From NCBI GenBank assembly GCA_005790605.1, contig SXUI01000017.1:1-64000 (forward strand): DNA of 64,000 bases, in the 5' to 3' direction. Source of the DNA: Planctomycetia bacterium. GTDB lineage: Bacteria > Planctomycetota > Phycisphaerae > Phycisphaerales > SM1A02. A model generated the notes under the pieces. It saw only the letters and a list, made by a program, of their open reading frames with translations. It did not search any database and was not told the DNA's origin. This document shows positions 1-64,000 of the stretch, one piece after another (the first letter of the stretch is position 1; each line of letters starts with the position of its first letter). Both the position numbers and the translations under genes were made by a program.

Positions 1-25
1 ACAGGTTCCCGACATAGAGCTTCAT
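1..25 (-). CDS. RRM-type RNA-binding protein, N-terminal fragment
   Basis: Only the first eight codons lie in the window; the gene runs leftwards off the edge. From the ATG at 25 it reads M-K-L-Y-V-G-N-L. This is the RNP-2 strand of an RNA recognition motif, which in bacterial RRM proteins sits at the very N-terminus (typically M-x-[IL]-[YF]-[VI]-G-N-L). Small single-RRM proteins of this kind, well known in cyanobacteria and also found in planctomycetes, bind single-stranded RNA. The assignment rests on a short match at the expected position, so the family is likely but not certain. No strong Shine-Dalgarno is visible upstream. Confidence 0.6.
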
Positions 26-493
26 CGCGGTCTCAACTCAAACATGCCCGATAGAGGAGGACTGAACCGTGCGGAGACTCGGGCAAGGAATCGAGCGTCG
101 GTGCTATCGACGCCTGCGGCAATCGCAGAAGTTTCGTCGACTGTGGAAGTATGCCAACCGCGCTCCCCGTTGTCGAGCGCAAATCTCGACGAAATTCCAT
201 GTTTGAGTCGGAGGAACCCAATGAAACGCCCCAAGCCGCTTCGGAGGAATCTGAATATCCGCTTTGAGCCATGCCGAAAAACCGTTGTAACTCTGTTTCA
301 ATAATGGACTTATAACCGGTGGTAAGTCATGCGAAATCCTCTCGCGAGCCCGACGCGGGTCGATCTCATGAAAATTGACAGCGAAGCCGCCGCTCGCCAA
401 AATCTCCCTCCTGGTTGCGGCGCGGGGCGGCCCAACACGGTCGTTGGCGCGCACCTTCGACCGTTGAGCGTAAAGAGTTGTCGGTTCGCCCCT
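26..493. other. Intergenic stretch, no supported gene
   Basis: This is the divergent region between the RRM gene start (25, minus) and rpmE (578, plus). Several open frames of 60-120 codons cross it on both strands. None resembles a known protein, none has a convincing ribosome binding site, and they overlap one another. It probably carries the promoter and 5' leader of the RRM gene and part of the rpmE leader. Confidence 0.5.
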
Positions 494-521
494 TTGCGAT
501 TTGTTGAAGCTCGGCTACTAT
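494..521 (+). promoter_or_regulatory. Candidate sigma-70 promoter for rpmE
   Basis: TTGCGA at 494-499 and TACTAT at 516-521 are separated by 16 bp, about 55 bp upstream of the rpmE start. This is a pattern match only. Confidence 0.3.
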
Positions 522-577
522 CTCCGACCCCCGCGAGGCGGCCAGTTCGGCTGCACTCGGGTTTGAAAGGTCTCGAT

Positions 578-805
578 ATGAAGCAGGACATCCACCCCAA
601 GTACTACCCGGATTGCAAGGTCACCTTTCGCGGCGAAGTCGTCATGACCGTCGGCGCAACCGTGCCCTCGCTGAATGTCGAAGTCTGGAGCGGATCGCAC
701 CCATTCTTCACAGGTCAGAAGTCGTTCGTCGACACGCTCGGCCGCGTGGAGCGATTCCAGAAGAAGTTCGCTGGTAAGTACTTCGACAACGCAAAGAAGA
801 AGTAG
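578..805 (+). CDS. rpmE: 50S ribosomal protein L31
   Basis: A 75-residue protein starting MKQDIHPKYY, the signature start of bacterial L31, a small protein of the large ribosomal subunit. It keeps SGSHPFFTG and VERFQKK, typical of the L31 core. Only one of the zinc-binding cysteines of the C+ form is present (Cys13), so this is a C-minus type L31 that does not depend on zinc. The ATG at 578 is chosen because an AAAGG ribosome binding site lies 7 bp upstream and the family begins exactly here; a longer in-frame extension from 329 has no family support. A terminator hairpin follows, then prfA. rpmE next to prfA is a common bacterial arrangement. Confidence 0.97.
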   Translation: MKQDIHPKYYPDCKVTFRGEVVMTVGATVPSLNVEVWSGSHPFFTGQKSFVDTLGRVERFQKKFAGKYFDNAKKK

Positions 806-824
806 TCCTCAGTGCAATGCATTC

Positions 825-854
825 AAACAGCCGCTCAAATCTGAGCGGCTGTTT
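825..854 (+). terminator. Rho-independent-type terminator after rpmE
   Basis: A perfect 13-bp inverted repeat (825-837 and 842-854) with a 4-nt loop, rich in GC. It is followed by a short, imperfect T-rich stretch. It lies 20 bp after the rpmE stop and ends 38 bp before the prfA ATG, so it should separate or attenuate the two. Confidence 0.75.
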
Positions 855-892
855 GCTTTCTCGTCCGTGTCCCGTTCTCCTTGACAACAGTC

Positions 893-1975
893 ATGCTCGC
901 CGTCCCGGAAACTCTGACCCGCATCCTTACTGCTCTCGCAGAGGAGGATGCGGCACTCGAAGCCGAGATGCAAGATGAAAGGACGCATACCGATCACAAA
1001 CGGATGAGCGCGATTGCGCGCCGCCGCCGCATCCTTGCGGCATCGCTTGCGCCATGGCGCACGCTTACGCAACTCGATGGAGAGTTGAGTGGGCTGATCG
1101 CGCTCGAGTCTGCTGGTGATCGGGAGTTCGCGAAGCTCGCTGCCGCTGAGCGCGCGGAGATTCTTGAACGGCAAACAGCCATCATTCGGACGCTTCGTCG
1201 CCAGATCGCAACAAGCGAAGAATCGAGTATCGCGAGCATCGTTCTTGAAGTGCGAGCCGGCGTCGGCGGACTTGAAGCCGCACTCTTCGCGGGAGAGATC
1301 TTCGAGATGTACCGCGCGTTCGCCGCAAGTCGCGGCTGGAAGTTCGATGTACTTGAAACCAAGCCTGGGGATGCCGGCGGGATCACGCAAGCGATTGCTT
1401 CAATCGATGGCGAGGGCGTATACGCGGCACTCGCGTTCGAGGGCGGCACGCACCAAGTGAAGCGCGTGCCCGCGACCGAAGCGCAAGGTCGCGTGCATAC
1501 CTCCACCGCAACCGTTGCGATTCTCGCTGAGCCTGAGGAGGTCGAGTCCGAAGTGGATCCAAGCGAAGTGAAAGAGATTCTGACCACCGCACAAGGACCC
1601 GGCGGACAGAATGTGAACAAGGTCGCGACCTGCGTCCACCTCATTCACTTGCCCACGAAAATCGAAGTCCGCATGCAGGAGACGCGAAGCCAAGGGCAAA
1701 ATCGCGAAAAAGCGTGGCGATTGCTCCGCGCTCGCGTCTACGAGGGACGACGCGCACTGGCAGAAGCGAAGCGAAGTTCGGAGCGCAAGTCCATCATTGG
1801 CTCTGGCGGTCGCGCTGAAAAAGTCCGTACGTACCGATGGAAAGAATCGATCGTGACGGACCACCGCATCGAACAACAATTCCCGTTGCCGATGATCATG
1901 TCCGGTCGACTCGACGCCATGCTCGATGCACTGCAAGAGTATGAAGTCGACCTTCGGCTTGAGAGCATGGGGTAA
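893..1975 (+). CDS. prfA: Peptide chain release factor 1
   Basis: Class I release factor that reads UAA and UAG in the ribosomal A site and triggers hydrolysis of peptidyl-tRNA. The GGQ catalytic motif is visible in GPGGQNVNKVAT. The tripeptide anticodon of RF1 is PAT, in RVPATEAQG, which separates it from RF2 (SPF-type). From the ATG at 893 the protein is 360 residues, the usual RF1 length. An in-frame TTG at 881 would add four residues and lacks a ribosome binding site. The first ~90 residues form the variable helical domain. It converges with dnaE, whose stop lies 49 bp away. RF2 is encoded elsewhere in the window (46268). Confidence 0.96.
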   Translation: MLAVPETLTRILTALAEEDAALEAEMQDERTHTDHKRMSAIARRRRILAASLAPWRTLTQLDGELSGLIALESAGDREFAKLAAAERAEILERQTAIIRTLRRQIATSEESSIASIVLEVRAGVGGLEAALFAGEIFEMYRAFAASRGWKFDVLETKPGDAGGITQAIASIDGEGVYAALAFEGGTHQVKRVPATEAQGRVHTSTATVAILAEPEEVESEVDPSEVKEILTTAQGPGGQNVNKVATCVHLIHLPTKIEVRMQETRSQGQNREKAWRLLRARVYEGRRALAEAKRSSERKSIIGSGGRAEKVRTYRWKESIVTDHRIEQQFPLPMIMSGRLDAMLDALQEYEVDLRLESMG

Positions 1976-2023
1976 CGCACTCGCGCACGCTCGGGCCTCG
2001 CTCTCGCGCGCTTCGCATCGATG

Positions 2024-5000
2024 CTAGTTTTCATCGCTGCTGTCCGTTCGACGAGCGCCCCACTGTTTGCGCTCTTTCTTGGGAGGCAAGTAGCCGCCGC
2101 GCACTTGCACCCTGTCATCGCCAAGCAGCGCGCGAAGTTGACCGACCAACTCCGCTCTCGGAACCACCTTCCACTTCTGCGTGCGAAGCGTCGTTCGCTG
2201 TTCGCGACCATCGAGGTGAATCACGACATCGACTGCGCGCGCGCCTCCACTTGGCGCGGTCGCGGCTTGCTTGAGCATTCCTGCCGCGACATGAAACGAC
2301 TCATGCAGTCCGCCCTTCATGCTCGCGTGTTCTCCAACCTGCGCGGTATCGAACGCCAGATCAAGCCGAGTCGCCATGTGCGAACTTGCCTCTTGCAGCG
2401 GCATCACGCGATCAACGATGACATTGGGTTCGCCGCGCTTGCGATCGATTGCACCAATGACGAGCACGGGTCGATCCTGCGCGATGCACTCAGCGAACTT
2501 TGCGTAAGTCTCGGGAAAGAGCACCGCCTCCACCGCGCCGGACTTGTCGGTCAACTTGATGACCATCATCGCCTTACCTGGCTCTCGCCCCGACTTTGTG
2601 TGCAAGAGCTTCATGTGCGAAATCAACCCTGCGCAAGCGATCTGCGCGTCCTGCCCGAACGTGGCGATGCGTTTGAGGTCGCCACTTGTGAACTCTTCCA
2701 CGGCTTCCTTCCACACATCGAGCGGATGCCCCGACACATGGAAGCCCAGCGCGTCCTTCTCGTGTTGCAACGACTCCATCGGAGGCCACGGCGCGACGCG
2801 ACGGAGCTCCATCGTGGCAGTCGCCGCGGCGCTCTTTGCTTCGGCGAAGGCACCAAAGAAAGTCTCCTGCCCGCCCGCGCGGTCTCGCGCAATCGATGCT
2901 CCGCCTTGAATCGCGCTCTCGAGGCTCGCCACAAGTGAGGCGCGCGCATCGAGGCCGTGCATGCTGTCGAAACAACCTGCTTTCACGAGACTTTCAAGAA
3001 TCGAACGCTGCACGCTTCGACCATCGACTCGCTCGCAGAAATCGAAGATCGACTCAAACCTGCCACCCTTCTCGCGCGCGTCGATCACTGCGCGCATCGC
3101 CCCAGCGCCCACGCCCTTGATGGCCTTGAGACCAAAGCGAATGTGCCCAGTGCATGCAGTCACTGCTTCGCCACTGTCATACACCACACTGAAATCTTCC
3201 GCGGAAAAATTAACATCCGGCGGACGAACTTCCACGCCGAGATGACGCTTGTTGGGCGCATCATCAGGGAAGGCCAACTTCCGACAGTCCTCGAGATACA
3301 CCGCCCACTCTTCAACTTTGCGCGCCTGACTTTCAAAGCTCATCAGCGCGGCCATGTAGTGACTTGGGAAGAAGGTCCGGAGGTATGCAGTCTGATACGC
3401 GATGATCGCGTAGCCCGTGGAGTGGCTTTTGTTGAAGCCGTATCCGGCAAACTTCAAGATCAACTCGAAGAGCTCGTCCGCCTTCGCGTTGGGCAGACCA
3501 CGCTCTGCGGCACCGCGCAAGAAGTTCGCCCGCGCGCCCTGAATCACCGCATGCTGCTTCTTCGAAATCGCCTTGATGACGGTGTACGCCTCGCGAAGCG
3601 CAATCCCTCCGAGGTGGTGCAAGACCTGCATCACCTGCTCCTGATAGACCATGATGCCGTAGGTCTCTTTGGTAAACCTCGTGACGACTTCATGCAGATC
3701 GGGGGTTGCCTCGCGTGCGTGCTTGCGAGCCACGAAGGTCGGAATGAGTTCCATCGGGCCCGGACGGAACAGCGCATTGGCAGCGATCAAGTCCTCAAGC
3801 CGGTCTGGTTGCATGTCAACGAGCAACCGCTTCATCCCACCAGATTCAAACTGGAAGATGCCGTTCGTGTCACCGCGTCTAAACGCCGCGAGGACCCTCG
3901 AATCGTTGAGCGGAATGCGATCGAGGTCGAGTGGATGCGGAATCGGTTCAAGCACGCCAGCGCGGTTGCGTCGCATCTCGCCCGCCGCAGGAACAGCAAG
4001 ACCAACCGCCCGCCAAATCTCCTCGTCAGGAAGCGTTGCTCGAATGATCTCCTTGCAACGCTCGATGATCGAAAGTGTTCGCAGACCGAGGAAGTCCATC
4101 TTCAGCAGACCGACTTTCTCGCAAGTCGGGCCATCCCACTGCGTCACCACATCATCGCTTCCACCGGTCGCGCGGCAGAGTGGAACGATCTCATCCAGCG
4201 GACGCGTTGCAATGATGACACCAGCAGCATGGATACCTTGGCTGCGCGCGTGATCTTCCAGACCTCGCGCGTGCTCCATGACGCGAGCAATCCTCGCATC
4301 TCCCTTCACAGCCGCTGCGAGTTCAGGACTCTTCTCCATCGCCTCGTCGATGGAGATGTCGAGTTCGGCGGGAACCAGATTCGCAAGCGACTGCGCCTCC
4401 TGCGGCGTCAGTCCCATCACGCGCGCAACATCCTTGATTGCCGCTCTCGCCTTCAGTCGTCCGAAAGTGACGATCTGTGCGACATGTCCGTACTTCTTAC
4501 GGACATACTCGATGACATGCGCTCGGCCGTCCTGGCAGATATCGATGTCGATATCGGGGTACTCCGCGCGATCAGGATCAGCAAATCGTTCGAAGAGCAG
4601 CCCATACTCCTCAGGGCACGCATTCGAAAGGCCGAGCACGAAGCCGACCATCGTGCCAACGCCAGATCCACGCGCGGTCGCAGGAATGCCGCGCTGCCGC
4701 GCCCAGTTCACGAAGTCCCACACGATCAGGAAGTACGCACTGATCATCTTGTCCGCGAGCACTTTGAGCTCGCGCTCGAGCCGCGTGCGAATCTCAGGCG
4801 TCACACCCTGCGCGCCATACCGCCACACCAGCCCCGCCTCGCACAAATCTCGGAGCGCTGCGTCACAACTCTCCTTGAGCGCGTCCTTCGCGTCAGCATC
4901 GCGCGCCGCGTCGTACGGCAGTACCTCAAACTTCGCGCAACAGGTCTTGAACCACTCAGTGAGATCACCCGACTCGTACTTCGCTGGCACCCCCGGATGC

Positions 5001-5986
5001 TTCACCCGAACGACCGGCGCATGCTTCTCGCCCTTCGGAAGGGTGACCGAACAACGCTCGGCGATGCGACCCGCGTTGAGCAACGCCTCCTGCTCCGCCG
5101 CCGCCGGAAAGAGCGCGCTCATCTCTTGCGGACTCTTCACATAGATATCTTCGGGATACTTGAGTCGCCCTTCCTCGCTCTTCAGTTTCTGCATCGAAAT
5201 GCAGCAGAGCGTGTCGTGCACATCGTGATCTTCACGCAGCAGAAAGTGCGCATCATTGTCCGCAACAAGCGGAAGCCCGCACTCCGCGGCGAGTGCAATC
5301 AGGTGCGGATTGATCTCTTCTTGTTCCGCGACATGCCGTTGCAACTCGATGTAGAAGCGAGGTTCTCCCGCCTCGTTGGGCTTGAACACGCTCGCGTGCC
5401 ACTTCGCCTCCGCGACCGCGAGCTGCCAATGCGTGAGCGCCGCACCGGATTTCACCGCGCCTGCGCGAACAAATGCCGTGAGATGAAAAGCGATAGACGA
5501 ACCCAGATGCCCGTTGATCGCGATGAGTCCGTCGCCCCACTGCAGGAGCGTCGACTTATCCATGCGTGGCTTGTAGTAGAAGCCTTGCAAAAACGCGTCA
5601 CTTGAAAGCTTGACGAGGTTTTTCCAGCCCGCAAGATTTTCGGCGAGCAACACAAGGTGAAATCCGCCGTCCTGAACTCCTGTGTGCGTGCGATCAAGTC
5701 GATCGCCGGGCTTGCCGTCCCGATCGGGCGCGACATACGCCTCGATGCCAAGAATTGGTTTCACTCCCGCCGCGTTGGCCTTCGTATAAAACTCATGAGC
5801 ACCGAACAGATTGCCGTGATCCGTAACGGCAACCGCGTGCATTCCGAGTGCCTTCACCCGCTCAAGCAGTCGATCGATCTTGTTTCCTCCATCGAGAAGC
5901 GAGTACTCGCTATGCAGATGGAGATGCGCAAAACACGGCGACGCGCTTCGCGTCGACTCCGGTGCGGTTGAAGAGGAAACGGCCAT
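2024..5986 (-). CDS. dnaE: DNA polymerase III subunit alpha
   Basis: Replicative polymerase of the DnaE type, 1320 residues. The N-terminus carries the PHP domain (FAHLHLHSEYS, AVTDHGNLFG). The palm has GRGSGVGTMVG and the catalytic acidic strand YPDIDIDI near residue 477. Later motifs include SQGIHAAGVII and GYGFNKSHSTGYA (around 850), followed by helix-hairpin-helix and an OB-fold (around 1110-1170). The protein is somewhat longer than the usual ~1160-1200 residues. The ATG at 5986 gives a 20-residue lead before the PHP domain. It is the last of four minus-strand genes, 39 bp after the small membrane protein gene. An 882-codon open frame lies antisense to it and is judged a shadow. Confidence 0.97.
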   Translation of the reverse strand: MAVSSSTAPESTRSASPCFAHLHLHSEYSLLDGGNKIDRLLERVKALGMHAVAVTDHGNLFGAHEFYTKANAAGVKPILGIEAYVAPDRDGKPGDRLDRTHTGVQDGGFHLVLLAENLAGWKNLVKLSSDAFLQGFYYKPRMDKSTLLQWGDGLIAINGHLGSSIAFHLTAFVRAGAVKSGAALTHWQLAVAEAKWHASVFKPNEAGEPRFYIELQRHVAEQEEINPHLIALAAECGLPLVADNDAHFLLREDHDVHDTLCCISMQKLKSEEGRLKYPEDIYVKSPQEMSALFPAAAEQEALLNAGRIAERCSVTLPKGEKHAPVVRVKHPGVPAKYESGDLTEWFKTCCAKFEVLPYDAARDADAKDALKESCDAALRDLCEAGLVWRYGAQGVTPEIRTRLERELKVLADKMISAYFLIVWDFVNWARQRGIPATARGSGVGTMVGFVLGLSNACPEEYGLLFERFADPDRAEYPDIDIDICQDGRAHVIEYVRKKYGHVAQIVTFGRLKARAAIKDVARVMGLTPQEAQSLANLVPAELDISIDEAMEKSPELAAAVKGDARIARVMEHARGLEDHARSQGIHAAGVIIATRPLDEIVPLCRATGGSDDVVTQWDGPTCEKVGLLKMDFLGLRTLSIIERCKEIIRATLPDEEIWRAVGLAVPAAGEMRRNRAGVLEPIPHPLDLDRIPLNDSRVLAAFRRGDTNGIFQFESGGMKRLLVDMQPDRLEDLIAANALFRPGPMELIPTFVARKHAREATPDLHEVVTRFTKETYGIMVYQEQVMQVLHHLGGIALREAYTVIKAISKKQHAVIQGARANFLRGAAERGLPNAKADELFELILKFAGYGFNKSHSTGYAIIAYQTAYLRTFFPSHYMAALMSFESQARKVEEWAVYLEDCRKLAFPDDAPNKRHLGVEVRPPDVNFSAEDFSVVYDSGEAVTACTGHIRFGLKAIKGVGAGAMRAVIDAREKGGRFESIFDFCERVDGRSVQRSILESLVKAGCFDSMHGLDARASLVASLESAIQGGASIARDRAGGQETFFGAFAEAKSAAATATMELRRVAPWPPMESLQHEKDALGFHVSGHPLDVWKEAVEEFTSGDLKRIATFGQDAQIACAGLISHMKLLHTKSGREPGKAMMVIKLTDKSGAVEAVLFPETYAKFAECIAQDRPVLVIGAIDRKRGEPNVIVDRVMPLQEASSHMATRLDLAFDTAQVGEHASMKGGLHESFHVAAGMLKQAATAPSGGARAVDVVIHLDGREQRTTLRTQKWKVVPRAELVGQLRALLGDDRVQVRGGYLPPKKERKQWGARRTDSSDEN

Positions 5987-6025
5987 GCGTCGATGGTACG
6001 CCCACCGCGCAGAGTTGCAACCGAA

Positions 6026-6373
6026 TCACTGAGTGTCCGACGATCGATCCCGAACTCGGACATTTTCCCGTCCAAAGTCGTCTGGCTGCGAGAGATCTTG
6101 GCGGCTTGACGGACGCGACGCGATCAGTCGAAGCCCAGCACGCACCACGGCGAAAGCGATGAACAGCGCGAGCAACAGAATCACGCACGCGAATCCGCAC
6201 AAGAGCAGCGCGAGAATCAAGATAGCGACCGGGACGGCGAGAAGCACCGCGGCAGCGGCATAGAGCACTCGACCCGCAACCGACCTCGGCGCCCGCGCGA
6301 ATGGATTCGCTGCGCGAGCCCGCTGCGCTGCGCCCTGCGCCTGCGCCCCAAGACTGCTGAAACTGAATTGCAT
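6026..6373 (-). CDS. Small membrane protein of unknown function
   Basis: About 115 residues. An N-terminal Gln/Ala/Arg-rich segment (MQFSFSSLGAQAQ) is followed by two closely spaced hydrophobic stretches (LYAAAAVLLAVPVAILILAL and a Cys/Leu-rich one). A charged tail with SRPSSRQDLSQ follows. The start at 6373 is preferred because its ATG overlaps the upstream aminotransferase stop as TGATG, a sign of translational coupling; an ATG at 6385 would add four residues. No known domain is recognised. It lies between the aminotransferase and dnaE on the same strand. Confidence 0.6.
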   Translation of the reverse strand: MQFSFSSLGAQAQGAAQRARAANPFARAPRSVAGRVLYAAAAVLLAVPVAILILALLLCGFACVILLLALFIAFAVVRAGLRLIASRPSSRQDLSQPDDFGRENVRVRDRSSDTQ

Positions 6374-7266
6374 CACGCGAGCCATCGTGCGCGCATCGAC
6401 TGCGTGAACACGCCTGGAGTTCCCTTGCCGATCACCGATTCTTCAACGCGAACCACGGGAAGTACGCCCCAACTGGAGTTTGTCACGAAGAGTTCATCCG
6501 CAGCGAGCACTTCATCGATCGTGATATCGCGAATACGTACTCGCGCGGCTTGACTGAGCGCCCACTCCATCACTGCCATTCGCGTGCATCCCGGCAGGAC
6601 GGGATGCAACGACGGTGCATCTCCGTCCATCGCCTCATCGTCGCCGCGAGCGATCGGCGTCGACAGCACGCCATCCTTCACCACAAACACATTACTCACG
6701 CTTCCGCTTGCGAGAAATCCACGCGTCGAAAACCAAAGTGATTCTGTACAGCCCACACGCGCGGCGTGACCGAGCGCTTCGATCCGCGGCCAGTACCACA
6801 GGGTCTTGTGACCAAGAAATCGATCACTGGCGGAATGTCGATTCGTGGAAATCGTGACCGCCACACCCCTCGCGAAGAGCTCGTCAGGATAGAGCGTCGG
6901 TGGCTGGGCAACGATGATGATCGTTGGCATGCGGACTTCGGCCCCGCGCTGATCGTTCGGCCGCGCCCAAGGCAAACCGAGATCTCCTCCCGTCACAGTC
7001 AAGCGAATGCGCGCGTCCTGCATGTCATTGGCTTGAAGCGTGTCAAGCACCGCTTCACCGAGCGGATCAACGCGAAGTGCATCAGCGAGGCCAAGCTCCT
7101 GCGCACTTTTCTCAAGACGCATCAGGTGCTGGTCCATGCGCAAGACCGCGCCATCGCGCGCGAGCATCGTCTCGAAGAGGCCTACGCCGTGTTGCATGCC
7201 TGCGTCGAGCACACTCATGCGCGCCTCAGCGCGCTCACAGAGTTGACCATTCAACCAAATTTTCAT
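6373..7266 (-). CDS. Class IV aminotransferase (aminodeoxychorismate lyase / branched-chain aminotransferase-like)
   Basis: A 297-residue PLP-fold IV protein. The N-terminus (MKIWLNGQL, then VLDAGMQHGVGLFETM) matches the start of PabC, branched-chain and D-amino-acid aminotransferases. The PLP lysine is expected at Lys154 in LGHKTLWYW. The usual E-G-[ST]-x-[ST]-N-[IVL]-F phosphate/ring motif reads SGSVSNVF (around residue 187), so the Glu that normally contacts the PLP ring nitrogen is replaced by Ser. Substrate cannot be assigned; PabC-like lyase is one option. The ATG at 7266 has a GGAG 8 bp upstream and is preferred over GTG at 7272. It overlaps the next gene by one base. Confidence 0.8.
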   Translation of the reverse strand: MKIWLNGQLCERAEARMSVLDAGMQHGVGLFETMLARDGAVLRMDQHLMRLEKSAQELGLADALRVDPLGEAVLDTLQANDMQDARIRLTVTGGDLGLPWARPNDQRGAEVRMPTIIIVAQPPTLYPDELFARGVAVTISTNRHSASDRFLGHKTLWYWPRIEALGHAARVGCTESLWFSTRGFLASGSVSNVFVVKDGVLSTPIARGDDEAMDGDAPSLHPVLPGCTRMAVMEWALSQAARVRIRDITIDEVLAADELFVTNSSWGVLPVVRVEESVIGKGTPGVFTQSMRARWLA

Positions 7267-7287
7267 TCGCACAACTCCATGTCCAAT

Positions 7288-7683
7288 TCATGAACCTTCT
7301 GTGATAACCCGAATGCGGTACTCGGCCGCATTTCCGCCCGTCGCGTCAATGCTGAGGAGAATGGCTCGACCATCACGCAAGCGAACGGTCGCGCCGTGGG
7401 TCGCGCCTACATGAAGGAGGTCGCCCTCGACGACATCGATGACCGATCCATCCACTCCTTCGGCGCCAAGCATTTTTTGCAAGAAATCGGTCGCGAACTG
7501 TTCGGTGCGCCCGACCGACTTTCCGGTTGGAGCGAGCGAAAGCGATTCATGTACAAAGGCGCGCACGCTTTCGCGTGAAGCAAGCTCCAGTTTTCCATTC
7601 CACCAGAAAATTCCAATGGCTATGGCTGGGGCGAGCACAACGAGCAGAATGCGTCGGATTGGATTGATGCGGCGAAGCGTCAT
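7288..7683 (-). CDS. Membrane-anchored or secreted protein, unknown function
   Basis: 131 residues from the ATG at 7683. A basic start (MTLRRINPIRR) is followed by one hydrophobic segment (ILLVVLAPAIAIGIFWW), which looks like a membrane anchor or uncleaved signal. A soluble domain follows, with DFLQKMLGAEGVDGSVIDV and HGATVRLRDGRAI. No family is recognised. A longer in-frame start at 7788 is rejected because its extra 35 residues precede the basic/hydrophobic start and are low-complexity. The gene ends 21 bp before the aminotransferase start and probably leads this four-gene unit. Confidence 0.6.
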   Translation of the reverse strand: MTLRRINPIRRILLVVLAPAIAIGIFWWNGKLELASRESVRAFVHESLSLAPTGKSVGRTEQFATDFLQKMLGAEGVDGSVIDVVEGDLLHVGATHGATVRLRDGRAILLSIDATGGNAAEYRIRVITEGS

Positions 7684-7779
7684 GCGTTGGAACTCAAACG
7701 GCGTGCAAAGGTAGCATGACCGTACGCAAACGGCACGCGCGAACGAGCGCGCGTCCGAGGCGGCCACCGAGATTTCTTG

Positions 7780-8409
7780 ATGCAGCACGCCTGTTCAAAC
7801 TGCGCCGCAACAATCCCCCGAAGCGCGCGCCGCTGGTCGGAGTGTCTGCGCGCATGGATCGCCACCTGCCCCATCTGTGCGGCACAGGTGGTCTGCCGCG
7901 ATCACGCCCATCGCCGAGAGCTTCGGGTGCTGCTCGATCTCGCGGCGAGCGCAAGTCGAATCGTCGCACTACTCATTCTGTTCTTTGGAGCCTCGGTCTC
8001 GCTTGGCATCACGCTTTACGCATGGCTCTGGCGCGTCGAGTATCAACGAAGCGTCATCTTCGATGCATCGTTTCCTTATTGGCTACTCCTGAAAACTCCG
8101 TTCCTCCTGTACTGCTTGTTTGGCGCAGTAGGCGTCAGCCTCGCCTCCTCACAGCTCACCTACTGGCAACGCGTTGGGCGATGGTCCATCGTGAGCATCG
8201 TGCTCTCGTGGTGCTTCATGAATTGGTTTTCGATTACAGGGAGCGTCTCGACCTTCGACGGGCACAACATCGCACCAGTCTTCATGGGCATCTGCGGCGC
8301 TGTGCTTGGAGTTATCCTCGGCTGCGCGCTGAGGATTGACCGCGTTTGGAATCGGGAGGCTGCGAGGAGGAATCGCCGCCGCCTGCGCGCCACCTTCGCG
8401 AGGCAGTGA
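7780..8409 (+). CDS. Zinc-ribbon membrane protein, unknown function
   Basis: 209 residues from the ATG at 7780 (a TTG directly before it is in frame). The N-terminus has paired cysteines, C-x-x-C at residues 5-8 and CPIC near 31, which suggests a zinc ribbon. This is followed by four hydrophobic segments, for example IVALLILFFGASVSLGITLY and FGAVGVSLASSQ. The C-terminus is strongly basic (REAARRNRRRLRA). The neighbouring downstream gene has the same plan of a Cys-paired head and a multi-pass membrane body, so the two may be distant paralogues or partners. It is divergent from the aminotransferase operon. Confidence 0.65.
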   Translation: MQHACSNCAATIPRSARRWSECLRAWIATCPICAAQVVCRDHAHRRELRVLLDLAASASRIVALLILFFGASVSLGITLYAWLWRVEYQRSVIFDASFPYWLLLKTPFLLYCLFGAVGVSLASSQLTYWQRVGRWSIVSIVLSWCFMNWFSITGSVSTFDGHNIAPVFMGICGAVLGVILGCALRIDRVWNREAARRNRRRLRATFARQ

Positions 8410-8440
8410 AGTTCCCCTATTCTCTTGCCTTGCGTAGCAC

Positions 8441-9319
8441 ATGACCTCACCCGTACCTCATCCTTCCGACTCAACAACCACGCGGACAGACCGCGTCGTC
8501 TATGGAACTCGGTTGTGCGCTTCGTGCCTCCATCCGATGGCTGGGTGCCCGATCGAACGACATGTGGCGAGCAACATCCTGTTCGCGCGCTGCAATGAAT
8601 GCGGCATGCCAAGTCCATTGACTGAGTATCCATCCGCAGCCGGATGGCTCGCACAACTGCAGAGCCTCGCGGCAACCGCGGTCCTGGTCCTCTCTCTTCT
8701 CGCAGTCGTCGTGCAGATGTTGCTGTGCTGGGGAAGCGTTGCGTTCATGCTCATCGTTCCCGCAGAAATGCTGGTCGCGCCACTCTTCAATGCGTTTCAA
8801 CTCGCGACGAAGAACCAAGATGGTTACGCTGCCACCGCAGATATGGTGTGGCTCGCGACCGAAGAAGGCCAACGAGCACTCGCTTCCGAATGCAGCGTGT
8901 GGAACGCGGGCTGGCTGGTCTTCTATCTCGTCTTCTTCGCGATGATCCCAGCGTTGGTCAGCGGAATGCTCGGCGGCGTCGCCTTCCTTCGCGGATCACT
9001 TCCCCGACGCATGCTGATGGGAAGTCTTGGACCTCTCGCCTTCTGCGTCGGCTGGTACGCCTTTGATGCAGGTGTATCGCCCACTCCTTTACTCGCAGCC
9101 CGTGGCATCACTCCCACCTGGGCCGAGGTTGTTGATCTGCATCTGCAGCCTCAACTGCATGTCCTCGCCGCGTTGACCCTCCTCGTCGGAACCCTCGTCG
9201 GAACTTGGATCGGACCTACCGTGCTGCGAGGCATCGCCACCACGATCCTGCCGCCGCGAGAACGAAATCTCGTGGCATGGATCTGGACATTCGCTGGCAA
9301 GCAAGTTCCTCGTCATTGA
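8441..9319 (+). CDS. Zinc-ribbon membrane protein, unknown function
   Basis: 292 residues. After a Ser/Thr/Pro-rich start there are two cysteine pairs, LCASC and CNEC, about 25 residues apart, forming a likely zinc ribbon (residues ~25-55). Five or so hydrophobic stretches follow, including LAATAVLVLSLLAVVVQMLL, WLVFYLVFFAMIPALVSGML and VLAALTLLVGTLVGTW. It starts 31 bp after the preceding zinc-ribbon membrane gene and 52 bp before the ABC-F gene. No enzymatic motif is seen. Confidence 0.65.
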   Translation: MTSPVPHPSDSTTTRTDRVVYGTRLCASCLHPMAGCPIERHVASNILFARCNECGMPSPLTEYPSAAGWLAQLQSLAATAVLVLSLLAVVVQMLLCWGSVAFMLIVPAEMLVAPLFNAFQLATKNQDGYAATADMVWLATEEGQRALASECSVWNAGWLVFYLVFFAMIPALVSGMLGGVAFLRGSLPRRMLMGSLGPLAFCVGWYAFDAGVSPTPLLAARGITPTWAEVVDLHLQPQLHVLAALTLLVGTLVGTWIGPTVLRGIATTILPPRERNLVAWIWTFAGKQVPRH

Positions 9320-9371
9320 CCGATCGACGCCGCGCTCGACGCGGGAGAGACGGCTATCCTTCGCCCCTCGC

Positions 9372-11390
9372 ATGTCGATCATCACGCTCGCAAATCTTCG
9401 TTACACCATTGGTACGCGCGTGTTGCTCGACGGCGCTGTCGGTGCGGTTGAACCGTCTGAAAAAATCGGACTTGTCGGACGCAATGGTTGCGGCAAGAGC
9501 ACGCTGCTCAAGCTCATCGCGGGAAAGCTGCAGCCGGATTCCGGCTCGGTGCAAGTGGCGCGAGGCACTTCCATTGGTTACCTCGAACAGGATCCCAAAG
9601 TGCCAACGGAAGGGACGCTCCTCGACGCCGCGATGGATGCGTTTGCAGATCGCGATCGATTGCAACTTGAACTCGAGCATGTCTATGAACTCATGGCGCA
9701 CGCCCAGGGCGATGAACTTGAGCGCCTGATGACGCGGCAGGTGCACCTCGATGAGGCACTCGAGCGCGCCGGCGGTTACGCCGTGGAGCATCGTGTTGAA
9801 GCCATGCTGCATGGACTCGGGTTTACGAATGACGATTTCACGCTCCCCGCGTCCGGCTTGAGCGGCGGCCAACGCGCGCGCCTTGGCCTGACGCGACTCC
9901 TGTTGAGCGAACCGGACATCCTCCTCCTCGATGAGCCGACAAACCACCTCGACATCGCCGGCCGCGAGTGGCTCGAAGACTTTCTCGACACGGAGTTCGG
10001 AGGCGCAGTACTGTTGGTCTCGCACGATCGTTGGCTTCTTGACCGAGTTGTGCATCGCATTCTCGAAATCGATCGAGGCGGGATCTGCGAATACCCCGGC
10101 AATTACAAGGCGTTCCGCGCACTCCGAGCGGAACGCCGCCTGACTCAAGAGCGTGTGCTCGAGAAGCAACAAGACAAGATTCGCTCGGAGCAGGCGTACA
10201 TTCTGAAGTACAAGGCCGGCCAGCGTGCGCGCCAAGCGAAAGGCCGCGAGACACGACTCGAGCGCTTCAAAGAAACCGAAGTGCAGGAGATCGCGCCCGA
10301 GATGGGGTCGATGGCACTTGAGCTACCGAAGCCACCAGAGTTAGGCGATTTTGCTTTCGTTGGCGAGGGACTCTCGAAGGCCTACGGCGATCGCGTCCTC
10401 TTTCACGATCTCACACTCGCGGCAAAACCTGGTGATCGCATCGGCATCATCGGACCAAATGGCGCGGGGAAGACCACGCTTGTGCGCGGCATTCTCGGAG
10501 ATCTTGCGCTCGATGCGGGAACGCTGAAACTCAGCCCTCGCCTTGAGGTGGGTTGGTTCCGACAATCACACGCGCACCTTGACCGCGCACTCAAGGTCTA
10601 TGAGTACCTCCAATCGACGATCCGATCACTCGAAGGAGGTCCGCGACCCAGCGAACAAGAAGCACGCAATCTCGCGGGAGCGTTCATGTTTACGGGAAGC
10701 GAACAAGAGAAACTCGTCGGCGACCTCTCGGGTGGCGAGAAAGCGCGCCTCGTCCTCGCTGGGCTCGTCGCGAGCTCCAAGAATCTTCTTGTCCTCGACG
10801 AACCAACCAATCACCTCGATATTCCGAGCGCGGAGCGGCTCGAAGAAGCACTCACCGGATTCGGCGACGGTCGCAATCGCTCGGGTGTCGTGCTCCTCAT
10901 TAGCCACGACCGAGCACTGCTCGAACAAGTGTGCGAGAAGCTCCTCATCATTGACGGTGAGGGAAACACAAGTCTCTTCGAAGGTCGTTACTCCGAGTAC
11001 AACCGCAAACAGAAGGAACTCGCGAGTAAGCAAGCGAGCGCGCTCGCGGCGTCGAAGAAGTCGTCAGCAAAGTCCACGGCGAAGCTAGAAGTGAAGCGCA
11101 CACCCGCGCCAGTCGCAACGCCCGCTGCTCCCTCAATCTCCTCCAACGCAGCGAAGTCCCGAACCAACAAAGCGCCGCGCGAGCGTGGGCCGTATCAAGC
11201 GGTGTCGCAAGAGAAACTCGAAGCCCGACTTGCGGAAGTACCGCTCGAAATCGAAGGAATTGATCTCGCCTTCGCGTCGCCGAGTGTGGCGAGTGACCCC
11301 TCAAAGACACGCGCTCTCACGCAGCAACGAGAAGCACTCCGCACGGAACTCGAAGCGCTCGAAGCAGAGTGGATGCGACGCGCGGAGTAG
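9372..11390 (+). CDS. ABC-F family ATPase (Uup-like)
   Basis: Soluble duplicated ATPase of 672 residues without membrane segments. ABC-F proteins bind the ribosome near the E site and regulate or rescue translation. Both cassettes are intact: Walker A GRNGCGKST and GPNGAGKTT, signatures LSGGQRARLG and LSGGEKARLV, and Walker B ILLLDEPTNHLD and LLVLDEPTNHLD. The linker between cassettes is the charged helical segment (RALRAERRLTQERVLEKQQ). A C-terminal Ser/Ala/Lys-rich linker and coiled coil (residues ~555-672) resemble Uup rather than EttA. ATG at 9372; downstream it converges with the anti-sigma gene. Confidence 0.92.
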   Translation: MSIITLANLRYTIGTRVLLDGAVGAVEPSEKIGLVGRNGCGKSTLLKLIAGKLQPDSGSVQVARGTSIGYLEQDPKVPTEGTLLDAAMDAFADRDRLQLELEHVYELMAHAQGDELERLMTRQVHLDEALERAGGYAVEHRVEAMLHGLGFTNDDFTLPASGLSGGQRARLGLTRLLLSEPDILLLDEPTNHLDIAGREWLEDFLDTEFGGAVLLVSHDRWLLDRVVHRILEIDRGGICEYPGNYKAFRALRAERRLTQERVLEKQQDKIRSEQAYILKYKAGQRARQAKGRETRLERFKETEVQEIAPEMGSMALELPKPPELGDFAFVGEGLSKAYGDRVLFHDLTLAAKPGDRIGIIGPNGAGKTTLVRGILGDLALDAGTLKLSPRLEVGWFRQSHAHLDRALKVYEYLQSTIRSLEGGPRPSEQEARNLAGAFMFTGSEQEKLVGDLSGGEKARLVLAGLVASSKNLLVLDEPTNHLDIPSAERLEEALTGFGDGRNRSGVVLLISHDRALLEQVCEKLLIIDGEGNTSLFEGRYSEYNRKQKELASKQASALAASKKSSAKSTAKLEVKRTPAPVATPAAPSISSNAAKSRTNKAPRERGPYQAVSQEKLEARLAEVPLEIEGIDLAFASPSVASDPSKTRALTQQREALRTELEALEAEWMRRAE

Positions 11391-11423
11391 AAGCTCGGAC
11401 GCGCCCGCGCTGTGCGGAATGAA

Positions 11424-11443
11424 AACCCGCCTCCACCGGCGGG
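11424..11443 (-). terminator. Hairpin between converging genes
   Basis: ACCCGCC and GGCGGGT form a 7-bp stem with a 6-nt loop. Read on the minus strand it is followed by TTTTC, so it could end the sigma/anti-sigma transcript. On the plus strand it lacks a T-run. Confidence 0.45.
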
Positions 11444-11474
11444 TCGTTGATCGGTTCGAAACGCCGCTTCGTCG

Positions 11475-12353
11475 CTACGCATTACTGCGGACACGCAACA
11501 GCACTTCGCCTTTCGTGTCGGTCAGTTCATAGAAGGAACCGAGCGCAAAGGCGGGCAGATCCGCGAACGACGCCGCGCATACTCCACCCACCGCAACCGC
11601 GGTTCCTACGGTCTGCATCGAGCCAGATTCGTCGCGAGTCCGCAGCACGAGTGTGGCGCCTTCGCGTAACCCATACGCGACGAGTGTGATCGTTTTCGAT
11701 TTGCTATTTACATAGAGCACGGCACTCGCGTTGTCCGTCGGCGAATTCGCGCTCATGAGGATAGGCGTAGCCGAGTTGAAGTCGACACCAGCGAACCCTG
11801 GAGCGAGGTGTGCGATCTCACTCCGCATTCGGTCACTGTGCACCGCACCTGCCAACAGACGAATGTTCTCCGAGGCGCTCGCGTTGAACCAGAGCGTCAC
11901 CGCGAGCGCGGCTGCGAAGAACAGTGCTGCCGCACGCCAGAAACTCTGCGCAAGAGGCGCGGGCGCCGTGCGCGCGGCGGAGTCACGCATAGCCTCGAGT
12001 TGCTCGACCACAGCGTGGTCACGCTGCGTTTCGTGCGCATTCCCCTTCGATTGCGGTTGCGCGTCGCGTCCAATGCGAGCGATCGTCGCGGGGCGCGCGG
12101 CATCCTCAACCGCGTCGATGACCCTCGCGATGGTTCGGAGTCGAAGCGAGGTCGGAGGCACATCATCGGACAGCGCATCAAAGCTTGTGGATGCCTCAGC
12201 TTGCAATCGAATGAGCTCCGCTTGCAACTGGGGAGTGGCTCTCGCGAAGCCTCGTGAAAATCGTGCAGCGTCTACCTCGTCGAGCATGCCATGCGCATCG
12301 AGCTGCGCATGCTCAAGAAGTTCGTCGCGATTGAAGTAATCCAGTTGAGTCAT
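11475..12353 (-). CDS. Probable anti-sigma factor (RskA-like)
   Basis: 292 residues from the ATG at 12353. The N-terminus (ELLEHAQLDAHGMLDEVDAA) resembles the helical anti-sigma domain of RskA-type proteins (ELLAAYALGALD-like). The zinc-binding H-x3-C-x2-C motif is absent. One membrane segment follows (FWRAAALFFAAALAVTLWF, near residues 145-165). The extracytoplasmic part ends in a region like the RskA C-terminal domain (VGTAVAVGGVCAASFADLPAF). It lies 144 bp downstream of an ECF sigma factor on the same strand, the usual sigma/anti-sigma order. An open extension to 12479 has no family support. Function is inferred from context and weak resemblance. Confidence 0.65.
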   Translation of the reverse strand: MTQLDYFNRDELLEHAQLDAHGMLDEVDAARFSRGFARATPQLQAELIRLQAEASTSFDALSDDVPPTSLRLRTIARVIDAVEDAARPATIARIGRDAQPQSKGNAHETQRDHAVVEQLEAMRDSAARTAPAPLAQSFWRAAALFFAAALAVTLWFNASASENIRLLAGAVHSDRMRSEIAHLAPGFAGVDFNSATPILMSANSPTDNASAVLYVNSKSKTITLVAYGLREGATLVLRTRDESGSMQTVGTAVAVGGVCAASFADLPAFALGSFYELTDTKGEVLLRVRSNA

Positions 12354-12497
12354 CAGTACTTTCTTCCGGTCGATCCGTGCAAACTGCCATACGGAACGGA
12401 CGCTGGCCTGTTCCCTCGTCGCAGAGAAGTGGAGCAAATTGTCGCAGATATTCGCTGCAAAGAGGCCGACAGTCCCCATGCAAGTGCGCGAGTTGCA

Positions 12498-13091
12498 TCA
12501 CGCATGACCGGCACCTCGATCCGCAGAGGCGCGATCGCGAAGCTTCCCGAGTCCTCGACTCAGCGCGCTCTTCACCGTCCCGAGTGGAGTTTCGAGTTGG
12601 GTGGCGATTTCGCGCAGGCTGAAGCCTTGGAGATAGGCACGCTCGATAACTGCGCGTTGGAGGTCGGGGAGTTCCCGAAGTCTCAGCGCGAGTTTGTTTC
12701 GATCTTCCAAGGATGTTTCCTGCGCCTGCACGCCGAGTCCCTGATCCTGCAAGGACACGCCGCTCTCGTCGGCGCCGAGCCGTTCCGCTCGCACGGTCTG
12801 CTTCCGCAATCGATCGATAAGCAGCCGCCGGGTGATCAGCATGACCCAAGTCACGAGCTTGGCACGATGCGGATCGAACCGGTCCGCGGTTCTCCAAAGG
12901 CGCACAAAAATCTCCTGGGTGGCGTCCTCTGCTTCAGCGGAAGAATGAAGGACCTGCCTACAGGACTTGTAGACGAGTGCGCCAAATCGGTCATACAGCT
13001 CCCCCACGGCCGATTCGTCCCCCGCGGAGACTTCGCGCATAAGCCTCCAATCATCATTCGGGGGGGTCGAGATGGGCGGGTCGGGCTGCAT
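12498..13091 (-). CDS. ECF-type RNA polymerase sigma factor
   Basis: 197 residues with both conserved regions. Region 2 reads ELYDRFGALVYKSCRQ, then AEDATQEIFVRLWR and LVTWVMLITRRLLIDRLRK. Region 4 is a helix-turn-helix (QRAVIERAYLQGFSLREIATQLETPLGTVKSALSRG, residues ~148-183). There is no region 1.1 or 3, as expected for ECF sigma factors. The overall look resembles the SigK/RpoE-like group that pairs with RskA anti-sigma factors, in line with the downstream gene. The start ATG is at 13091, with a GGAAG 9-13 bp upstream. Such sigma factors usually autoregulate, but no promoter could be identified with confidence. Confidence 0.92.
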   Translation of the reverse strand: MQPDPPISTPPNDDWRLMREVSAGDESAVGELYDRFGALVYKSCRQVLHSSAEAEDATQEIFVRLWRTADRFDPHRAKLVTWVMLITRRLLIDRLRKQTVRAERLGADESGVSLQDQGLGVQAQETSLEDRNKLALRLRELPDLQRAVIERAYLQGFSLREIATQLETPLGTVKSALSRGLGKLRDRASADRGAGHA

Positions 13092-13425
13092 GGTTGAACT
13101 TGCTTCCGTGGAACGGGTCAGGCAGTTTCAGGTCGTGCGTAACGAACTCCGACGCTGGGTATTCAGAACAGCGTTTGAGCGCGCCGGGTGGAATTTTACC
13201 ATTCTGTGAATCGCATTTGCTCCATTTCCTGCCAATCCGTCTGAAAGTGAGTTACGCTGAGAGACGCAAGACTTGGCATTCGCACCTTACGAGGTGCAGA
13301 TTCCGATTGAAGTTAGGAGCTCCGTGCCCGAGAGACCGGATCCACTACTTCCCACCGTGCCGGTGCGATGCACAAGCATCACGCTCGCGCTGTCTTGCTC
13401 CCGCAATAAAGTTGCGATTGAACAA

Positions 13426-14151
13426 TTGCGTCGACGAGCTTTTACGCTCGTTGAGTTCTTGGTTGTCATCAGTGTTGTCGTGATCTTGACTTCGATGCTC
13501 ATGCCCGCGCTGAGCCAAGCGCGCCGCGCAGGCGCGCGACTGCAATGCCTGAACAACATGCGCCAGATCGGCGCGGGCTTGATCACCTACACCGATGATT
13601 CGAACAATCGGTTGCCGTCATCGAGTTACACACCAGCGAGCTCGCCACGAATCGGCGAGATGATGTGCCTCACAACAACTGTCAGTAATGGCGAGGCGAA
13701 ACCCGATGGATTGGGCATGTTGCTTTCTCGCATGGGTGGCTACCTCAGTGACGAGCGATGCCTGTTCTGTCCGTCGCACCACGGACAACATGACTACGAA
13801 CGCTACATCCCTGACTTCGCGCATCCGAGTTTCTCGCAGCGCGTGTTTTCGAACTACCAATATCGCGGCGATATTGACTTCACAGATATCGCACGCCCAC
13901 GCCGACGCGTTGATCCACTTTCATCCCGCGTGATTCTCCTCGCCGATGGCTTCCGCTCTCGGACGGATTTCAACCATCGCTCTGGTTCCAATCGCTTGAA
14001 GGGTGATGGGTCAGTCGATTGGTGGAGTGACGCGGGCGAGTATGTCGTGCACAACGCACCGACTGTGACAGACGACGGCGCTGCACCGCCCCCACTGCTT
14101 GAGCTTTATCTGAGCGTGTGGGCACGCATCGACAAACTGCCGCAGGACTAG
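13426..14151 (+). CDS. Prepilin-type N-methylation domain protein (pseudopilin-like)
   Basis: The N-terminus RRRAFTLVEFLVVISVV carries the prepilin peptidase recognition and methylation motif, then a long hydrophobic helix ending LMPALSQARR. It is processed and assembled by type II secretion or type IV pilus-like machinery. The C-terminal part has NHRSGSNRLKGDGSVDWW, like the [FN]-x-H-x-G-x(n)-F-x-DG-[HS]-V motif of the large planctomycete pseudopilin family. No ATG is in frame upstream. TTG at 13426 gives a leader of five residues and is my choice. GTG at 13363 or TTG at 13273 would give a long leader, and none has a clear ribosome binding site. The 334 bp upstream hold only the divergent sigma promoter region. 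Confidence 0.75.
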   Translation: MRRRAFTLVEFLVVISVVVILTSMLMPALSQARRAGARLQCLNNMRQIGAGLITYTDDSNNRLPSSSYTPASSPRIGEMMCLTTTVSNGEAKPDGLGMLLSRMGGYLSDERCLFCPSHHGQHDYERYIPDFAHPSFSQRVFSNYQYRGDIDFTDIARPRRRVDPLSSRVILLADGFRSRTDFNHRSGSNRLKGDGSVDWWSDAGEYVVHNAPTVTDDGAAPPPLLELYLSVWARIDKLPQD

Positions 14152-15095
14152 TCTTGCGTGTGCGTCGACGGCATCAAATCAACAACTTGGATCGCATGAC
14201 GGCCGACTTGCGGCACCACGATTTCGCTCCGTGCTGACTTCCAGCCTCGACCCACGAGCGCGAGGTCAATGTGCACACAAGGGAAACTCCTTGGGTAGCT
14301 CATGCCCCACCCCACGCCACTCTCGTGAAATGACTCGCGAAACGCGGGATAGAGCACCGAGAGTGAATCACTCCCTCGTGGAATGTTGAAATCACCAACG
14401 GCGATGTCTGGGAAAGTATCTCGAAGCCGCGAAAGGTCCCGACCCGTCGCTTCCGCGAGTGCTCCGCGCGGGAGTTTGACATCCGATGGAAAGTCAACGG
14501 CTTCAATGACAAGCATTCGATCGAGCGCGACAACTGCGAACCGCGAGACATTTCGACCTCCGCCTGCAATGAGCGGCGTCGCCTCTGTCACCTTTGTGCG
14601 CGACAGCAGCGCGAATCGTCCAGCGCGCGCAATCTCGAACCCCGCGCTTGCAAATGCCTCAAACTGCTCTCGACGAAGAGCCGAGCCTGGATCTGTAAGC
14701 ACAATCGCGTCCGCGTCCATACTCAGCAAAGCACGCACCGCGAGCTCAACAGATTTCGGCGACGGCGAAGAAGCGTTCCAGTGCACGAGTCGAAAACCTT
14801 GCGTGGGCCGATCCTTCGGGAGACCCCAATCGAGTGCAACTTGTCGCACGACGAGAAAGAACACTCCGATGCCGAGCGCGCGCGCGTAGTTCGACCGGCT
14901 TCGCAATCCGAAGTACCCACTCACGAGAAGTGTGCACCCAAGCACAAACCAAATGCGCGGCGTCCACCAGAGGGATTGCAATGCGGCGACTCGATCGGTG
15001 AGCAGGTCTGAAAGCACGAATGCACAAACTGAAAACCACGCAGCACATGCAATCGTGTGCGTCAAGAGTGTGCGGCACTGTTGCGCGCTGATCAC
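14148..15095 (-). CDS. EEP-fold (endonuclease/exonuclease/phosphatase-like) membrane protein
   Basis: 315 residues. The first ~95 residues hold three hydrophobic segments. A soluble domain with the order of motifs of the EEP superfamily follows: LVHWNASSPS near the start, VGDFNIPRGSDS (the GDFN metal/phosphate motif), HIDLALVGRGW, and GRHAIQVVDL (the S/G-D/R-H-x-P/A terminal His). The usual Glu of the first catalytic motif (N-x-x-E) is not obvious, so activity is uncertain. The ATG at 15095 overlaps the upstream phosphatase stop by 4 bp (ATGA), indicating coupling. It is the last gene of a five-gene minus-strand run. Confidence 0.75.
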   Translation of the reverse strand: MISAQQCRTLLTHTIACAAWFSVCAFVLSDLLTDRVAALQSLWWTPRIWFVLGCTLLVSGYFGLRSRSNYARALGIGVFFLVVRQVALDWGLPKDRPTQGFRLVHWNASSPSPKSVELAVRALLSMDADAIVLTDPGSALRREQFEAFASAGFEIARAGRFALLSRTKVTEATPLIAGGGRNVSRFAVVALDRMLVIEAVDFPSDVKLPRGALAEATGRDLSRLRDTFPDIAVGDFNIPRGSDSLSVLYPAFRESFHESGVGWGMSYPRSFPCVHIDLALVGRGWKSARSEIVVPQVGRHAIQVVDLMPSTHTQD

Positions 15096-16075
15096 GATGC
15101 GTGCTCCGAGACAGGCGGCGCGATCGCGCGCGCAAGGCGAACTCCTTCCACAGACCCCACCGCGAGCCCACCTCCCATTCGTACATCACGCCCAGCATTC
15201 CATGCAATCGGAGTTCCATCAAAGCTCTGCACGCACAAACCCGCTTCCTCCGCGATCAACGCGCCACCCGCGTGATCCCAAAGTGCGGCTCCGCCCTGAC
15301 TCTGTGGCGTAAGCACGAGATCCGCTTCATCGCGCGCGACAAAGGCGTACTTCGCTTGGCTCTCCGCATCGATCCACTCAACCTCGAGCTCCGCTCGCGT
15401 TGCTGCATCCATGACTCGCGACTTCCACGCGGCGCTCGACTTCGGCGCACTTGCGATGCGCACGCTCGATTTCGCGTGTTCTTCCACTCGCAATCGCCGC
15501 CACGGCGCCTCCTCAAGAGACGCGAGAGATCCCTCAAACGACCCGTGACCGCGCGTCGCAACTTGAACTACTCCACTGCCAACTGTGGGCAACGCATTCA
15601 CCGCGAACTCCACGCGCCCGCGCTCCGCAAGCGCGAGGCACACGCACCAATGTCCACCGCGAACGAAGCTCCGTGTGCCGTCGATTGGATCGAGAATCCA
15701 AAACCGCTCTTCGGTACCGCGTGCGGGATTGCGCGTGATGAGTGCTTCAAGGTCTTGAGGTCGAATCCGCGACGAGGGCTCAATGGAACGGAGGATGTCC
15801 ATCACGACCGCGATACCGCCAGGAATTGCGGCTAGTGAATCCGTTGACTCCTCCGCAAGGATCGGCGCCTCGTCATGCCTCACGAGCGACTCAATCGTCA
15901 AAGTCTGCAACGCGACATCCACAGCCGTGACGAACGAGCCATCCGACTTCCGCGCGATCGCTGACTCACGCAGTGCTGGACGAACATCGCGTGCCCGAAG
16001 AGCCCATCGCGCCAGTACTGCAATCAGGACTCGGTGAATCAGAATCTCGTTTGGTAAGTCGCAGTGGCAGTGCAT
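15092..16075 (-). CDS. Inositol monophosphatase family protein (CysQ/IMPase-like)
   Basis: 327 residues with the metal-dependent sugar-phosphatase motifs. These are PILAEES (first Glu pair), WILDPIDGTRSFVRGG (catalytic D-P-I-D-G-T) and ALWDHAGGALIAEEAG (W-D-x-A-x-x-x-x-L). Members dephosphorylate inositol phosphate, 3'-phosphoadenosine 5'-phosphate or similar. The length and SLVRHDEAPILAEES spacing fit the 3'(2'),5'-bisphosphate nucleotidase branch as well as IMPase, so the substrate is open. The ATG at 16075 gives MHCHCDLPN; the in-frame extension to 16150 is not supported. The stop overlaps the start of the EEP gene. Confidence 0.85.
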   Translation of the reverse strand: MHCHCDLPNEILIHRVLIAVLARWALRARDVRPALRESAIARKSDGSFVTAVDVALQTLTIESLVRHDEAPILAEESTDSLAAIPGGIAVVMDILRSIEPSSRIRPQDLEALITRNPARGTEERFWILDPIDGTRSFVRGGHWCVCLALAERGRVEFAVNALPTVGSGVVQVATRGHGSFEGSLASLEEAPWRRLRVEEHAKSSVRIASAPKSSAAWKSRVMDAATRAELEVEWIDAESQAKYAFVARDEADLVLTPQSQGGAALWDHAGGALIAEEAGLCVQSFDGTPIAWNAGRDVRMGGGLAVGSVEGVRLARAIAPPVSEHAS

Positions 16076-16244
16076 GGCGCGGAATCGGAGAGATTTTATC
16101 CGCACTCCGCGCGCCATACAGGTCTCAACTGCGCAAACCCCTCGTTCCACTCCTACGCCGTGAAGCGACTTCTGAACAGTTGCGCGCCGTGCCGCTCACG
16201 CTCCCGAGCCTCGATCGGAACTCATCGCCTTCCACGCCGACTGC

Positions 16245-18212
16245 TCATGGCCATGCAAGACCATCGACCTCGAGCACGATCGGATTGAGCTGGGACAACC
16301 GAAGTTGGACGGAGGGAATCGCGCCCGAACGCAACTCGTGCTCACGGTGAACACTTAACGGGCACCTCCATCGGTCCGAAACCCCGGTCGCGGCATTCCC
16401 TGGCACGAACCTTGTCCATACGCCTTGTTGGATCTCGACGTCCGCAGACGAACTCTCAACAAGAAGTGGCGCAGGCGCGCTCGACCCTGCTGGCTGCAGA
16501 AGCACGACCTCCGTCTCTTGCCGTTGATGCTTGCGAAGATCGAGTTGCGGCCGCGTGACAAACCAATCGACTCGCGACACCCCACGAGCGCGAATCGTGA
16601 ACTTCTGCACCGACTCCTCTTGGCCCCGCTTCAGCCGCAGTGACAGCGACTCCGCCTTGAGTCCTGGTTCAGAGAGTTTCAATGCAACCTGAATCTCGAC
16701 GGTTTCGCCAGGCTTCACCACGGAGTGCGAAGGCCTTGCGACGGCACAGCCACACGATGACTGAACTCCGAGTATCTCAACCTCCTGCGATGCGGGTGAT
16801 TCGTTCGTGAGTCGGAAGGAGTGCCGAACCTCAGTCGGAGCCTGCGTCAACTCGACATCTCCAAAGTTGTGCCTCCCCTCCCCTGCAAGCCATCCGTGCG
16901 GGGAACCCGCGGGGCTGGATTGCTCAGGAACAGCGGAGCGAGACGCAGACGAAACGAGGGCTCGCGGTGCGAACAGCGCGCCAAGAATGCCTCCAGTAAC
17001 CATCAGCGACAGCGGAACAATCATCCGTTGTCGAACGCTTGTGACCTCGACCGTTGCTCTGCCAATCCACTTTCCCCGGAGAAGTCCAATGCCTAAACCG
17101 ACGAGTGCGCCGAGCAGAGCAAGCAGTGCGGTGTCCGGTCGCCACCAGCTCGCGCCGAATCGATCCGCGCCTGAGTCGGGCTCGAGAGCGCCAACCGAGG
17201 GACTGACGAGATTTGCCTCAAGCCATGATGGCGAAACAGTTGCGACGGTAGCTGGCGCGGAGGTTTGATGTACTGCGCCGTCAATCTCTACTTCCGATGC
17301 CCCCTCCCGATAGCGAATCCGGAGACAGTCATCGAACACAAGGGTCCCAACAGGAATCTCATGCCGATCAAACTCCGCCGTGTGGCCGCTCTGCGGAGAC
17401 GCCACAAACTCCAGTTCGGAGACGGTCACCGTCGGCTCACGCCCTTGATCGCGTGCCAACTGATCCGCCAGCGCAGTTCTGAGCACTCGTCGTGGAAGCC
17501 AATGCCCAGATCGATGCTCCCATGCAGCGAACTCAACATCCACTCGCCCCATTCGTGACCGCTTTCCATCTGGCTCGGCGCGCCAGCTCTCAACCGCGAG
17601 CGTCTCAATCTTCTGCGCATCGGTCCCTTGGAGGACGAGTTCGAGAATCGTTCGTTCACCGCCAAGGTCGAAACGAATCTTCGTGTGATCCGCGTCTTGG
17701 TCAAACCCGATGATGCTCCCGAAAGCGACCGACCGCGCGAGTCCGCCATCCCCGCAGATGAACGGCCAATCATTGAGGAGGAGTAAAGAAACGCAGTCGA
17801 GTGGTGCGTTGAATGCTCGGCGTGACGAGATCGAGTACTTCTGCTCCCGCGGTCGGTAGGTCGCCCAACGAGAACCGTCCCAAACTGCCTGTTCGACAAT
17901 GCGGTCGCCGGGGAGTGTTGGTTCTTGCGCCGTATCCGCAACGACCGTCAGTTTGAGCTTGTCGCTCGTGCGTGTGGCAGCGTAATGCAGCACCCTTCGG
18001 AGATGGCTGCGTCCATCTTGTGTCGCTGGCGCCGGCATGAATTCGCGCGAGACCCACCCGTACTCCCCCGACGAAGTTTCGGCGGAAACTGAGGCGAGGC
18101 GTTGACCAAGTTTGGATCGAAAACTCTCCGCGAACTGCAGTTGTAGGTCACTCGTCTGGGCGACTTGCGCGCCTGGAACGAGCAAGAGCATGAGAATCGG
18201 CGCTGGGTTCAT
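16245..18212 (-). CDS. Secreted/membrane protein with C-terminal DUF1573 domain
   Basis: 655 residues from ATG 18212. The signal-like start is MNPAPILMLLLVPGAQVAQ. Residues ~20-340 form an unrecognised region, perhaps an outer-membrane or lipoprotein carrier-like beta fold (AVWDGSRWATYRP, HWLPRRVLRTAL). Two adjacent membrane segments lie around 370-440 (LLALLGALVGLGIGLL and MIVPLSLMVTGGILGALF). A DUF1573 domain then spans about 470-560, with the diagnostic HNFGDVELTQAPTEVRHSFRL-type start and SSCGCAVARPSHSVVKPGE core. DUF1573 is an Ig-like fold common in planctomycetes and bacteroidetes, of unknown function. The downstream tail may be another Ig-like domain. It follows the Cys-rich gene on the same strand. 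Confidence 0.8.
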   Translation of the reverse strand: MNPAPILMLLLVPGAQVAQTSDLQLQFAESFRSKLGQRLASVSAETSSGEYGWVSREFMPAPATQDGRSHLRRVLHYAATRTSDKLKLTVVADTAQEPTLPGDRIVEQAVWDGSRWATYRPREQKYSISSRRAFNAPLDCVSLLLLNDWPFICGDGGLARSVAFGSIIGFDQDADHTKIRFDLGGERTILELVLQGTDAQKIETLAVESWRAEPDGKRSRMGRVDVEFAAWEHRSGHWLPRRVLRTALADQLARDQGREPTVTVSELEFVASPQSGHTAEFDRHEIPVGTLVFDDCLRIRYREGASEVEIDGAVHQTSAPATVATVSPSWLEANLVSPSVGALEPDSGADRFGASWWRPDTALLALLGALVGLGIGLLRGKWIGRATVEVTSVRQRMIVPLSLMVTGGILGALFAPRALVSSASRSAVPEQSSPAGSPHGWLAGEGRHNFGDVELTQAPTEVRHSFRLTNESPASQEVEILGVQSSCGCAVARPSHSVVKPGETVEIQVALKLSEPGLKAESLSLRLKRGQEESVQKFTIRARGVSRVDWFVTRPQLDLRKHQRQETEVVLLQPAGSSAPAPLLVESSSADVEIQQGVWTRFVPGNAATGVSDRWRCPLSVHREHELRSGAIPSVQLRLSQLNPIVLEVDGLAWP

Positions 18213-18294
18213 GGTAGGACTCCCATTTTCCTTCTGATCAAATCCGTCGCCCGTGGCGGTCAAGCGGGTATGACAGGGCTCAATGAAATGGATG

Positions 18295-18669
18295 TCATTG
18301 CAGCGGCGACTCGCAGTCATATCGATAGCAAGGGGAGATCATTCCATAGTCCACGCACTGCCATTCCCCGTCCACCTTCTCGCAGAAGCCAAGGTGATTC
18401 ACTCCGCAGTCGGCGATGGGACCGTTCCATGTACAGGAGTGCAGAGGAAGAAGAACGCATTCCTCATTTCTGAGCCCCGCCCCGTCACACCAGTTGCATG
18501 CGCCGGAGGACATGCACTTGGGTGGCGCACCGTCATTCGGACCCGCACAGGGATTTCGCTCGACACACACGCTGTGATTATTGAGTTCCCCCAGTTGCGC
18601 GACCGCGATCCGCGCGACAACGATCATCGCGCACACTGAAAGGCCGACCGACCAGAATTGGTTATTCAT
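18295..18669 (-). CDS. Small secreted cysteine-rich protein
   Basis: 124 residues. The signal peptide is clear (MNNQFWSVGLSVCAMIVVARIAVAQ, cleavage expected after AVAQ). The mature ~100 residues contain 12 cysteines in short-spaced groups (SVCVERNPC, SGACNWC, NEECVLL, HSCTWNG, ADCGVN, GFCEKV, WQCVDYG, SPCYRYDC), which suggests a disulfide-stabilised extracytoplasmic fold. The ATG at 18669 has a strong AGGAG 7 bp upstream. No family is recognised. It sits 15 bp after the 507-residue secreted protein gene and before the DUF1573 protein, so the three are likely co-expressed. Confidence 0.8.
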   Translation of the reverse strand: MNNQFWSVGLSVCAMIVVARIAVAQLGELNNHSVCVERNPCAGPNDGAPPKCMSSGACNWCDGAGLRNEECVLLPLHSCTWNGPIADCGVNHLGFCEKVDGEWQCVDYGMISPCYRYDCESPLQ

Positions 18670-18684
18670 CTTAGTTCTCCTATG

Positions 18685-20208
18685 TTAATGAACTCGGATC
18701 TTGAAAACTTCCTTTTTCGATCTCCGGGCGGAGTCAACGGCGCTCTCAAACGCCGCACGCCGCTCAGGCATCAGCAATGCTGCGACCTTCGTAAGAAAAG
18801 TCTCATGGTTTGCGACACGGCGGTCGGACAATCGTAGAAGTTGCTCCCTGAGTTGGCTCGCCTCGACTTCTCCTGAGTTGACGATCATGTGATCGCGAGC
18901 GAGCCGAAAGGCAATCTCAAACGCGCGAACCTTGAGCTCAGCTTGTTCTCGCACAAACAGTGATTTCTGTTGCCGGATGCTCAGGGCCACCTCCTCGGGA
19001 AGCGACCCGTTATCGAGCGATGCATCGATCCATGCATCGAGACGCGATTCTCCCCACAACGCCGCGCATGTGGCTGGCGCCAAGGCATTCTGTGCGTACG
19101 CCGTCCAAAGGATCGCGAGATCGTCGCGACCGGATTCTCGCAGCCACCCTTCAAGGCTACTGCAAAACACCCTGCTCGCCACGAGTTGCCGCGAGTTCGC
19201 CAACCGCAATCGTTCCAGTGATTTCTCCTCCTCGCGAGTTGAGGATTCCCCGTCTCCCTCCCGCCATTGCTTTCCGACCTTCCGTCCCGCATCCAATCGA
19301 TCTCTGCAATAGTCATCGATTGCGAGATAGTATCGATGGACGAATTCGCAGACGCCTGACTCCTCAGCCAACTCTCTATGCACCGCATCGCAGAGCATGA
19401 ATGCTCGCTCTTCGCGATTTTCCTCTACGAAGCGCGCCAAAATGCGCACGCAGTCCCCCGCGCGCCAGAAATCGGAATCTGGATTGCGTCGTAGCGCGCT
19501 TGGGCTGAAGAAGAGTGCGCGTCGAAATGCACGCGAGAAGCACGGCTCATTTCCCGATGGAAGTCCGAGTGCCAACGCAAGAGTCGCGCGCAGCTCGTCA
19601 ACCTGTTTTAGGCTCTGAAGAAAACGATCCGCCTGTTCCGCGCGGATTCGGTCGTACAGACCACTATCCTCCATCCGCGCCTCGAAGTCGCTCCATGCGC
19701 GAGTCAAGCGCTCGCGTAACTCCGGCGTTTCTGGCTCGCCCGCGGCGGCGAGTAGGAGCGGATCCAATTCCTCTTCCTTGAGTCGGTTGAGCTCTTGCAT
19801 CGAAGGCGATGGCCCCATGGCGTGCAACTCCCGATCGAGCACTCCGCACGCGCGGATGTAGTCTTCCGAAACTTGGGTTGCCTCATGCGTCGCATCTGCT
19901 GAGGTTGCAAATTGCTCGATGAGTTCCATGAGCTCTGGCCAAGCAACGAAGAATCTCAAGGCCCTCCAACATCCATCTGCCGCGCCCGAGTTCGACGAAC
20001 CTGTGGCACTCGCTGGGGACGACGCGGACTGAACGGCTAACGTTGCTTGCGAAACCACACCGGCACGCGCGCCGACAGCGAGGGGAGCGGAGCTGCGAAC
20101 GGACAATTCTGAGAAGTAATCGTGTCTTGGCAAAACCTCTGTTCCACTAGCCTTGCCAACGACCAACGCGATCGCCGCGCAGCCCGCGATGCGTATGCGA
20201 TATGCCAT
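18685..20208 (-). CDS. Secreted alpha-helical protein of unknown function
   Basis: 507 residues from ATG 20208 (MAYRIRIAGCAAIALVVGKASG), a signal-peptide-like start; upstream in-frame starts at 20286 or 20247 would bury that signal. The mature part is rich in Glu, Arg, Leu and Ala and is predicted largely helical: QELNRLKEEELDPLLLAAAG, LKQVDELRATLALALGL, EASQLREQLLRLSDRRV. The tail is basic (SARRSKKEVFKIRVH). Nothing in it points to an enzyme. It is the first gene of the minus-strand run with the Cys-rich and DUF1573 proteins. Confidence 0.7.
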   Translation of the reverse strand: MAYRIRIAGCAAIALVVGKASGTEVLPRHDYFSELSVRSSAPLAVGARAGVVSQATLAVQSASSPASATGSSNSGAADGCWRALRFFVAWPELMELIEQFATSADATHEATQVSEDYIRACGVLDRELHAMGPSPSMQELNRLKEEELDPLLLAAAGEPETPELRERLTRAWSDFEARMEDSGLYDRIRAEQADRFLQSLKQVDELRATLALALGLPSGNEPCFSRAFRRALFFSPSALRRNPDSDFWRAGDCVRILARFVEENREERAFMLCDAVHRELAEESGVCEFVHRYYLAIDDYCRDRLDAGRKVGKQWREGDGESSTREEEKSLERLRLANSRQLVASRVFCSSLEGWLRESGRDDLAILWTAYAQNALAPATCAALWGESRLDAWIDASLDNGSLPEEVALSIRQQKSLFVREQAELKVRAFEIAFRLARDHMIVNSGEVEASQLREQLLRLSDRRVANHETFLTKVAALLMPERRAAFESAVDSARRSKKEVFKIRVH

Positions 20209-20747
20209 CGGCAATCCACTCGAGATTCGAAGCCTGTTCCTGCCCATAGCACGAAAGACCCGCAACTTGTTCACAGAACCGTCCACCGATTGGAGCGCGC
20301 TTCCGAACTTCCATGCGCCCCACTCAATCCTAAGTCAGCGGTCGCTAGCCTATCCCCCCCGCCCTCCGTCAAGCAAGGAGGAAGAGATTTTTGTGTTTTT
20401 TTCTAGGTGCGTCTGACCGCGCGCAGTCCCGCCCTGCAATCACGACTCACTGGACAGCGTGGAGGATTTGCGATCTCTTCGCTCCCTGTCACTTGATTTC
20501 GTGCCACGCCTCCAATGTCCGCTCGCGGTGAGGCACAGAGCCATTGGGGTGAACTCGGCTCCGCTCCTCGTCGTGTCGAGACCCGCGCCAGATTGGCAGG
20601 CGCGCCTCTCGACGCTGCGTGATCCGACGCACCGAACCCCACTTGGCGCCTGCAATTGCCTCGATTGCATGGAGGCTGACTTGGCATCGACCTTGCCTCA
20701 AGCGGGGCTCGCCGTTGGCAACCCCAAAGCGAGAAGGATTTCACACT
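20209..20747. other. Divergent intergenic region upstream of dnaK
   Basis: 539 bp between the secreted helical protein (minus) and dnaK (plus). Open frames here are short and unsupported. A CIRCE operator (TTAGCACTC-N9-GAGTGCTAA), the usual HrcA site before dnaK, was looked for and is absent. TTGACG at 20373-20368 on the minus strand could be the -35 of the secreted-protein run. An AGAAGGA ribosome binding site for dnaK is at 20732-20738. Confidence 0.5.
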
Positions 20748-22646
20748 ATGTCTACTTCAAAGATCATTGGTATTGACCTCGGTACTACAAACTCAGTCGT
20801 CGCCATCATGGAGGGCGGCCAGCCCAAAGTCCTCATCAACGCACAAGGCAACCGCACGACACCATCGGTCGTTGGCTTCACAGACAAGGGGGAGCGCCTC
20901 GTCGGACAACCCGCCAAGCACCAGCAAGTCACGAATCCGAAGAACACAGTCTTCTCGATCAAGCGTTTCATGGGACGCCGGATCGAAGAGGTTCGCGAAG
21001 AGCAAAAGCATGTCCCCTACACCATTGTCGGGACTGGCGATGACCTCGTGAAGGTCGACATTCGCGGCAAGCAGTACACCTCGCCTGAAATCAGCGCGAT
21101 GGTCCTGCAGGAGCTCAAGAAGGTCGCCGAGGACTATCTCGGAGAGAAGGTCGACCGCGCCGTCATCACCGTGCCTGCGTACTTCAATGACGCGCAGCGG
21201 CAGGCAACCAAGGATGCTGGCGAAATCGCCGGCCTCAAGGTTGAGCGCATCATTAACGAGCCAACCGCCGCCGCACTCGCGTACGGACTTGAGAAGAAGA
21301 AGAACGCGCGTATCGCGGTCTTCGATCTTGGTGGTGGTACTTTCGATATCTCGATTCTCGATGTCGGTGACGGCGTCTTCGAAGTGCTCTCGAGTAACGG
21401 CGATGGCCACCTCGGCGGCGATGACTTTGACCAACGCATCATCAACTCCCTCGCAGAGGACTTCCGCAAGAAGGAAGGCATCGACATTCGCAGCGATGCG
21501 ATGGCGCTGCAGCGTTTGAAGGAAGCGGCCGAGAAGGCGAAGATTGAACTCTCCACGCAATTGGAGACGAGCGTCAACCTCGCGTACATCACTGCAGATC
21601 AGAACGGACCCAAGCACCTCCAGACCACGATTACCCGTGTGGGCTTCGAGTCGATGTGCGCAGATCTCTTCGCACGACTCCGTGGTCCTTGCGAGCAGGC
21701 GATCCGCGACTCCAAGCTGAATCCTGCAGACATCGAAGAAGTCGTGATGGTCGGCGGATCGATTCGCATTCCGAAGGTCCAAGACATCGCCAAGGAAATC
21801 TTCCAAGCCAAGACGCTCGATCGATCCATCAACCCAGACGAAGTTGTCGCGATCGGCGCAGCCATTCAAGGCGGCGTGCTCATGGGCGATGTCAAGGATG
21901 TGCTCCTCCTCGATGTCACCCCGCTCTCACTCGGGGTCGAGACGCTCGGAAGCGTGATGACCACGCTTATTCCGCGCAACACGACCATTCCAACGAGTAA
22001 GAAGGAAGTCTTCTCAACCGCGGCCGATGGACAAACTTCCGTAACCATCCATGTCCTGCAGGGTGAACGGCAGTTCGCTTCGGATAATCGCACGCTCGGA
22101 CGATTTGACCTCACGGGTATCGCGTCCGCACAGCGAGGTTCCCCGCAGATTGAGGTTGAATTCGCACTCGACGCCAACGGCATCCTGAATGTGAGTGCAA
22201 CCGACAAGGCGACGAACAAGAAGCAGGAAGTGAAGATCACCGGATCCTCTGGACTCTCGAAGGATGAAGTTGAACGCATGAAGCGCGAGGCAGAGGAGAA
22301 CGCCGCGAGTGACAAGACTCGACGCGAGCTCGTCGACTTGAAGAATCAGGCGGAGCAATTGGTGTACGGCACAAAGAAGGCACTCGCAGATGCGGGCGAA
22401 CGCGTGCCAGCCGCCCTGCGTGGCACGATCGAGAGCGCAGTCGCGAATCTTGAAGAGCGCATTAAGAGCGACGACAAGGCCGCGATTGAAGCCGCAATGA
22501 AACAGCTGAGCGACGGAAGCGTGGAACTTGGCAAGATTCCAATGAGCGACGCAGGAGCTGCACCGAGCGCTGGATCCACTGAGAGTGCAGGCGGCGCCAA
22601 GAAGGACGATGTGATCGACGCCGACTTCGAAGTCAAGGACGCATAA
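20748..22646 (+). CDS. dnaK: Molecular chaperone DnaK (Hsp70)
   Basis: 632 residues. The ATPase domain begins [16 protein letters not shown] and holds the phosphate loops [15 protein letters not shown] and [14 protein letters not shown]. The linker is [16 protein letters not shown]. The substrate-binding beta domain ([18 protein letters not shown]) is followed by the helical lid, and the conserved tail [12 protein letters not shown] closes the protein. It folds and protects client proteins in the cytoplasm with DnaJ and GrpE, neither of which is in this window. The ATG at 20748 has AGAAGGA 9 bp upstream; an in-frame extension to 20619 lacks homology. A strong terminator follows. Confidence 0.98.
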
Positions 22647-22670
22647 GGACGAAGCAAGCCAGTCTTTTCA

Positions 22671-22711
22671 GGGCGTGCGGACACTACAACGGTGCACCGC
22701 ACGCCCTTTTT
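22671..22711 (+). terminator. Rho-independent terminator after dnaK
   Basis: A 10-bp perfect stem, GGGCGTGCGG (22671-22680) with CCGCACGCCC (22697-22706), followed directly by five T residues. It starts 24 bp after the dnaK stop. Confidence 0.88.
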
Positions 22712-22736
22712 CGTGATGGCGTAGGATCTCTTCGTT

Positions 22737-24506
22737 ATGCGATCAGGAATGCAATCCGTCAAAGGCATCCCCGTCTCCCCGGGGATCGTGATGGGTCGCG
22801 CCATTGTGCTTGGCAATGCGGAGACGCATGTCCCTCGGCGCATTATCGAGTCAGACTCGCTCGACTTGGAAGTCGCTCGTCTCGATACGGCACTGCAAGC
22901 GGCTGTCGAAGATCTTGCGATACTTCGGGACCGCACGGAGGCGCAGATTGGCCGTGATGCCGCGAAAATCTTCGGATTTCACCTCGGTCTTCTGCAGGAT
23001 CCAACTCTTCTCGCCCCGATGCGCACGCGCATCATCACCGATCGTGTGAATGCCGAAGTGGCTGTCGCCGATGCCTTTCAGCGACTTGCCGATCAGTTCC
23101 GCGCGCTCGGAAGCGAAATGTTCAGTCAGAAGGCGAACGATGTCCTCGATCTTGACCGCCGAGTGCTCGCGAAACTCATGGGTGAAGACGAGAATCGCCT
23201 CGCCACTTTGACTGAACCGTCGATCGTCATTGCCCATGAACTTACGCCGTCGCAGACCGCAGGGATGGACCGCACGATGGTCATTGGCATTGCGACAGAC
23301 CTTGGCGGTCGCACCAGCCATACTTCGATTGTCGCGCGAGCGATAGAGATCCCCTGTGTTGTGGGGTGTAGCCGAGTGATGGGGCGCGTCGCCGATGGCG
23401 ACATGGTCATCATCGATGGAGACACCGGCGTCATCATCGTTCGTCCTGATGCCCGCACGCTCGCCGAGTATCGCATTCAGCAGGAGCGATTCTCTGTCTA
23501 CCGCAGCATGCTGCGCAACACCGCGCAACTCGAGTCGGTGACGAAAGATGGCACTCGCATTCAGTTGCTTGGGAACATTGAATTCCCACACGAAGTTGAG
23601 AGCGTGTTTGCCAACGGCGGTGATGGCGTCGGCTTGTATCGCACTGAGTTTCTGTATCTCACGAGTGATCATGAACCGACGGAAGAAGAACAGTTCGCGG
23701 CGTACAAGAGCACGATCGAACTCCTGAAGGGTCGCCCTTGCACGATCCGCACGCTTGACCTCGGTGCGGACAAGTACACGCAACAGCGAGCATCCGAGCC
23801 GGAACGCAATCCGTTCTTGGGGCTCCGATCCATTCGCTACTGCCTCCAACATAAGCCACTGTTCAAGACGCAACTTCGCGCGATCCTCCGAGCCAGCGCG
23901 TTCGGCCCGCTGAAGGTGATGTTCCCTCTCGTATCAACAGTGATGGAACTTCGGCAGGCGCGGTTGATCTTCAACGATGTCTGCGAAGAGCTTTCTGAGG
24001 AAGGCGTGCGCTACGACCCAAACATTCCGGTCGGCATCATGGTGGAGACGCCGAGCGCTGCGCTCATGGCAAATGCCTTCGCCAAAGAGGTCTCCTTCTT
24101 TTCGATTGGGACCAACGACCTCATCCAATACACACTCGCGGTTGACCGCGGCAATGAGCGCGTCGCTCACCTCTACTCAGGCGCCAGCCCGGCCGTGCTT
24201 TACCTCGTCAAAACCGTCGTCCGAACGGCCCGCCGCTCGGGCGTCGAATGCTCGCTCTGCGGCGAAGTGGCCGGCGAGGCGATTTACACGATGTTGCTCA
24301 TTGGGCTTGGGCTTCGTACACTCTCCCTTGTCCCGAGTCAGATTCCGCTCATCAAGCGAGTGATCCGCTCGACGACAATCGAACACTGCGAAGAGTTGGC
24401 CCGCCGGGTCGGCTCCTTCGATTCTGAGCGGCAGGTGCTGAACACCCTCCGCGATGAACTTCGGAAAGTTGATCCTGGATCCTTCGCCGGCTGGGTAGCC
24501 GAGTAG
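22737..24506 (+). CDS. ptsI: Phosphoenolpyruvate-protein phosphotransferase (PTS enzyme I)
   Basis: 589 residues, close to the usual ~575. Enzyme I autophosphorylates from PEP and passes phosphate to HPr. The N-terminal swivelling domain has GIPVSPGIVMGRA and the active-site histidine His195 in LGGRTSHTSIVARA. The C-terminal PEP-binding barrel has GLYRTEFLY, GIMVETPSAA, SIGTNDLIQYTLAVDR and the catalytic Cys508 in SLCGEVAGE. No HPr (ptsH) or enzyme II genes are nearby, so it may serve a regulatory PTS. It starts 26 bp after the dnaK terminator. Confidence 0.96.
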   Translation: MRSGMQSVKGIPVSPGIVMGRAIVLGNAETHVPRRIIESDSLDLEVARLDTALQAAVEDLAILRDRTEAQIGRDAAKIFGFHLGLLQDPTLLAPMRTRIITDRVNAEVAVADAFQRLADQFRALGSEMFSQKANDVLDLDRRVLAKLMGEDENRLATLTEPSIVIAHELTPSQTAGMDRTMVIGIATDLGGRTSHTSIVARAIEIPCVVGCSRVMGRVADGDMVIIDGDTGVIIVRPDARTLAEYRIQQERFSVYRSMLRNTAQLESVTKDGTRIQLLGNIEFPHEVESVFANGGDGVGLYRTEFLYLTSDHEPTEEEQFAAYKSTIELLKGRPCTIRTLDLGADKYTQQRASEPERNPFLGLRSIRYCLQHKPLFKTQLRAILRASAFGPLKVMFPLVSTVMELRQARLIFNDVCEELSEEGVRYDPNIPVGIMVETPSAALMANAFAKEVSFFSIGTNDLIQYTLAVDRGNERVAHLYSGASPAVLYLVKTVVRTARRSGVECSLCGEVAGEAIYTMLLIGLGLRTLSLVPSQIPLIKRVIRSTTIEHCEELARRVGSFDSERQVLNTLRDELRKVDPGSFAGWVAE

Positions 24507-25014
24507 GAATCTTGGATCGCAATGAACATGTGGCTGACCACGAAGTTTGCGCTCGCGATTCAAACAGCAAGCGATGAACTTTGGGTGAGCAAGTCAACGG
24601 TTTCCGCGGCAGCGCGAGTGGCGCATCGCATCTTGCGATCGCCTAGCGTGGACCCTTCGATCGAGCGTGCACTTCTCCACGAAGTGTTGATCGAAGGGAC
24701 ATGAGGCTGCTTCGGAGAGGATGTCGAGACGAGAGGCGCACGCCGCCTCACCACTCCATCCGCCACTCGTCCGCGCGCGTACCCTCGTGCGCTGCGGAAC
24801 AGAGGTGGTGGAGCGCGCAGCAGGACGCAGTCCCACTCGCATGGATGCTCTCGGCGACCCACTTTCTGCGCACAGCGCAGGAAGCCTGCCACTGACTTCC
24901 TCAACCATCGTGCGAAACCACTTCCACCACACAGGTGGCGTGGACCTTGCTGTCCCCGCCGCCGCCGAGCGATGGCGCATGCCACTCACTCGTTGCACAG
25001 AAGGAAGGCGTCTG
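24507..25014 (+). other. Long leader region upstream of rne
   Basis: 508 bp separate ptsI from the RNase E start at 25015. An open frame in the rne register runs back to 24721, but its residues (SRREAHAASPLHPP and similar) look non-coding and the strong ribosome binding site lies later. The length suits a long regulated 5' leader, as known for RNase E autoregulation in E. coli, but no specific structure is identified. It contains one doubtful short ORF, listed separately. Confidence 0.45.
24522..24704 (+). CDS. Doubtful small ORF
   Basis: A 60-codon ATG frame (MNMWLTTKFALAIQTASDEL) beginning 15 bp after the ptsI stop. The composition is plausible for a small helical protein (STVSAAARVAHRILRS). 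There is no clear ribosome binding site and no recognised family. It may be chance or part of the rne leader. Confidence 0.25.
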   Translation: MNMWLTTKFALAIQTASDELWVSKSTVSAAARVAHRILRSPSVDPSIERALLHEVLIEGT

Positions 25015-28000
25015 ATGACTGAGTACGAAATGGACGGAGCTACGGAGAAGAACACGAACAATCCAGGCCGCGAAGCGGATGGCGCAGAGACAACGGCAGA
25101 GCAAGCGGAACTCGCGGAGACGCTCGCGGCAGAAGCCGGAGTGCCAGAGCTCGATGCAGCTGATGAAGTTCATCCCGATGCGGATCAGAACCATCGTGGA
25201 TGGACCGGAGCAAGTCCGCCACTCTTGGATGAGGCGCCCGCACACGAGTGGAACCTTGAAGCATGGGAATCCGCTGGGACCGCGTTTCGCGCGGAGCATG
25301 ACGAAGAAGTCGCGGCCCACACCGACGATGAGGGTCATGACGATGTCGTCGATGGTGACGATGGCGAGCAGGTTGAAGAAAGCGACGATGAGTTTGACGG
25401 CGGCGCGGAGAGCGACATCGCCGATGCAGCAACGGATGGCGCAGATACCGACGATGCGCAGTCAAGCGCACTAGGTGCTGAGGGAAATCCCGCGGTGGCA
25501 ACGGAGGGGCGCCGAGGCCGTCGGCGTCGAGGTGGCCGCGGCAGACGAGGCGGCGAGAAGGTCGCCCCTGTCGATGGCGCACGCGCGGCATCCCATGCAT
25601 CGGGTGAGGAGCGCGATCATGACGAGCCAACGCGCCGCGCGGAGGCGAAGCCCAAAGTCGTCATGCTGGTGAACGACAATGCTGGTTCCGAGCTTCGCAT
25701 TGCGATCCTCGAAAACAACACGCTCGCGCAGTACTTCTCAGAACGAACTTCGACCGCGACGAATGTGGGCAGCATTTACAAAGCGCGCGTCCTCAATGTC
25801 GAGCCTGCGATCCAAGCAGCGTTCGTTGACTTCGGCGAGGGCGCGAATGGATTTCTCCATGTCAGCGATCTCCATCCGAAGTACTTCCCCGGCGAAGAGC
25901 GAACGGAAAAAGTGGGCCGGAAGATTCCGCGGCATGACCGCCCGATGATGCAGCACGCGCTCAAGCGTGGGCAAGAGATTCTCGTTCAAGTGCTGAAGGA
26001 AGGACTTGGATCGAAGGGTCCCACGCTCACGAGCTATCTCTCGCTGCCTGGGCGATTGCTCGTGATGATGCCTGACATGGACAACATCGGCGTGAGCCGA
26101 AAGGTTGAGGACGAGGATCAACGGCGCGCCATGCGCAAGATTCTCGATTCGCTTGAACTGCAGGAAGGGTTCGGATTCATCCTGCGCACAGCGGGATTTG
26201 ACGCGACCCGAACCGAGCTCATGCGTGATGCGCAGTATCTCACGCGCCTCTGGCAACAGATGGAGAAACGCATGCACGCGGTGGGCGCGCCCTGCCAGTT
26301 GTATGCGGAGGGCGATGTCTTACTGCGCACGATCCGCGATGGCATCGACGGAGATGTCGAAGCAATCATCGTCGATAGTGAGAGCGCGTTTCGACGCGCG
26401 AAGGCATTCCTTGAGGTCGTGGCACCGCGCGCAAGTGAACTGCTGCGCTATTGGGACCGAAGCACTCCACTGTTCTATGCGTTCGACATCGAACGGCAGA
26501 TCGAACTCATTCACTCGCGGGAAGTCCCGCTTCCTTCCGGTGGCGCGCTTGTGTTCGACCAGACGGAAGCACTCGTTGCAATCGATGTGAATAGCGGTCG
26601 CTCTCGCGCGGCGCGTGACTCCGAGACAAATGCGTACAACACCAATGTGGAAGCCGTTGACGAGATTTGTCGTCAACTTCGACTCCGCGATCTTGGTGGT
26701 CTCGTCGTCGCAGACTTGATCGACATGCGATCCGCGAAACATCGGCGAGACATCGAGGAGCGCGTCCGCCTGCACCTACGGAAGGATCGCGCGAAGAGCA
26801 CCGTCGCACCGATCTCGGAATTCGGCATCATGGAACTCACGCGTCAACGCATGCGTCCAAGCATGCGCAAGACGCACTATCACGACTGTCCAGCCTGCGC
26901 TGGCACCGGCGAATTGCGCAACCCCGACGCGGTGGCGAGCGATGCCATGCGGCGACTAGCAGCGATCCTCGACATCGACCGTGTGCGTCGCGTGGAGATC
27001 GTGGTCGGAAGCAAAGTTGCAGCCACTTTGCTTTCCACCAAGCGTCGCGCCCTCGTCGAGATCGAAGACGAATTCGGCAAGACTGTCTCCGTGCGCATCA
27101 GTGATGCGATTCCGCCAGACCGCGCTGATTTCTACGCCTATGACGAGCGCGATACGGATATCGAACTTGAACGGATGCCCAGACTCGAGCGCCCCACCAT
27201 CGCGAAACTTCCTTCCGTCGTCGCGAGCGATGACGAGGGCGACGAGGATGGCGGCGCAGACGGCGACTCTGAGCAAGTTGGTGGTGGTCGTCGACGACGG
27301 CGCCGACGACGAAAGCCAGCGGCAGCGGACGCGACGGCGCTGATTCTTTCCGGTGGATTCGATGACCTGCCTGACCTCGACGCCGCGGAGCCCACGGTTG
27401 CAGAAGCGTTGAAGCATGAAGCGCAGAAGCGAGCGCAAGAAGCGACTGCTCGCGCAGAGGCCGATGTGCGAGCGCGTCGAGAAGCGAAAGAGCGCGCCCA
27501 GCGCGAAGAACTTGCGGAGTACGAACGCGCGCTCGCCGAAGCGCGCGCTGCAGCTCGCATGCGTGCACATCAACGCGCAGTCGGCGAAGCGATCACACTC
27601 CGCGCGAGCGGCGATGTCATCAAAGTCTTTGAACTCGCGAAGGAGTTGAGTCAGGCGAGCAAGGATCTGCTTTCGCTTTGCATCGAACTCGACCTCGGCA
27701 AGAAGAGTCACATGACGAAACTCACCGGCGCAGAGGCGGACGCGATCCGTCTGCACTTCGGTGCCCTGCCGATGCCGGAACCCGATCCGGAGCGGCTCGA
27801 AGCGCTCACCGAGGAAGAACTTGCGTCCGTCGCGATGGAGTTTGAAGCGCGCCGACCGCAGGCGCGGGGCGACGCCTCGCCTACGGCGCAAGCACACGGT
27901 GGTGAAAACGACGGTGCAGAGGCCGGACAAGGCGGTCGAAAGCGCCGCCGACGCCGACGAGGTCGCGGACGCAATCGTGACGGAGGCGATGCAGGCGAGC

Positions 28001-28524
28001 AGCCTCGTGACGCAGGTGCATCGTCCGAGTCGGATTCCGGTTCAGGAGGCGACGCGGATGAGGCTGACACATCTGAAGCAGCCGCGTCTCCCGCCATCGA
28101 AGGCGACACTTCAGGCGGCGGTGCGCGGAAACGACGAAGGCGTCGAGGTGGTCGTGGCCGATCCTCCGCGCGCGGTCAGGGCGATGCCCCTGAAGCAGCA
28201 GCTGCTTCACCGGCACAGCCCCACCCACATCATGCGCGAGACACAGCCCACGCCACACGCAACCCGAACGAACGCTCTGAACCTCGCGAAGGTTCACGAC
28301 GGGGCCGTCGCGGACGCGGCGGCCGACGCGGAAACGGCGGTTCGAGCGAAGATCGCGGTGGCTCGGGAGCGCAAGCTCCCGCGAGCGCCCCACGCGCCTC
28401 GGCACCTGCACCTGCACCTGCCCCCACCCCTGCTGCAAGTTCTCCAGCACCAGTGAAGCGCGGCCTCTATGCGCGCAATCGCAAACTCTCCCCGGGTGAA
28501 CGACCCAAGGGCGACGACCGCTGA
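25015..28524 (+). CDS. RNase E/G family endoribonuclease with an IF-2 N-terminal-like domain
   Basis: 1169 residues. The start ATG 25015 has AAGGAAGG 6 bp upstream. An acidic N-terminal extension (~1-160) is followed by an Arg/Gly-rich patch, then the S1 domain (about 252-292, GSIYKARVLNVEPAIQAAFV). The catalytic part has AIDVNSGRS with Asp524 and VVADLIDM with Asp567, spaced as E. coli Asp303 and Asp346. The zinc link CPAC (Cys625, Cys628) is 58 residues on, again as in E. coli. It processes and degrades RNA, cutting single-stranded AU-rich sites. The long C-terminal half is disordered and Arg-rich. Residues ~868-916 (VIKVFELAKELSQASKDLLS, then KSHMTKLTGAEADAIRLHFG) look like the IF2_N domain. 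The stop overlaps the dxr start (TGATG). Confidence 0.93.
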   Translation: MTEYEMDGATEKNTNNPGREADGAETTAEQAELAETLAAEAGVPELDAADEVHPDADQNHRGWTGASPPLLDEAPAHEWNLEAWESAGTAFRAEHDEEVAAHTDDEGHDDVVDGDDGEQVEESDDEFDGGAESDIADAATDGADTDDAQSSALGAEGNPAVATEGRRGRRRRGGRGRRGGEKVAPVDGARAASHASGEERDHDEPTRRAEAKPKVVMLVNDNAGSELRIAILENNTLAQYFSERTSTATNVGSIYKARVLNVEPAIQAAFVDFGEGANGFLHVSDLHPKYFPGEERTEKVGRKIPRHDRPMMQHALKRGQEILVQVLKEGLGSKGPTLTSYLSLPGRLLVMMPDMDNIGVSRKVEDEDQRRAMRKILDSLELQEGFGFILRTAGFDATRTELMRDAQYLTRLWQQMEKRMHAVGAPCQLYAEGDVLLRTIRDGIDGDVEAIIVDSESAFRRAKAFLEVVAPRASELLRYWDRSTPLFYAFDIERQIELIHSREVPLPSGGALVFDQTEALVAIDVNSGRSRAARDSETNAYNTNVEAVDEICRQLRLRDLGGLVVADLIDMRSAKHRRDIEERVRLHLRKDRAKSTVAPISEFGIMELTRQRMRPSMRKTHYHDCPACAGTGELRNPDAVASDAMRRLAAILDIDRVRRVEIVVGSKVAATLLSTKRRALVEIEDEFGKTVSVRISDAIPPDRADFYAYDERDTDIELERMPRLERPTIAKLPSVVASDDEGDEDGGADGDSEQVGGGRRRRRRRRKPAAADATALILSGGFDDLPDLDAAEPTVAEALKHEAQKRAQEATARAEADVRARREAKERAQREELAEYERALAEARAAARMRAHQRAVGEAITLRASGDVIKVFELAKELSQASKDLLSLCIELDLGKKSHMTKLTGAEADAIRLHFGALPMPEPDPERLEALTEEELASVAMEFEARRPQARGDASPTAQAHGGENDGAEAGQGGRKRRRRRRGRGRNRDGGDAGEQPRDAGASSESDSGSGGDADEADTSEAAASPAIEGDTSGGGARKRRRRRGGRGRSSARGQGDAPEAAAASPAQPHPHHARDTAHATRNPNERSEPREGSRRGRRGRGGRRGNGGSSEDRGGSGAQAPASAPRASAPAPAPAPTPAASSPAPVKRGLYARNRKLSPGERPKGDDR

Positions 28525-29783
28525 TGCATCGACGCGTCTTCATCCTTGGTTCCACGGGATCCATCGGGAAGAACACGATTGATGTCCTTCGCGATTTTCG
28601 CGCGCAGCGCACTCGAGGCGTGAGACAACTCCCGCCAGAGTTCGAGGTTGTTGGCGTCAGCGCGCATCGAAATGCGGAAGAAGTTGCGCGCCAAGCGCAC
28701 GAGTTTCATTGCAGCGCCGTCGCCGTTGCTGAGCCCGATGGCGCGTTGGAAGTTCCAGCGGATTGCAAGACATTTCGTGGCCCTTCCGCTCCCTGCGAAA
28801 TGCTGCAGGCGTTCGCGCGGCGAGGCGATTTGGTCGTCGTCGCGATTGTTGGCGCGGCCGGTATTCAGCCAACGCTCACGGCCCTCCGCATGGGGTGTGA
28901 TCTCGCACTCGCGAACAAAGAGACACTGGTTGCCGCGGGTTCGATCGTCATGCCTGAAGCAGATCGACACGGCGCGCGCATCATTCCCATCGACAGCGAA
29001 CACAACGCGCTCTTCCAATGCCTGAAGTCCGCAACCCGTTTCGAGCGCGGATTTGCTGATGTGCGCCGCGTCGTGCTGACAGCTTCCGGCGGCCCGTTTC
29101 GAACATCTTCTGCAGAAGAACTCGAGCGAGTGACCGTCGCGGAAGCATTGCGCCATCCCACTTGGACGATGGGACCAAAGGTCACGATTGATTCCGCGTC
29201 ATTGATGAACAAAGCACTCGAGCTCATCGAGGCGCACTGGCTCTTCGGATTGCCGAGTGAGCGGCTCGACGCAATCGTGCACCCGCAATCCATGGTGCAT
29301 GGCTTCGTGGAGTTTCTCGATGGATCCACGCTCGCGCAACTCGCTCCGCCGGACATGCGCACGCCGATTCAGCATGCGCTCACCGATCCGCAGCGCTTTG
29401 AAGGTCCTTCGAGAAAAATCGATTGGCAGACGATGCGCTCGCTCGAGTTCGAACCGGTTGACCACAAACGCTTTCCCGCGCTCACGCTCGCACATGCGGT
29501 GATCGCTCGCGGCGGCCTCGCCGGCGCGATCTTCAATGCCGCGAATGAAGTAGCCGTGCAAGCGTTTCTTGAGAGGCGCGTGGGATTTTGTGACATCACT
29601 CGCATCGTCGGCGCGACGCTCGAACGATTCGCACCGCAGAAGAGCGCGGAGGGCATCACGCACTCGCTCGATGCAGTGCTCGATGCGGATGCGCAAGCTC
29701 GCGCCTTTGCAAGGCAGACCATGGGCTCGATCAAAGCACCTCCTTTTTCTAGATCCGCCGCCAGTTCGACCTCGCTTGCATGA
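28524..29783 (+). CDS. dxr: 1-deoxy-D-xylulose 5-phosphate reductoisomerase
   Basis: 419 residues. Converts 1-deoxy-D-xylulose 5-phosphate to methylerythritol 4-phosphate with NADPH, the committed step of the MEP isoprenoid pathway. The NADPH loop is LGSTGSIGKNT and the metal/substrate motif is PIDSEHNALFQCL. Substrate-binding motifs are TASGGPFR, TIDSASLMNKALELIEAHWLF and VHPQSMVHGFV, and GAIFNAANEVAVQAFL lies in the C-terminal domain. The start ATG overlaps the rne stop by one base, so translation is probably coupled. The last ~20 residues (KAPPFSRSAASST) are an extra tail. dxr followed by rseP is a widespread order; the usual cdsA and uppS are missing between. Confidence 0.97.
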   Translation: MHRRVFILGSTGSIGKNTIDVLRDFRAQRTRGVRQLPPEFEVVGVSAHRNAEEVARQAHEFHCSAVAVAEPDGALEVPADCKTFRGPSAPCEMLQAFARRGDLVVVAIVGAAGIQPTLTALRMGCDLALANKETLVAAGSIVMPEADRHGARIIPIDSEHNALFQCLKSATRFERGFADVRRVVLTASGGPFRTSSAEELERVTVAEALRHPTWTMGPKVTIDSASLMNKALELIEAHWLFGLPSERLDAIVHPQSMVHGFVEFLDGSTLAQLAPPDMRTPIQHALTDPQRFEGPSRKIDWQTMRSLEFEPVDHKRFPALTLAHAVIARGGLAGAIFNAANEVAVQAFLERRVGFCDITRIVGATLERFAPQKSAEGITHSLDAVLDADAQARAFARQTMGSIKAPPFSRSAASSTSLA

Positions 29784-29845
29784 TGGCACCTCGCGTGCGT
29801 TCACGATTCCTCGATTGACTCGATTCACTCCTCGAGACTTCTCCC

Positions 29846-31912
29846 TTGGGCAGCTTCCTTCTTATTCTTCTCGGATTCGGTCTCCTCATCGTTGTGCATG
29901 AACTTGGTCACTTCGCCGCTGCAAAGTGGGCTGGTGTTCGGGCGGATGGATTTGCGATCGGTATGGGACCCGTGCTCTTCTCCTATCGCCGCGGCATCGG
30001 TTGGTGCCTCGGAAGTGCAGACGCGCGCGTCGTGGCGAAACTCGGGAAGCGACCGATCGAGTGCAGTGACGAAGAACTCGCGACACACGGACTCGGCGAG
30101 ACGGAATACTCACTTCGTGCACTTCCGCTTGGCGGATATGTGCGCATGCTCGGTCAGGAGGATGGGCAGCCCGTCGAAGCAAGCAGTAACCCTCGATCGT
30201 TCGCAGGGTGTCCAATTCCCAAGCGAATCGTGATCATTCTGGGCGGCATCGCGGCGAATCTCGTGCTCGCGATCGTCCTGTTTCTCGGCGCGTTTCTGCA
30301 CGGAGTGAACTTTGAAGCGCCGATCATCGGCACGCTTGACCCTCAAGGCGCTGCGGCCAAGGCAGGCATTCGCGCTGGCGATCGCGTGCTTGCGGTCGAC
30401 GACGAACGGATCGATACCTTCAATGATCTCGTCATCGCCGCTGCGATGAGCCGACCCGATGCTGAGATGACGATCTCACTCGCTCGAAGCAACTCGAGTG
30501 GCGACGAGCAAACGATGGTACGGGTCGAACCACAAGTGGATGCGACGAGCGGACTGCGATCGCTCGGCATCGCTCCGACATCGAGTGCCACGCTGACTGC
30601 GATTCGCGAATCAGATGCGCTCGTGCGCGCGGCGATTCAAAACGCCGGGCTCCCCTCCACAATCATCCCAGGTGCCCGGCTCGCGACACTTGGAGATGAT
30701 GCTGTGGCGAACTTCGCTGATGCGCAACGCATCGCCGCGGCGAGTCAGGGCACTCCTCTCGCTTCCACATGGGTCCTTCCAACCGGAGCGGAGGTCGAAG
30801 CTGCAATGCAGCCGCGCGCACTCTTCTCGAGGTTTCTGTCGACAACCGCGACCGGCGCGCCACGCGTCGACGAGGGTCTCGCCGGGCTTGCTCCATTGTG
30901 CGCCGTTGAAGCGATCGACCCCTCAAGTCGGAATCGAGATGTTCTGCAGACGGGCGATGTCTTCCTGAGCATCGGCGACCTCGCCGGCCCCAAGGGCGCG
31001 GATCTCATTGACTTCGTTCGTTCGCGCTCAAGTGCCGAGATTCCCGTACGAATTCTGCGACGGGGGAACGGCGACGCCTCGGCTGATATGGAACTCTCGT
31101 TGACGCTCCAGACAGATAGCGATGGACGCATCGGTGTGTACCTCACGCCCGCATGGGACCTGCCGTTTCTTGCGCGCAGCATCGCATCCACAAGCACGAA
31201 CTCGGCGGAAGAACCGACGCCAGCTTCGACACTCTCGATCGTTCCGACCGGGCGATTGATTGCGCTCAACGATACACCCCTCTCGAACTTTTTCGATCTC
31301 CGCGCGGCACGTCGTCGCGCACCGGTCGATGGCGACGCAAAATCACGCGATTTCAAACTCACGGTGCTCGATCCGCGCGCGGGCGCGCAACCGAGTTCGA
31401 TGTCGTTGCAATTGACGCGCGAACAACTTGTCGCGATCCAAGCGCTCGGTTGGCGATTCCCGATCGATCCGAACTACTTCGATCCGGCGTATGTGCTCTT
31501 GTCCGCGAATGGTGACCCGCTTCGTGCCGTCACCATGGGATTTGAGCGAACCTACGCAGTTGGGAAGAGCGTCTTTGCGACCATCGATCGTGTTGCCCGC
31601 GGTTCAGTGAGCGCGACCCAATTGCAAGGCCCAATCGGCATCCTCCATGTCGGGACCCGCGTCGCCGATGAAGGATTTTCCTATCTGGTGTTCTTCCTCG
31701 CACTGCTTTCCGTGAATCTCGCGGTTGTGAACGCACTTCCCATTCCGATCGCAGATGGAGGATTGCTGCTCTTCGCACTCTACGAAGGGATCCGTGGAAA
31801 GGCCCCGAGCGTGCGGTTCCAGTCGATGGCCGCACTCTGCGGCATCGTCTTCGTCGCTGCATTGTTCTTGTTCACCTTCGCCAACGACATGCGTCGACTT
31901 CTTGGACTCTGA
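29846..31912 (+). CDS. rseP: RIP metalloprotease (RseP / site-2 protease family)
   Basis: 688 residues, much longer than the ~450 of E. coli RseP. It is an intramembrane zinc protease that cleaves anti-sigma factors or other membrane substrates. The first membrane helix carries HELGH at residues 18-22. The conserved LPLGGYVRMLG follows after a ~75-residue insertion. The third metal ligand lies in NALPIPIADGGLLLF, where the common LDG reads ADG with the Asp kept. Between them are PDZ-like regions (PQGAAAKAGIRAGDRVLAVD, a clear PDZ start; others weaker). The start is TTG at 29846, the first start codon after an in-frame stop at 29816. It overlaps the SDR gene by TGATG. Confidence 0.92.
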   Translation: MGSFLLILLGFGLLIVVHELGHFAAAKWAGVRADGFAIGMGPVLFSYRRGIGWCLGSADARVVAKLGKRPIECSDEELATHGLGETEYSLRALPLGGYVRMLGQEDGQPVEASSNPRSFAGCPIPKRIVIILGGIAANLVLAIVLFLGAFLHGVNFEAPIIGTLDPQGAAAKAGIRAGDRVLAVDDERIDTFNDLVIAAAMSRPDAEMTISLARSNSSGDEQTMVRVEPQVDATSGLRSLGIAPTSSATLTAIRESDALVRAAIQNAGLPSTIIPGARLATLGDDAVANFADAQRIAAASQGTPLASTWVLPTGAEVEAAMQPRALFSRFLSTTATGAPRVDEGLAGLAPLCAVEAIDPSSRNRDVLQTGDVFLSIGDLAGPKGADLIDFVRSRSSAEIPVRILRRGNGDASADMELSLTLQTDSDGRIGVYLTPAWDLPFLARSIASTSTNSAEEPTPASTLSIVPTGRLIALNDTPLSNFFDLRAARRRAPVDGDAKSRDFKLTVLDPRAGAQPSSMSLQLTREQLVAIQALGWRFPIDPNYFDPAYVLLSANGDPLRAVTMGFERTYAVGKSVFATIDRVARGSVSATQLQGPIGILHVGTRVADEGFSYLVFFLALLSVNLAVVNALPIPIADGGLLLFALYEGIRGKAPSVRFQSMAALCGIVFVAALFLFTFANDMRRLLGL

Positions 31913-32649
31913 TGATGGAACCCGCGTTGCCAAACCCAACGAACAGCAACGCGAGCGTTGTATTGATCACGGGCGCAGGCAGTGGAATCGGAGCCGCAAC
32001 AGCCCGTTTGTTCGCGGCGAAGGGTTGGCGCGTCGCCCTCGTCGGACGATCTCTGGCGAAGCTGGAATCAGTGCGGCTTTCGCTGCCGCGCGCAGCGACG
32101 CATGTGTGCATCGAAGCAGATCTCCGGGACGCGCATGCGGCGCGAGGAGCGGTGGATCAGGCGATCGCGAAGTGCGCCGGTGTCGACACCCTCATCCTCG
32201 CCGCGGGGATCGGCGTGCAGCGCCCAATCGCCGCGCACACGGAGACGCTCATCGATGAGACTCTTCGCGTCAACGCGATCGCGCCCGCCAACATGATCGC
32301 GCAAGCGTGGGAGCATTTCATTTCGCATCAAAGAGGCTGTGTGGTACTCGTCTCGTCGCTTGCGAGCTCCGACCCGTTCACGGGATTCCTTGCCTACGCG
32401 GCAAGCAAAGCGGCGCTTGATAGTTTGGCGCGCTCGATCGCGATCGAAGGTCGAACCCTCGGCATCGATGCATTTGCATTGAATCTCGGCTGCGTCGAGA
32501 CTCCGCTGCTCCGACGCCTCTTCAGCAAGGACACCGTTCCGGCAGCAAACGCGATGGCGCCTGAGGTCGTCGCGCAAGTTTGCTTGGACTGCGCCGAGGG
32601 TAGACGCGCGGCGCAGAGCGGTCAGTGCATCATTCTGCCGAGTCCTTGA
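31912..32649 (+). CDS. SDR family oxidoreductase
   Basis: 245 residues, a classical short-chain dehydrogenase/reductase. The dinucleotide motif is TGAGSGIG near residues 20-27. The NAAG-like motif reads LAAGIG, the catalytic Ser is in VLVSSLAS, and the catalytic Tyr/Lys pair is in YAASK. Arg46 in VGRS suggests NADP preference. The substrate is unknown. The ATG (two in tandem, 31912 and 31915) overlaps the rseP stop. It converges with smpB, leaving only 5 bp between. Confidence 0.88.
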   Translation: MMEPALPNPTNSNASVVLITGAGSGIGAATARLFAAKGWRVALVGRSLAKLESVRLSLPRAATHVCIEADLRDAHAARGAVDQAIAKCAGVDTLILAAGIGVQRPIAAHTETLIDETLRVNAIAPANMIAQAWEHFISHQRGCVVLVSSLASSDPFTGFLAYAASKAALDSLARSIAIEGRTLGIDAFALNLGCVETPLLRRLFSKDTVPAANAMAPEVVAQVCLDCAEGRRAAQSGQCIILPSP

Positions 32650-32654
32650 TGCGA

Positions 32655-33143
32655 TCAATCTCGCCGACGGCTCATGGCGCGATCCATGTCTCGTTTGTCT
32701 TCGCGTGACTTAATGGATTCACGCTTGTCGCCTCTCGTCTTCCCGACACCGAGACCAAGCAACACTTTCGCCCGCCCACCCTTCCAGTAGATTTTCAACG
32801 GCACGAGCGTTCCGCCCTTTGCTTTCGTCGCATCCGTGAGACGGATGATCTCGCGTCGGTGCGCGAGAAGTCGGCGACCCCTCGTCGGTTCGTGCTGTCT
32901 TGCTGCGCCCGCAGCCGGATACTCCCCGATGTGGACACCAATGAGCGTGAGACTGACAGGGGCTAGCTCCCCTTTCGCCCATCCTTCAGAGAGGCTGGCA
33001 AGACCAAGCCGGAGCGACTTCACTTCGCTGCCGCGAAGTTCGATTCCGCATTCAAGCGTCTCGAGAATCTCATAATCAAACCGACTTTTTCGGTTCTCGA
33101 TGACCGGTTCACGGTCCTTCGCCTTGTCCTTACGCTCTGCCAT
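32655..33143 (-). CDS. smpB: SsrA-binding protein SmpB
   Basis: 162 residues. Binds tmRNA and delivers it to stalled ribosomes for trans-translation. Family motifs: ENRKSRFDYEILETLECGIEL, RGSEVKSLR, LIGVHIGEY, RRLLAHRREI and GGTLVPLKIYWKGGRAKVLLGLG (each partly quoted), ending in the basic tail with KSREDKRDMDRAMSRR that mimics an mRNA-like helix. The start ATG at 33143 fits the family. No tmRNA (ssrA) gene could be found in the window. Confidence 0.97.
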   Translation of the reverse strand: MAERKDKAKDREPVIENRKSRFDYEILETLECGIELRGSEVKSLRLGLASLSEGWAKGELAPVSLTLIGVHIGEYPAAGAARQHEPTRGRRLLAHRREIIRLTDATKAKGGTLVPLKIYWKGGRAKVLLGLGVGKTRGDKRESIKSREDKRDMDRAMSRRRD

Positions 33144-33256
33144 TTATGGATTTATAGGAATCGGAATGGGTTTCTCGGTCTCAAGAGTTCTTCGAGCCGA
33201 GCCAGAACCCTATCCGCAGACCCGCCATATGGCATGGCCAGCGAGTCGATCAGATC

Positions 33257-33274
33257 GTACAAAATGTACAAAAT
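33257..33274 (+). repeat. Tandem 9-bp direct repeat GTACAAAAT
   Basis: Two exact head-to-tail copies (33257-33265, 33266-33274) in the 250-bp gap between smpB and the metalloprotease gene. It lies ~120 bp upstream of the latter's start. It could be part of a promoter or operator. Confidence 0.5.
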
Positions 33275-33393
33275 AACGCACCCATGCCTCGCCAGCACCG
33301 AACTTTGGGGAACAATACCCCAGCATGCACGCCCTCTGCATGGGGTGCGATCCGTCCTCCCTCCTCAGTCTGATTCTCTCCACCGGAGCCCAG

Positions 33394-36201
33394 ATGAACT
33401 TTGCAAGTTTGACGCTTTCTGTAGCGCTGTGTGTTTCTTCTTTCGCACAAGCCCAAGTCCAAGGCGCATCGAGTGGTCCGGATGCAATCCCGTCGACTCC
33501 CTCGCAATCGGCATTTCTTGCTGAACATCCAGGCACCGGATTCTTCACGCGTGAGAGCAGCATTACGCGCGTCTACGGTCCGGCGTTCTCTTCTGGCGCG
33601 ACACCGATGGAGTCCGCCGAGTCGTTCCTGCGATCTTGGACTCCGATCTTCGGCGCGCAGTTTGGTGATCTCCTCGCGATTGGTCAGTACGAGGACGGGC
33701 ACTGCTTACAGCCGTTGATGGTGGATGAAGACACCGGGATGGACAAGTTCACGCTCGTCTCCTACTCGCAGTTCGTGCAAGGCGTTCCGGTGTTCCGTTC
33801 GAGCGTTCGATGCCTCGTGCGAAACGAGAACGGCTTTCCCCTCGTCCTCGTCTCGAATGAACTCAAGGATCTCGGCGACTTCGCCACGACTTTCACTGGC
33901 AAGGTGGTTCCGCCAAGCCGCATCGATATGAAGAAGGCGACCCGCTACGCGCTGAATGAATTCCGCGCCGCGCCAACCATTTCTGCGCAGGAGATGGTTG
34001 TGTGGGCTGGCTACGAAGAGATCAAGGCAGACAAGCCTGTCCTCGCTGTGAAGTTCATCGCCGAAGGCGGCAATGTCTTCGATGAAGCGAGCCGCCAGAA
34101 GTTCCTCTTCGTCGTCGAAGCGTCCTCGGGACGAATTCTCTATCAGGAGAACATGATCCTCAACGCTGATCTCACGATCAACACGCGAGGCATGGGCACG
34201 GAGAACATGGTTGCTGACGCGTGCGCAAACGAAGTCTCGATGGCGCTTCCGTACGGCAAGATTACCTACGGCGCGACGACGATCTACGCAAACGCAAATG
34301 GCGTCGCGCTCGCGATCATCAGCGCGAACACAGCGTTCACTTCGACGACTTCAGGTCGTTACTTCACGATGAACAATGTTCCCGGCCTCGAGAGTTCCAT
34401 CACGACGAGCTCCGCGGGCGGCGTGCTTGACTTCATGCACAACTCTGCGAACTCGGTTGAGTTGACGAGATCCGAGGTCAATGCGTACATCCAAGCAAAT
34501 CTCGTTCGCGATCTCACCTTGAGCGCGAGCCCAAGCTACCCAACGATTTCCACGCAGCTGAACTGGCCGATCAATGTCGGTGTTGCCGGTACCTGCAATG
34601 CGTTCTACGACGGGGCTTCGATCAACTTCTATGCCTCAGGCGGCGGATGCAACAACACCGGCTTCGGTGATGTCGTGCATCACGAGTACGGGCACCACCT
34701 CGTCGCAGTCGCAGGCTCGGGTCAGGGCGCGTACGGCGAAGGCATGGGCGATGTGATGGGCGTCCTCATGAAGGACCAACCGGAACTCGGCGTCGGATTC
34801 CAAACTTGCTCCGCTGGTATTCGAAACGCTGCGAATACGTGTCAGTACTCCTCCTCAGGATGCTCGAGCTGCGGCTCCGAGATTCACGCGTGCGGCCAGC
34901 TCATTTCCGGCTGTGTGTGGAGCTTGCGCAACGCTTTCGTCGCGCAATACCCCACGACCTATCGTTCCAAGCTTGCCGCGCTCGCGGTCAATGCGATGCC
35001 GCTGCACACCGGAACGACGATCGCGGGCGACATCACGATTGACTACCTCACGCTGAACGACAACAACGGAAACATTGGCGACGGCACTCCAGACTACGGC
35101 GCGATCAACGGCGCGTTCACTGCGCATGGTCTTCCAGGACCGGCCGTCGAGTTGCTGAGCTTCAGCTTCCCATCAGGGATTCCGACGCTTTCGAATCCGA
35201 ACGGTTCGACGTCGGTCGCAGTCAATGTCGGCGCATTGAGCGCCACCCCCGCCGCTGGTTCAGGCAAGATGTACTGGCGCAACGGCACGACTGGAACCTT
35301 CAGCGTGTCGAACATGACGCAGGGCGCGGCGAATCAGTACACCGCAGCACTCCCCGCGCTTCCTTGTGGCACGACGCTGCAGTTCTACTTCGCGGCGAAC
35401 ACCACGACCGGCATCGCTGTCACGAGTCCTTCGAACGCACCCGTGACATTCCATAGCGCATCGGTCGCAACTGGTTCCTCAAACACCTTTGTCGACACCG
35501 TCGAGACCAACCTCGGATGGACGCTGACGACGGCTGGTGACACAGCGACCACAGGTCAGTGGGTGCGGGCTGATCCAGTGGGAACTATCAACGGGACGAC
35601 ACAAGTGCAGCCTGAACTCGATGTCACAACTGGCACCGGCGTGAACTGCTTCTTCACTGGTCAGGGCACCGCGGGCGGAACACTTGGCGCGGCAGATGTG
35701 GACGGCGGCTACACAACGCTCACATCGCCAACGATGAGCGCAACGGGCAACGAAGCGCGCATCTCGTACTATCGTTGGTACTCCAACGCGCAAGGTGGCG
35801 CACCAAACGCTGATACGTTCCGCGTCCAGATTTCAAACAACAACGGCTCGACGTGGGCCGCGGTTGAAACCGTCGGTCCCGCGGGCTTGGAAGTCAATGG
35901 TGGGTGGATCTACAAGAACCTCCGCATCGCCGACTATGTCACCCCAACCTCGACGATGAAGATCCGCTTCATCGCTGATGACGCTGGAACGGGTTCTGTG
36001 GTTGAGGCCGCAGTGGATGAGGTCCGAATCTCCGTCGTCGAGTGCGGCGCCGCGGAAGACCTCAACGGCGACGGCGTCGTCGATGCCGCAGATGTTGCAA
36101 TCCTCCTCAACAACTGGGGCGGATCGGGCATTGGCGATATCGATGGCAGTGGCGTCGTCGACGCAGCGGATGTCGCAGCCTTGCTCAATGCTTGGGGCTA
36201 A
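33394..36201 (+). CDS. Secreted zinc metalloprotease (M36/M4-like) with dockerin-like C-terminus
   Basis: 935 residues. The start ATG 33394 has GGAG 5 bp upstream and begins a signal peptide (MNFASLTLSVALCVSSFAQA). An FTP/PepSY-like propeptide covers ~50-280 (YSQFVQGVPVFRSSVRCLVR, EASSGRILYQ). The catalytic motif is HHEYGHHL with His430, Glu431 and His434, and a likely third ligand Glu449 in GEGMGDVMG, as in fungalysin-type gluzincins. Beta-rich domains follow. Residues ~888-934 hold two EF-hand-like repeats, DLNGDGVVDAADVAILLNNWG and DIDGSGVVDAADVAALLNAWG (each shown in part), the dockerin-type module common in Phycisphaerae. It probably digests external protein. Confidence 0.88.
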   Translation: MNFASLTLSVALCVSSFAQAQVQGASSGPDAIPSTPSQSAFLAEHPGTGFFTRESSITRVYGPAFSSGATPMESAESFLRSWTPIFGAQFGDLLAIGQYEDGHCLQPLMVDEDTGMDKFTLVSYSQFVQGVPVFRSSVRCLVRNENGFPLVLVSNELKDLGDFATTFTGKVVPPSRIDMKKATRYALNEFRAAPTISAQEMVVWAGYEEIKADKPVLAVKFIAEGGNVFDEASRQKFLFVVEASSGRILYQENMILNADLTINTRGMGTENMVADACANEVSMALPYGKITYGATTIYANANGVALAIISANTAFTSTTSGRYFTMNNVPGLESSITTSSAGGVLDFMHNSANSVELTRSEVNAYIQANLVRDLTLSASPSYPTISTQLNWPINVGVAGTCNAFYDGASINFYASGGGCNNTGFGDVVHHEYGHHLVAVAGSGQGAYGEGMGDVMGVLMKDQPELGVGFQTCSAGIRNAANTCQYSSSGCSSCGSEIHACGQLISGCVWSLRNAFVAQYPTTYRSKLAALAVNAMPLHTGTTIAGDITIDYLTLNDNNGNIGDGTPDYGAINGAFTAHGLPGPAVELLSFSFPSGIPTLSNPNGSTSVAVNVGALSATPAAGSGKMYWRNGTTGTFSVSNMTQGAANQYTAALPALPCGTTLQFYFAANTTTGIAVTSPSNAPVTFHSASVATGSSNTFVDTVETNLGWTLTTAGDTATTGQWVRADPVGTINGTTQVQPELDVTTGTGVNCFFTGQGTAGGTLGAADVDGGYTTLTSPTMSATGNEARISYYRWYSNAQGGAPNADTFRVQISNNNGSTWAAVETVGPAGLEVNGGWIYKNLRIADYVTPTSTMKIRFIADDAGTGSVVEAAVDEVRISVVECGAAEDLNGDGVVDAADVAILLNNWGGSGIGDIDGSGVVDAADVAALLNAWG

Positions 36202-36241
36202 GCCTCTCGACTGATCTCGGACGCGTCAAGATGAACACCAG

Positions 36242-36270
36242 CGGGAGCCCTTTCGAGGGCTCCCGTTTTT
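36242..36270 (+). terminator. Rho-independent terminator after the metalloprotease
   Basis: A perfect 10-bp stem (36242-36251 with 36256-36265) closed by a TTCG tetraloop and followed by five T residues. It is about 40 bp after the stop. Confidence 0.92.
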
Positions 36271-36313
36271 CGTTTCCGCCGCACGCTCCCCGCATCGCGC
36301 ATGCCTAGATTGC

Positions 36314-36342
36314 TTGCCCCCCTCGGGGCGCGGTGCTACACT
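36314..36342 (+). promoter_or_regulatory. Candidate sigma-70 promoter of tRNA-Leu
   Basis: TTGCCC (36314-36319) and TACACT (36337-36342) are 17 bp apart. The expected transcription start is ~20 bp before the tRNA. Confidence 0.5.
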
Positions 36343-36369
36343 TCTCCACCCTCACTCGTGAGGAACGCT

Positions 36370-36453
36370 GCTCAGGTGGCGAAATTGGCAGACGCGCCAG
36401 CTTGAGGTGCTGGTGGGAGCAATCCCTTGGAGGTTCAAGTCCTCTTCTGAGCA
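36370..36453 (+). tRNA. tRNA-Leu (anticodon GAG)
   Basis: 84 nt. The acceptor strands GCTCAGG and TCTGAGC pair over 7 bp, with discriminator A. The D arm is present (GGCGAAATTGGCAGACGC), the anticodon loop is TTGAGGT giving GAG, the long variable arm is typical of class II tRNAs, and the T loop is GGTTCAAGTCC. CCA is not encoded. It reads CUC and CUU. Confidence 0.96.
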
Positions 36454-36460
36454 TTCGATA

Positions 36461-36502
36461 CCGCCCCCACTCTGTATGCAAAGTGGGGGCGGCGTCGTTT
36501 TT
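36461..36502 (+). terminator. Rho-independent terminator after tRNA-Leu
   Basis: An 11-bp perfect stem, CCGCCCCCACT (36461-36471) with AGTGGGGGCGG (36482-36492), followed by a five-T run at 36498-36502. Confidence 0.9.
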
Positions 36503-36533
36503 GGTCCCCCGCTGTGAATCCCCGCCGATTCCA

Positions 36534-37253
36534 TTGATAACGCTGACTCCCATCCTTGAGCCTTGCTCGCTTGACGCGACCCTTCGCGTCAACGAGACAT
36601 TTCACTCCATCCAAGGCGAATCGACATTTGTCGGTTGCCCCTGTTTCTTCATTCGGCTCGGTGGGTGCCCTCTGCGTTGCCATTACTGCGATACGGAGTA
36701 TGCATTTCGAGAAAGTGCGCCACGCACACTGGGTGCCCTGCTGGATGAAGCACGGCGCGTGGCGTGTCCACTGGTCGAGCTCACCGGCGGCGAGCCGCTC
36801 GCGCAAGCTCGCGCGTTTGCGCTCATCCGGATGCTCTGCGACGCGGCGTTCACCGTGCTCATTGAAACCTCAGGGTCGATCGACATTCAGCCCACGGACC
36901 CGCGCGCCATCCTTGTCATGGACCTGAAAACTCCCGGAAGCGGGGAGTGCGAAAAAAACCTCCTCTCAAATCTCGCTCATCTTCGACCACATGACGAAGT
37001 GAAGTTTGTGCTCACGAGCCGCGAGGATTACCTTTGGGCGCGCGAGATGATCAAGACGCACGCACTCATCGACCGCGTGCGTGCGGTCCTCATGAGTCCC
37101 GTTGCTGCCCAAGCGCGCGGGAAAGAGATCGAGGGTTGCGCGCCGCTTGATCCGCGCGCGCTCGCCGAGTGGATCTTGGCTGACCGACTGCAGGTACGCC
37201 AACAGACACAACTCCACAAACACATTTGGGAGCCTCAAACAAGAGGCGTTTGA
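36534..37253 (+). CDS. queE: 7-carboxy-7-deazaguanine synthase
   Basis: 239 residues from TTG 36534. This radical SAM enzyme makes 7-carboxy-7-deazaguanine for queuosine (preQ0) synthesis. The N-terminus (LRVNETFHSIQGEST) is the family hallmark. The [4Fe-4S] motif is the canonical C-x3-C-x2-C, CPLRCHYC. SAM/substrate motifs include ELTGGEPLAQ, LIETSGSID and VMDLKTPGSGE. No ATG or GTG is in frame near the conserved start. Longer frames run back through the tRNA-Leu gene and are excluded. It is the only queuosine gene in the window. Confidence 0.93.
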   Translation: MITLTPILEPCSLDATLRVNETFHSIQGESTFVGCPCFFIRLGGCPLRCHYCDTEYAFRESAPRTLGALLDEARRVACPLVELTGGEPLAQARAFALIRMLCDAAFTVLIETSGSIDIQPTDPRAILVMDLKTPGSGECEKNLLSNLAHLRPHDEVKFVLTSREDYLWAREMIKTHALIDRVRAVLMSPVAAQARGKEIEGCAPLDPRALAEWILADRLQVRQQTQLHKHIWEPQTRGV

Positions 37254-37294
37254 GTTCAAGATTGCCGTGTTCATTTTCCAGAAGGAGCATCTCG

Positions 37295-37537
37295 ATGCCA
37301 ATTTACGAATATGTCGCTGTTGAAGATGGAACCGTGCTTGAACTCCTCCGTCCGATGAAAGACGCGGATCTCAAAGTCGAAGACCCGGAACACTTGGGAC
37401 GCACCTTTGTTCGCCGACTGTCGACCTTCGGGCTTGGCTCAGGCGGCGCGGAGAGCGCGCCCGCGAGCCACTCTACACACATCCATTCCGGAAGCTGTGG
37501 CTGCGGCAAGCCGAACGGCGGTTGTGGGCGTGGCTGA
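37295..37537 (+). CDS. FmdB-family small protein lacking the zinc knuckle
   Basis: 80 residues from ATG 37295, with AAGGAG 7 bp upstream. The start MPIYEYVAVEDG and the segment LRPMKDAD resemble the FmdB regulatory family (MPxYxYxCxxCG). Both cysteines of the first knuckle and its partner pair are absent. A Cys/Gly tail (SCGCGKPNGGCGRG) is similar to the tails of planctomycete FmdB proteins. The function of the family is not established. It begins 41 bp after queE and overlaps the next gene. Confidence 0.75.
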   Translation: MPIYEYVAVEDGTVLELLRPMKDADLKVEDPEHLGRTFVRRLSTFGLGSGGAESAPASHSTHIHSGSCGCGKPNGGCGRG

Positions 37538-38306
37538 TGGAACTGCATTCACTCTGCATGGCGTCGCGTTGACGAGCGGCGACTCTGGAACTCCGAGCAT
37601 TCATCATGCGTGGCGTGCGTGGCCGGGTGCGACTGCGGTGCTCGGTCTCGAACGACTCGACCGCGCGGGGCTCATTCGACGCATCAAGAGTTCATGCGAA
37701 GATGGTCGCTCCCATCTTTGGCGCTTTGATACACCGCTGAGTATCGCGCACGAGCACCTTTCAAACCAGAGCATTTCAAGAGAGTGGAGTGCGATGGCCG
37801 CATGGATGGCTTCATTTCCATCCGCTCGTGACTGGCGACGCGCGATGCGCGCGACCGATCGCAAAGAACTTCGGCGCGATTGCGACTGCGCGCACTCCGC
37901 GCCTCTCGCGCCCACAAACCTCCGCCTCTTCAAACAGACTTGGGCGCTCATCACGCAGATTGCGTACCCGCTCTCAGCGCATGGCATAGGGATCGGGATG
38001 GGGATCGAACCTTGCACTCCGTCGCACCAAACCCGCGTCATCCTTTGTGAAGCCAACGCAACGAGCGTCCTCGAGCGAGCGGGTGTTCCGGCGAGTGGAT
38101 TCCGCGGCGAAGGTAACGCACCGATGAGTCGGCGCGAGTCGATCGTCTCGTTCATTCGAACAAGAGGCATTGGATTGAGTCCAGAGGTCGCAACGCGCGC
38201 CGCGCAAGATACGAGTGGCGACATCGTCCACGCGCTCCTGATGACCACCGACCCGCAGCAGTCCGTCGTGCCCGCCGCTGCGAGACTCGAAGGTTGGATG
38301 ACTTAG
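37530..38306 (+). CDS. DUF429-like protein (predicted nuclease fold)
   Basis: About 258 residues from GTG 37530, overlapping the FmdB-like stop by 8 bp; GTG at 37524 is equally possible. The protein opens with a beta-strand-like region (ADGTAFTLHGVAL). The segments FDTPLSIAHEHL, R-x-C-D (RRDCDC), APTNLRLFKQTWALI, YPLSAHG, VILCEANATSVLERAG and a final GDIVHALLMTT follow the order seen in DUF429 proteins, which are predicted to have an RNase H-like fold. The early part is weakly conserved. The match is by eye only. Confidence 0.6.
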   Translation: MADGTAFTLHGVALTSGDSGTPSIHHAWRAWPGATAVLGLERLDRAGLIRRIKSSCEDGRSHLWRFDTPLSIAHEHLSNQSISREWSAMAAWMASFPSARDWRRAMRATDRKELRRDCDCAHSAPLAPTNLRLFKQTWALITQIAYPLSAHGIGIGMGIEPCTPSHQTRVILCEANATSVLERAGVPASGFRGEGNAPMSRRESIVSFIRTRGIGLSPEVATRAAQDTSGDIVHALLMTTDPQQSVVPAAARLEGWMT

Positions 38307-38372
38307 CGACCTGGCGCGAACTCTTCTCGCGCAGGCGAGTGGAGCACGCCTCAGGCATGCGCCATGACGCAC

Positions 38373-39425
38373 TCAAGGCGAACGACGAGATCCTGAGCGA
38401 GCATCTTTTCGTGGCTGACTTCGCGCGGGCGCTGGTTTTCCCTGCCTCGACGAACTCGCCGACTTCGGAACCGCGCGCTCTCGCGCCCCTGTGAGCACGC
38501 GTGCATGCGCGTCGAGTTCGATGCCCGCACCTTTGGACTTGCCCTGCGCGCGACTTCCGTCGCTTGAAACTTCGCGTCGCTCTGCACGCTTCGCGCCCTC
38601 AGCTGGCGCGTGTCCTGGGCGAGCTGCGAGGAGTCCCGCGGCACGACGAAGCGTGCGCAATTCCGCGCTCATGAGCTCACGCCATTCCCCGACTGCAAGA
38701 CCCTTCAATTGAATCGGGCCAAACTTCACGCGACGAAGTTTCTTCACGGGGTGCCCGACCCTTTGCATCATGCGGCGAATCTGACGATTGCGTCCCTCGC
38801 GTAACTCCATATAGATCGTCGTCTTCTCCCGATCTCGCTTGATCAGTCGGAGTTCACTTCGAGAGGTCCGCGACCCTGCTCCCTCGCGCTCAGGCAGATA
38901 GATGCCCTCCTCGAGCGTCTTGAGGTCCGCAGCGTCAATGCTTCCACCGAGGACGACTTCATATCCCTTGTGCACTTCGTAGCGCGGATGCGTCAATCGA
39001 TTCGCAAGTTCGCCGTCATTGGTGAGGAAGAGCAGTCCTGAACTATCGAGATCGAGTCGGCCAACGCAATAGAGCCGCGTGTTCAACGGGTGCTTGATGA
39101 GATCGATCGCACGCGGTCTTCCTTCAGGATCGCTGTTCGTGCACACGACACCGCGCGGCTTGAAAAGCACGATATACACATGCTGTTCGGTTGGCTTGAG
39201 TCGAGTTCCTCCCACGCGAATGTCATCTGACGCAGCATCGACCCACGCCGGAAGCGTGTTCACGAGATGGCCATTGACGACGACTTCGCCCGCGAGAATG
39301 AGCGCCTCGCATTCGCGGCGTGACGCAACTCCCGCATCGGCCATGACGCGTTGCAATCGCTCTCCTCGCGCGCTGTCGTTGAACTGATGGGTTTCTTGGC
39401 TTCGTGCTATCCGGCGCTCGCGCAT
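38373..39425 (-). CDS. 23S rRNA pseudouridine synthase (RsuA/RluB/RluE family)
   Basis: 350 residues. The N-terminal S4 RNA-binding domain is GERLQRVMADAGVASRRECE. The catalytic domain has LFKPRGVVCTNSDPEGRP, the active Asp in GRLDLDSSGLLFLTNDG, and GRNRQIRRMMQRVGHPVKKL. It isomerises a uridine in rRNA; RluB-like (large subunit) is the likeliest branch. A basic tail of ~90 residues (PARSQPRKDARSGSRRSP) extends beyond the family core and may bind rRNA. The start ATG 39425 is preferred over 39449, which would overlap the divergent gene. Confidence 0.9.
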   Translation of the reverse strand: MRERRIARSQETHQFNDSARGERLQRVMADAGVASRRECEALILAGEVVVNGHLVNTLPAWVDAASDDIRVGGTRLKPTEQHVYIVLFKPRGVVCTNSDPEGRPRAIDLIKHPLNTRLYCVGRLDLDSSGLLFLTNDGELANRLTHPRYEVHKGYEVVLGGSIDAADLKTLEEGIYLPEREGAGSRTSRSELRLIKRDREKTTIYMELREGRNRQIRRMMQRVGHPVKKLRRVKFGPIQLKGLAVGEWRELMSAELRTLRRAAGLLAARPGHAPAEGAKRAERREVSSDGSRAQGKSKGAGIELDAHARVLTGARERAVPKSASSSRQGKPAPARSQPRKDARSGSRRSP

Positions 39426-39447
39426 GCGGTGAGTGTACGCTGCCAAC

Positions 39448-41292
39448 ATGCTTCATTGCGCCAGCATTGCCGCCATGGTTCTTCTGCTGACGACGCCGCC
39501 CAACGATGCACGCACCGCGCTCGACGCATTCGGCCCGGCAGCCCGCGCGCGGGCCGAGGCCTTGCTGGCAAGTCTGCCACTCCTCGCTCAGCGTCAGCAT
39601 CGCCCTGATGTACCCACCCCACTCCAAGCACTGTTCGAGCGCCCTCTGTTTGCCGAAGGCATTGTCGATCAATTGAGCCCGGTCGAGCAAGAACTTCGCG
39701 CGCATCCATGGACTGCAGTCGGCAAGAGTGCCGCTGCTTCATTCGGCGTTGCACTGACGGATACCGAACCGCACGGCACCTTCAAAGTCGAACATCCGAT
39801 GGCCTGCATCTGGCTCATGGACTTTCTGCTCAATGGCGCGCGACCCATCGTCGAAAGCGCGATTTCCAAGGAAACGCTCGGCGCATCATTCTCATCGGAG
39901 ATCGCACGTGTGCTCAACGATCGAACCGCCGATCTCCGCATTCCTCCCGAAGATGCCCAAGGGAGGGCGCTCGCGACCACTGGTTTCGCAAGCGTCGATC
40001 GCGCGAAACTCCTCGCTGCCATCGAACATCTCCAAGTCGACTTCGCGATCACAGAGGGGATTCCAGCGATGGAAGGTGATCCACTGCCCGAAGAACTCAA
40101 GAGCGCGGTGCAAGGAAAGGTGATCACCTGCGAGAAGATTCCGGATCTTGGTTGGGTGATTGTCGGTGGCCTTGAAGCCAATACCTACGACCTCGGCGTC
40201 GTCGCCGCAGTTTTCGATTTCGGTGGAGATGACACCTATCACTGGCGACACGGTGCGTTCGATCATCGAGGCGTCGTCGATCTTGCAGGAAATGACTCGC
40301 ACGATGGCGGCGACTTCGGACCCGCATCGGGCGTCGGAGCTCTCGCCTTCATCGACGACCACGCGGGCAACGACACCTATCAAGGCAGCCTCGCGAGCGC
40401 CGCGGTCGGCATCTGCGGCATCGGGGTGATCGTGGATCGGGCCGGCAACGACATCTACCGAGGGAAAAACTGGTCGGTTGGTGCAGGTGTTGCCGGCGTC
40501 GGCGCGATCGTTGACCTCGCCGGCGACGATCGATATCAAGCGGGCATCTTTGGCGTTGCCCTCGGAGGGCCGCTTGGCGCAGGCTTCGTGTTCGAGGGCG
40601 GCGGCAATGACCTTTATCGGGTGAAGGGGGAACGCCTCTCCGTCTACGGACTCACGACATGCGATTGCTCATGGGGCATCGGGATGGGATTTGGATTTCG
40701 CCGCGATGTGAGCGGTGGAACCGGTTTCATCGATGACTTCGGAGGCAATGATCACAGCGAGAGCGGCGAATTCTCGCAAGCATGTGGCTACTACTTTGGA
40801 CTCGGCGCGATTCGAGATCGCGCGGGGGACGATATTCGAACCGCAGATCGATACAGCGTCGCCGCGGCGGCGCATCAAGCGGGCGGCATATTCCTCGATG
40901 CATCAGGCAACGACAGCAATGCCTGCGCGACCGCAGCCAACTGTGGAGGCGCATGGGATCAGAGCGTGGCTGTCTTCATCGACTGCCATGGCGATGACAG
41001 TTACCACTGTGATGGGCTCGCCATCGGCGCTGCAGCGCAACAGGCACTTGGCCTTTTTGAGGATCGCGCGGGCCGCGACCGTTACCGCTTCGCTGGACAG
41101 TCTCTTGGTTCAGGCGGGATGAACGAGTACCACTTCAAAGACGCGGGGCTTGGTTCGCTTTCCCTCTTCCTTGACCTCGGCACCGCGATCGACCTCTATC
41201 TAGGCGACGGAAGCGATGGGATGCGTCGTGTCACATCTGAAACAGTGACGCCGGAGATGGCGCAACTCGACGCCATCGCGATCGATCGGTGA
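39448..41292 (+). CDS. Secreted repeat protein with D-x-x-G-x-D-x-Y repeats
   Basis: 614 residues from ATG 39448 (GTG at 39433 is possible). The hydrophobic start MLHCASIAAMVLLLTT looks like a signal. Residues ~25-250 are a helical domain. From ~255 onwards there are about ten repeats of 25-35 residues built on Asp-x-x-G-[GND]-D-x-[YH]: FDFGGDDTYH, VDLAGNDSHD, DDHAGNDTYQ, VDRAGNDIYRG, VDLAGDDRYQ, FEGGGNDLYR, DDFGGNDHSE, RDRAGDDIRT, LDASGNDSNA, EDRAGRDRYR. Alternating Gly/Ala-rich strands suggest a beta-solenoid, perhaps calcium-binding. Similar anonymous proteins occur in planctomycetes. No catalytic motif is visible. Confidence 0.75.
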   Translation: MLHCASIAAMVLLLTTPPNDARTALDAFGPAARARAEALLASLPLLAQRQHRPDVPTPLQALFERPLFAEGIVDQLSPVEQELRAHPWTAVGKSAAASFGVALTDTEPHGTFKVEHPMACIWLMDFLLNGARPIVESAISKETLGASFSSEIARVLNDRTADLRIPPEDAQGRALATTGFASVDRAKLLAAIEHLQVDFAITEGIPAMEGDPLPEELKSAVQGKVITCEKIPDLGWVIVGGLEANTYDLGVVAAVFDFGGDDTYHWRHGAFDHRGVVDLAGNDSHDGGDFGPASGVGALAFIDDHAGNDTYQGSLASAAVGICGIGVIVDRAGNDIYRGKNWSVGAGVAGVGAIVDLAGDDRYQAGIFGVALGGPLGAGFVFEGGGNDLYRVKGERLSVYGLTTCDCSWGIGMGFGFRRDVSGGTGFIDDFGGNDHSESGEFSQACGYYFGLGAIRDRAGDDIRTADRYSVAAAAHQAGGIFLDASGNDSNACATAANCGGAWDQSVAVFIDCHGDDSYHCDGLAIGAAAQQALGLFEDRAGRDRYRFAGQSLGSGGMNEYHFKDAGLGSLSLFLDLGTAIDLYLGDGSDGMRRVTSETVTPEMAQLDAIAIDR

Positions 41293-41316
41293 CTCCGCGA
41301 CGGGCGCGCGCTTGCG

Positions 41317-42639
41317 TCAAAGCATCGTAACGGGTGGCGTGCGTGGCGCGGCGACATCAAGGCGCAAGACCTCGATCGCGAGGTCCTTCGCATCAGGCGC
41401 GCGCGCGTCACTGCGAGCGGTGCCATCCGCATCGAGTTCTATAGAAGTGAACGCGCGTTCGGTGCGTTGTGCCAACTGCCGTAAGCTCGCGCTCACCACT
41501 CGCATCTCGTTGGACAACTGCTCGCGAACGACTGTCGCGATGCCCCGAGCGGCAGACGCGATTTTCGTTGGGTCGCCGCCGAGCACGATGGGCTCCCATG
41601 GCTCAAGCGCGCGAAGCGTCGCGTCGATTCCCGAGCGCGTGCGCGCCATGCGATCTTCCGCAATCGCGAGACTTCCAGAGGTTTCTTCGCCGCGCTCGAC
41701 GAGGAATCGAATCGAGTCCTGCATTCGGCGAGCCTCTTCAAGTTTCGCTGTGAGCGTCGTGGCGGTATCGGCACAGGCTCCGCTGAGCGTTCGGGTGACA
41801 TGCAGGACATCCTCGCGAAGCGCACGCAGTGTCTCCCCGCGCGCATCGAGTTCTTGCACGCCGCCCCCGAGCTTTGATTCAACTTCACTGAGCGTATGGC
41901 GCGCACATGCGAGTCGCTGCTCAAGGCGTTCAATCGCACGCTCAGCCTCCGCGCGCATCTGTGCAAGATCGCTGGTCTGAGCCATCCGCGCATCGAGGTG
42001 CGCGGTTGCCGCATCGACGCGCTGAGCAAGCGCGTTCGTCACTTGATCAAGCCCTTGTGAAAACGCCGCGAGTTTGGACTGCACGGTGTGTTCGACTTGC
42101 TTCTCAATGTCGTTCAATCGAGCGAGCCGCCATTGCACTTCGCCATCAAGCCATGCGAGCTTCTCCGCAAGCAGCGCATTGACATGCTGCACACTCTGAT
42201 CCGCGGCGCGCGATGCTGCTGCGGCAGCTGCGCTCTCCATCGCCTCGTTCGAAGACGCGACCCGTTGAAGAAGCGCTTCACCCGACGCAAACTGCTGCTC
42301 CATCGCGGGAGTCGACTGCTCCGCGCGCTTCAGTTGCACATCGAGCGCTTGAAGCATGCGCACACCGAGTCGCAGCCGGTCCTGCAGTTCATTCGCATGC
42401 ACGACCGCACTCGTCGAAGCTTCGCGAGACTCGTGCAATCGGGTTTCGAGTTGACTCAGCGTCTGCTCCCCTCGGGCGAGCGTTTCAGCGACGCGCACGG
42501 TGCTGAGATGGGAACTTGAGTGCGGGTTGGAGTGCCGTCGCGGCTCCTCCGCACTCGCACGCGGCGCAGCAACTGAGAGCGGCTCGTTCACCGCGACGCA
42601 TACACCCGTCGAACCGGCGTCAATCTGGAGTTCTTGCAT
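41317..42639 (-). CDS. Large coiled-coil protein of unknown function
   Basis: About 440 residues from ATG 42639 (ATG 42651 is also possible). After a ~50-residue lead rich in Ser/Pro, nearly the whole protein is heptad-like helix: TLARGEQTLSQLETRLHESR, LDVQLKRAEQSTPAMEQQFA, DVLHVTRTLSGACADTATTL. The C-terminus has IASAARGIATVVREQLSNEM. It looks like a structural or cytoskeletal-type coiled coil. No membrane segment is visible. An open frame extends to 42954 but would run into the divergent STAS gene region and looks non-coding. Confidence 0.65.
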   Translation of the reverse strand: MQELQIDAGSTGVCVAVNEPLSVAAPRASAEEPRRHSNPHSSSHLSTVRVAETLARGEQTLSQLETRLHESREASTSAVVHANELQDRLRLGVRMLQALDVQLKRAEQSTPAMEQQFASGEALLQRVASSNEAMESAAAAAASRAADQSVQHVNALLAEKLAWLDGEVQWRLARLNDIEKQVEHTVQSKLAAFSQGLDQVTNALAQRVDAATAHLDARMAQTSDLAQMRAEAERAIERLEQRLACARHTLSEVESKLGGGVQELDARGETLRALREDVLHVTRTLSGACADTATTLTAKLEEARRMQDSIRFLVERGEETSGSLAIAEDRMARTRSGIDATLRALEPWEPIVLGGDPTKIASAARGIATVVREQLSNEMRVVSASLRQLAQRTERAFTSIELDADGTARSDARAPDAKDLAIEVLRLDVAAPRTPPVTML

Positions 42640-42876
42640 ATCGCGTCGCATCCTGCTTGGCGTTGAAGAAACCTGCGTGAGTCCAACCCGTGTTGGGAAC
42701 TCGCCTTGGGAGAGACAAACCTCCCCTCTCGAACCCACGCAGACCTGCCTGTCTTTCGGCGATTCGGCTGCTCGACCGCGAATCCGCGCAGTCTTCAGCC
42801 GCTCCCGATTGCAGGAATTCTGAGTTTCTTTTGCAGATCCCTCCATTTGGCTCGTTAGACGGTCGAGAAAAATGGG

Positions 42877-43275
42877 GTGACCCCCTTCCACACATCCAAT
42901 GGCACCGATCGTGGCTCGCTCGCTCAGTATGTTGCCGTCGAGAGGCATGGACACGGGGTCGTCGCCCGCGTGACTTGTCCTGTCGTTGGACAGCGCGAGG
43001 CACCCATCATCATTTCCGAGATTGCTGACGCTTTGAGCGCCAACAATTTCCCACGAAACTCAAGCCTCGTGCTTGATTTCAGCTCCGTCACAGTGCTCTC
43101 AAGCATGGGTTTGGGCATGCTGATTGACCTTCGCAATCGTTGCAACACGATGGGCCTGCGACCGGTGATTTTCGGCGCCAACGGCCAGCTCCGCGACTTG
43201 CTTCGCATGATGAAAATCGACCGTATGTACGCCCTGATGTACGGCCGCGAAGACCTCTACAAGGCCGTCGCGTAA
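42877..43275 (+). CDS. STAS domain protein (anti-sigma factor antagonist-like)
   Basis: 132 residues from GTG 42877. The STAS fold is recognisable: [16 protein letters not shown], the strand [21 protein letters not shown] and [20 protein letters not shown], with a final amphipathic helix. In SpoIIAA/RsbV-type antagonists the loop reads D-S-[ST]-G and is phosphorylated by a switch kinase. Here it reads LSSMG, so Ser75/Ser76 are the candidate acceptors and the preceding Asp is lost. No kinase or phosphatase partner is adjacent. It is divergent from the coiled-coil gene. Confidence 0.83.
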
Positions 43276-43306
43276 TCCAGAGGGACTGCTACACTTTGCC
43301 GCTCAA

Positions 43307-43334
43307 GCCGCGTTCCACGAGGTGCGCGGCCTTT
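43307..43334 (+). terminator. Weak terminator-like hairpin after the STAS gene
   Basis: GCCGCG (43307-43312) pairs with CGCGGC (43325-43330), followed by CTTTCC. The stem is short and the T-run broken. It sits ~30 bp after the stop and just before nuoB. Confidence 0.3.
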
Positions 43335-43363
43335 CCTTGTGCCTGAAGCGTGAAGTAGCAGCT

Positions 43364-43954
43364 ATGGGTCTTGAATCCGCCCTCCCCACCGACAGCGTCG
43401 TCACCACGCAACTCAATCGCGTCGTCAACTGGGCGCGCCGCTCAAGCGTCTGGCCACTTCCATTCGCGACCGCATGCTGCGGCATCGAGTTGATGGCGAC
43501 CGCGTGCTCGCGCTTCGATCTCTCGCGTTTCGGCGCCGAGGTCATGCGCTTTTCGCCACGCCAAGCCGACCTTCTCATCGTCGCCGGGCGCGTCAGCGTG
43601 AAGACCCTGCCAGTCTTACAACGCGTGTACCAACAGATGGCTGAACCGAAATGGGTCATCTCGATGGGCGCATGCGCATCGACGGGCGGGGTGTTTGACA
43701 CCTACGCGGTCGTCCAAGGTGTCGATCAGTACATTCCGGTGGACGTCTATGTCCCCGGTTGTCCGCCTCGGCCGGAGATGCTCATCGAGGGGATCATGGC
43801 GATCCAACGGATGATCGACGAGGAGAACATTCCGCGAGACCCAACTGGGAAGCGCCTGCCGCTCAAGATCGCGCTGACTCCAAACTACGAGGTGCGTTCA
43901 CAACCGCAACCGTCGCGCCAGCCGACCCACGAGCCCATCGCGGTACCTGGCTGA
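43364..43954 (+). CDS. nuoB: NADH-quinone oxidoreductase subunit B
   Basis: 196 residues from ATG 43364. Complex I subunit that holds iron-sulfur cluster N2 next to the quinone site. The four cluster cysteines are visible: [10 protein letters not shown] (two adjacent Cys), MGACASTGG and VPGCPPRPE. The N-terminus [15 protein letters not shown] is also typical. The gene is isolated: no other nuo gene lies in the window. The tail after ALTPNYE is Gln/Pro-rich and not conserved. The in-frame extension to 43322 is not supported. Confidence 0.95.
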
Positions 43955-43983
43955 CGACCTCTTGCTCTCGTATCCTCGCGGAT

Positions 43984-44949
43984 ATGACGCGCGCCCTCGA
44001 ATTCCTTCTTGCCGTATCGCTCGTTCTCTCCTGCCCTACGAGTGGATGGGCGCAAACTTCGCCGGCGGCGAAGGGAAGCCCCACGAAGCTGACGCCACAG
44101 GAGTGGACGATTCCTTCGGAAGACGGCCTCTCAGATTCGATCTATCGCGGGCAGCTCATCGAACCGCTCACACCAAGCCCGAGCGCAGACGGGAAGTATC
44201 CGCTCATCGTTTTCCTCCACGGCGCGGGAGAACGCGGTGATGACAACCGAGCACAACTGACACACTTCCCCGAGATCGCAATGGGTTTCGAGTTTCAGCA
44301 AAGGCACCCATCGTTCCTTCTTGCGATGCAGTGCCCAGCGCATGAACTTTGGTCCCCCATCGACATCGAGGGCGTGCAGAAGCGAGGCGAGGTACCAAAG
44401 TTCGATCCAAAGCCGACGCGCGCGATGCAAGCGGTCTTGCAGGCGATCGACAAGATCCTCGCAACGAAGCCAATCGACCTCACGCGGGTGTATCTCACCG
44501 GTCTCTCGATGGGAGGATTTGGATCCTTCGATCTTGCGGTCCGGCGCCCCGACTTATTCGCAGCAGTCGTTCCGATCTGCGGCGGCGGGGATCCGACGAC
44601 CGCGTCGAAGGTCGCATCCATTCCGTTCTACATCGTGCACGGCGACGACGATCCGATCGTGCCCGTCGCACTTTCGCGAGCGATGTGCGAAGCAATCGCA
44701 GGGGCGAGCGCGGATCTAGCGCGCGCGCAAAGGCCCAAGCCTGATGCCGCGAATCCGCGCCCAGTTCCCAAACGCAAACCAAATCCGATGTCCCGCGAAT
44801 ACGCCAAAGTCGGACACGCCTCCTGGGTTCCGGCGTACACCTTCGGCGAAGACGGTGTCCTAGACTGGATGTTCGCGCAACACAAATCGCAAACACCGAC
44901 CGAAGCGGACACGAAGAGCGCCCCGACAGGCGGCACGGCGCAGAAGTGA
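43984..44949 (+). CDS. Secreted alpha/beta hydrolase (esterase-like)
   Basis: 321 residues with a signal peptide (MTRALEFLLAVSLVLSCPTSGWAQ). The hydrolase core has YPLIVFLHGAGERGDDN (oxyanion region), the nucleophile Ser175 in TGLSMGGFGSFD, and an Asp in VHGDDDPIVPV. The last catalytic His is expected in KVGHASW. It resembles the predicted peptidase/phospholipase-carboxylesterase group that includes polyhydroxybutyrate depolymerase-like and feruloyl esterase-like enzymes. The substrate is not evident. It starts 29 bp after nuoB. Confidence 0.82.
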   Translation: MTRALEFLLAVSLVLSCPTSGWAQTSPAAKGSPTKLTPQEWTIPSEDGLSDSIYRGQLIEPLTPSPSADGKYPLIVFLHGAGERGDDNRAQLTHFPEIAMGFEFQQRHPSFLLAMQCPAHELWSPIDIEGVQKRGEVPKFDPKPTRAMQAVLQAIDKILATKPIDLTRVYLTGLSMGGFGSFDLAVRRPDLFAAVVPICGGGDPTTASKVASIPFYIVHGDDDPIVPVALSRAMCEAIAGASADLARAQRPKPDAANPRPVPKRKPNPMSREYAKVGHASWVPAYTFGEDGVLDWMFAQHKSQTPTEADTKSAPTGGTAQK

Positions 44950-44952
44950 AAC

Positions 44953-46173
44953 CTAGCGCAGTTGCGTCACCCAATCGCGAATGCGTCCGACGCCCTTCGT
45001 GATTGCTGCTTCGCTGCATGCGAAGGAAAGACGGATGTTGCCACGCGCACACGCTCCGAAGTCCTCGCCCGGAACAACCGCAACATGAACTTCTTCAAGA
45101 AGCGCATCAGCAAAGGACTGTGCACTCGTGATGCGCGCCCCGAGGGGCGAAGTCTTCCCAAAGTGACGACTCACATCGGGGAACGCGTAAAACGCCGCGT
45201 TGGGTGCCACGCTTCGAATCCCCGGCACGCTCTCGAGCGCGATGTGCATGAGCTTTGCCCGCTCTGCAAATCGCGCGCGCATCTGCTCGACGCCTTCGGC
45301 GCTGTTCGTAAGCGCTTCGACGATCGCGGGGTAGAAAAAACTCGGGATGGAGTTCGTCATCTGGCCTTGCAGTTTGATGATCTCCTTTGCCATCGCGATG
45401 GGCGCCGCGAGATATCCCACGCGCCAACCAGTCATCGCGTAGGACTTGCTCAGTCCATTCACGGTGATCGTCCGATGTGCAAGCGCTGCGAGTGAACCTG
45501 GTGAAAAGTGCGTCAGCTCCGGAACGATCTCCGGATAGATGAGCTTCTCGTAGATCTCATCACTGATGATCGCGATGCGTTCATGCAGCGCGAGCTCCTC
45601 ACAAAGTTCTCGCACTTCTTCAGCGGGATATGCGACGCCACACGGGTTGGATGGCGAGTTCCAGATGATGCCGACCGTTCGGTCGGTCACCGACTCGGCG
45701 AGTTGCTCGCGCGTGATACGAAAGCCGTGCTCCACCGCACCCGGAATCTCGACGCACTTCGCGCCAGCCAACTCGATGAGCGGCTTGTACGAAACCCATG
45801 CCGGCGTTGGCAACAGCACTTCATCTCCGCGCCCAGGTTCGATGATCGCTTGCAGCGCCATGTAGATCGCATGCTTCGCGCCGACGGTAATCGTGACCTG
45901 TTCTGCCTTCGTGACAATGCCATTCTCGCGTGAGAGTTTCTCAGCGACTGCTTCTCGCGCGGACTTCTCGCCTGCAGTCGGCGCATACTTCGTCATGCCG
46001 CGTTCAAGCGCAGCGATCGCCGCTGCCTTGATGTTTGCAGGCGTATCGAAATCTGGTTCACCCATCGCGAAGGCAACCACATCGTGGCCCTTTGCGCGCG
46101 CAGCGGCGACCTTTGCGCCAACCGCGAGGGTTGCAGACTCGGACATGGAAGCGATTCGGGAGGAGACAAACAT
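44953..46173 (-). CDS. Aspartate/aromatic-type aminotransferase (class I)
   Basis: 406 residues. PLP enzyme of fold type I. The start region ASMSESATLAVGAKVAAARA matches the Thermus/Bacillus AspC-type (Ib) subfamily. Motifs: MGEPDFDTPANIKAAA, NSPSNPCG, IISDEIYEKLIY (Asp that binds the PLP ring) and NGLSKSYAMTGWRVGY (PLP-binding Lys). The substrate is likely aspartate/2-oxoglutarate, though related enzymes use prephenate or other amino acids. ATG 46173 is preferred over 46191. It is divergent from prfB and its stop lies 3 bp from the esterase stop. Confidence 0.92.
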   Translation of the reverse strand: MFVSSRIASMSESATLAVGAKVAAARAKGHDVVAFAMGEPDFDTPANIKAAAIAALERGMTKYAPTAGEKSAREAVAEKLSRENGIVTKAEQVTITVGAKHAIYMALQAIIEPGRGDEVLLPTPAWVSYKPLIELAGAKCVEIPGAVEHGFRITREQLAESVTDRTVGIIWNSPSNPCGVAYPAEEVRELCEELALHERIAIISDEIYEKLIYPEIVPELTHFSPGSLAALAHRTITVNGLSKSYAMTGWRVGYLAAPIAMAKEIIKLQGQMTNSIPSFFYPAIVEALTNSAEGVEQMRARFAERAKLMHIALESVPGIRSVAPNAAFYAFPDVSRHFGKTSPLGARITSAQSFADALLEEVHVAVVPGEDFGACARGNIRLSFACSEAAITKGVGRIRDWVTQLR

Positions 46174-46267
46174 AGAACGCGTTGCGAGCATCGCCGGAAA
46201 GGTAGCGGGAATAATCGAACTCGACGCGACGCTGAACTCGACCGCTTTCGGCTAGCATTCGCCGCCC

Positions 46268-47384
46268 ATGCACTTCGACGCTCACCAACCCATTCTCCAA
46301 GATCTCGAGGCGCGAATTTTGACGATTCGCGACTCGCTTTAACTTCGACAGCAAGTCCGAAACTCGGCGTCAACTGAACGAAAGGCTCAGCGCCGAGGAC
46401 TTCTGGAGCAATCCGAAGGAAGCGCAAAAGACCATCGACGCACTCAAAGTCGTGCGTGCGCAGATCGAGCCGCTTGAGAAGGTGATGCGCGAGTTCGAAG
46501 ACGCGCAAGTTGGATATGAGCTCGCCAAAGAAGGCAACGATAAGACGCTCTTGAAGGAAGTCGATGAGTCGTTGTTCCAATTGCTCGCGCAAATGGACAA
46601 GGTTGAGCAACAGTCCTTGCTCGGGGCCAAGCACGACCACCGCAATTGCTTCTTCACGATTCAAGCCGGCGCTGGCGGCACCGAAGCAGAAGATTGGGCT
46701 GGCATGCTCGAACGCATGTACCTCTACTTCTTCGAGGAGATGGGGTGGAAGGCGGAGGAACTGCACCGCAACGCAGGTGCCGAAGCTGGCGTCTCCGAAG
46801 TCGGCTACCGCATCAGCGGACTCTTCGCGTATGGATATCTGAGTTGCGAGCGCGGCACGCACCGACTCGCACGGGTTTCGCCATTCAACGCAGAAGGCAA
46901 ACGACAGACGAGTTTCGCCACTGTGGATGTGACGCCCGAGTTCGAAGAGACCGACCTCGAGATTCCTGAGAAGGATATTGAAATCACACCTTTCGTTCGC
47001 GCAAGCGGACCTGGCGGACAAAACGTCAACAAGGTGGCGAGTGCGATTCGACTCACCCACCTTCCCACGGGCATCCAAGTCGTCGCGAGTACCTATCGTG
47101 AACAGCCGCAGAATCGCAAGCAAGCGTTCACCGTCTTGCGCGCGAAACTCGAGCAGCTCGAGGAAGAGCGGCGCACGGCTGAGATCAGCGCCGCAACTGG
47201 AGGCAAAGTGACGCGAGACTGGGGAAACCAGATTCGCAGCTATGTCTTCTACGACAATCGCGTCAAAGATCACCGCACCGGCCATGAAGTTGGTAATCCG
47301 ATGTCAGTGCTCAACGGCGCGCTCTGGGGATTCATCGATGCAGAGTTGAAACGCCGTCGAACCGAGCGCGATCTCAAGGGATGA
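46268..47384 (+). CDS. prfB: Peptide chain release factor 2, expressed by +1 frameshift
   Basis: RF2 reads UGA and UAA and releases the peptide. The first frame (ATG 46268) encodes 24 residues (MHFDAHQPILQDLEARI...) and ends at TAA 46340-46342. The second frame continues NFDSKSETRRQLNER, DFWSNPKEAQ, and on to the GGQ motif GPGGQNVNKVAS and the stop at 47384. Joined by a +1 shift at CTT-T the product is 371 residues, close to the usual 365, and the junction S-L-N-F-D aligns with Y-L-D-Y-D of E. coli RF2. Translation of the second frame alone (GTG 46452) would lose the N-terminal domain. Confidence 0.93.
46337..46343 (+). promoter_or_regulatory. Programmed +1 frameshift site in prfB (CTT TAA C)
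   Basis: The slippery Leu codon CTT at 46337-46339 is followed by in-frame TAA and C. In the well-known RF2 autoregulation the sequence is CUU-UGA-C: slow UGA reading at low RF2 favours slippage. Here the stop is UAA, so the next codon in the new frame is AAC (Asn) where GAC (Asp) is normal. No AGGGGG-like internal Shine-Dalgarno stimulator is visible just upstream. Confidence 0.85.
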
Positions 47385-47446
47385 TCAAGGGATGATCAAG
47401 GGATGATCAAGGGATGATCAAGGGATGATCAAGGGATGATCAAGTG
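47381..47446 (+). repeat. Six tandem 11-bp repeats (ATGATCAAGGG) after prfB
   Basis: Units start at 47381, 47392, 47403, 47414, 47425 and 47436; the last reads ATGATCAAGTG. The prfB stop codon TGA (47382-47384) lies in the first unit. Each of the first five units opens a mini-ORF Met-Ile-Lys-Gly-stop whose TGA overlaps the next ATG. The sixth encodes Met-Ile-Lys-stop and overlaps ATG 47447 of the ABC ATPase frame. Because 11 is not a multiple of three, the reading frame changes at every unit. Confidence 0.97.
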
Positions 47447-48622
47447 ATGAGCGCTCGAACGGGTGGATCCGCGCAAGCCTGCTGTGGAGTTCCCATGCAC
47501 GAGACTGACTCAATCGAAACGACACATACAACGCCGGTGCTCTCGACGCGATCGATCACCGTGCATGGAGCAGCGGGCACACCGATTGTCGATCGCGTGT
47601 CACTCGAGGTTCCACAAGGATCCATCGTCGCGATGCTCGGCCGAAGTGGCGCTGGAAAGAGCACGCTGTTCGCAGCCATCATGGGCTTGGTCGAGTGTGA
47701 TGGCGAAGTGCTCCTGCACGGAACGGATGTGTCGCATCGCGCGCCGCATGCTCGCGACATCGGACTCGCATTCGATGACGCGGTCCTCCACGAACACCTC
47801 AGTGTGCGCGAGAACATCGACAACGCGCGACTGCCAGCATCGAGTGGGCAACCGGCTTCACGGACGGCACGAGCGGATGCCGTGAAACATGTCGCCGGAC
47901 GGTTAGGCATCACCGCGCTTCTTGATCGACGCCCAGCAACCCTCTCCGCCGGCGAACGACGGCGCTGCGCGATCGCACGTGCGTTTGCACGAGAGGGCGC
48001 CATCGTCCTGCTCGATGAGCCGTTCGCGAACCTCGACCGTCCGACCCGACTCGCACTTCGCGCAACACTGGTTGAAGCCTTGCGCGAAGCAAAGAGCGCG
48101 GCGCTCGTCGCGACACACGACATCAGCGATGCGATCGCGGTTGGTTCCCACCTCGCCGTGCTCGTGCACGGTCAACTTCGACAATTCGGGGCGATGCGCG
48201 AAGTGCTCGCGCGTCCATCCGATAGCGATGTCGCGGCGCTGCTTGGAGATGACGCACCCTGCGTCGCACCTGTCACGGTCGATGGTCGCACCGAGCAGTT
48301 CGGAGTGCGCCCTAGCGATTGGCGTCTCACGGACAACCACACTTCGGGGAGCGTCCTTCGTGTGCCGATGCGAACACACGGCATCGAGCCAACGGCGATG
48401 GGTGCTGAACTTCTCGTGACCCATGTCGATCACCCTCGCGAGGAAGGATCGTTCCGAGTGCGCGTCGCGGAACATGAAGGAAGGCAACTCTTACGCGAAG
48501 GAGTCTGCACCGCGTTCGTGCAAGCACAAGACGCGCTCGTCTTTGGCGAAACGCAGCCAACGCTCTGGGGCGCGCGCCCACTTCTAGGATTGTTCTCTGA
48601 AGTTGCCCAAGCGCATGGCTGA
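47447..48622 (+). CDS. ABC transporter ATP-binding protein (sugar-importer-like)
   Basis: 391 residues from ATG 47447, or 375 from ATG 47495, which has GGAG 5 bp upstream and may be the real start. Walker A is GRSGAGKST, the signature LSAGERRRCAIARA (LSGGQ variant) and Walker B IVLLDEPFANLD, with a switch His in ATHDISDA. The C-terminal ~130 residues (FGVRPSDWRL) resemble the TOBE-type regulatory domain of MalK/UgpC ATPases. The next two genes act on glucans or glycosides, which supports a sugar role, but no permease or binding protein is adjacent. It overlaps the debranching-enzyme gene. Confidence 0.85.
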   Translation: MSARTGGSAQACCGVPMHETDSIETTHTTPVLSTRSITVHGAAGTPIVDRVSLEVPQGSIVAMLGRSGAGKSTLFAAIMGLVECDGEVLLHGTDVSHRAPHARDIGLAFDDAVLHEHLSVRENIDNARLPASSGQPASRTARADAVKHVAGRLGITALLDRRPATLSAGERRRCAIARAFAREGAIVLLDEPFANLDRPTRLALRATLVEALREAKSAALVATHDISDAIAVGSHLAVLVHGQLRQFGAMREVLARPSDSDVAALLGDDAPCVAPVTVDGRTEQFGVRPSDWRLTDNHTSGSVLRVPMRTHGIEPTAMGAELLVTHVDHPREEGSFRVRVAEHEGRQLLREGVCTAFVQAQDALVFGETQPTLWGARPLLGLFSEVAQAHG

Positions 48623-50798
48623 AGTTTCCGATGGCTGCGAGTACGCTGTCATCTCGCCTCTTTTCATTCGATCGAGCATGGGCAACGAACCGCTCTACCC
48701 CCCCTACCCGCAGTGTGCGCGCGCGGAGCTGCAGCCGCTCGACCGCGCGACGGATCTTGAGTGGCTTGCGACGGATGCGCGTGGAGGATTTGCATGCGGA
48801 ACGCTTTCTGGCATTCGCACGCGCCGCTACCACGGCCTGTTCATCCATGCCAGCCAGCCACCCGTCGCGCGAAGGATGCTGGTCCCGTGCGTCCTTGAAA
48901 CGGTCACCGTGGGCGAGGAGAAGTTTCCTCTCACCAGTGCACGGTGGGCAGACGGCACGATCGCACCCAACGGGTCGGACAGTTTGGTGCACTTCGCCCT
49001 CGAAGATGGCATTCCGACTTGGACATTCGAAGTGCGTGGGAACCGGATCGAGCGCCGCATCGTGCCGCTTCCCGACGGTGCAGGCTTTGCGATCTGCCAC
49101 TTGCTCCGTGACGCGTCTGCGCCGCTCAGTATCACGAGTTCGCTCTTCGTCGAGCATCGCGAGTTCCACGCGCTCGATGCCAACGCACTGTGGATTCCCA
49201 CCATGCGGCTCGAACGCAATCGCGCCAGCATCACGCTGCCCGCGAACGCGCACGCCGACACGGCAACCACGCTCATCGTCGAGTCCCAATGTGATGGACA
49301 ACGTGCCCAATCTCACGCGATCCAGCCCGCAGGTGGTTGGTGGCGAAACTTCCGACTCGATGAAGAGTCCTCGCGCGGCTACGACTCGCTTGCTTCGAGT
49401 TTCCATGCCCTCGACATCACTGTTACGCTGAACCCGGGCGGCGAGTCTTCACTCGTCTGCTCCACGGCTTCAGTCTCGAACACCGCGGCATCGCATCTGC
49501 TGTCGTCTGCACGCGCGCGCAGCGCCGTTCTCTATGACGCTGCGGGTGACACTGTCAGTGGTCCGACCTCACGGCAACTCGTTCGTGCCGCCGACCAATT
49601 CGTTGTTACGCGCAGGAGGCGAGATGGTCAAGTTGGTCGCTCCATCCTCGCGGGATTTCCCTGGTTTGAAGATTGGGGCCGCGACGCGATGCTCTCGTTG
49701 CCGGGGCTGTTGCTCGCGACTGGTCGACTCGACGACGCGAAACTTGTCCTGCGCACCTTTGCAGAACATCTGCGCGATGGACTTCTTCCGAATCGATTTC
49801 CTGACCGCACGGGCGACGCCGAATACAACAGTGCCGACGCGCCACTTCTCTTTCTCGGCGCGTTTTGTCGAACAGTCGAGCAATCGGGCGACCTTCACTT
49901 TGCGCGCGAACTTTGGCCCAAGACGGAAGAGATCATCTCCGCATTTCTGCGAGGAACTTCCAATGGCGTGCGCGTGATGGATGACGGACTCGTCTATGCC
50001 TCGCAACCTGGAGTGCAGTTGACTTGGATGGACGCGCGCATCGGAGAGTATGTCGTGACGCCTCGCCGCGGGAAACCTGTCGAACTGAGCGCACTCTGGC
50101 ATGAAGCGCTGCGTGGACTTGAAGCACTCGCGGCACGCGTCGGCAAGGATCCCTCGCCGATCAGCGCCTTGGCGGCTCGAACCAAGTCTGGGTTTGATGC
50201 GTTCTGGAATGCGCGGGATGCGTGCCTCTTTGATGTCGTTGAAACAGAGGATCAAGATCTTCCCGATGCCGTGCGCGTCAATGGGAACGATGCCTCCATT
50301 CGACCCAACCAGTTGTTTGCGACGGGCTTGCGATTCCCGCTTCTCCCCGAAGATCGAGCGCGCGCGGTGCTCGCGGTTGCGCTCCGAGATCTGCTCACGC
50401 CCTACGGTGTGCGAACGCTTTCCACGCAAGACCCACGCTACGCACAGCGCTATTGCGGTGACCAAGCGACGCGCGACAGGGCATACCACCAAGGAACTGC
50501 CTGGCCGTTTTTGTTGCTTCTGCTCGTGAGTTCACATTGGAGACTGCGCCGCGATAGCCTCTTCGTGAGGGGCATCGCATTCGCATTTCGCACACAACTG
50601 CGCGATGGTTGCATCGGCAGTATCTCGGAAGTGCGTGATGCAGAGGCGCCGTTCGCGCCGGGCGGTTGTTTCGCCCAGGCGTGGAGCGTGGCAGCTCCAT
50701 TAGAATTGCTCGCTCGATTCCCAGACTTGCATCATGTGCTCGACATCGCCCACAATCCGACGAACGGCATGGTTCGAGATGAGTCCCCCATCGCATGA
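48615..50798 (+). CDS. Glycogen debranching enzyme (amylo-alpha-1,6-glucosidase, GH133-like)
   Basis: 727 residues from ATG 48615; ATG 48678 (MGNEPLYPP) is an alternative. The N-terminal beta domain has LEWLATDARGGFACGTLSGI and RRYHGLFI, the usual start of GDE_N. The catalytic (alpha/alpha)6 domain has GFPWFEDWGRDAMLSLPGLL, PNRFPD and PLLFLGA, and ends AYHQGTAWPFLL. It trims alpha-1,6 branches of glycogen or related glucans. Coupled at both ends: it overlaps the ABC gene by 8 bp and the GH63 gene by ATGA. Confidence 0.92.
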   Translation: MAEVSDGCEYAVISPLFIRSSMGNEPLYPPYPQCARAELQPLDRATDLEWLATDARGGFACGTLSGIRTRRYHGLFIHASQPPVARRMLVPCVLETVTVGEEKFPLTSARWADGTIAPNGSDSLVHFALEDGIPTWTFEVRGNRIERRIVPLPDGAGFAICHLLRDASAPLSITSSLFVEHREFHALDANALWIPTMRLERNRASITLPANAHADTATTLIVESQCDGQRAQSHAIQPAGGWWRNFRLDEESSRGYDSLASSFHALDITVTLNPGGESSLVCSTASVSNTAASHLLSSARARSAVLYDAAGDTVSGPTSRQLVRAADQFVVTRRRRDGQVGRSILAGFPWFEDWGRDAMLSLPGLLLATGRLDDAKLVLRTFAEHLRDGLLPNRFPDRTGDAEYNSADAPLLFLGAFCRTVEQSGDLHFARELWPKTEEIISAFLRGTSNGVRVMDDGLVYASQPGVQLTWMDARIGEYVVTPRRGKPVELSALWHEALRGLEALAARVGKDPSPISALAARTKSGFDAFWNARDACLFDVVETEDQDLPDAVRVNGNDASIRPNQLFATGLRFPLLPEDRARAVLAVALRDLLTPYGVRTLSTQDPRYAQRYCGDQATRDRAYHQGTAWPFLLLLLVSSHWRLRRDSLFVRGIAFAFRTQLRDGCIGSISEVRDAEAPFAPGGCFAQAWSVAAPLELLARFPDLHHVLDIAHNPTNGMVRDESPIA

Positions 50799-53479
50799 CG
50801 ACAAGTGAACGCGAACGCATGCTCGACAGCGACGCGCGCCATCATTGGCGGCGATGGGGTCCCTATCTCTCGGAGCGCCAATGGGGCACGGTTCGCGAGG
50901 ACTATTCGCCCGATGGAAGCGCATGGAGTTACTTTCCACACGATGACGCGAGAAGTCGCGCGTTTCGTTGGGGAGAAGATGGCATCGGCGGATGGTCGGA
51001 CAAGGACTGCACGCTCTGCCTCAGCCTTGCAATGTGGAATGGTCAAGATCCGATCCTGAAGGAGCGGCTCTTTGGCCTCGTGAACGAAGAGGGAAACCAC
51101 GGCGAGGATGTGAAGGAGTATTGGTTTCACGAAGATGCGGTGCCAAGTCATGCGTGGAACCGCATGATGTATGTCTACCCGCAGCAGGCATTCCCCTACG
51201 CCACGCTCGTCGAAGAGAACAAGCGCCGCAGCAAAGCCGACGATGAGTTTGAACTCGCCGACACGGGGATTCTTGACGCGTCGCGGTTCTTCGAAGTGTG
51301 GATCACCTACGCGAAACGAACACCCGATGAGACCGTCCTGCGTGTGGAAGTCGTCAATCGCGGGCAGGAAACCGCGCAACTCGAATTGCTCCCGCAGATT
51401 TTCTTTCGCAATACTTGGTCGTGGAGTGGCGGTCCTCGCCCGACGCTTGAGCGAGGTGAAGAAGCTGGGACTATCCGCGCTCGCCACGAAGCCCTCGGCA
51501 ACTATGTGCTGCGATTTGATCCGCGCGCGCAAGCGTTGTTCTGCGAGAACGACACCAATGTCATGCGGCATGGGAACGCGCCGCGCGACGGCCGCTACTT
51601 CAAGGATGGCATCCATGAACGGGTTGTGCATGGATGCGTCGATGCAGTGAATCCGACAAATCGTGGCACGAAAGCAGCCCTCTGGCATCGACTCACGATT
51701 CCCGCTGGCGGTCGAGAGTGCATCGACATCACACTCGCGCCAGAGGCCACACCGTTCACGCTTGCGCAAGCGAGCGCGGTCGTTGAGCAACGCCTCAGCG
51801 AGGCCGATGAGTACTACGAAATCCTGCAAGCACTCGATCCAAACCCCGAGATCGCTCGGATGCAAAGGCAAGCTTGGGCTGGCGTGCTGTGGAGTAAGCA
51901 GTACTACGAGTACGACGTGCGGCGATGGTTAAATGGTGATCCCAAGCAACCCCCGCCGCCCGCCGCGCGCAAGCAAGGACGCAATCATGATTGGCCGCAC
52001 CTCTGTGCATCGAGCGTGCTTTCGATGCCGGACACTTGGGAGTACCCATGGTTTGCGGCGTGGGATCTGTGCTTTCACTGCGTTGCCATCGCGCCCATCG
52101 ACGCGAGTTTCGCGAAGGACCAACTCAAGAAGCTGCTCACCGACCACTACATGCATCCCAACGGCGCGATCCCCGCGTATGAATGGGCCTTCGGTGATGT
52201 GAATCCACCAATCCACGCGTGGGCTGCCATGCGCGTGTATCAGATCGATCGCCGAGCGAACGGCGTCGACGATCTCGATTTTCTCGCGTCCGTGTTCAAC
52301 CGGCTCCTGATGAACTTCACTTGGTGGGTGAATCGTAAGGACGCCGATGGGCGCAACATCTTTGAGGGCGGATTTCTTGGGCTCGACAATGTTGGTGTGT
52401 TTGATCGTTCACAGCCGCTGCCAACCGGCGGGAGGTTGCGACAAGCCGATGGCACGAGTTGGATGGCGATGTTCGCGCTCACCATGATGAAGATGGCGCT
52501 CGAACTCGCACACGACCGCCCCTTCTATCAAGACTTGGCCGCGAAATTCTTCGAACACTTCTTGCAGATCGCCGAAGCGATGAGTTCCGCTGGACTCGGA
52601 CAAGGGCTTTGGGACGAGGAAGAAGGTTTCTTCTTCGATATGATCGAAGACCGCAACAACAAAGTGATTCCGCTGAAGTTGTTCTCGATCGTCGGCTTGA
52701 TGCCGCTCTTCTGCGTGGAAACGATTGAACCAGAAGTGCTCGAGCGGCTTCCCGTCTTTCGAGAACGCCTTGAGTGGTATCTCAGAGAGCGGCCCGAGCT
52801 TGCCGGACTTGTCTCGCGCTGGACCGATCCGGGGCGTGGTGATCGTCGATTGCTTTCGCTGCTGCGCGGGCACCGCATGAAAGCGCTGCTGCGCAAGGCG
52901 CTCGACGAGACGCATTTTCTTTCGCCCTATGGCGTGCGAAGTATGTCTGCCGATTTGCGCGATCGACCGTTCGTGTTTTGGGCGGAAAATCAGGCGCACA
53001 CGGTGCGATACGAACCTGCGGAGAGTCGAAGCGGACTCTTCGGCGGAAACTCCAATTGGCGCGGACCAGTATGGCTTCCGATCAACTTCTTGCTCGTCGA
53101 GAGCCTGCAAAAATTCCACCACTACTACGGCGATGACTTCAAGCTTGAGTATCCAGTGGGAAGCGATCAACGCATCACGATCCTTGACGCTGCGGACGAG
53201 ATTGTTCGTCGACTCGCATCGCTCTTTCTCCCCGATGCCAACGGCATCCGCCCCTGCATGAAGGTGCATCCGACTATCGCGCAAGATCCGACCTTCCGCC
53301 GCCTCATCAACTTCTATGAGTACTTTGATGGCGATACAGGACGCGGCTGCGGCGCTTCGCACCAGACCGGTTGGAGCGCCGTCATCGCCAAGTTGACGCT
53401 GCCTCGCCGCCTCGGCGACCCAAGCGCTCCACACCAACAGCGCGGCGTTCATGCTGATGACGCACAGAACGCGTCGTAG
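50795..53479 (+). CDS. GH63-family glucosidase (MGH1-like domain)
   Basis: 894 residues. Glycoside hydrolase with the (alpha/alpha)6 fold seen in bacterial GH63 enzymes, some of which hydrolyse mannosylglycerate or glucosylglycerate. Motifs include YLSERQWGTVREDYSP at the N-terminus, WEYPWFAAWDLCFHCVAIAP (general acid region), FLGLDNVGVFDRS, LWDEEEGFFFDMI and LFGGNSNWRGPVWLP near the C-terminus. No signal peptide is seen, so it acts in the cytoplasm. Start ATG 50795 overlaps the preceding stop (ATGA). The substrate is not settled: an alpha-glucan oligosaccharide or a glycosylglycerate osmolyte. Confidence 0.88.
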   Translation: MTTSERERMLDSDARHHWRRWGPYLSERQWGTVREDYSPDGSAWSYFPHDDARSRAFRWGEDGIGGWSDKDCTLCLSLAMWNGQDPILKERLFGLVNEEGNHGEDVKEYWFHEDAVPSHAWNRMMYVYPQQAFPYATLVEENKRRSKADDEFELADTGILDASRFFEVWITYAKRTPDETVLRVEVVNRGQETAQLELLPQIFFRNTWSWSGGPRPTLERGEEAGTIRARHEALGNYVLRFDPRAQALFCENDTNVMRHGNAPRDGRYFKDGIHERVVHGCVDAVNPTNRGTKAALWHRLTIPAGGRECIDITLAPEATPFTLAQASAVVEQRLSEADEYYEILQALDPNPEIARMQRQAWAGVLWSKQYYEYDVRRWLNGDPKQPPPPAARKQGRNHDWPHLCASSVLSMPDTWEYPWFAAWDLCFHCVAIAPIDASFAKDQLKKLLTDHYMHPNGAIPAYEWAFGDVNPPIHAWAAMRVYQIDRRANGVDDLDFLASVFNRLLMNFTWWVNRKDADGRNIFEGGFLGLDNVGVFDRSQPLPTGGRLRQADGTSWMAMFALTMMKMALELAHDRPFYQDLAAKFFEHFLQIAEAMSSAGLGQGLWDEEEGFFFDMIEDRNNKVIPLKLFSIVGLMPLFCVETIEPEVLERLPVFRERLEWYLRERPELAGLVSRWTDPGRGDRRLLSLLRGHRMKALLRKALDETHFLSPYGVRSMSADLRDRPFVFWAENQAHTVRYEPAESRSGLFGGNSNWRGPVWLPINFLLVESLQKFHHYYGDDFKLEYPVGSDQRITILDAADEIVRRLASLFLPDANGIRPCMKVHPTIAQDPTFRRLINFYEYFDGDTGRGCGASHQTGWSAVIAKLTLPRRLGDPSAPHQQRGVHADDAQNAS

Positions 53480-53524
53480 CGCTGCGTGCTCCTCGACCTC
53501 ACTCTGCTAGAATGCAATCCGCAA

Positions 53525-53611
53525 GGTGGGGTGGCAGAGTGGTTGAACGCACCAGTCTTGAAAACTGGTAAACCCGTCAGGGTTTCAAGGGTTCGAATCC
53601 CTTCTCCACCG
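53525..53611 (+). tRNA. tRNA-Ser (anticodon UGA)
   Basis: 87 nt. The acceptor GGTGGGG pairs with CTCCACC (one G-T), with discriminator G. D arm GGCAGAGTGGTTGAACGC; the anticodon loop CTTGAAA gives TGA. It has a long class II variable arm and T loop GGTTCGAATCC. CCA is not encoded. A TAGAAT box at 53508-53513 may be its -10 element. Confidence 0.96.
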
Positions 53612-53616
53612 TTTGA

Positions 53617-53656
53617 CACGCAGAAGGGATCGCCGCATGGCGATCCCTTCTGCGTG
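53617..53656 (+). terminator. Perfect 18-bp hairpin after tRNA-Ser
   Basis: 53617-53634 and 53639-53656 form a fully complementary 18-bp stem with a GCAT loop, 5 bp after the tRNA. There is no T-run after it, so it may be a terminator of unusual form or an RNA-processing signal. Confidence 0.5.
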
Positions 53657-53740
53657 ATCGAGCAAGAGCGCCTCTGCGAACGCGAAAACGCGCGAGCGCC
53701 AAAATCAGCGGGAACGGTGCGAGACTTGTATTCTCCGCTG

Positions 53741-56700
53741 ATGGATGCAATTCTCGCTGAGTCGAATTCGACTCCGAATCGTCGTCAATTCAACCTCTCC
53801 ATCACCCAACGACTTTCGCAAGCATGCGCGGCACTGCTCGCATGCACGGCGACGAGCATCACGCTCGCGCAATCGTCGAGCGGTCTCTGTCGTTACCCCG
53901 ACATTTCGAAGGACTCGATCGTCTTCGTGTACGGCAACGACCTCTGGCTCGTGCCGAAGTCAGGCGGCGTCGCGCGACCGATCGCGAATCCTGCTGGCTT
54001 TGAGGGCTCGCCGCGTTTCTCTCCCGATGGCAAGTCGATCGCGTTTCGCGGAAACTACGATTCGGCGGCCGACCTCTACACGCTTCCAATCGAAGGTGGA
54101 GTTCCGCACCGCGTGACACACCATCCGAGCGCGGAGTCGCTCTGTGATTGGACGCCCGACGGAGCATCACTTGTGCTCGCATCAAGCGCGCTCGAAGGAC
54201 TCGCTCGCGCTCAGAAGCTCTACACCGTTCCAGCAACGGGCGGATTGCCGACGCCGCTCCCCGTTCCCTACGGCGCAAGCGGTTCACTCGATCGGACAGG
54301 CGAGTGGCTCGCCTACACGCCGCACTCCACGGACACCCGAACATGGAAGCGCTACCGAGGCGGCATGGCGACGGATGTCTGGATCTACAACATCAAGACC
54401 AACGAGTCCAAGCGGATCACGGATTGGGAGGGAACCGACACGCTGCCGATGTGGCACGGACGAAAGGTGTACTTCCTCTCCGATCGAAACGCCGAGGATA
54501 CGAATGTCCTCAATGTGTTCTCCTACGACATCGACGGCGGAAAGACCGAGCAAATCACACATTTCAAAGGCACGGATGTGAAGTGGAGCGCGATCGGACC
54601 GGACACCGATGGCGCTGGTGAAATGGTGTTCCAGTGGGGCGATCACATCTATCGTCTCGACCTTGCAACCAAGCAGAGCGTGCCCGTCGAGATTGCTGTT
54701 CCGGGTGATCGAGAAGCCATGCGGGCGACGACCGTCGATGCTGCGGGCGACATGCAAGGCAGTTCGATTTCCCCGAGCGGCAAGCGCGTTGCGCTCGTTG
54801 CGCGAGGTGACATTTGGTCCGCACCGGCGGAACTCGGAACGCCCCGCAATCTCACCCGAACGGATGGCGTGTTCGAGCGGAGCGCAACCTGGAGCCCAGA
54901 CGGAAAGAGCATCGCATACTTTTCTGACGCCACAGGCGAGTACGAGCTCTACACGATGGCCGCGGATCTCAAGAGTGCTGATGGAAGGGTAAGCGCGAGC
55001 CCAGCGCCTGCCGTGCAGGTCACCAAGAACGGAACCGCCTTCCGCACCGCGATCTCGTGGACACCAGATTCGAAGTCCGTCGTCGTGCAAGACAAGGCTG
55101 GCAACATCGACCTTGTGAAACTCGAGAGCGGCGCGATCACGCATCTCGACCGCAACCCCGAGGGGCCCCGCCCGGTCGACATCTCGATCTCGCATGACTC
55201 GCGATGGATTACGTGGAGCCGATCCTGTGATCAAACTGAGCTGGAAGCGATTTACCTCTATGACACCAAAGAGGCGGACGCCGCGAAGGCGCTGACGCAA
55301 GTCACGAGCGGTTTCTTCAGCGATAGCGAACCAACATTTGATCGAAAGGGCGATTGGCTTGTCTTCAAGAGCAGTCGCAGTTTCACGCCAAAATACGGTG
55401 AATTCGATACGACTTGGATCTACGACAACGCGACCGTGCTCCTCGCAGTTCCCTTGAAGAAGGACTTCAAACTTCCTTGGCTCCCCACGAGTGACGAAGA
55501 AGGACAGAAGGACGACGCGAAGCCAGCGAGCGCGGGCGAAACGCCAGCGGCGACGCCAGAGGGTGCGCGTCAAGGCGGTCCCCCGCAAGGCGGGCGTCGA
55601 CGGCGAGGCGAGTTCACTGTCGCGTCAGACTCTTTCGAGAGCGGCTCCACCGAACTCAACGAAGTGCTCGTACAAGACGCCGCTCCGATCTCCCCTGCTG
55701 CAGGAGATTGGAAGGGTGCGTGCCAGATCGGTGCCGTCTCCGTCGACTTCACGATGACGCTCACGGTTGCCGCCGATGGCGCCGTCGAGGGAAACACCGT
55801 TTCCGCGCATGGCAACGCGACGGTCAAAGGATCGTTCGACACCGCGAGCAAGACGCTGCGGCTTACTGGCGCGCTGAATGGACAAACCTTCGAGATTGAA
55901 GGCACGATCGATGGCGACAGTATGACTGGCAATATGTTCACGACGGACGAAGAAGGTGCGCGCGTGACATCTCCTTTCACAGCGACGCGCACATCGCCAA
56001 GTAAGGGCGCAGCTGGCGAAGCTGGGAACGGCCCGAAGAAAGAAACAAAGAAGGAAGTGCTCATCGACCTCGAAGGATTCGAGTCACGCGCGGTGCAGTT
56101 GCCCGCTGCTGCAGGCGCATTCGGCTCACTCGGTTTCAATGACAAGAACGAGTTGCTCTACGGTCGTGATGGCTCCGTGCGCATCCTCGACCTCTCGGAG
56201 AAATCGCTCCCCGAAAAGACCGGGGCCACTGGCCTTCGCTTTGATGTGAGCGCGGATGGCAAGAAGCTGTTACTCGGCGGCCGCGGTGGCGCATCGATCG
56301 CCGCCGCGAGCACGGGCGCAACACCAAAACCGATCGTGACTGCACCGATGCTCGCCGTCGTTTACCCAGCGCACGAATGGAAGGAAATCCTCGTGGACGC
56401 ATGGCGCATCATGCGTGATTACTTCTATGACCCTGGTATGCACAAGGTGGATTGGAACGCGATTCGCGCGAAGTACGAAGCGATGCTTCCATCCGTCGTC
56501 ACTCGAGAGGATCTCAACTTCCTTATCGCGGAGATGATCTCGGAACTCAATGTCGGCCACGCGTACTTGCAAGGCGCTGGTGATGTGGAGGAAGTCGACA
56601 CGCGAACCGTTGGACTCCTCGGGGTCGCATTCGCGCGCGCAACCAACGAAGACGGCTCCACCGCACCGGCTTGGAAACTCGCAAAGTTCTTCCACGGCGG

Positions 56701-57616
56701 CGCATTTGATTCAGACGCTCGCTCACCGCTCCAAGCGCAAGGCCTTGGCGTGAGCGAGGGCGATTATCTTCTCGCCGTGAACGGTGTCGCGATTGACCCG
56801 AGCGTTGATCCTTGGACCCCATTCGTCGGCCTCGCAGGAAAATCTGTGGTCCTCACTGTTTCCAAGAAGCCAGCCCTCGACGCCGATGCCAAGGACATCG
56901 TCGTGACGACGATTGCGAGCGAGGACAACCTCCACTATCGCGATTGGGTCGAAACAAAGCGCAAAATGGTCGAGACACTTTCTGGCGGAAAGGTTGGCTA
57001 CATCTATGTTCCGAACACGGGCGTTGATGGGCAGACCGAGTTGGTGCGCCAGTTCTTCGGTCAGCGCACGAAGCCCGCGCTGCTCATTGATGATCGTTGG
57101 AATGGCGGCGGTCAGATTCCGACGCGATTCATCGAACTCCTCGATCGCCCCGCAACAAACTTCTGGGCGCGTCGCGACGCCCGAGACTATGCATGGCCGC
57201 CAGACGGTCATCGTGGACCGATGGCGATGCTCATCAACGGGCTCGCCGGCTCGGGCGGCGACATGTTCCCTTGGCTGTTCAAGGCGGGCAAACTTGGTCC
57301 CGTCATTGGCACGCGCACGTGGGGCGGACTCGTCGGAATCTCAGGAAACCCAGGCCTTCTCGACGGAGGCACCATCAGCGTTCCAACCTTTGGCTTCTAT
57401 GAAGTCGACGGCACATGGGGGGTTGAGGGTCATGGCGTGGATCCTGATATCGAAGTGATTGACGACCCCGCACTGATGACCGAAGGAAGGGATCCGCAAC
57501 TTGCGAAGGCCGTGGAGGTGCTGCTGCAACAGCTCAGTGAGCGTCCGTACAAGCCCACACCCAAACCCGCATATCCCGATCGTCGCGGCATGGGCCTCCC
57601 AGTTTCAGACCATTGA
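53741..57616 (+). CDS. Secreted tricorn-like protease (S41 family)
   Basis: 1291 residues from ATG 53741. A hydrophobic segment at ~28-44 (CAALLACTATSITLAQ) acts as signal. Repeated beta-propeller blades follow (RFSPDGKSIAFRG, SWTPDSKSVVVQD, TWSPDGKSIAYFS), covering about 50-590. A Lys/Pro/Gly linker and an extra beta-barrel-like domain (~655-735, GDWKGACQIGAVSVDFTMTL) are inserted. The C1 helical domain (DAWRIMRDYFYDPGMHKVDW), PDZ (LQAQGLGVSEGDYLLAVNGV) and catalytic core with Ser1171 in LAGSGGDMFPW follow. Family members degrade peptides. Longer frames upstream cross the tRNA-Ser gene and are excluded. Confidence 0.92.
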   Translation: MDAILAESNSTPNRRQFNLSITQRLSQACAALLACTATSITLAQSSSGLCRYPDISKDSIVFVYGNDLWLVPKSGGVARPIANPAGFEGSPRFSPDGKSIAFRGNYDSAADLYTLPIEGGVPHRVTHHPSAESLCDWTPDGASLVLASSALEGLARAQKLYTVPATGGLPTPLPVPYGASGSLDRTGEWLAYTPHSTDTRTWKRYRGGMATDVWIYNIKTNESKRITDWEGTDTLPMWHGRKVYFLSDRNAEDTNVLNVFSYDIDGGKTEQITHFKGTDVKWSAIGPDTDGAGEMVFQWGDHIYRLDLATKQSVPVEIAVPGDREAMRATTVDAAGDMQGSSISPSGKRVALVARGDIWSAPAELGTPRNLTRTDGVFERSATWSPDGKSIAYFSDATGEYELYTMAADLKSADGRVSASPAPAVQVTKNGTAFRTAISWTPDSKSVVVQDKAGNIDLVKLESGAITHLDRNPEGPRPVDISISHDSRWITWSRSCDQTELEAIYLYDTKEADAAKALTQVTSGFFSDSEPTFDRKGDWLVFKSSRSFTPKYGEFDTTWIYDNATVLLAVPLKKDFKLPWLPTSDEEGQKDDAKPASAGETPAATPEGARQGGPPQGGRRRRGEFTVASDSFESGSTELNEVLVQDAAPISPAAGDWKGACQIGAVSVDFTMTLTVAADGAVEGNTVSAHGNATVKGSFDTASKTLRLTGALNGQTFEIEGTIDGDSMTGNMFTTDEEGARVTSPFTATRTSPSKGAAGEAGNGPKKETKKEVLIDLEGFESRAVQLPAAAGAFGSLGFNDKNELLYGRDGSVRILDLSEKSLPEKTGATGLRFDVSADGKKLLLGGRGGASIAAASTGATPKPIVTAPMLAVVYPAHEWKEILVDAWRIMRDYFYDPGMHKVDWNAIRAKYEAMLPSVVTREDLNFLIAEMISELNVGHAYLQGAGDVEEVDTRTVGLLGVAFARATNEDGSTAPAWKLAKFFHGGAFDSDARSPLQAQGLGVSEGDYLLAVNGVAIDPSVDPWTPFVGLAGKSVVLTVSKKPALDADAKDIVVTTIASEDNLHYRDWVETKRKMVETLSGGKVGYIYVPNTGVDGQTELVRQFFGQRTKPALLIDDRWNGGGQIPTRFIELLDRPATNFWARRDARDYAWPPDGHRGPMAMLINGLAGSGGDMFPWLFKAGKLGPVIGTRTWGGLVGISGNPGLLDGGTISVPTFGFYEVDGTWGVEGHGVDPDIEVIDDPALMTEGRDPQLAKAVEVLLQQLSERPYKPTPKPAYPDRRGMGLPVSDH

Positions 57617-57635
57617 GATTGCATCTCGTACACAA

Positions 57636-57674
57636 GAAAGACCGCGCGCCCATGAACTTGGCGCGCGGTCTTTC
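57636..57674 (+). terminator. Terminator hairpin after the tricorn-like protease
   Basis: A perfect 15-bp stem (57636-57650 with 57660-57674) around a 9-nt loop, GC-rich core with an A/T-rich foot. The T-run is only three long. About 20 bp after the stop. Confidence 0.75.
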
Positions 57675-57706
57675 GATTGCACGACTGAATTGCCGATAGA
57701 TCATCG

Positions 57707-58027
57707 ATGGCAAAGAACGCTAGTTCCTCCAAGGGCATTCTCATCGCGCTCGCACTGCTCAGCGCTTTCCTCTTTCTGCATGCGTTCGGCGTGATCCCGA
57801 TCGAAAAAGTTGGAAACGATGTCGCTCGCTGGATTTCGCTCGTCACCTTTGCAATCTCCGCAATCGTCTTCGCGAAGGACGGCCTCGCCATCTGGTGCGG
57901 CGGCTGCGCTGCGCTTGCGGTCACGCTCAATCCCATCTATCCACTGACGCTTGACCCCAATGCATTTTTCATCGCGAAGATCATTGGAGGAGCGTTCGCA
58001 GGTGCGACAGTCGTTCGCAATTGGTGA
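57707..58027 (+). CDS. Small membrane protein of unknown function
   Basis: 106 residues with three hydrophobic segments: GILIALALLSAFLFLHAFGV, WISLVTFAISAIVFA and a Cys/Gly-containing one (IWCGGCAALAVTLNPIYP). The pattern, with NPIYPLTL between helices, resembles small DUF6804-like membrane proteins, but this is tentative. ATG 57707 follows a terminator, so it is probably transcribed from its own promoter. The DUF1549 gene starts 42 bp downstream. Confidence 0.65.
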   Translation: MAKNASSSKGILIALALLSAFLFLHAFGVIPIEKVGNDVARWISLVTFAISAIVFAKDGLAIWCGGCAALAVTLNPIYPLTLDPNAFFIAKIIGGAFAGATVVRNW

Positions 58028-58069
58028 ACTCCAACTTGCCTGCCGTGCGATTCCGAGGATACTGAACAG

Positions 58070-60325
58070 GTGTTGAGTGATCCCACGCACACACGGCAGC
58101 CTGCGTCCTTGCGCGGATTGACCGTCTTCGGTTGCACCGTCGCACTATCGCTTGGTTTCGCGTCGCGCATGACGGGCCGTGCGCCATCGTCGGAAGAGCC
58201 GAGCACATCGCTTCCACCTCAAGTGATTGCGCCCGCGCGTCCCCTTCCCGAGAAGACTGCGGTGCACGCTTCGCACTGGGCGTACCAGGCTGTCAAGAAC
58301 CCGAAGCGCCCGCGCGTGCAGAATTCTGCGTGGGTCCGAAATGAGATTGACAGTTTCATTCTCGCGCGTCTCGAACAAGAAGGAATTCGCCCCGCGCAGG
58401 AAGCTCCTCGTCGCACGCTTCTCCGGCGCGCGTACCTTGACCTTCTCGGCCTGCCGCCAACGGCGGAAGAGGTTGAGTCATTCGAGCAAGACCGATCCGC
58501 TGATGCCTACGAAGGGCGCATTGAAGCCCTGCTCGCTTCACCACGCTACGGTGAACGATGGGGCCGTCACTGGCTCGATGTTGCGCGCTACGCAGACTCC
58601 AATGGCGTCGATGAGAATGTTGCCTACGCGAATGCGTATCGCTATCGCGACTATGTCATCGATGCGTTCAATCGCGACATGCCCTTCGACGAATTCATCG
58701 TTGAACAGCTCGCCGGGGATCTGCTCCCCGAAGCGCCAGTCCCCTCGCCAGAGAGCGACGCGCGAGCGCGGGGACGCATTGCAGCGCTTGGATTTCTCGC
58801 GCTCGGCCCAAAGATGCTCGCCGAACCGGACAAGGAAAAGGAGCGCGTCGATGTCGTCGATGAGCAACTCGATGTCGTCTCGAAGGCGTTCCTCGCCCAG
58901 ACGGTCGCCTGCGCGCGTTGCCACGATCACAAGTTTGACCCGATCTCGCAAGCAGACTACTTCGCGCTGTCTGGGGTCTTTCGCAGCGTCTCGACGTTCG
59001 ACAACATCGCGACCGTCGGTCATGTTGCGCAACGCCCGTTCGCGACGAGTGCCGAAGTTGAGCGTGTGCGAGTCTGGAAAGAACGCGCGCAAGCACTCGA
59101 CGGTGTGCTCAACGGTGCGCAGGTGGCGTTGCGACGCGTCGAACACAACGAGTTTGCGCAGCGAGTGCACGACGCGATCACGAAAGAGCGCGCCGATTGG
59201 TTCTCGCTTGCCCTCGACGCAGAGCGAACCGCACAGGCGCCCCTCCCCGTGCGCGAGGCGTATCTCACCGCTCGTGCAGATCGAGCGATCCATGAGCAAT
59301 CGAAGCCCGCAGAACTGCCGCGTGTTCTCGTCGTCAAGGAAACGAAGGTCGACGAGACTGCGCTCCACGATCGCGGCGATCACATGTCACCCACCGGAGC
59401 GGTGATCCCACGCGCCGTGCCGGCGGTGCTCGAACGAACGCTCGCCGCACCGACGTTCCCATCCAACGCGAGTGGACGACTCGAACTTGCCCACTGGATT
59501 GCGGACGAGCAGAATCCTCTCACCGCGCGCGTGATCGCAAATCGCCTGTGGGCATGGCACTTTGGTGCTGGGCTTGTGGATACTCCGAGTAACTTCGGCA
59601 TTCTTGGTGGAAGGCCATCGCACCCCGCCCTTCTCGACTTTCTCGCTCAACGGCTTGTCGCCAACGACTGGAGCGTGAAGTCGATGCACCGGCTCATCAT
59701 GACGAGTGCGACTTATCGACAGGCGAGCACGACCCACACCGCCGTCTCCTCAAGCGATTCCGACAACCGACTCCTCTCTCGATTTCCTCGCCGCCGCGTG
59801 GAAGCGGAGAGTCTTCGCGACGCCGTCCTTTGGACTTCGAGCACGCTCGATACAACGATGGGCGGCACGCTGCTCAGCTCAGCCGACCACGACTATGTGA
59901 CGAACGATCAGTCCGGCAATGCAGCGAACTATGACGCGCCGCGACGCACCGTGTATCTCCCTGTCATTCGAAACGCGATGTTCGGGCTCTTCACGGCGTT
60001 TGACTATCCCGACGCAAGTACGCCGATCGATTGCCGATCGCGAACCACCGTCGCTCCACAAGCGCTCTTTTTCATGAACGCGCCGTTCGTCGAGGAAGCC
60101 GCGAAACGAATCGGCGCGATCGCGCACCAAGCAGGAGCACAACCGAAGGAGCAGATTCGCGCGGCATTTCGTGCAACGCTCGCGCGCAGCCCAGATACGC
60201 ACGAAATCGCGGCGTCCGAAGTGTTTCTTTCCGAACTCACGCAGGATGGCCTCAGCTCCGACGACGCGCTCACCCGACTTTGCCACACCTTGCTTTCCAC
60301 CAATGAATTCGTCACGATGGAGTGA
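58070..60325 (+). CDS. DUF1549/DUF1553 domain protein (planctomycete family)
   Basis: 751 residues from GTG 58070. The N-terminal signal/anchor is GLTVFGCTVALSLGFASRM. DUF1549 occupies ~90-300 (RNEIDSFILARLEQEGI, LLRRAYLDLLGLPPT, RYGERWGRHWLDVARYADS) and includes CARCHDHKFDPIS, a C-x-x-C-H-like heme-type motif. DUF1553 fills the C-terminal half (ASGRLELAHWIADEQNPLTA, NRLWAWHFGAGLVDTPSNF, SRTTVAPQALFFMN). This very abundant planctomycete family is of unproven function and is usually paired with a DUF1501 gene, as here (21 bp gap). Confidence 0.93.
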   Translation: MLSDPTHTRQPASLRGLTVFGCTVALSLGFASRMTGRAPSSEEPSTSLPPQVIAPARPLPEKTAVHASHWAYQAVKNPKRPRVQNSAWVRNEIDSFILARLEQEGIRPAQEAPRRTLLRRAYLDLLGLPPTAEEVESFEQDRSADAYEGRIEALLASPRYGERWGRHWLDVARYADSNGVDENVAYANAYRYRDYVIDAFNRDMPFDEFIVEQLAGDLLPEAPVPSPESDARARGRIAALGFLALGPKMLAEPDKEKERVDVVDEQLDVVSKAFLAQTVACARCHDHKFDPISQADYFALSGVFRSVSTFDNIATVGHVAQRPFATSAEVERVRVWKERAQALDGVLNGAQVALRRVEHNEFAQRVHDAITKERADWFSLALDAERTAQAPLPVREAYLTARADRAIHEQSKPAELPRVLVVKETKVDETALHDRGDHMSPTGAVIPRAVPAVLERTLAAPTFPSNASGRLELAHWIADEQNPLTARVIANRLWAWHFGAGLVDTPSNFGILGGRPSHPALLDFLAQRLVANDWSVKSMHRLIMTSATYRQASTTHTAVSSSDSDNRLLSRFPRRRVEAESLRDAVLWTSSTLDTTMGGTLLSSADHDYVTNDQSGNAANYDAPRRTVYLPVIRNAMFGLFTAFDYPDASTPIDCRSRTTVAPQALFFMNAPFVEEAAKRIGAIAHQAGAQPKEQIRAAFRATLARSPDTHEIAASEVFLSELTQDGLSSDDALTRLCHTLLSTNEFVTME

Positions 60326-60346
60326 CGCGCACGCGCCACACGACCC

Positions 60347-61744
60347 ATGCTTTGCGATCACCGGCACAATCCGATCTCCAGACGCGATGCGCTGACAAAT
60401 CTCTGTGCGGGATTTGGATCTCTCGCACTCGCTGGGATGCTCGCCCAAGACGCCCGTGCAGGCGGAGGCCTCCTCGCATCGCCTCACTTTGTTCCTCGCG
60501 CGAAGCGGATCATCTTTCTCTTCATGCACGGCGGTCCATCGCAAGTCGATACCTTCGACTACAAGCCACTTCTGCAGCGGGATCACGGGAAGCCCCTTCC
60601 GTTTGCAAAGCCGCGCGTGCAGTTTGCCCAAACCGAAAATCTACTCGCGAGTCCTTGGAAGTTTCAGCAGTACGGACAGTCGGGCGCCTGGGTGAGCGAC
60701 TTGTTTCCACACGTGGCGACGCTCGTCGACGATCTCTGTTTCATCAAGAGCCTGCATGGCTCGAATCCCGCGCACGGCGGGGCATTACTCAAGATTCATA
60801 CGGGCAGCGATACCTTCATTCGGCCGTCCATGGGCGCCTGGATTTCGTATGGACTCGGTACGGAGAACGAGAATCTCCCGGCATTCATCACCATTTGCCC
60901 CACGCTCGGTCACGGAGGCGTGAACAACTTTTCAAGTTCATTCCTTCCCGCACGCACACACGGGACACCCATCGGTCATGCAGGAGTACCCGCTTCGAAA
61001 GCGCAGTTCGAGCACATGCTCGCCGGACTCCCACCGGAACTGCAACGCAAGGAACTCGACTTTCTCCAAGCGCTCAATGCGCAACACCTCGCTCGCGCCG
61101 GAAGCGACATCGCGCTTGAGGGACGCATCGAAAGTTTCGAACTTGCGTATCGCATGCAATCCACCGCGCCGCTCGTCATGGATCTCAGCAATGAGACCGA
61201 CGCGACGAAAAAACTCTACGGGATGGACGAAGCGAAGACGGAAAACTTTGGTAGACAATGCCTTCTTGCGCGGCGATTTGCACAAGCAGGCGTTCGGTTC
61301 ATTCAATGCACGCATAGTTACAAATGGGATCAACACGGTGATCTCCGCAATGGTCATGCATCGAATGCAGCAGAGGTCGATCGCCCGATCGCTGGCTTGA
61401 TCCAAGACCTGAAGTGTCACGGAATGCTCGAAGACACACTCGTACTCTGGGGTGGAGAGTTCGGTCGTACGCCAACAGCTCAGGGCGGCGATGGCCGAGA
61501 TCACAATCCGCACGGCTTCACCATGTTCATGGCTGGAGGCGGAGTAAAGAGCGGGTTTTCATATGGCGCGACCGACGACTACGGTTACTACGCCTCTGTC
61601 GACAAGTGCGATGTGCACGATCTACACGCGACGATCTTGGCACTGATGGGGATTGATCACGAGAGGTTGACCTTCCGCCACGCCGGGCGCGATCACCGAC
61701 TCACCGATGTCCACGGAAGGGTCGTCTCCGAGATATTCGCCTAG
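60347..61744 (+). CDS. DUF1501 domain protein
   Basis: 465 residues. The N-terminus [22 protein letters not shown] is a twin-arginine-type signal. The body follows the DUF1501 (sulfatase/alkaline-phosphatase-like fold) pattern: [54 protein letters not shown] and [20 protein letters not shown], ending [20 protein letters not shown] (parts quoted). Function is not proven. It pairs with the DUF1549/DUF1553 gene upstream and is probably exported with it. ATG 60347. Confidence 0.93.
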
Positions 61745-61801
61745 GAATCCAAGCGGACTCGCGTAAGGACTTGGGTTCTCCAGAACTGTTTCTAAAGCCG
61801 C

Positions 61802-61829
61802 TTGCCGAATCGGTCGAACCTGCTATTCT
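61802..61829 (+). promoter_or_regulatory. Candidate sigma-70 promoter of tRNA-Gly
   Basis: TTGCCG (61802-61807) and TATTCT (61824-61829) with a 16-bp spacer. A small hairpin, GCAGTGC-CAT-GCACTGC (61839-61855), lies in the leader before the tRNA. Confidence 0.45.
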
Positions 61830-61862
61830 TCCCAACCCGCAGTGCCATGCACTGCCTGAGTT

Positions 61863-61934
61863 GCGGGCGTAGCTCAGTGGTAGAGTGTCACCTTGCCAAG
61901 GTGAATGTCGAGGGTTCGAATCCCTTCGCCCGCT
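61863..61934 (+). tRNA. tRNA-Gly (anticodon GCC)
   Basis: 72 nt. The acceptor GCGGGCG pairs fully with CGCCCGC, discriminator T. D arm AGCTCAGTGGTAGAGT; the anticodon loop TTGCCAA gives GCC; T loop GGTTCGAATCC. CCA is not encoded. Confidence 0.97.
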
Positions 61935-61940
61935 TGAAGC

Positions 61941-61981
61941 GACCGCAGCAGTAGGCCCTAAGCCTGCCGCTGCGGTCTTTT
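61941..61981 (+). terminator. Rho-independent terminator after tRNA-Gly
   Basis: GACCGCAGC (61941-61949) pairs with GCTGCGGTC (61969-61977), with an inner AGGC/GCCT helix, followed by TTTT. Confidence 0.85.
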
Positions 61982-62050
61982 GGTTGGCGCACACCTCGGC
62001 GCGGTTAGGATCCGAGTGACCGGCACGCTTCCTCGTTCGAGAATTGCCTC

Positions 62051-62611
62051 ATGCGAACATCCATCATTGCCCTCTCGGCCGTTGCCCTCTTCTCACTCGG
62101 CGCAACCATCGCCTCTGCGCCTCCGTCGCTGAAGTTCACATCCATGGGATTCTCGATCGCGCCAATCATCGCCACTGAAGACGCAACGGAATTCATCCCG
62201 CTCACCATGTCACTCCCCGCGACTGAAGACGGTTTCACGCCGAGCGTCAGTGTGCTCATCCAACCCTGGGAGCAGACAATGGAGGAGTACCGAGAGCAAT
62301 CGATCCGACAACTGAAGGATGCGGGTTGGACCGTGCTCGGAGAGGGTTTCACGGCGAACACTGAGGGCGGGACCGATGACGCGAAGGCGCTCGTCCTCGA
62401 GTACGAGGGTGGCGAGGGCGACGCACTCGTGCACTATTACGCGAAGGCTAAAGCGCGACGAGGCAACATCGTGCTTGCGACAGCGAGCGCCTCCGCGCTC
62501 GCATGGAAACAACATGCCGTGACGCTGAAGACATGCGTCGACAGTCTCACCGTCGATGGCGCGCGCAAGCCGACAACTCCACCAGCAGCGGCGAAACCAG
62601 CCAAGCCGTGA
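62051..62611 (+). CDS. Secreted protein, DcrB/PsbP-like fold suspected
   Basis: 186 residues. Signal peptide MRTSIIALSAVALFSLGATIASA. The mature domain has alternating strands and a helix (VLIQPWEQTMEEYREQSIRQ, WTVLGEGF, ALVLEYEGGEGDALVHYYAK, a final KQHAVTLKTCVDSL). This layout resembles the PsbP/DcrB/LpqN-type fold, where an extracytoplasmic domain of ~150 residues ends in a helix after the strand IVLATASAS. The Pro/Ala/Lys tail (PTTPPAAAKPAKP) is unconserved. No function is inferred. It overlaps the epimerase start by GTGA. Confidence 0.65.
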   Translation: MRTSIIALSAVALFSLGATIASAPPSLKFTSMGFSIAPIIATEDATEFIPLTMSLPATEDGFTPSVSVLIQPWEQTMEEYREQSIRQLKDAGWTVLGEGFTANTEGGTDDAKALVLEYEGGEGDALVHYYAKAKARRGNIVLATASASALAWKQHAVTLKTCVDSLTVDGARKPTTPPAAAKPAKP

Positions 62612-63531
62612 GTGGCGCATCGACTATCACGCTCCGATGCGACGCCGCGCGATCTCAATTGACGCTCGAACCGTCGTTTGGGTGTGTTGCGACAAGTTGG
62701 CTCGTCGATGAAGCGGAGTTGCTCGCGCTTCCTGCGCCGCGCGAGGAATTTTTACGCTCAACTCGCACCGGGGGCATCCCGTTGCTCTACCCCTACGCGA
62801 ATCGGCTTCGAACCGATCGATTCTTGTGCGCCGGCCTCGAGGTTGATCTGTCGCGCGAACTTTCACTCAAGCGCGACGCAGGAGGACTTCCGATACACGG
62901 CCTTCTCCTCCGATGGCCACACTGGGTGCTCACGCAGCCGAGCGAAAGCGCCCTCTGCGCGAAACTCGATTGGGCTGCGCATTCGTGGTTGATGCATGCG
63001 TATCCGTTCGGACACACGCTTGAACTTCGCTGGGAGTTAACAAAGATCGCCGACCAAGCGGCGCTCACGATCACCACCACAATCCACGCGGACCGCGACA
63101 CACCGGTCCCAATCGCGTTTGGCTGGCATCCGTACTTTCTCGCTCGATCGCCGAGCGCAGCGACAGCGGAGTTTCCATCAATGCGTGAGGTGAAACTCCT
63201 CCCTTCCGGCGTGCCTTCGGTTCCGCTCACACTCGACCCCAACCGCCGACACCTCCCCGTCTCTATCGGGAGTGGAGTTGATGCGCTCTTCCAAATCGAA
63301 TCGCCCTCCTCGCAGGTGGTCCTGCGAGAACCGACCCGCTCGATCGCAATCGAGTTCCTTCAGGGCTATCGTTGGATGCAAGCGTTTTCGCCCCTCGGCG
63401 CAAACTACGTCGCCATCGAACCGATGACCGCCCCGACTTCAGCCCTCTCCGATGGGAGCGCAGCCGTTATCCCAAGCGGCGAAAGCACCTCTGCGAGCTT
63501 CTGCGTGCAGGCCCCCTGTCGGAAAAACTGA
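62608..63531 (+). CDS. Aldose 1-epimerase family protein
   Basis: 307 residues from GTG 62608, whose start overlaps the preceding stop (GTGA). Galactose mutarotase-like fold. The sugar-binding elements are PLLYPYANRLRTDRF (N-R pair), PIHGLLLRWPHW (first His), GWHPYFLARS (catalytic His) and the general base Glu in YVAIEPMTAPT. It interconverts alpha and beta anomers of hexoses or hexose phosphates; the exact substrate cannot be told. No signal peptide, so it is cytoplasmic. In-frame sequence upstream of the GTG overlaps the secreted protein gene and is excluded. Confidence 0.87.
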   Translation: MSGASTITLRCDAARSQLTLEPSFGCVATSWLVDEAELLALPAPREEFLRSTRTGGIPLLYPYANRLRTDRFLCAGLEVDLSRELSLKRDAGGLPIHGLLLRWPHWVLTQPSESALCAKLDWAAHSWLMHAYPFGHTLELRWELTKIADQAALTITTTIHADRDTPVPIAFGWHPYFLARSPSAATAEFPSMREVKLLPSGVPSVPLTLDPNRRHLPVSIGSGVDALFQIESPSSQVVLREPTRSIAIEFLQGYRWMQAFSPLGANYVAIEPMTAPTSALSDGSAAVIPSGESTSASFCVQAPCRKN

Positions 63532-63560
63532 CCTATTTCGAACCGATTCCGAAGGATCCT

Positions 63561-63588
63561 TTGCTTCAGATACAACCGAGGGTAGACT
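63561..63588 (+). promoter_or_regulatory. Candidate sigma-70 promoter of the right-edge small gene
   Basis: TTGCTT (63561-63566) and TAGACT (63583-63588) with a 16-bp spacer; transcription would start near 63595, just before the structured leader. Confidence 0.4.
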
Positions 63589-63594
63589 CCGTCC

Positions 63595-63736
63595 GGAGGT
63601 CGACCAAGGGGTCCGACATCGTTTACGGTTGCCGCAGCAGGCAACACCTGGCTTCCCGGCTAGGAAAGGGCGTAAGCGATGTGGATTGCCGTCTTCGGGC
63701 GGTGCTTGGCGGCACAGCGTTAGGGAGGGTCCGGTC
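63595..63736 (+). promoter_or_regulatory. Structured 5' leader (three-way junction plus UUCG hairpin)
   Basis: Helix P1 pairs 63617-63628 with 63672-63683 over 12 bp (one U-G). Inside it are hairpins P2 (63629-63634 with 63641-63646, loop GCAGCA) and P3 (63648-63653 with 63660-63665). A 6-nt strand AAAGGG closes the junction. Downstream, GCCGTC-TTCG-GGCGGT (63689-63704) is a UUCG hairpin, then the ribosome binding site at 63724-63729. This looks like a riboswitch or other cis-acting RNA, but it matches no class I can name. Confidence 0.6.
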
Positions 63737-63877
63737 ATGTCCAGCAATGCGTTCGCCTCGGCGGGCAAACGGGATAGCCGCATTCCGGCGACCGTCCGCG
63801 AATCGTCACCCAGTAGCGAAAGTGCTGCGCTCGCAGACGCAGCCAGGATTGTGCTTCAAGCAATCATCGGTCGCTAA
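63737..63877 (+). CDS. 46-residue protein of unknown function
   Basis: ATG 63737 has GGAGGG 7 bp upstream, one of the best ribosome binding sites in the window. The protein is MSSNAFASAGKRDSRIPATV..., ending in an amphipathic helix (SAALADAARIVLQAIIGR). The first half is Ser/Arg-rich. There is no signal or membrane segment. A terminator 32 bp downstream and a promoter-like element and structured leader upstream make this a self-contained unit. No family is recognised. Confidence 0.65.
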   Translation: MSSNAFASAGKRDSRIPATVRESSPSSESAALADAARIVLQAIIGR

Positions 63878-63909
63878 GAAGTCTTGATCATCAAACGGAG
63901 GGGAAATCG

Positions 63910-63946
63910 ACAGCCGTGCGCGAATGCGAACGGCTGTTGCTTTTTT
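63910..63946 (+). terminator. Rho-independent terminator after the small gene
   Basis: ACAGCCGT (63910-63917) pairs with ACGGCTGT (63930-63937), followed by TGC and six T residues (63941-63946). Confidence 0.85.
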
Positions 63947-64000
63947 GGCTTGCAGAAGTCCCCCTCGCGCGCACACTCGACAAACCCTCGATGCGAATAC

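Follow-up and report, generated by a model that had tools for sequence, protein, structure and literature searches.

A repeat-protein gene and its surroundings

The window analysed here comprises 64,000 nucleotides of contig SXUI01000017.1 from a Planctomycetia bacterium. It contains, on the plus strand, an open reading frame that begins at 39433 or 39448 and ends at 41292; from the ATG at 39448 it encodes a 614-aa repeat protein (P0001; 39448-41292). The gene is full-length in all four genomes of the genus that were searched (G000-G003), G001-G003 being the three other than the window's own, where a second locus gave a weak match (E 0.094) with 2 stops and was rejected. Comparison with the nearest congener gave dN/dS values of 0.04 (repeat array) and 0.11 (N-terminal part), with dS near saturation, and the window gene is under purifying selection.

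The protein opens with a hydrophobic stretch (residues 1-22; 39448-39513), described in a first-pass annotation of this DNA as a signal-like start. The hydrophobic character holds, but we grade the signal peptide of the window copy as weak because its n-region lacks K/R; canonical signal peptides are found in many near homologues. The N-terminal domain that follows (residues 23-223; 39514-40116) was delimited in an alignment of near homologues (A1), and the helical nature previously ascribed to it is supported solely by a low-confidence AlphaFold model, which shows helices up to about residue 221. A cap coil with the consensus GxxxNxYD (residues 235-256; 40150-40215) lies ahead of the array, which consists of eleven coils (residues 257-575; 40216-41172), each opening with [D/E]-x-x-G-x-D-x-[Y], and the start of a degenerate 12th coil, DLGTAIDLY (residues 576-584; 41173-41199).

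The repeat-protein gene starts back to back with a divergent S4/PseudoU_synth_2 gene (38376-39449, minus strand). The distance between the two starts is ~25 bases at most, and the genes may overlap (39425-39449), so the promoters of both genes are probably inside coding sequence. Downstream are a convergent gene for a coiled-coil-like protein with no family assignment (41317-42954), a STAS gene and an Oxidored_q6 gene. In the 21 neighbourhoods compared, the coiled-coil cluster recurred in at least 8 and the pseudouridine synthase cluster in at least 7; one relative of the coiled-coil protein matches Apolipoprotein below the cut-off of that model. A BrkB gene directly follows the array gene in at least 5 of the 21 near-family neighbourhoods, too few cases for a functional claim. 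Across the phylum, gene clustering of 40 loci showed that any one partner recurs beside the array gene in a few loci at most, and no lyase or sugar-use gene cluster was found adjoining it. Scanning of 23 of 28 close same-strand neighbours found LolA_like and DUF1329 in 2 each, and the other listed Pfam families once each. The lack of a recurring partner is consistent with an envelope protein that stands alone and is inherited vertically, more than with membership of a sugar-use locus.

Other features of the window were also recorded. A 958-aa protein (33325-36201) with no Pfam family at E <= 1e-5 ends in two D-x-N/D-G-D/S-G-type repeats, which we take to be dockerin-like, and holds the sequence HEYGHH, presumably a metalloprotease-like motif; its relatives occur in 9 of 21 neighbourhoods. 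A tRNA-Leu gene (gag; 36369-36454) overlaps the 5' end of a Radical_SAM open reading frame as listed (36333-37253), and the true start of that frame is therefore probably further downstream. ARAGORN called a tRNA-Ala (cgc) on the minus strand at 28246-28319, within a large plus-strand open reading frame; this call is absent from the Rfam matches at gathering score and is possibly false.

The array has a single period of 26-27 residues

Ten strict D-x-x-G-x-D motifs are present in the window protein, whereas 20,000 shuffles averaged 0.68 and never exceeded 5, confirming that the repeat first noticed from the sequence is real; accepting E as the first residue brings the count to 11 coils. These start at residues 257, 278, 304, 330, 356, 383, 430, 457, 484, 512 and 539, giving spacings of 21, 26, 26, 26, 27, 47, 27, 27, 28 and 27. 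The repeats are thus of 26-28 residues apart from a short coil and a long one, coil 6 (47 residues, 383-429; 40594-40734), which carries an insertion conserved among homologues. The first-pass annotation had counted about ten repeats of 25-35 residues, a number close to the 11-12 found here but a length range that was too wide. It had also stated beforehand that homologues should share a regular repeat, and their coil spacing is identical to that of the window protein.

We compared 57 arrays, obtained from 62 loci after removal of two duplicates, two partial sequences and one unrelated sequence; their median pairwise identity is 39%. The Asp/Gly core, earlier called near-invariant, is indeed nearly fixed across the 11 coils, with the first Asp kept in 48-57 arrays per coil, the Gly in 48-57, the second Asp in 56-57 and the Tyr in 47-57. 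The window protein itself lacks the repeat Tyr in coils 2, 7, 8 and 9 (H285, S437, R464 and N491). Coils 3-6 match coils 7-10 in hhalign at 99.85%. Lag analysis scored +0.85 at lag 26 for coils 1-5 and +0.36 at lag 27 for coils 7-11, with lags 9 and 18 at -0.79 and lower, indicating a period of 26-27 residues without a sub-period of 9 or 18.

A widespread family with variable N-terminal domains

A protein search with the window protein reached E <= 1e-5 for 28 of the 61 near genomes, and a profile search detected the family in 123 of 294 Planctomycetota genomes (~40%), at times in several copies per genome. One relative, L032, is 79% identical over the whole protein. No relative was found among the viral contigs, plasmid records or phage records searched. 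The window protein exceeded the cut-off of no Pfam model and matched nothing in NCBIfam or PHROG, and a profile of the array alone, built from 40 sequences, retrieved no PDB chain at E <= 10. One sub-threshold Pfam match (E 0.012) and single-sequence PDB matches to hydrolases (E 0.029 and weaker) look like chance alignments. Literature searches listed no relevant paper on such a repeat, and it is on these Pfam, NCBIfam, PHROG, PDB sequence and literature searches that we call the repeat undescribed.

Most near homologues have the layout signal peptide, PDZ domain, helical domain and repeats. PDZ residues occupy 15 of the 23 rows of alignment A1, the eight rows without them being the four genus members, L008, L011, L016 and L022 (the last cut at its fusion point). 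In a more diverse alignment (A3), PF13180 matches 15 of 25 members (best E 1.8e-13), and the A1 profile also matches PDZ structures (best E 5e-4). The window protein gave no PDZ match when tested, and the same is true of its genus. The homologues resemble PDZ-containing envelope proteins such as HtrA and Prc, matching PF13180 and HtrA- and Prc-type NCBIfam models through the PDZ domain, but they have no recognised protease domain, and the window copy lacks the PDZ. Two fusions were seen. In L074 a single 1343-aa frame places FG-GAP, UnbV_ASPIC and PDZ (the PDZ below cut-off) ahead of the array, and at L022:175-2703 the array is preceded by an Exo_endo_phos domain and a signal-like start. Neither the PDZ nor the wide spread of the family had been noticed in the first-pass annotation, which also missed the conserved residues described below.

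The array is distinct from RTX repeats

The first-pass annotation had drawn an analogy with RTX repeats while pointing out the absence of their nonapeptides. Both parts bear on whether this could be a true RTX protein, type I secreted and folded as a GGxGxDxUx beta-roll. Each repeat does contain one RTX-like G-x-D-x-aromatic turn, in which the G-x-D-x-U portion is identical; in kind, then, the analogy stands, and both systems share a turn core of G-x-D-x-(hydrophobic/aromatic) within acidic, Gly-rich and probably Ca2+-bridged ladders. It does not extend to RTX periodicity or profiles. The array has D-x-x-G-x-D where RTX has GGxGxD, makes one turn per 26-28 residues rather than two nonapeptides per 18, and shows none of the 9-residue units, 18 per turn, of RTX proteins. 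PF00353 (HemolysinCabind) matched neither the window protein nor the homologues scanned, and was absent from G000-G003 in whole-genome searches and from G038, all of which bear the array. Alignment of the array with RTX segments from G011, G042 and G006 gave hhalign probabilities of 0.2% or less; as positive controls, RTX against RTX gave 97.9% and coils 3-6 against coils 7-10 gave 99.85%. Array homologues moreover have N-terminal signal-like starts. A true RTX identity is already disfavoured, and we consider it most improbable.

The turn most resembles the one-sided, 19-residue Ca2+ beta-roll of region IV of the antifreeze protein MpAFP/MpIBP (xGTGNDxuxuGGxuxGxux), as that roll is described in passages of PMC3492233 and PMC6891781. 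In those descriptions region IV has one Ca2+ turn per coil with GND and a continuous rod of 12-13 coils, as we suppose for the array. The two differ in that the array coil has 26-28 residues instead of 19 and a conserved Tyr, and no Thr/Asx ice-binding ladder was seen in the array.

Fold prediction and putative metal binding

AlphaFold models were of low confidence, with a pLDDT of 30.9 for the window protein together with L032, and of 39.3 for residues 290-398 with coils 7-9 supplied as extra rows (alignment A8). Strands recur per repeat, without confidence. The input to both models came only from the window protein and L032, and the resulting want of alignment depth is probably the reason for the low pLDDT. 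Since both models came out at low confidence, we infer the beta-solenoid from the sequence. The single period of 26-27 residues and the absence of any alternation between odd and even coils fit one coil per repeat.

The lack of alternation also bears on a beta-propeller, for example one of six blades with two repeats each. Twelve repeats would suit such a fold, one relative is fused to FG-GAP repeats, and FG-GAP propellers contain acidic loops. Similarity between coils is, however, about the same at odd and at even separations (0.715 versus 0.692), which speaks against two repeats per blade; 26-28 residues is short for a propeller blade, and FG-GAP models gave no match to the array. We regard a propeller as very unlikely.

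The window protein has a regular repeat with an acidic turn ladder, a trait of Ca2+-stabilised beta-solenoids, and the arrays are acidic in composition (D+E 13.6% versus K+R 6.2%, mean over 74 arrays). If each repeat is one coil, the two invariant Asp residues per coil would stack at ~4.8 Å. In RTX rolls, according to passages of PMC6891781, Ca2+ bridges Asp residues stacked at 4.8 Å and is indispensable for folding. The array would be a metal-binding one, as the first-pass annotation had suggested from the acidic spacing, its repeats probably coiling around calcium.

Four near-invariant residues suggest a putative site

We extended the alignment to 74 arrays; of 40 array genes in loci L084-L123, an exact-overlap filter left 17 as new. 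Outside Gly and the repeat core, conservation is highest in four columns, R418 (40699-40701; 74 of 74 arrays), D504 (40957-40959; 74 of 74, preceded directly by W503 in 57), Y448 (40789-40791; 73 of 74) and H476 (40873-40875; 72 of 74). Next come D582 (69) and Y584 (64), both in the 12th coil, then Y469 (62). The four fall in consecutive coils, 6 to 9, at similar coil positions: H476 and D504 each lie 8 residues ahead of the D of the next coil, Y448 lies at -9 one coil ahead of H476, and R418 lies at -12 before coil 7. Coil 9, which bears D504, is the least similar to the other coils. In a solenoid, such positions would bring the four residues onto one face, no more than a few coils apart.

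Departures from this set occur in two sequences only, L024 (H to Y) and L120_4, and all four residues are kept in the window protein despite its four lost repeat tyrosines. In the L120 array (L120:7374-8660), the equivalents of Y448 and H476 are replaced by Q and R while R and D are kept, which makes it, judged by residues, a candidate inactive paralogue and natural control. Chiefly on this pattern of conservation we propose a putative site; the four residues look like an undescribed binding or catalytic one.

Such invariance could instead reflect a purely structural or adhesive role, in which a Ca2+-stabilised envelope solenoid performs no chemistry and the four residues pack around the irregular coil 6. 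R418 does adjoin the conserved coil-6 insertion, the gene stands alone without a conserved partner in the phylum-wide set, and the FG-GAP/UnbV_ASPIC fusion suggests a role in surface display. However, conservation in the remaining coils falls mainly on Gly, Ala, aliphatic residues or the repeat core, whereas R, Y, H and D are polar residues of single occurrence kept at ~39% median identity, and their paired loss in L120_4 is harder to square with packing. This alternative has an appreciable chance of being right, though one well short of even.

A solenoid enzyme acting on uronic-acid polymers, as a lyase or in the manner of a C5-epimerase, would be a special case of a site-bearing solenoid. 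The Arg would neutralise the carboxylate, His and Tyr would abstract and donate a proton, and the Asp would tune the His. The beta-helix of AlgG offers a parallel, passages of PMC4444821 reporting that it uses Arg, Tyr and the DPHD-motif His in this way, and R418, Y448, H476 and D504 form a set of the same kind. The likeness to the AlgG/AlgE mannuronan C5-epimerases, right-handed beta-helices with a His/Tyr/Arg site, is an analogy only: the array shares a single Arg/Tyr/His/Asp set and a presumed solenoid, but no sequence match. The array matched no known beta-helix, lyase or enzyme family in Pfam, NCBIfam or the sequences of solved structures, either in the window protein or in the homologues scanned; at the level of sequence, the known enzyme domain that would have spoken against the first-pass annotation was not recognised in it. 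The repeat differs, no lyase or sugar-use cluster adjoins the gene, and the substrate is a guess. We consider this special case improbable.

The reading that we favour, at slightly less than an even chance, is a Ca2+-stabilised envelope solenoid of Planctomycetota carrying one shared R/Y/H/D surface site, catalytic or ligand-binding. The protein would be exported to the cell envelope and would consist of the helical domain, behind a PDZ in most near relatives, followed by a single rod of ~12 coils. This rod would be a parallel beta-solenoid with coils of 26-28 residues, each turning at D-x-x-G-[ND]-D-x-Y, with stacked acidic ladders held by Ca2+ or a similar cation at one turn per coil. It would act as the scaffold of a single site located on one face of coils 6-9, where R418, Y448, H476 and D504 may bind or chemically alter an extracellular ligand; that ligand, perhaps an acidic polysaccharide, and the chemistry are our guesses. 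Counting against this reading are the low pLDDT, the four lost Tyr and the weak signal peptide of the window copy, the lack of a conserved partner gene pointing to polysaccharide and of any family match to the array, and the fact that invariant residues can be structural.

Implications for the Planctomycetota

To our knowledge, the envelope biology of the Planctomycetota is poorly understood. This family occurs in ~40% of the sampled genomes of the phylum, with neither a Pfam or NCBIfam model nor a solved relative for its array. It is conceivable, if rather doubtful, that it constitutes an undescribed enzyme family, in which a 12-coil Ca2+-dependent solenoid would use the R/Y/H/D site in coils 6-9 to modify an envelope or environmental polymer, with the PDZ and helical domains targeting or regulating it. 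If the site is real, its four residues become targets for mutation and the Planctomycetota gain a family to be assigned. The array offers for fold and design studies a repeat with one turn per coil that is probably Ca2+-dependent and distinct from RTX.
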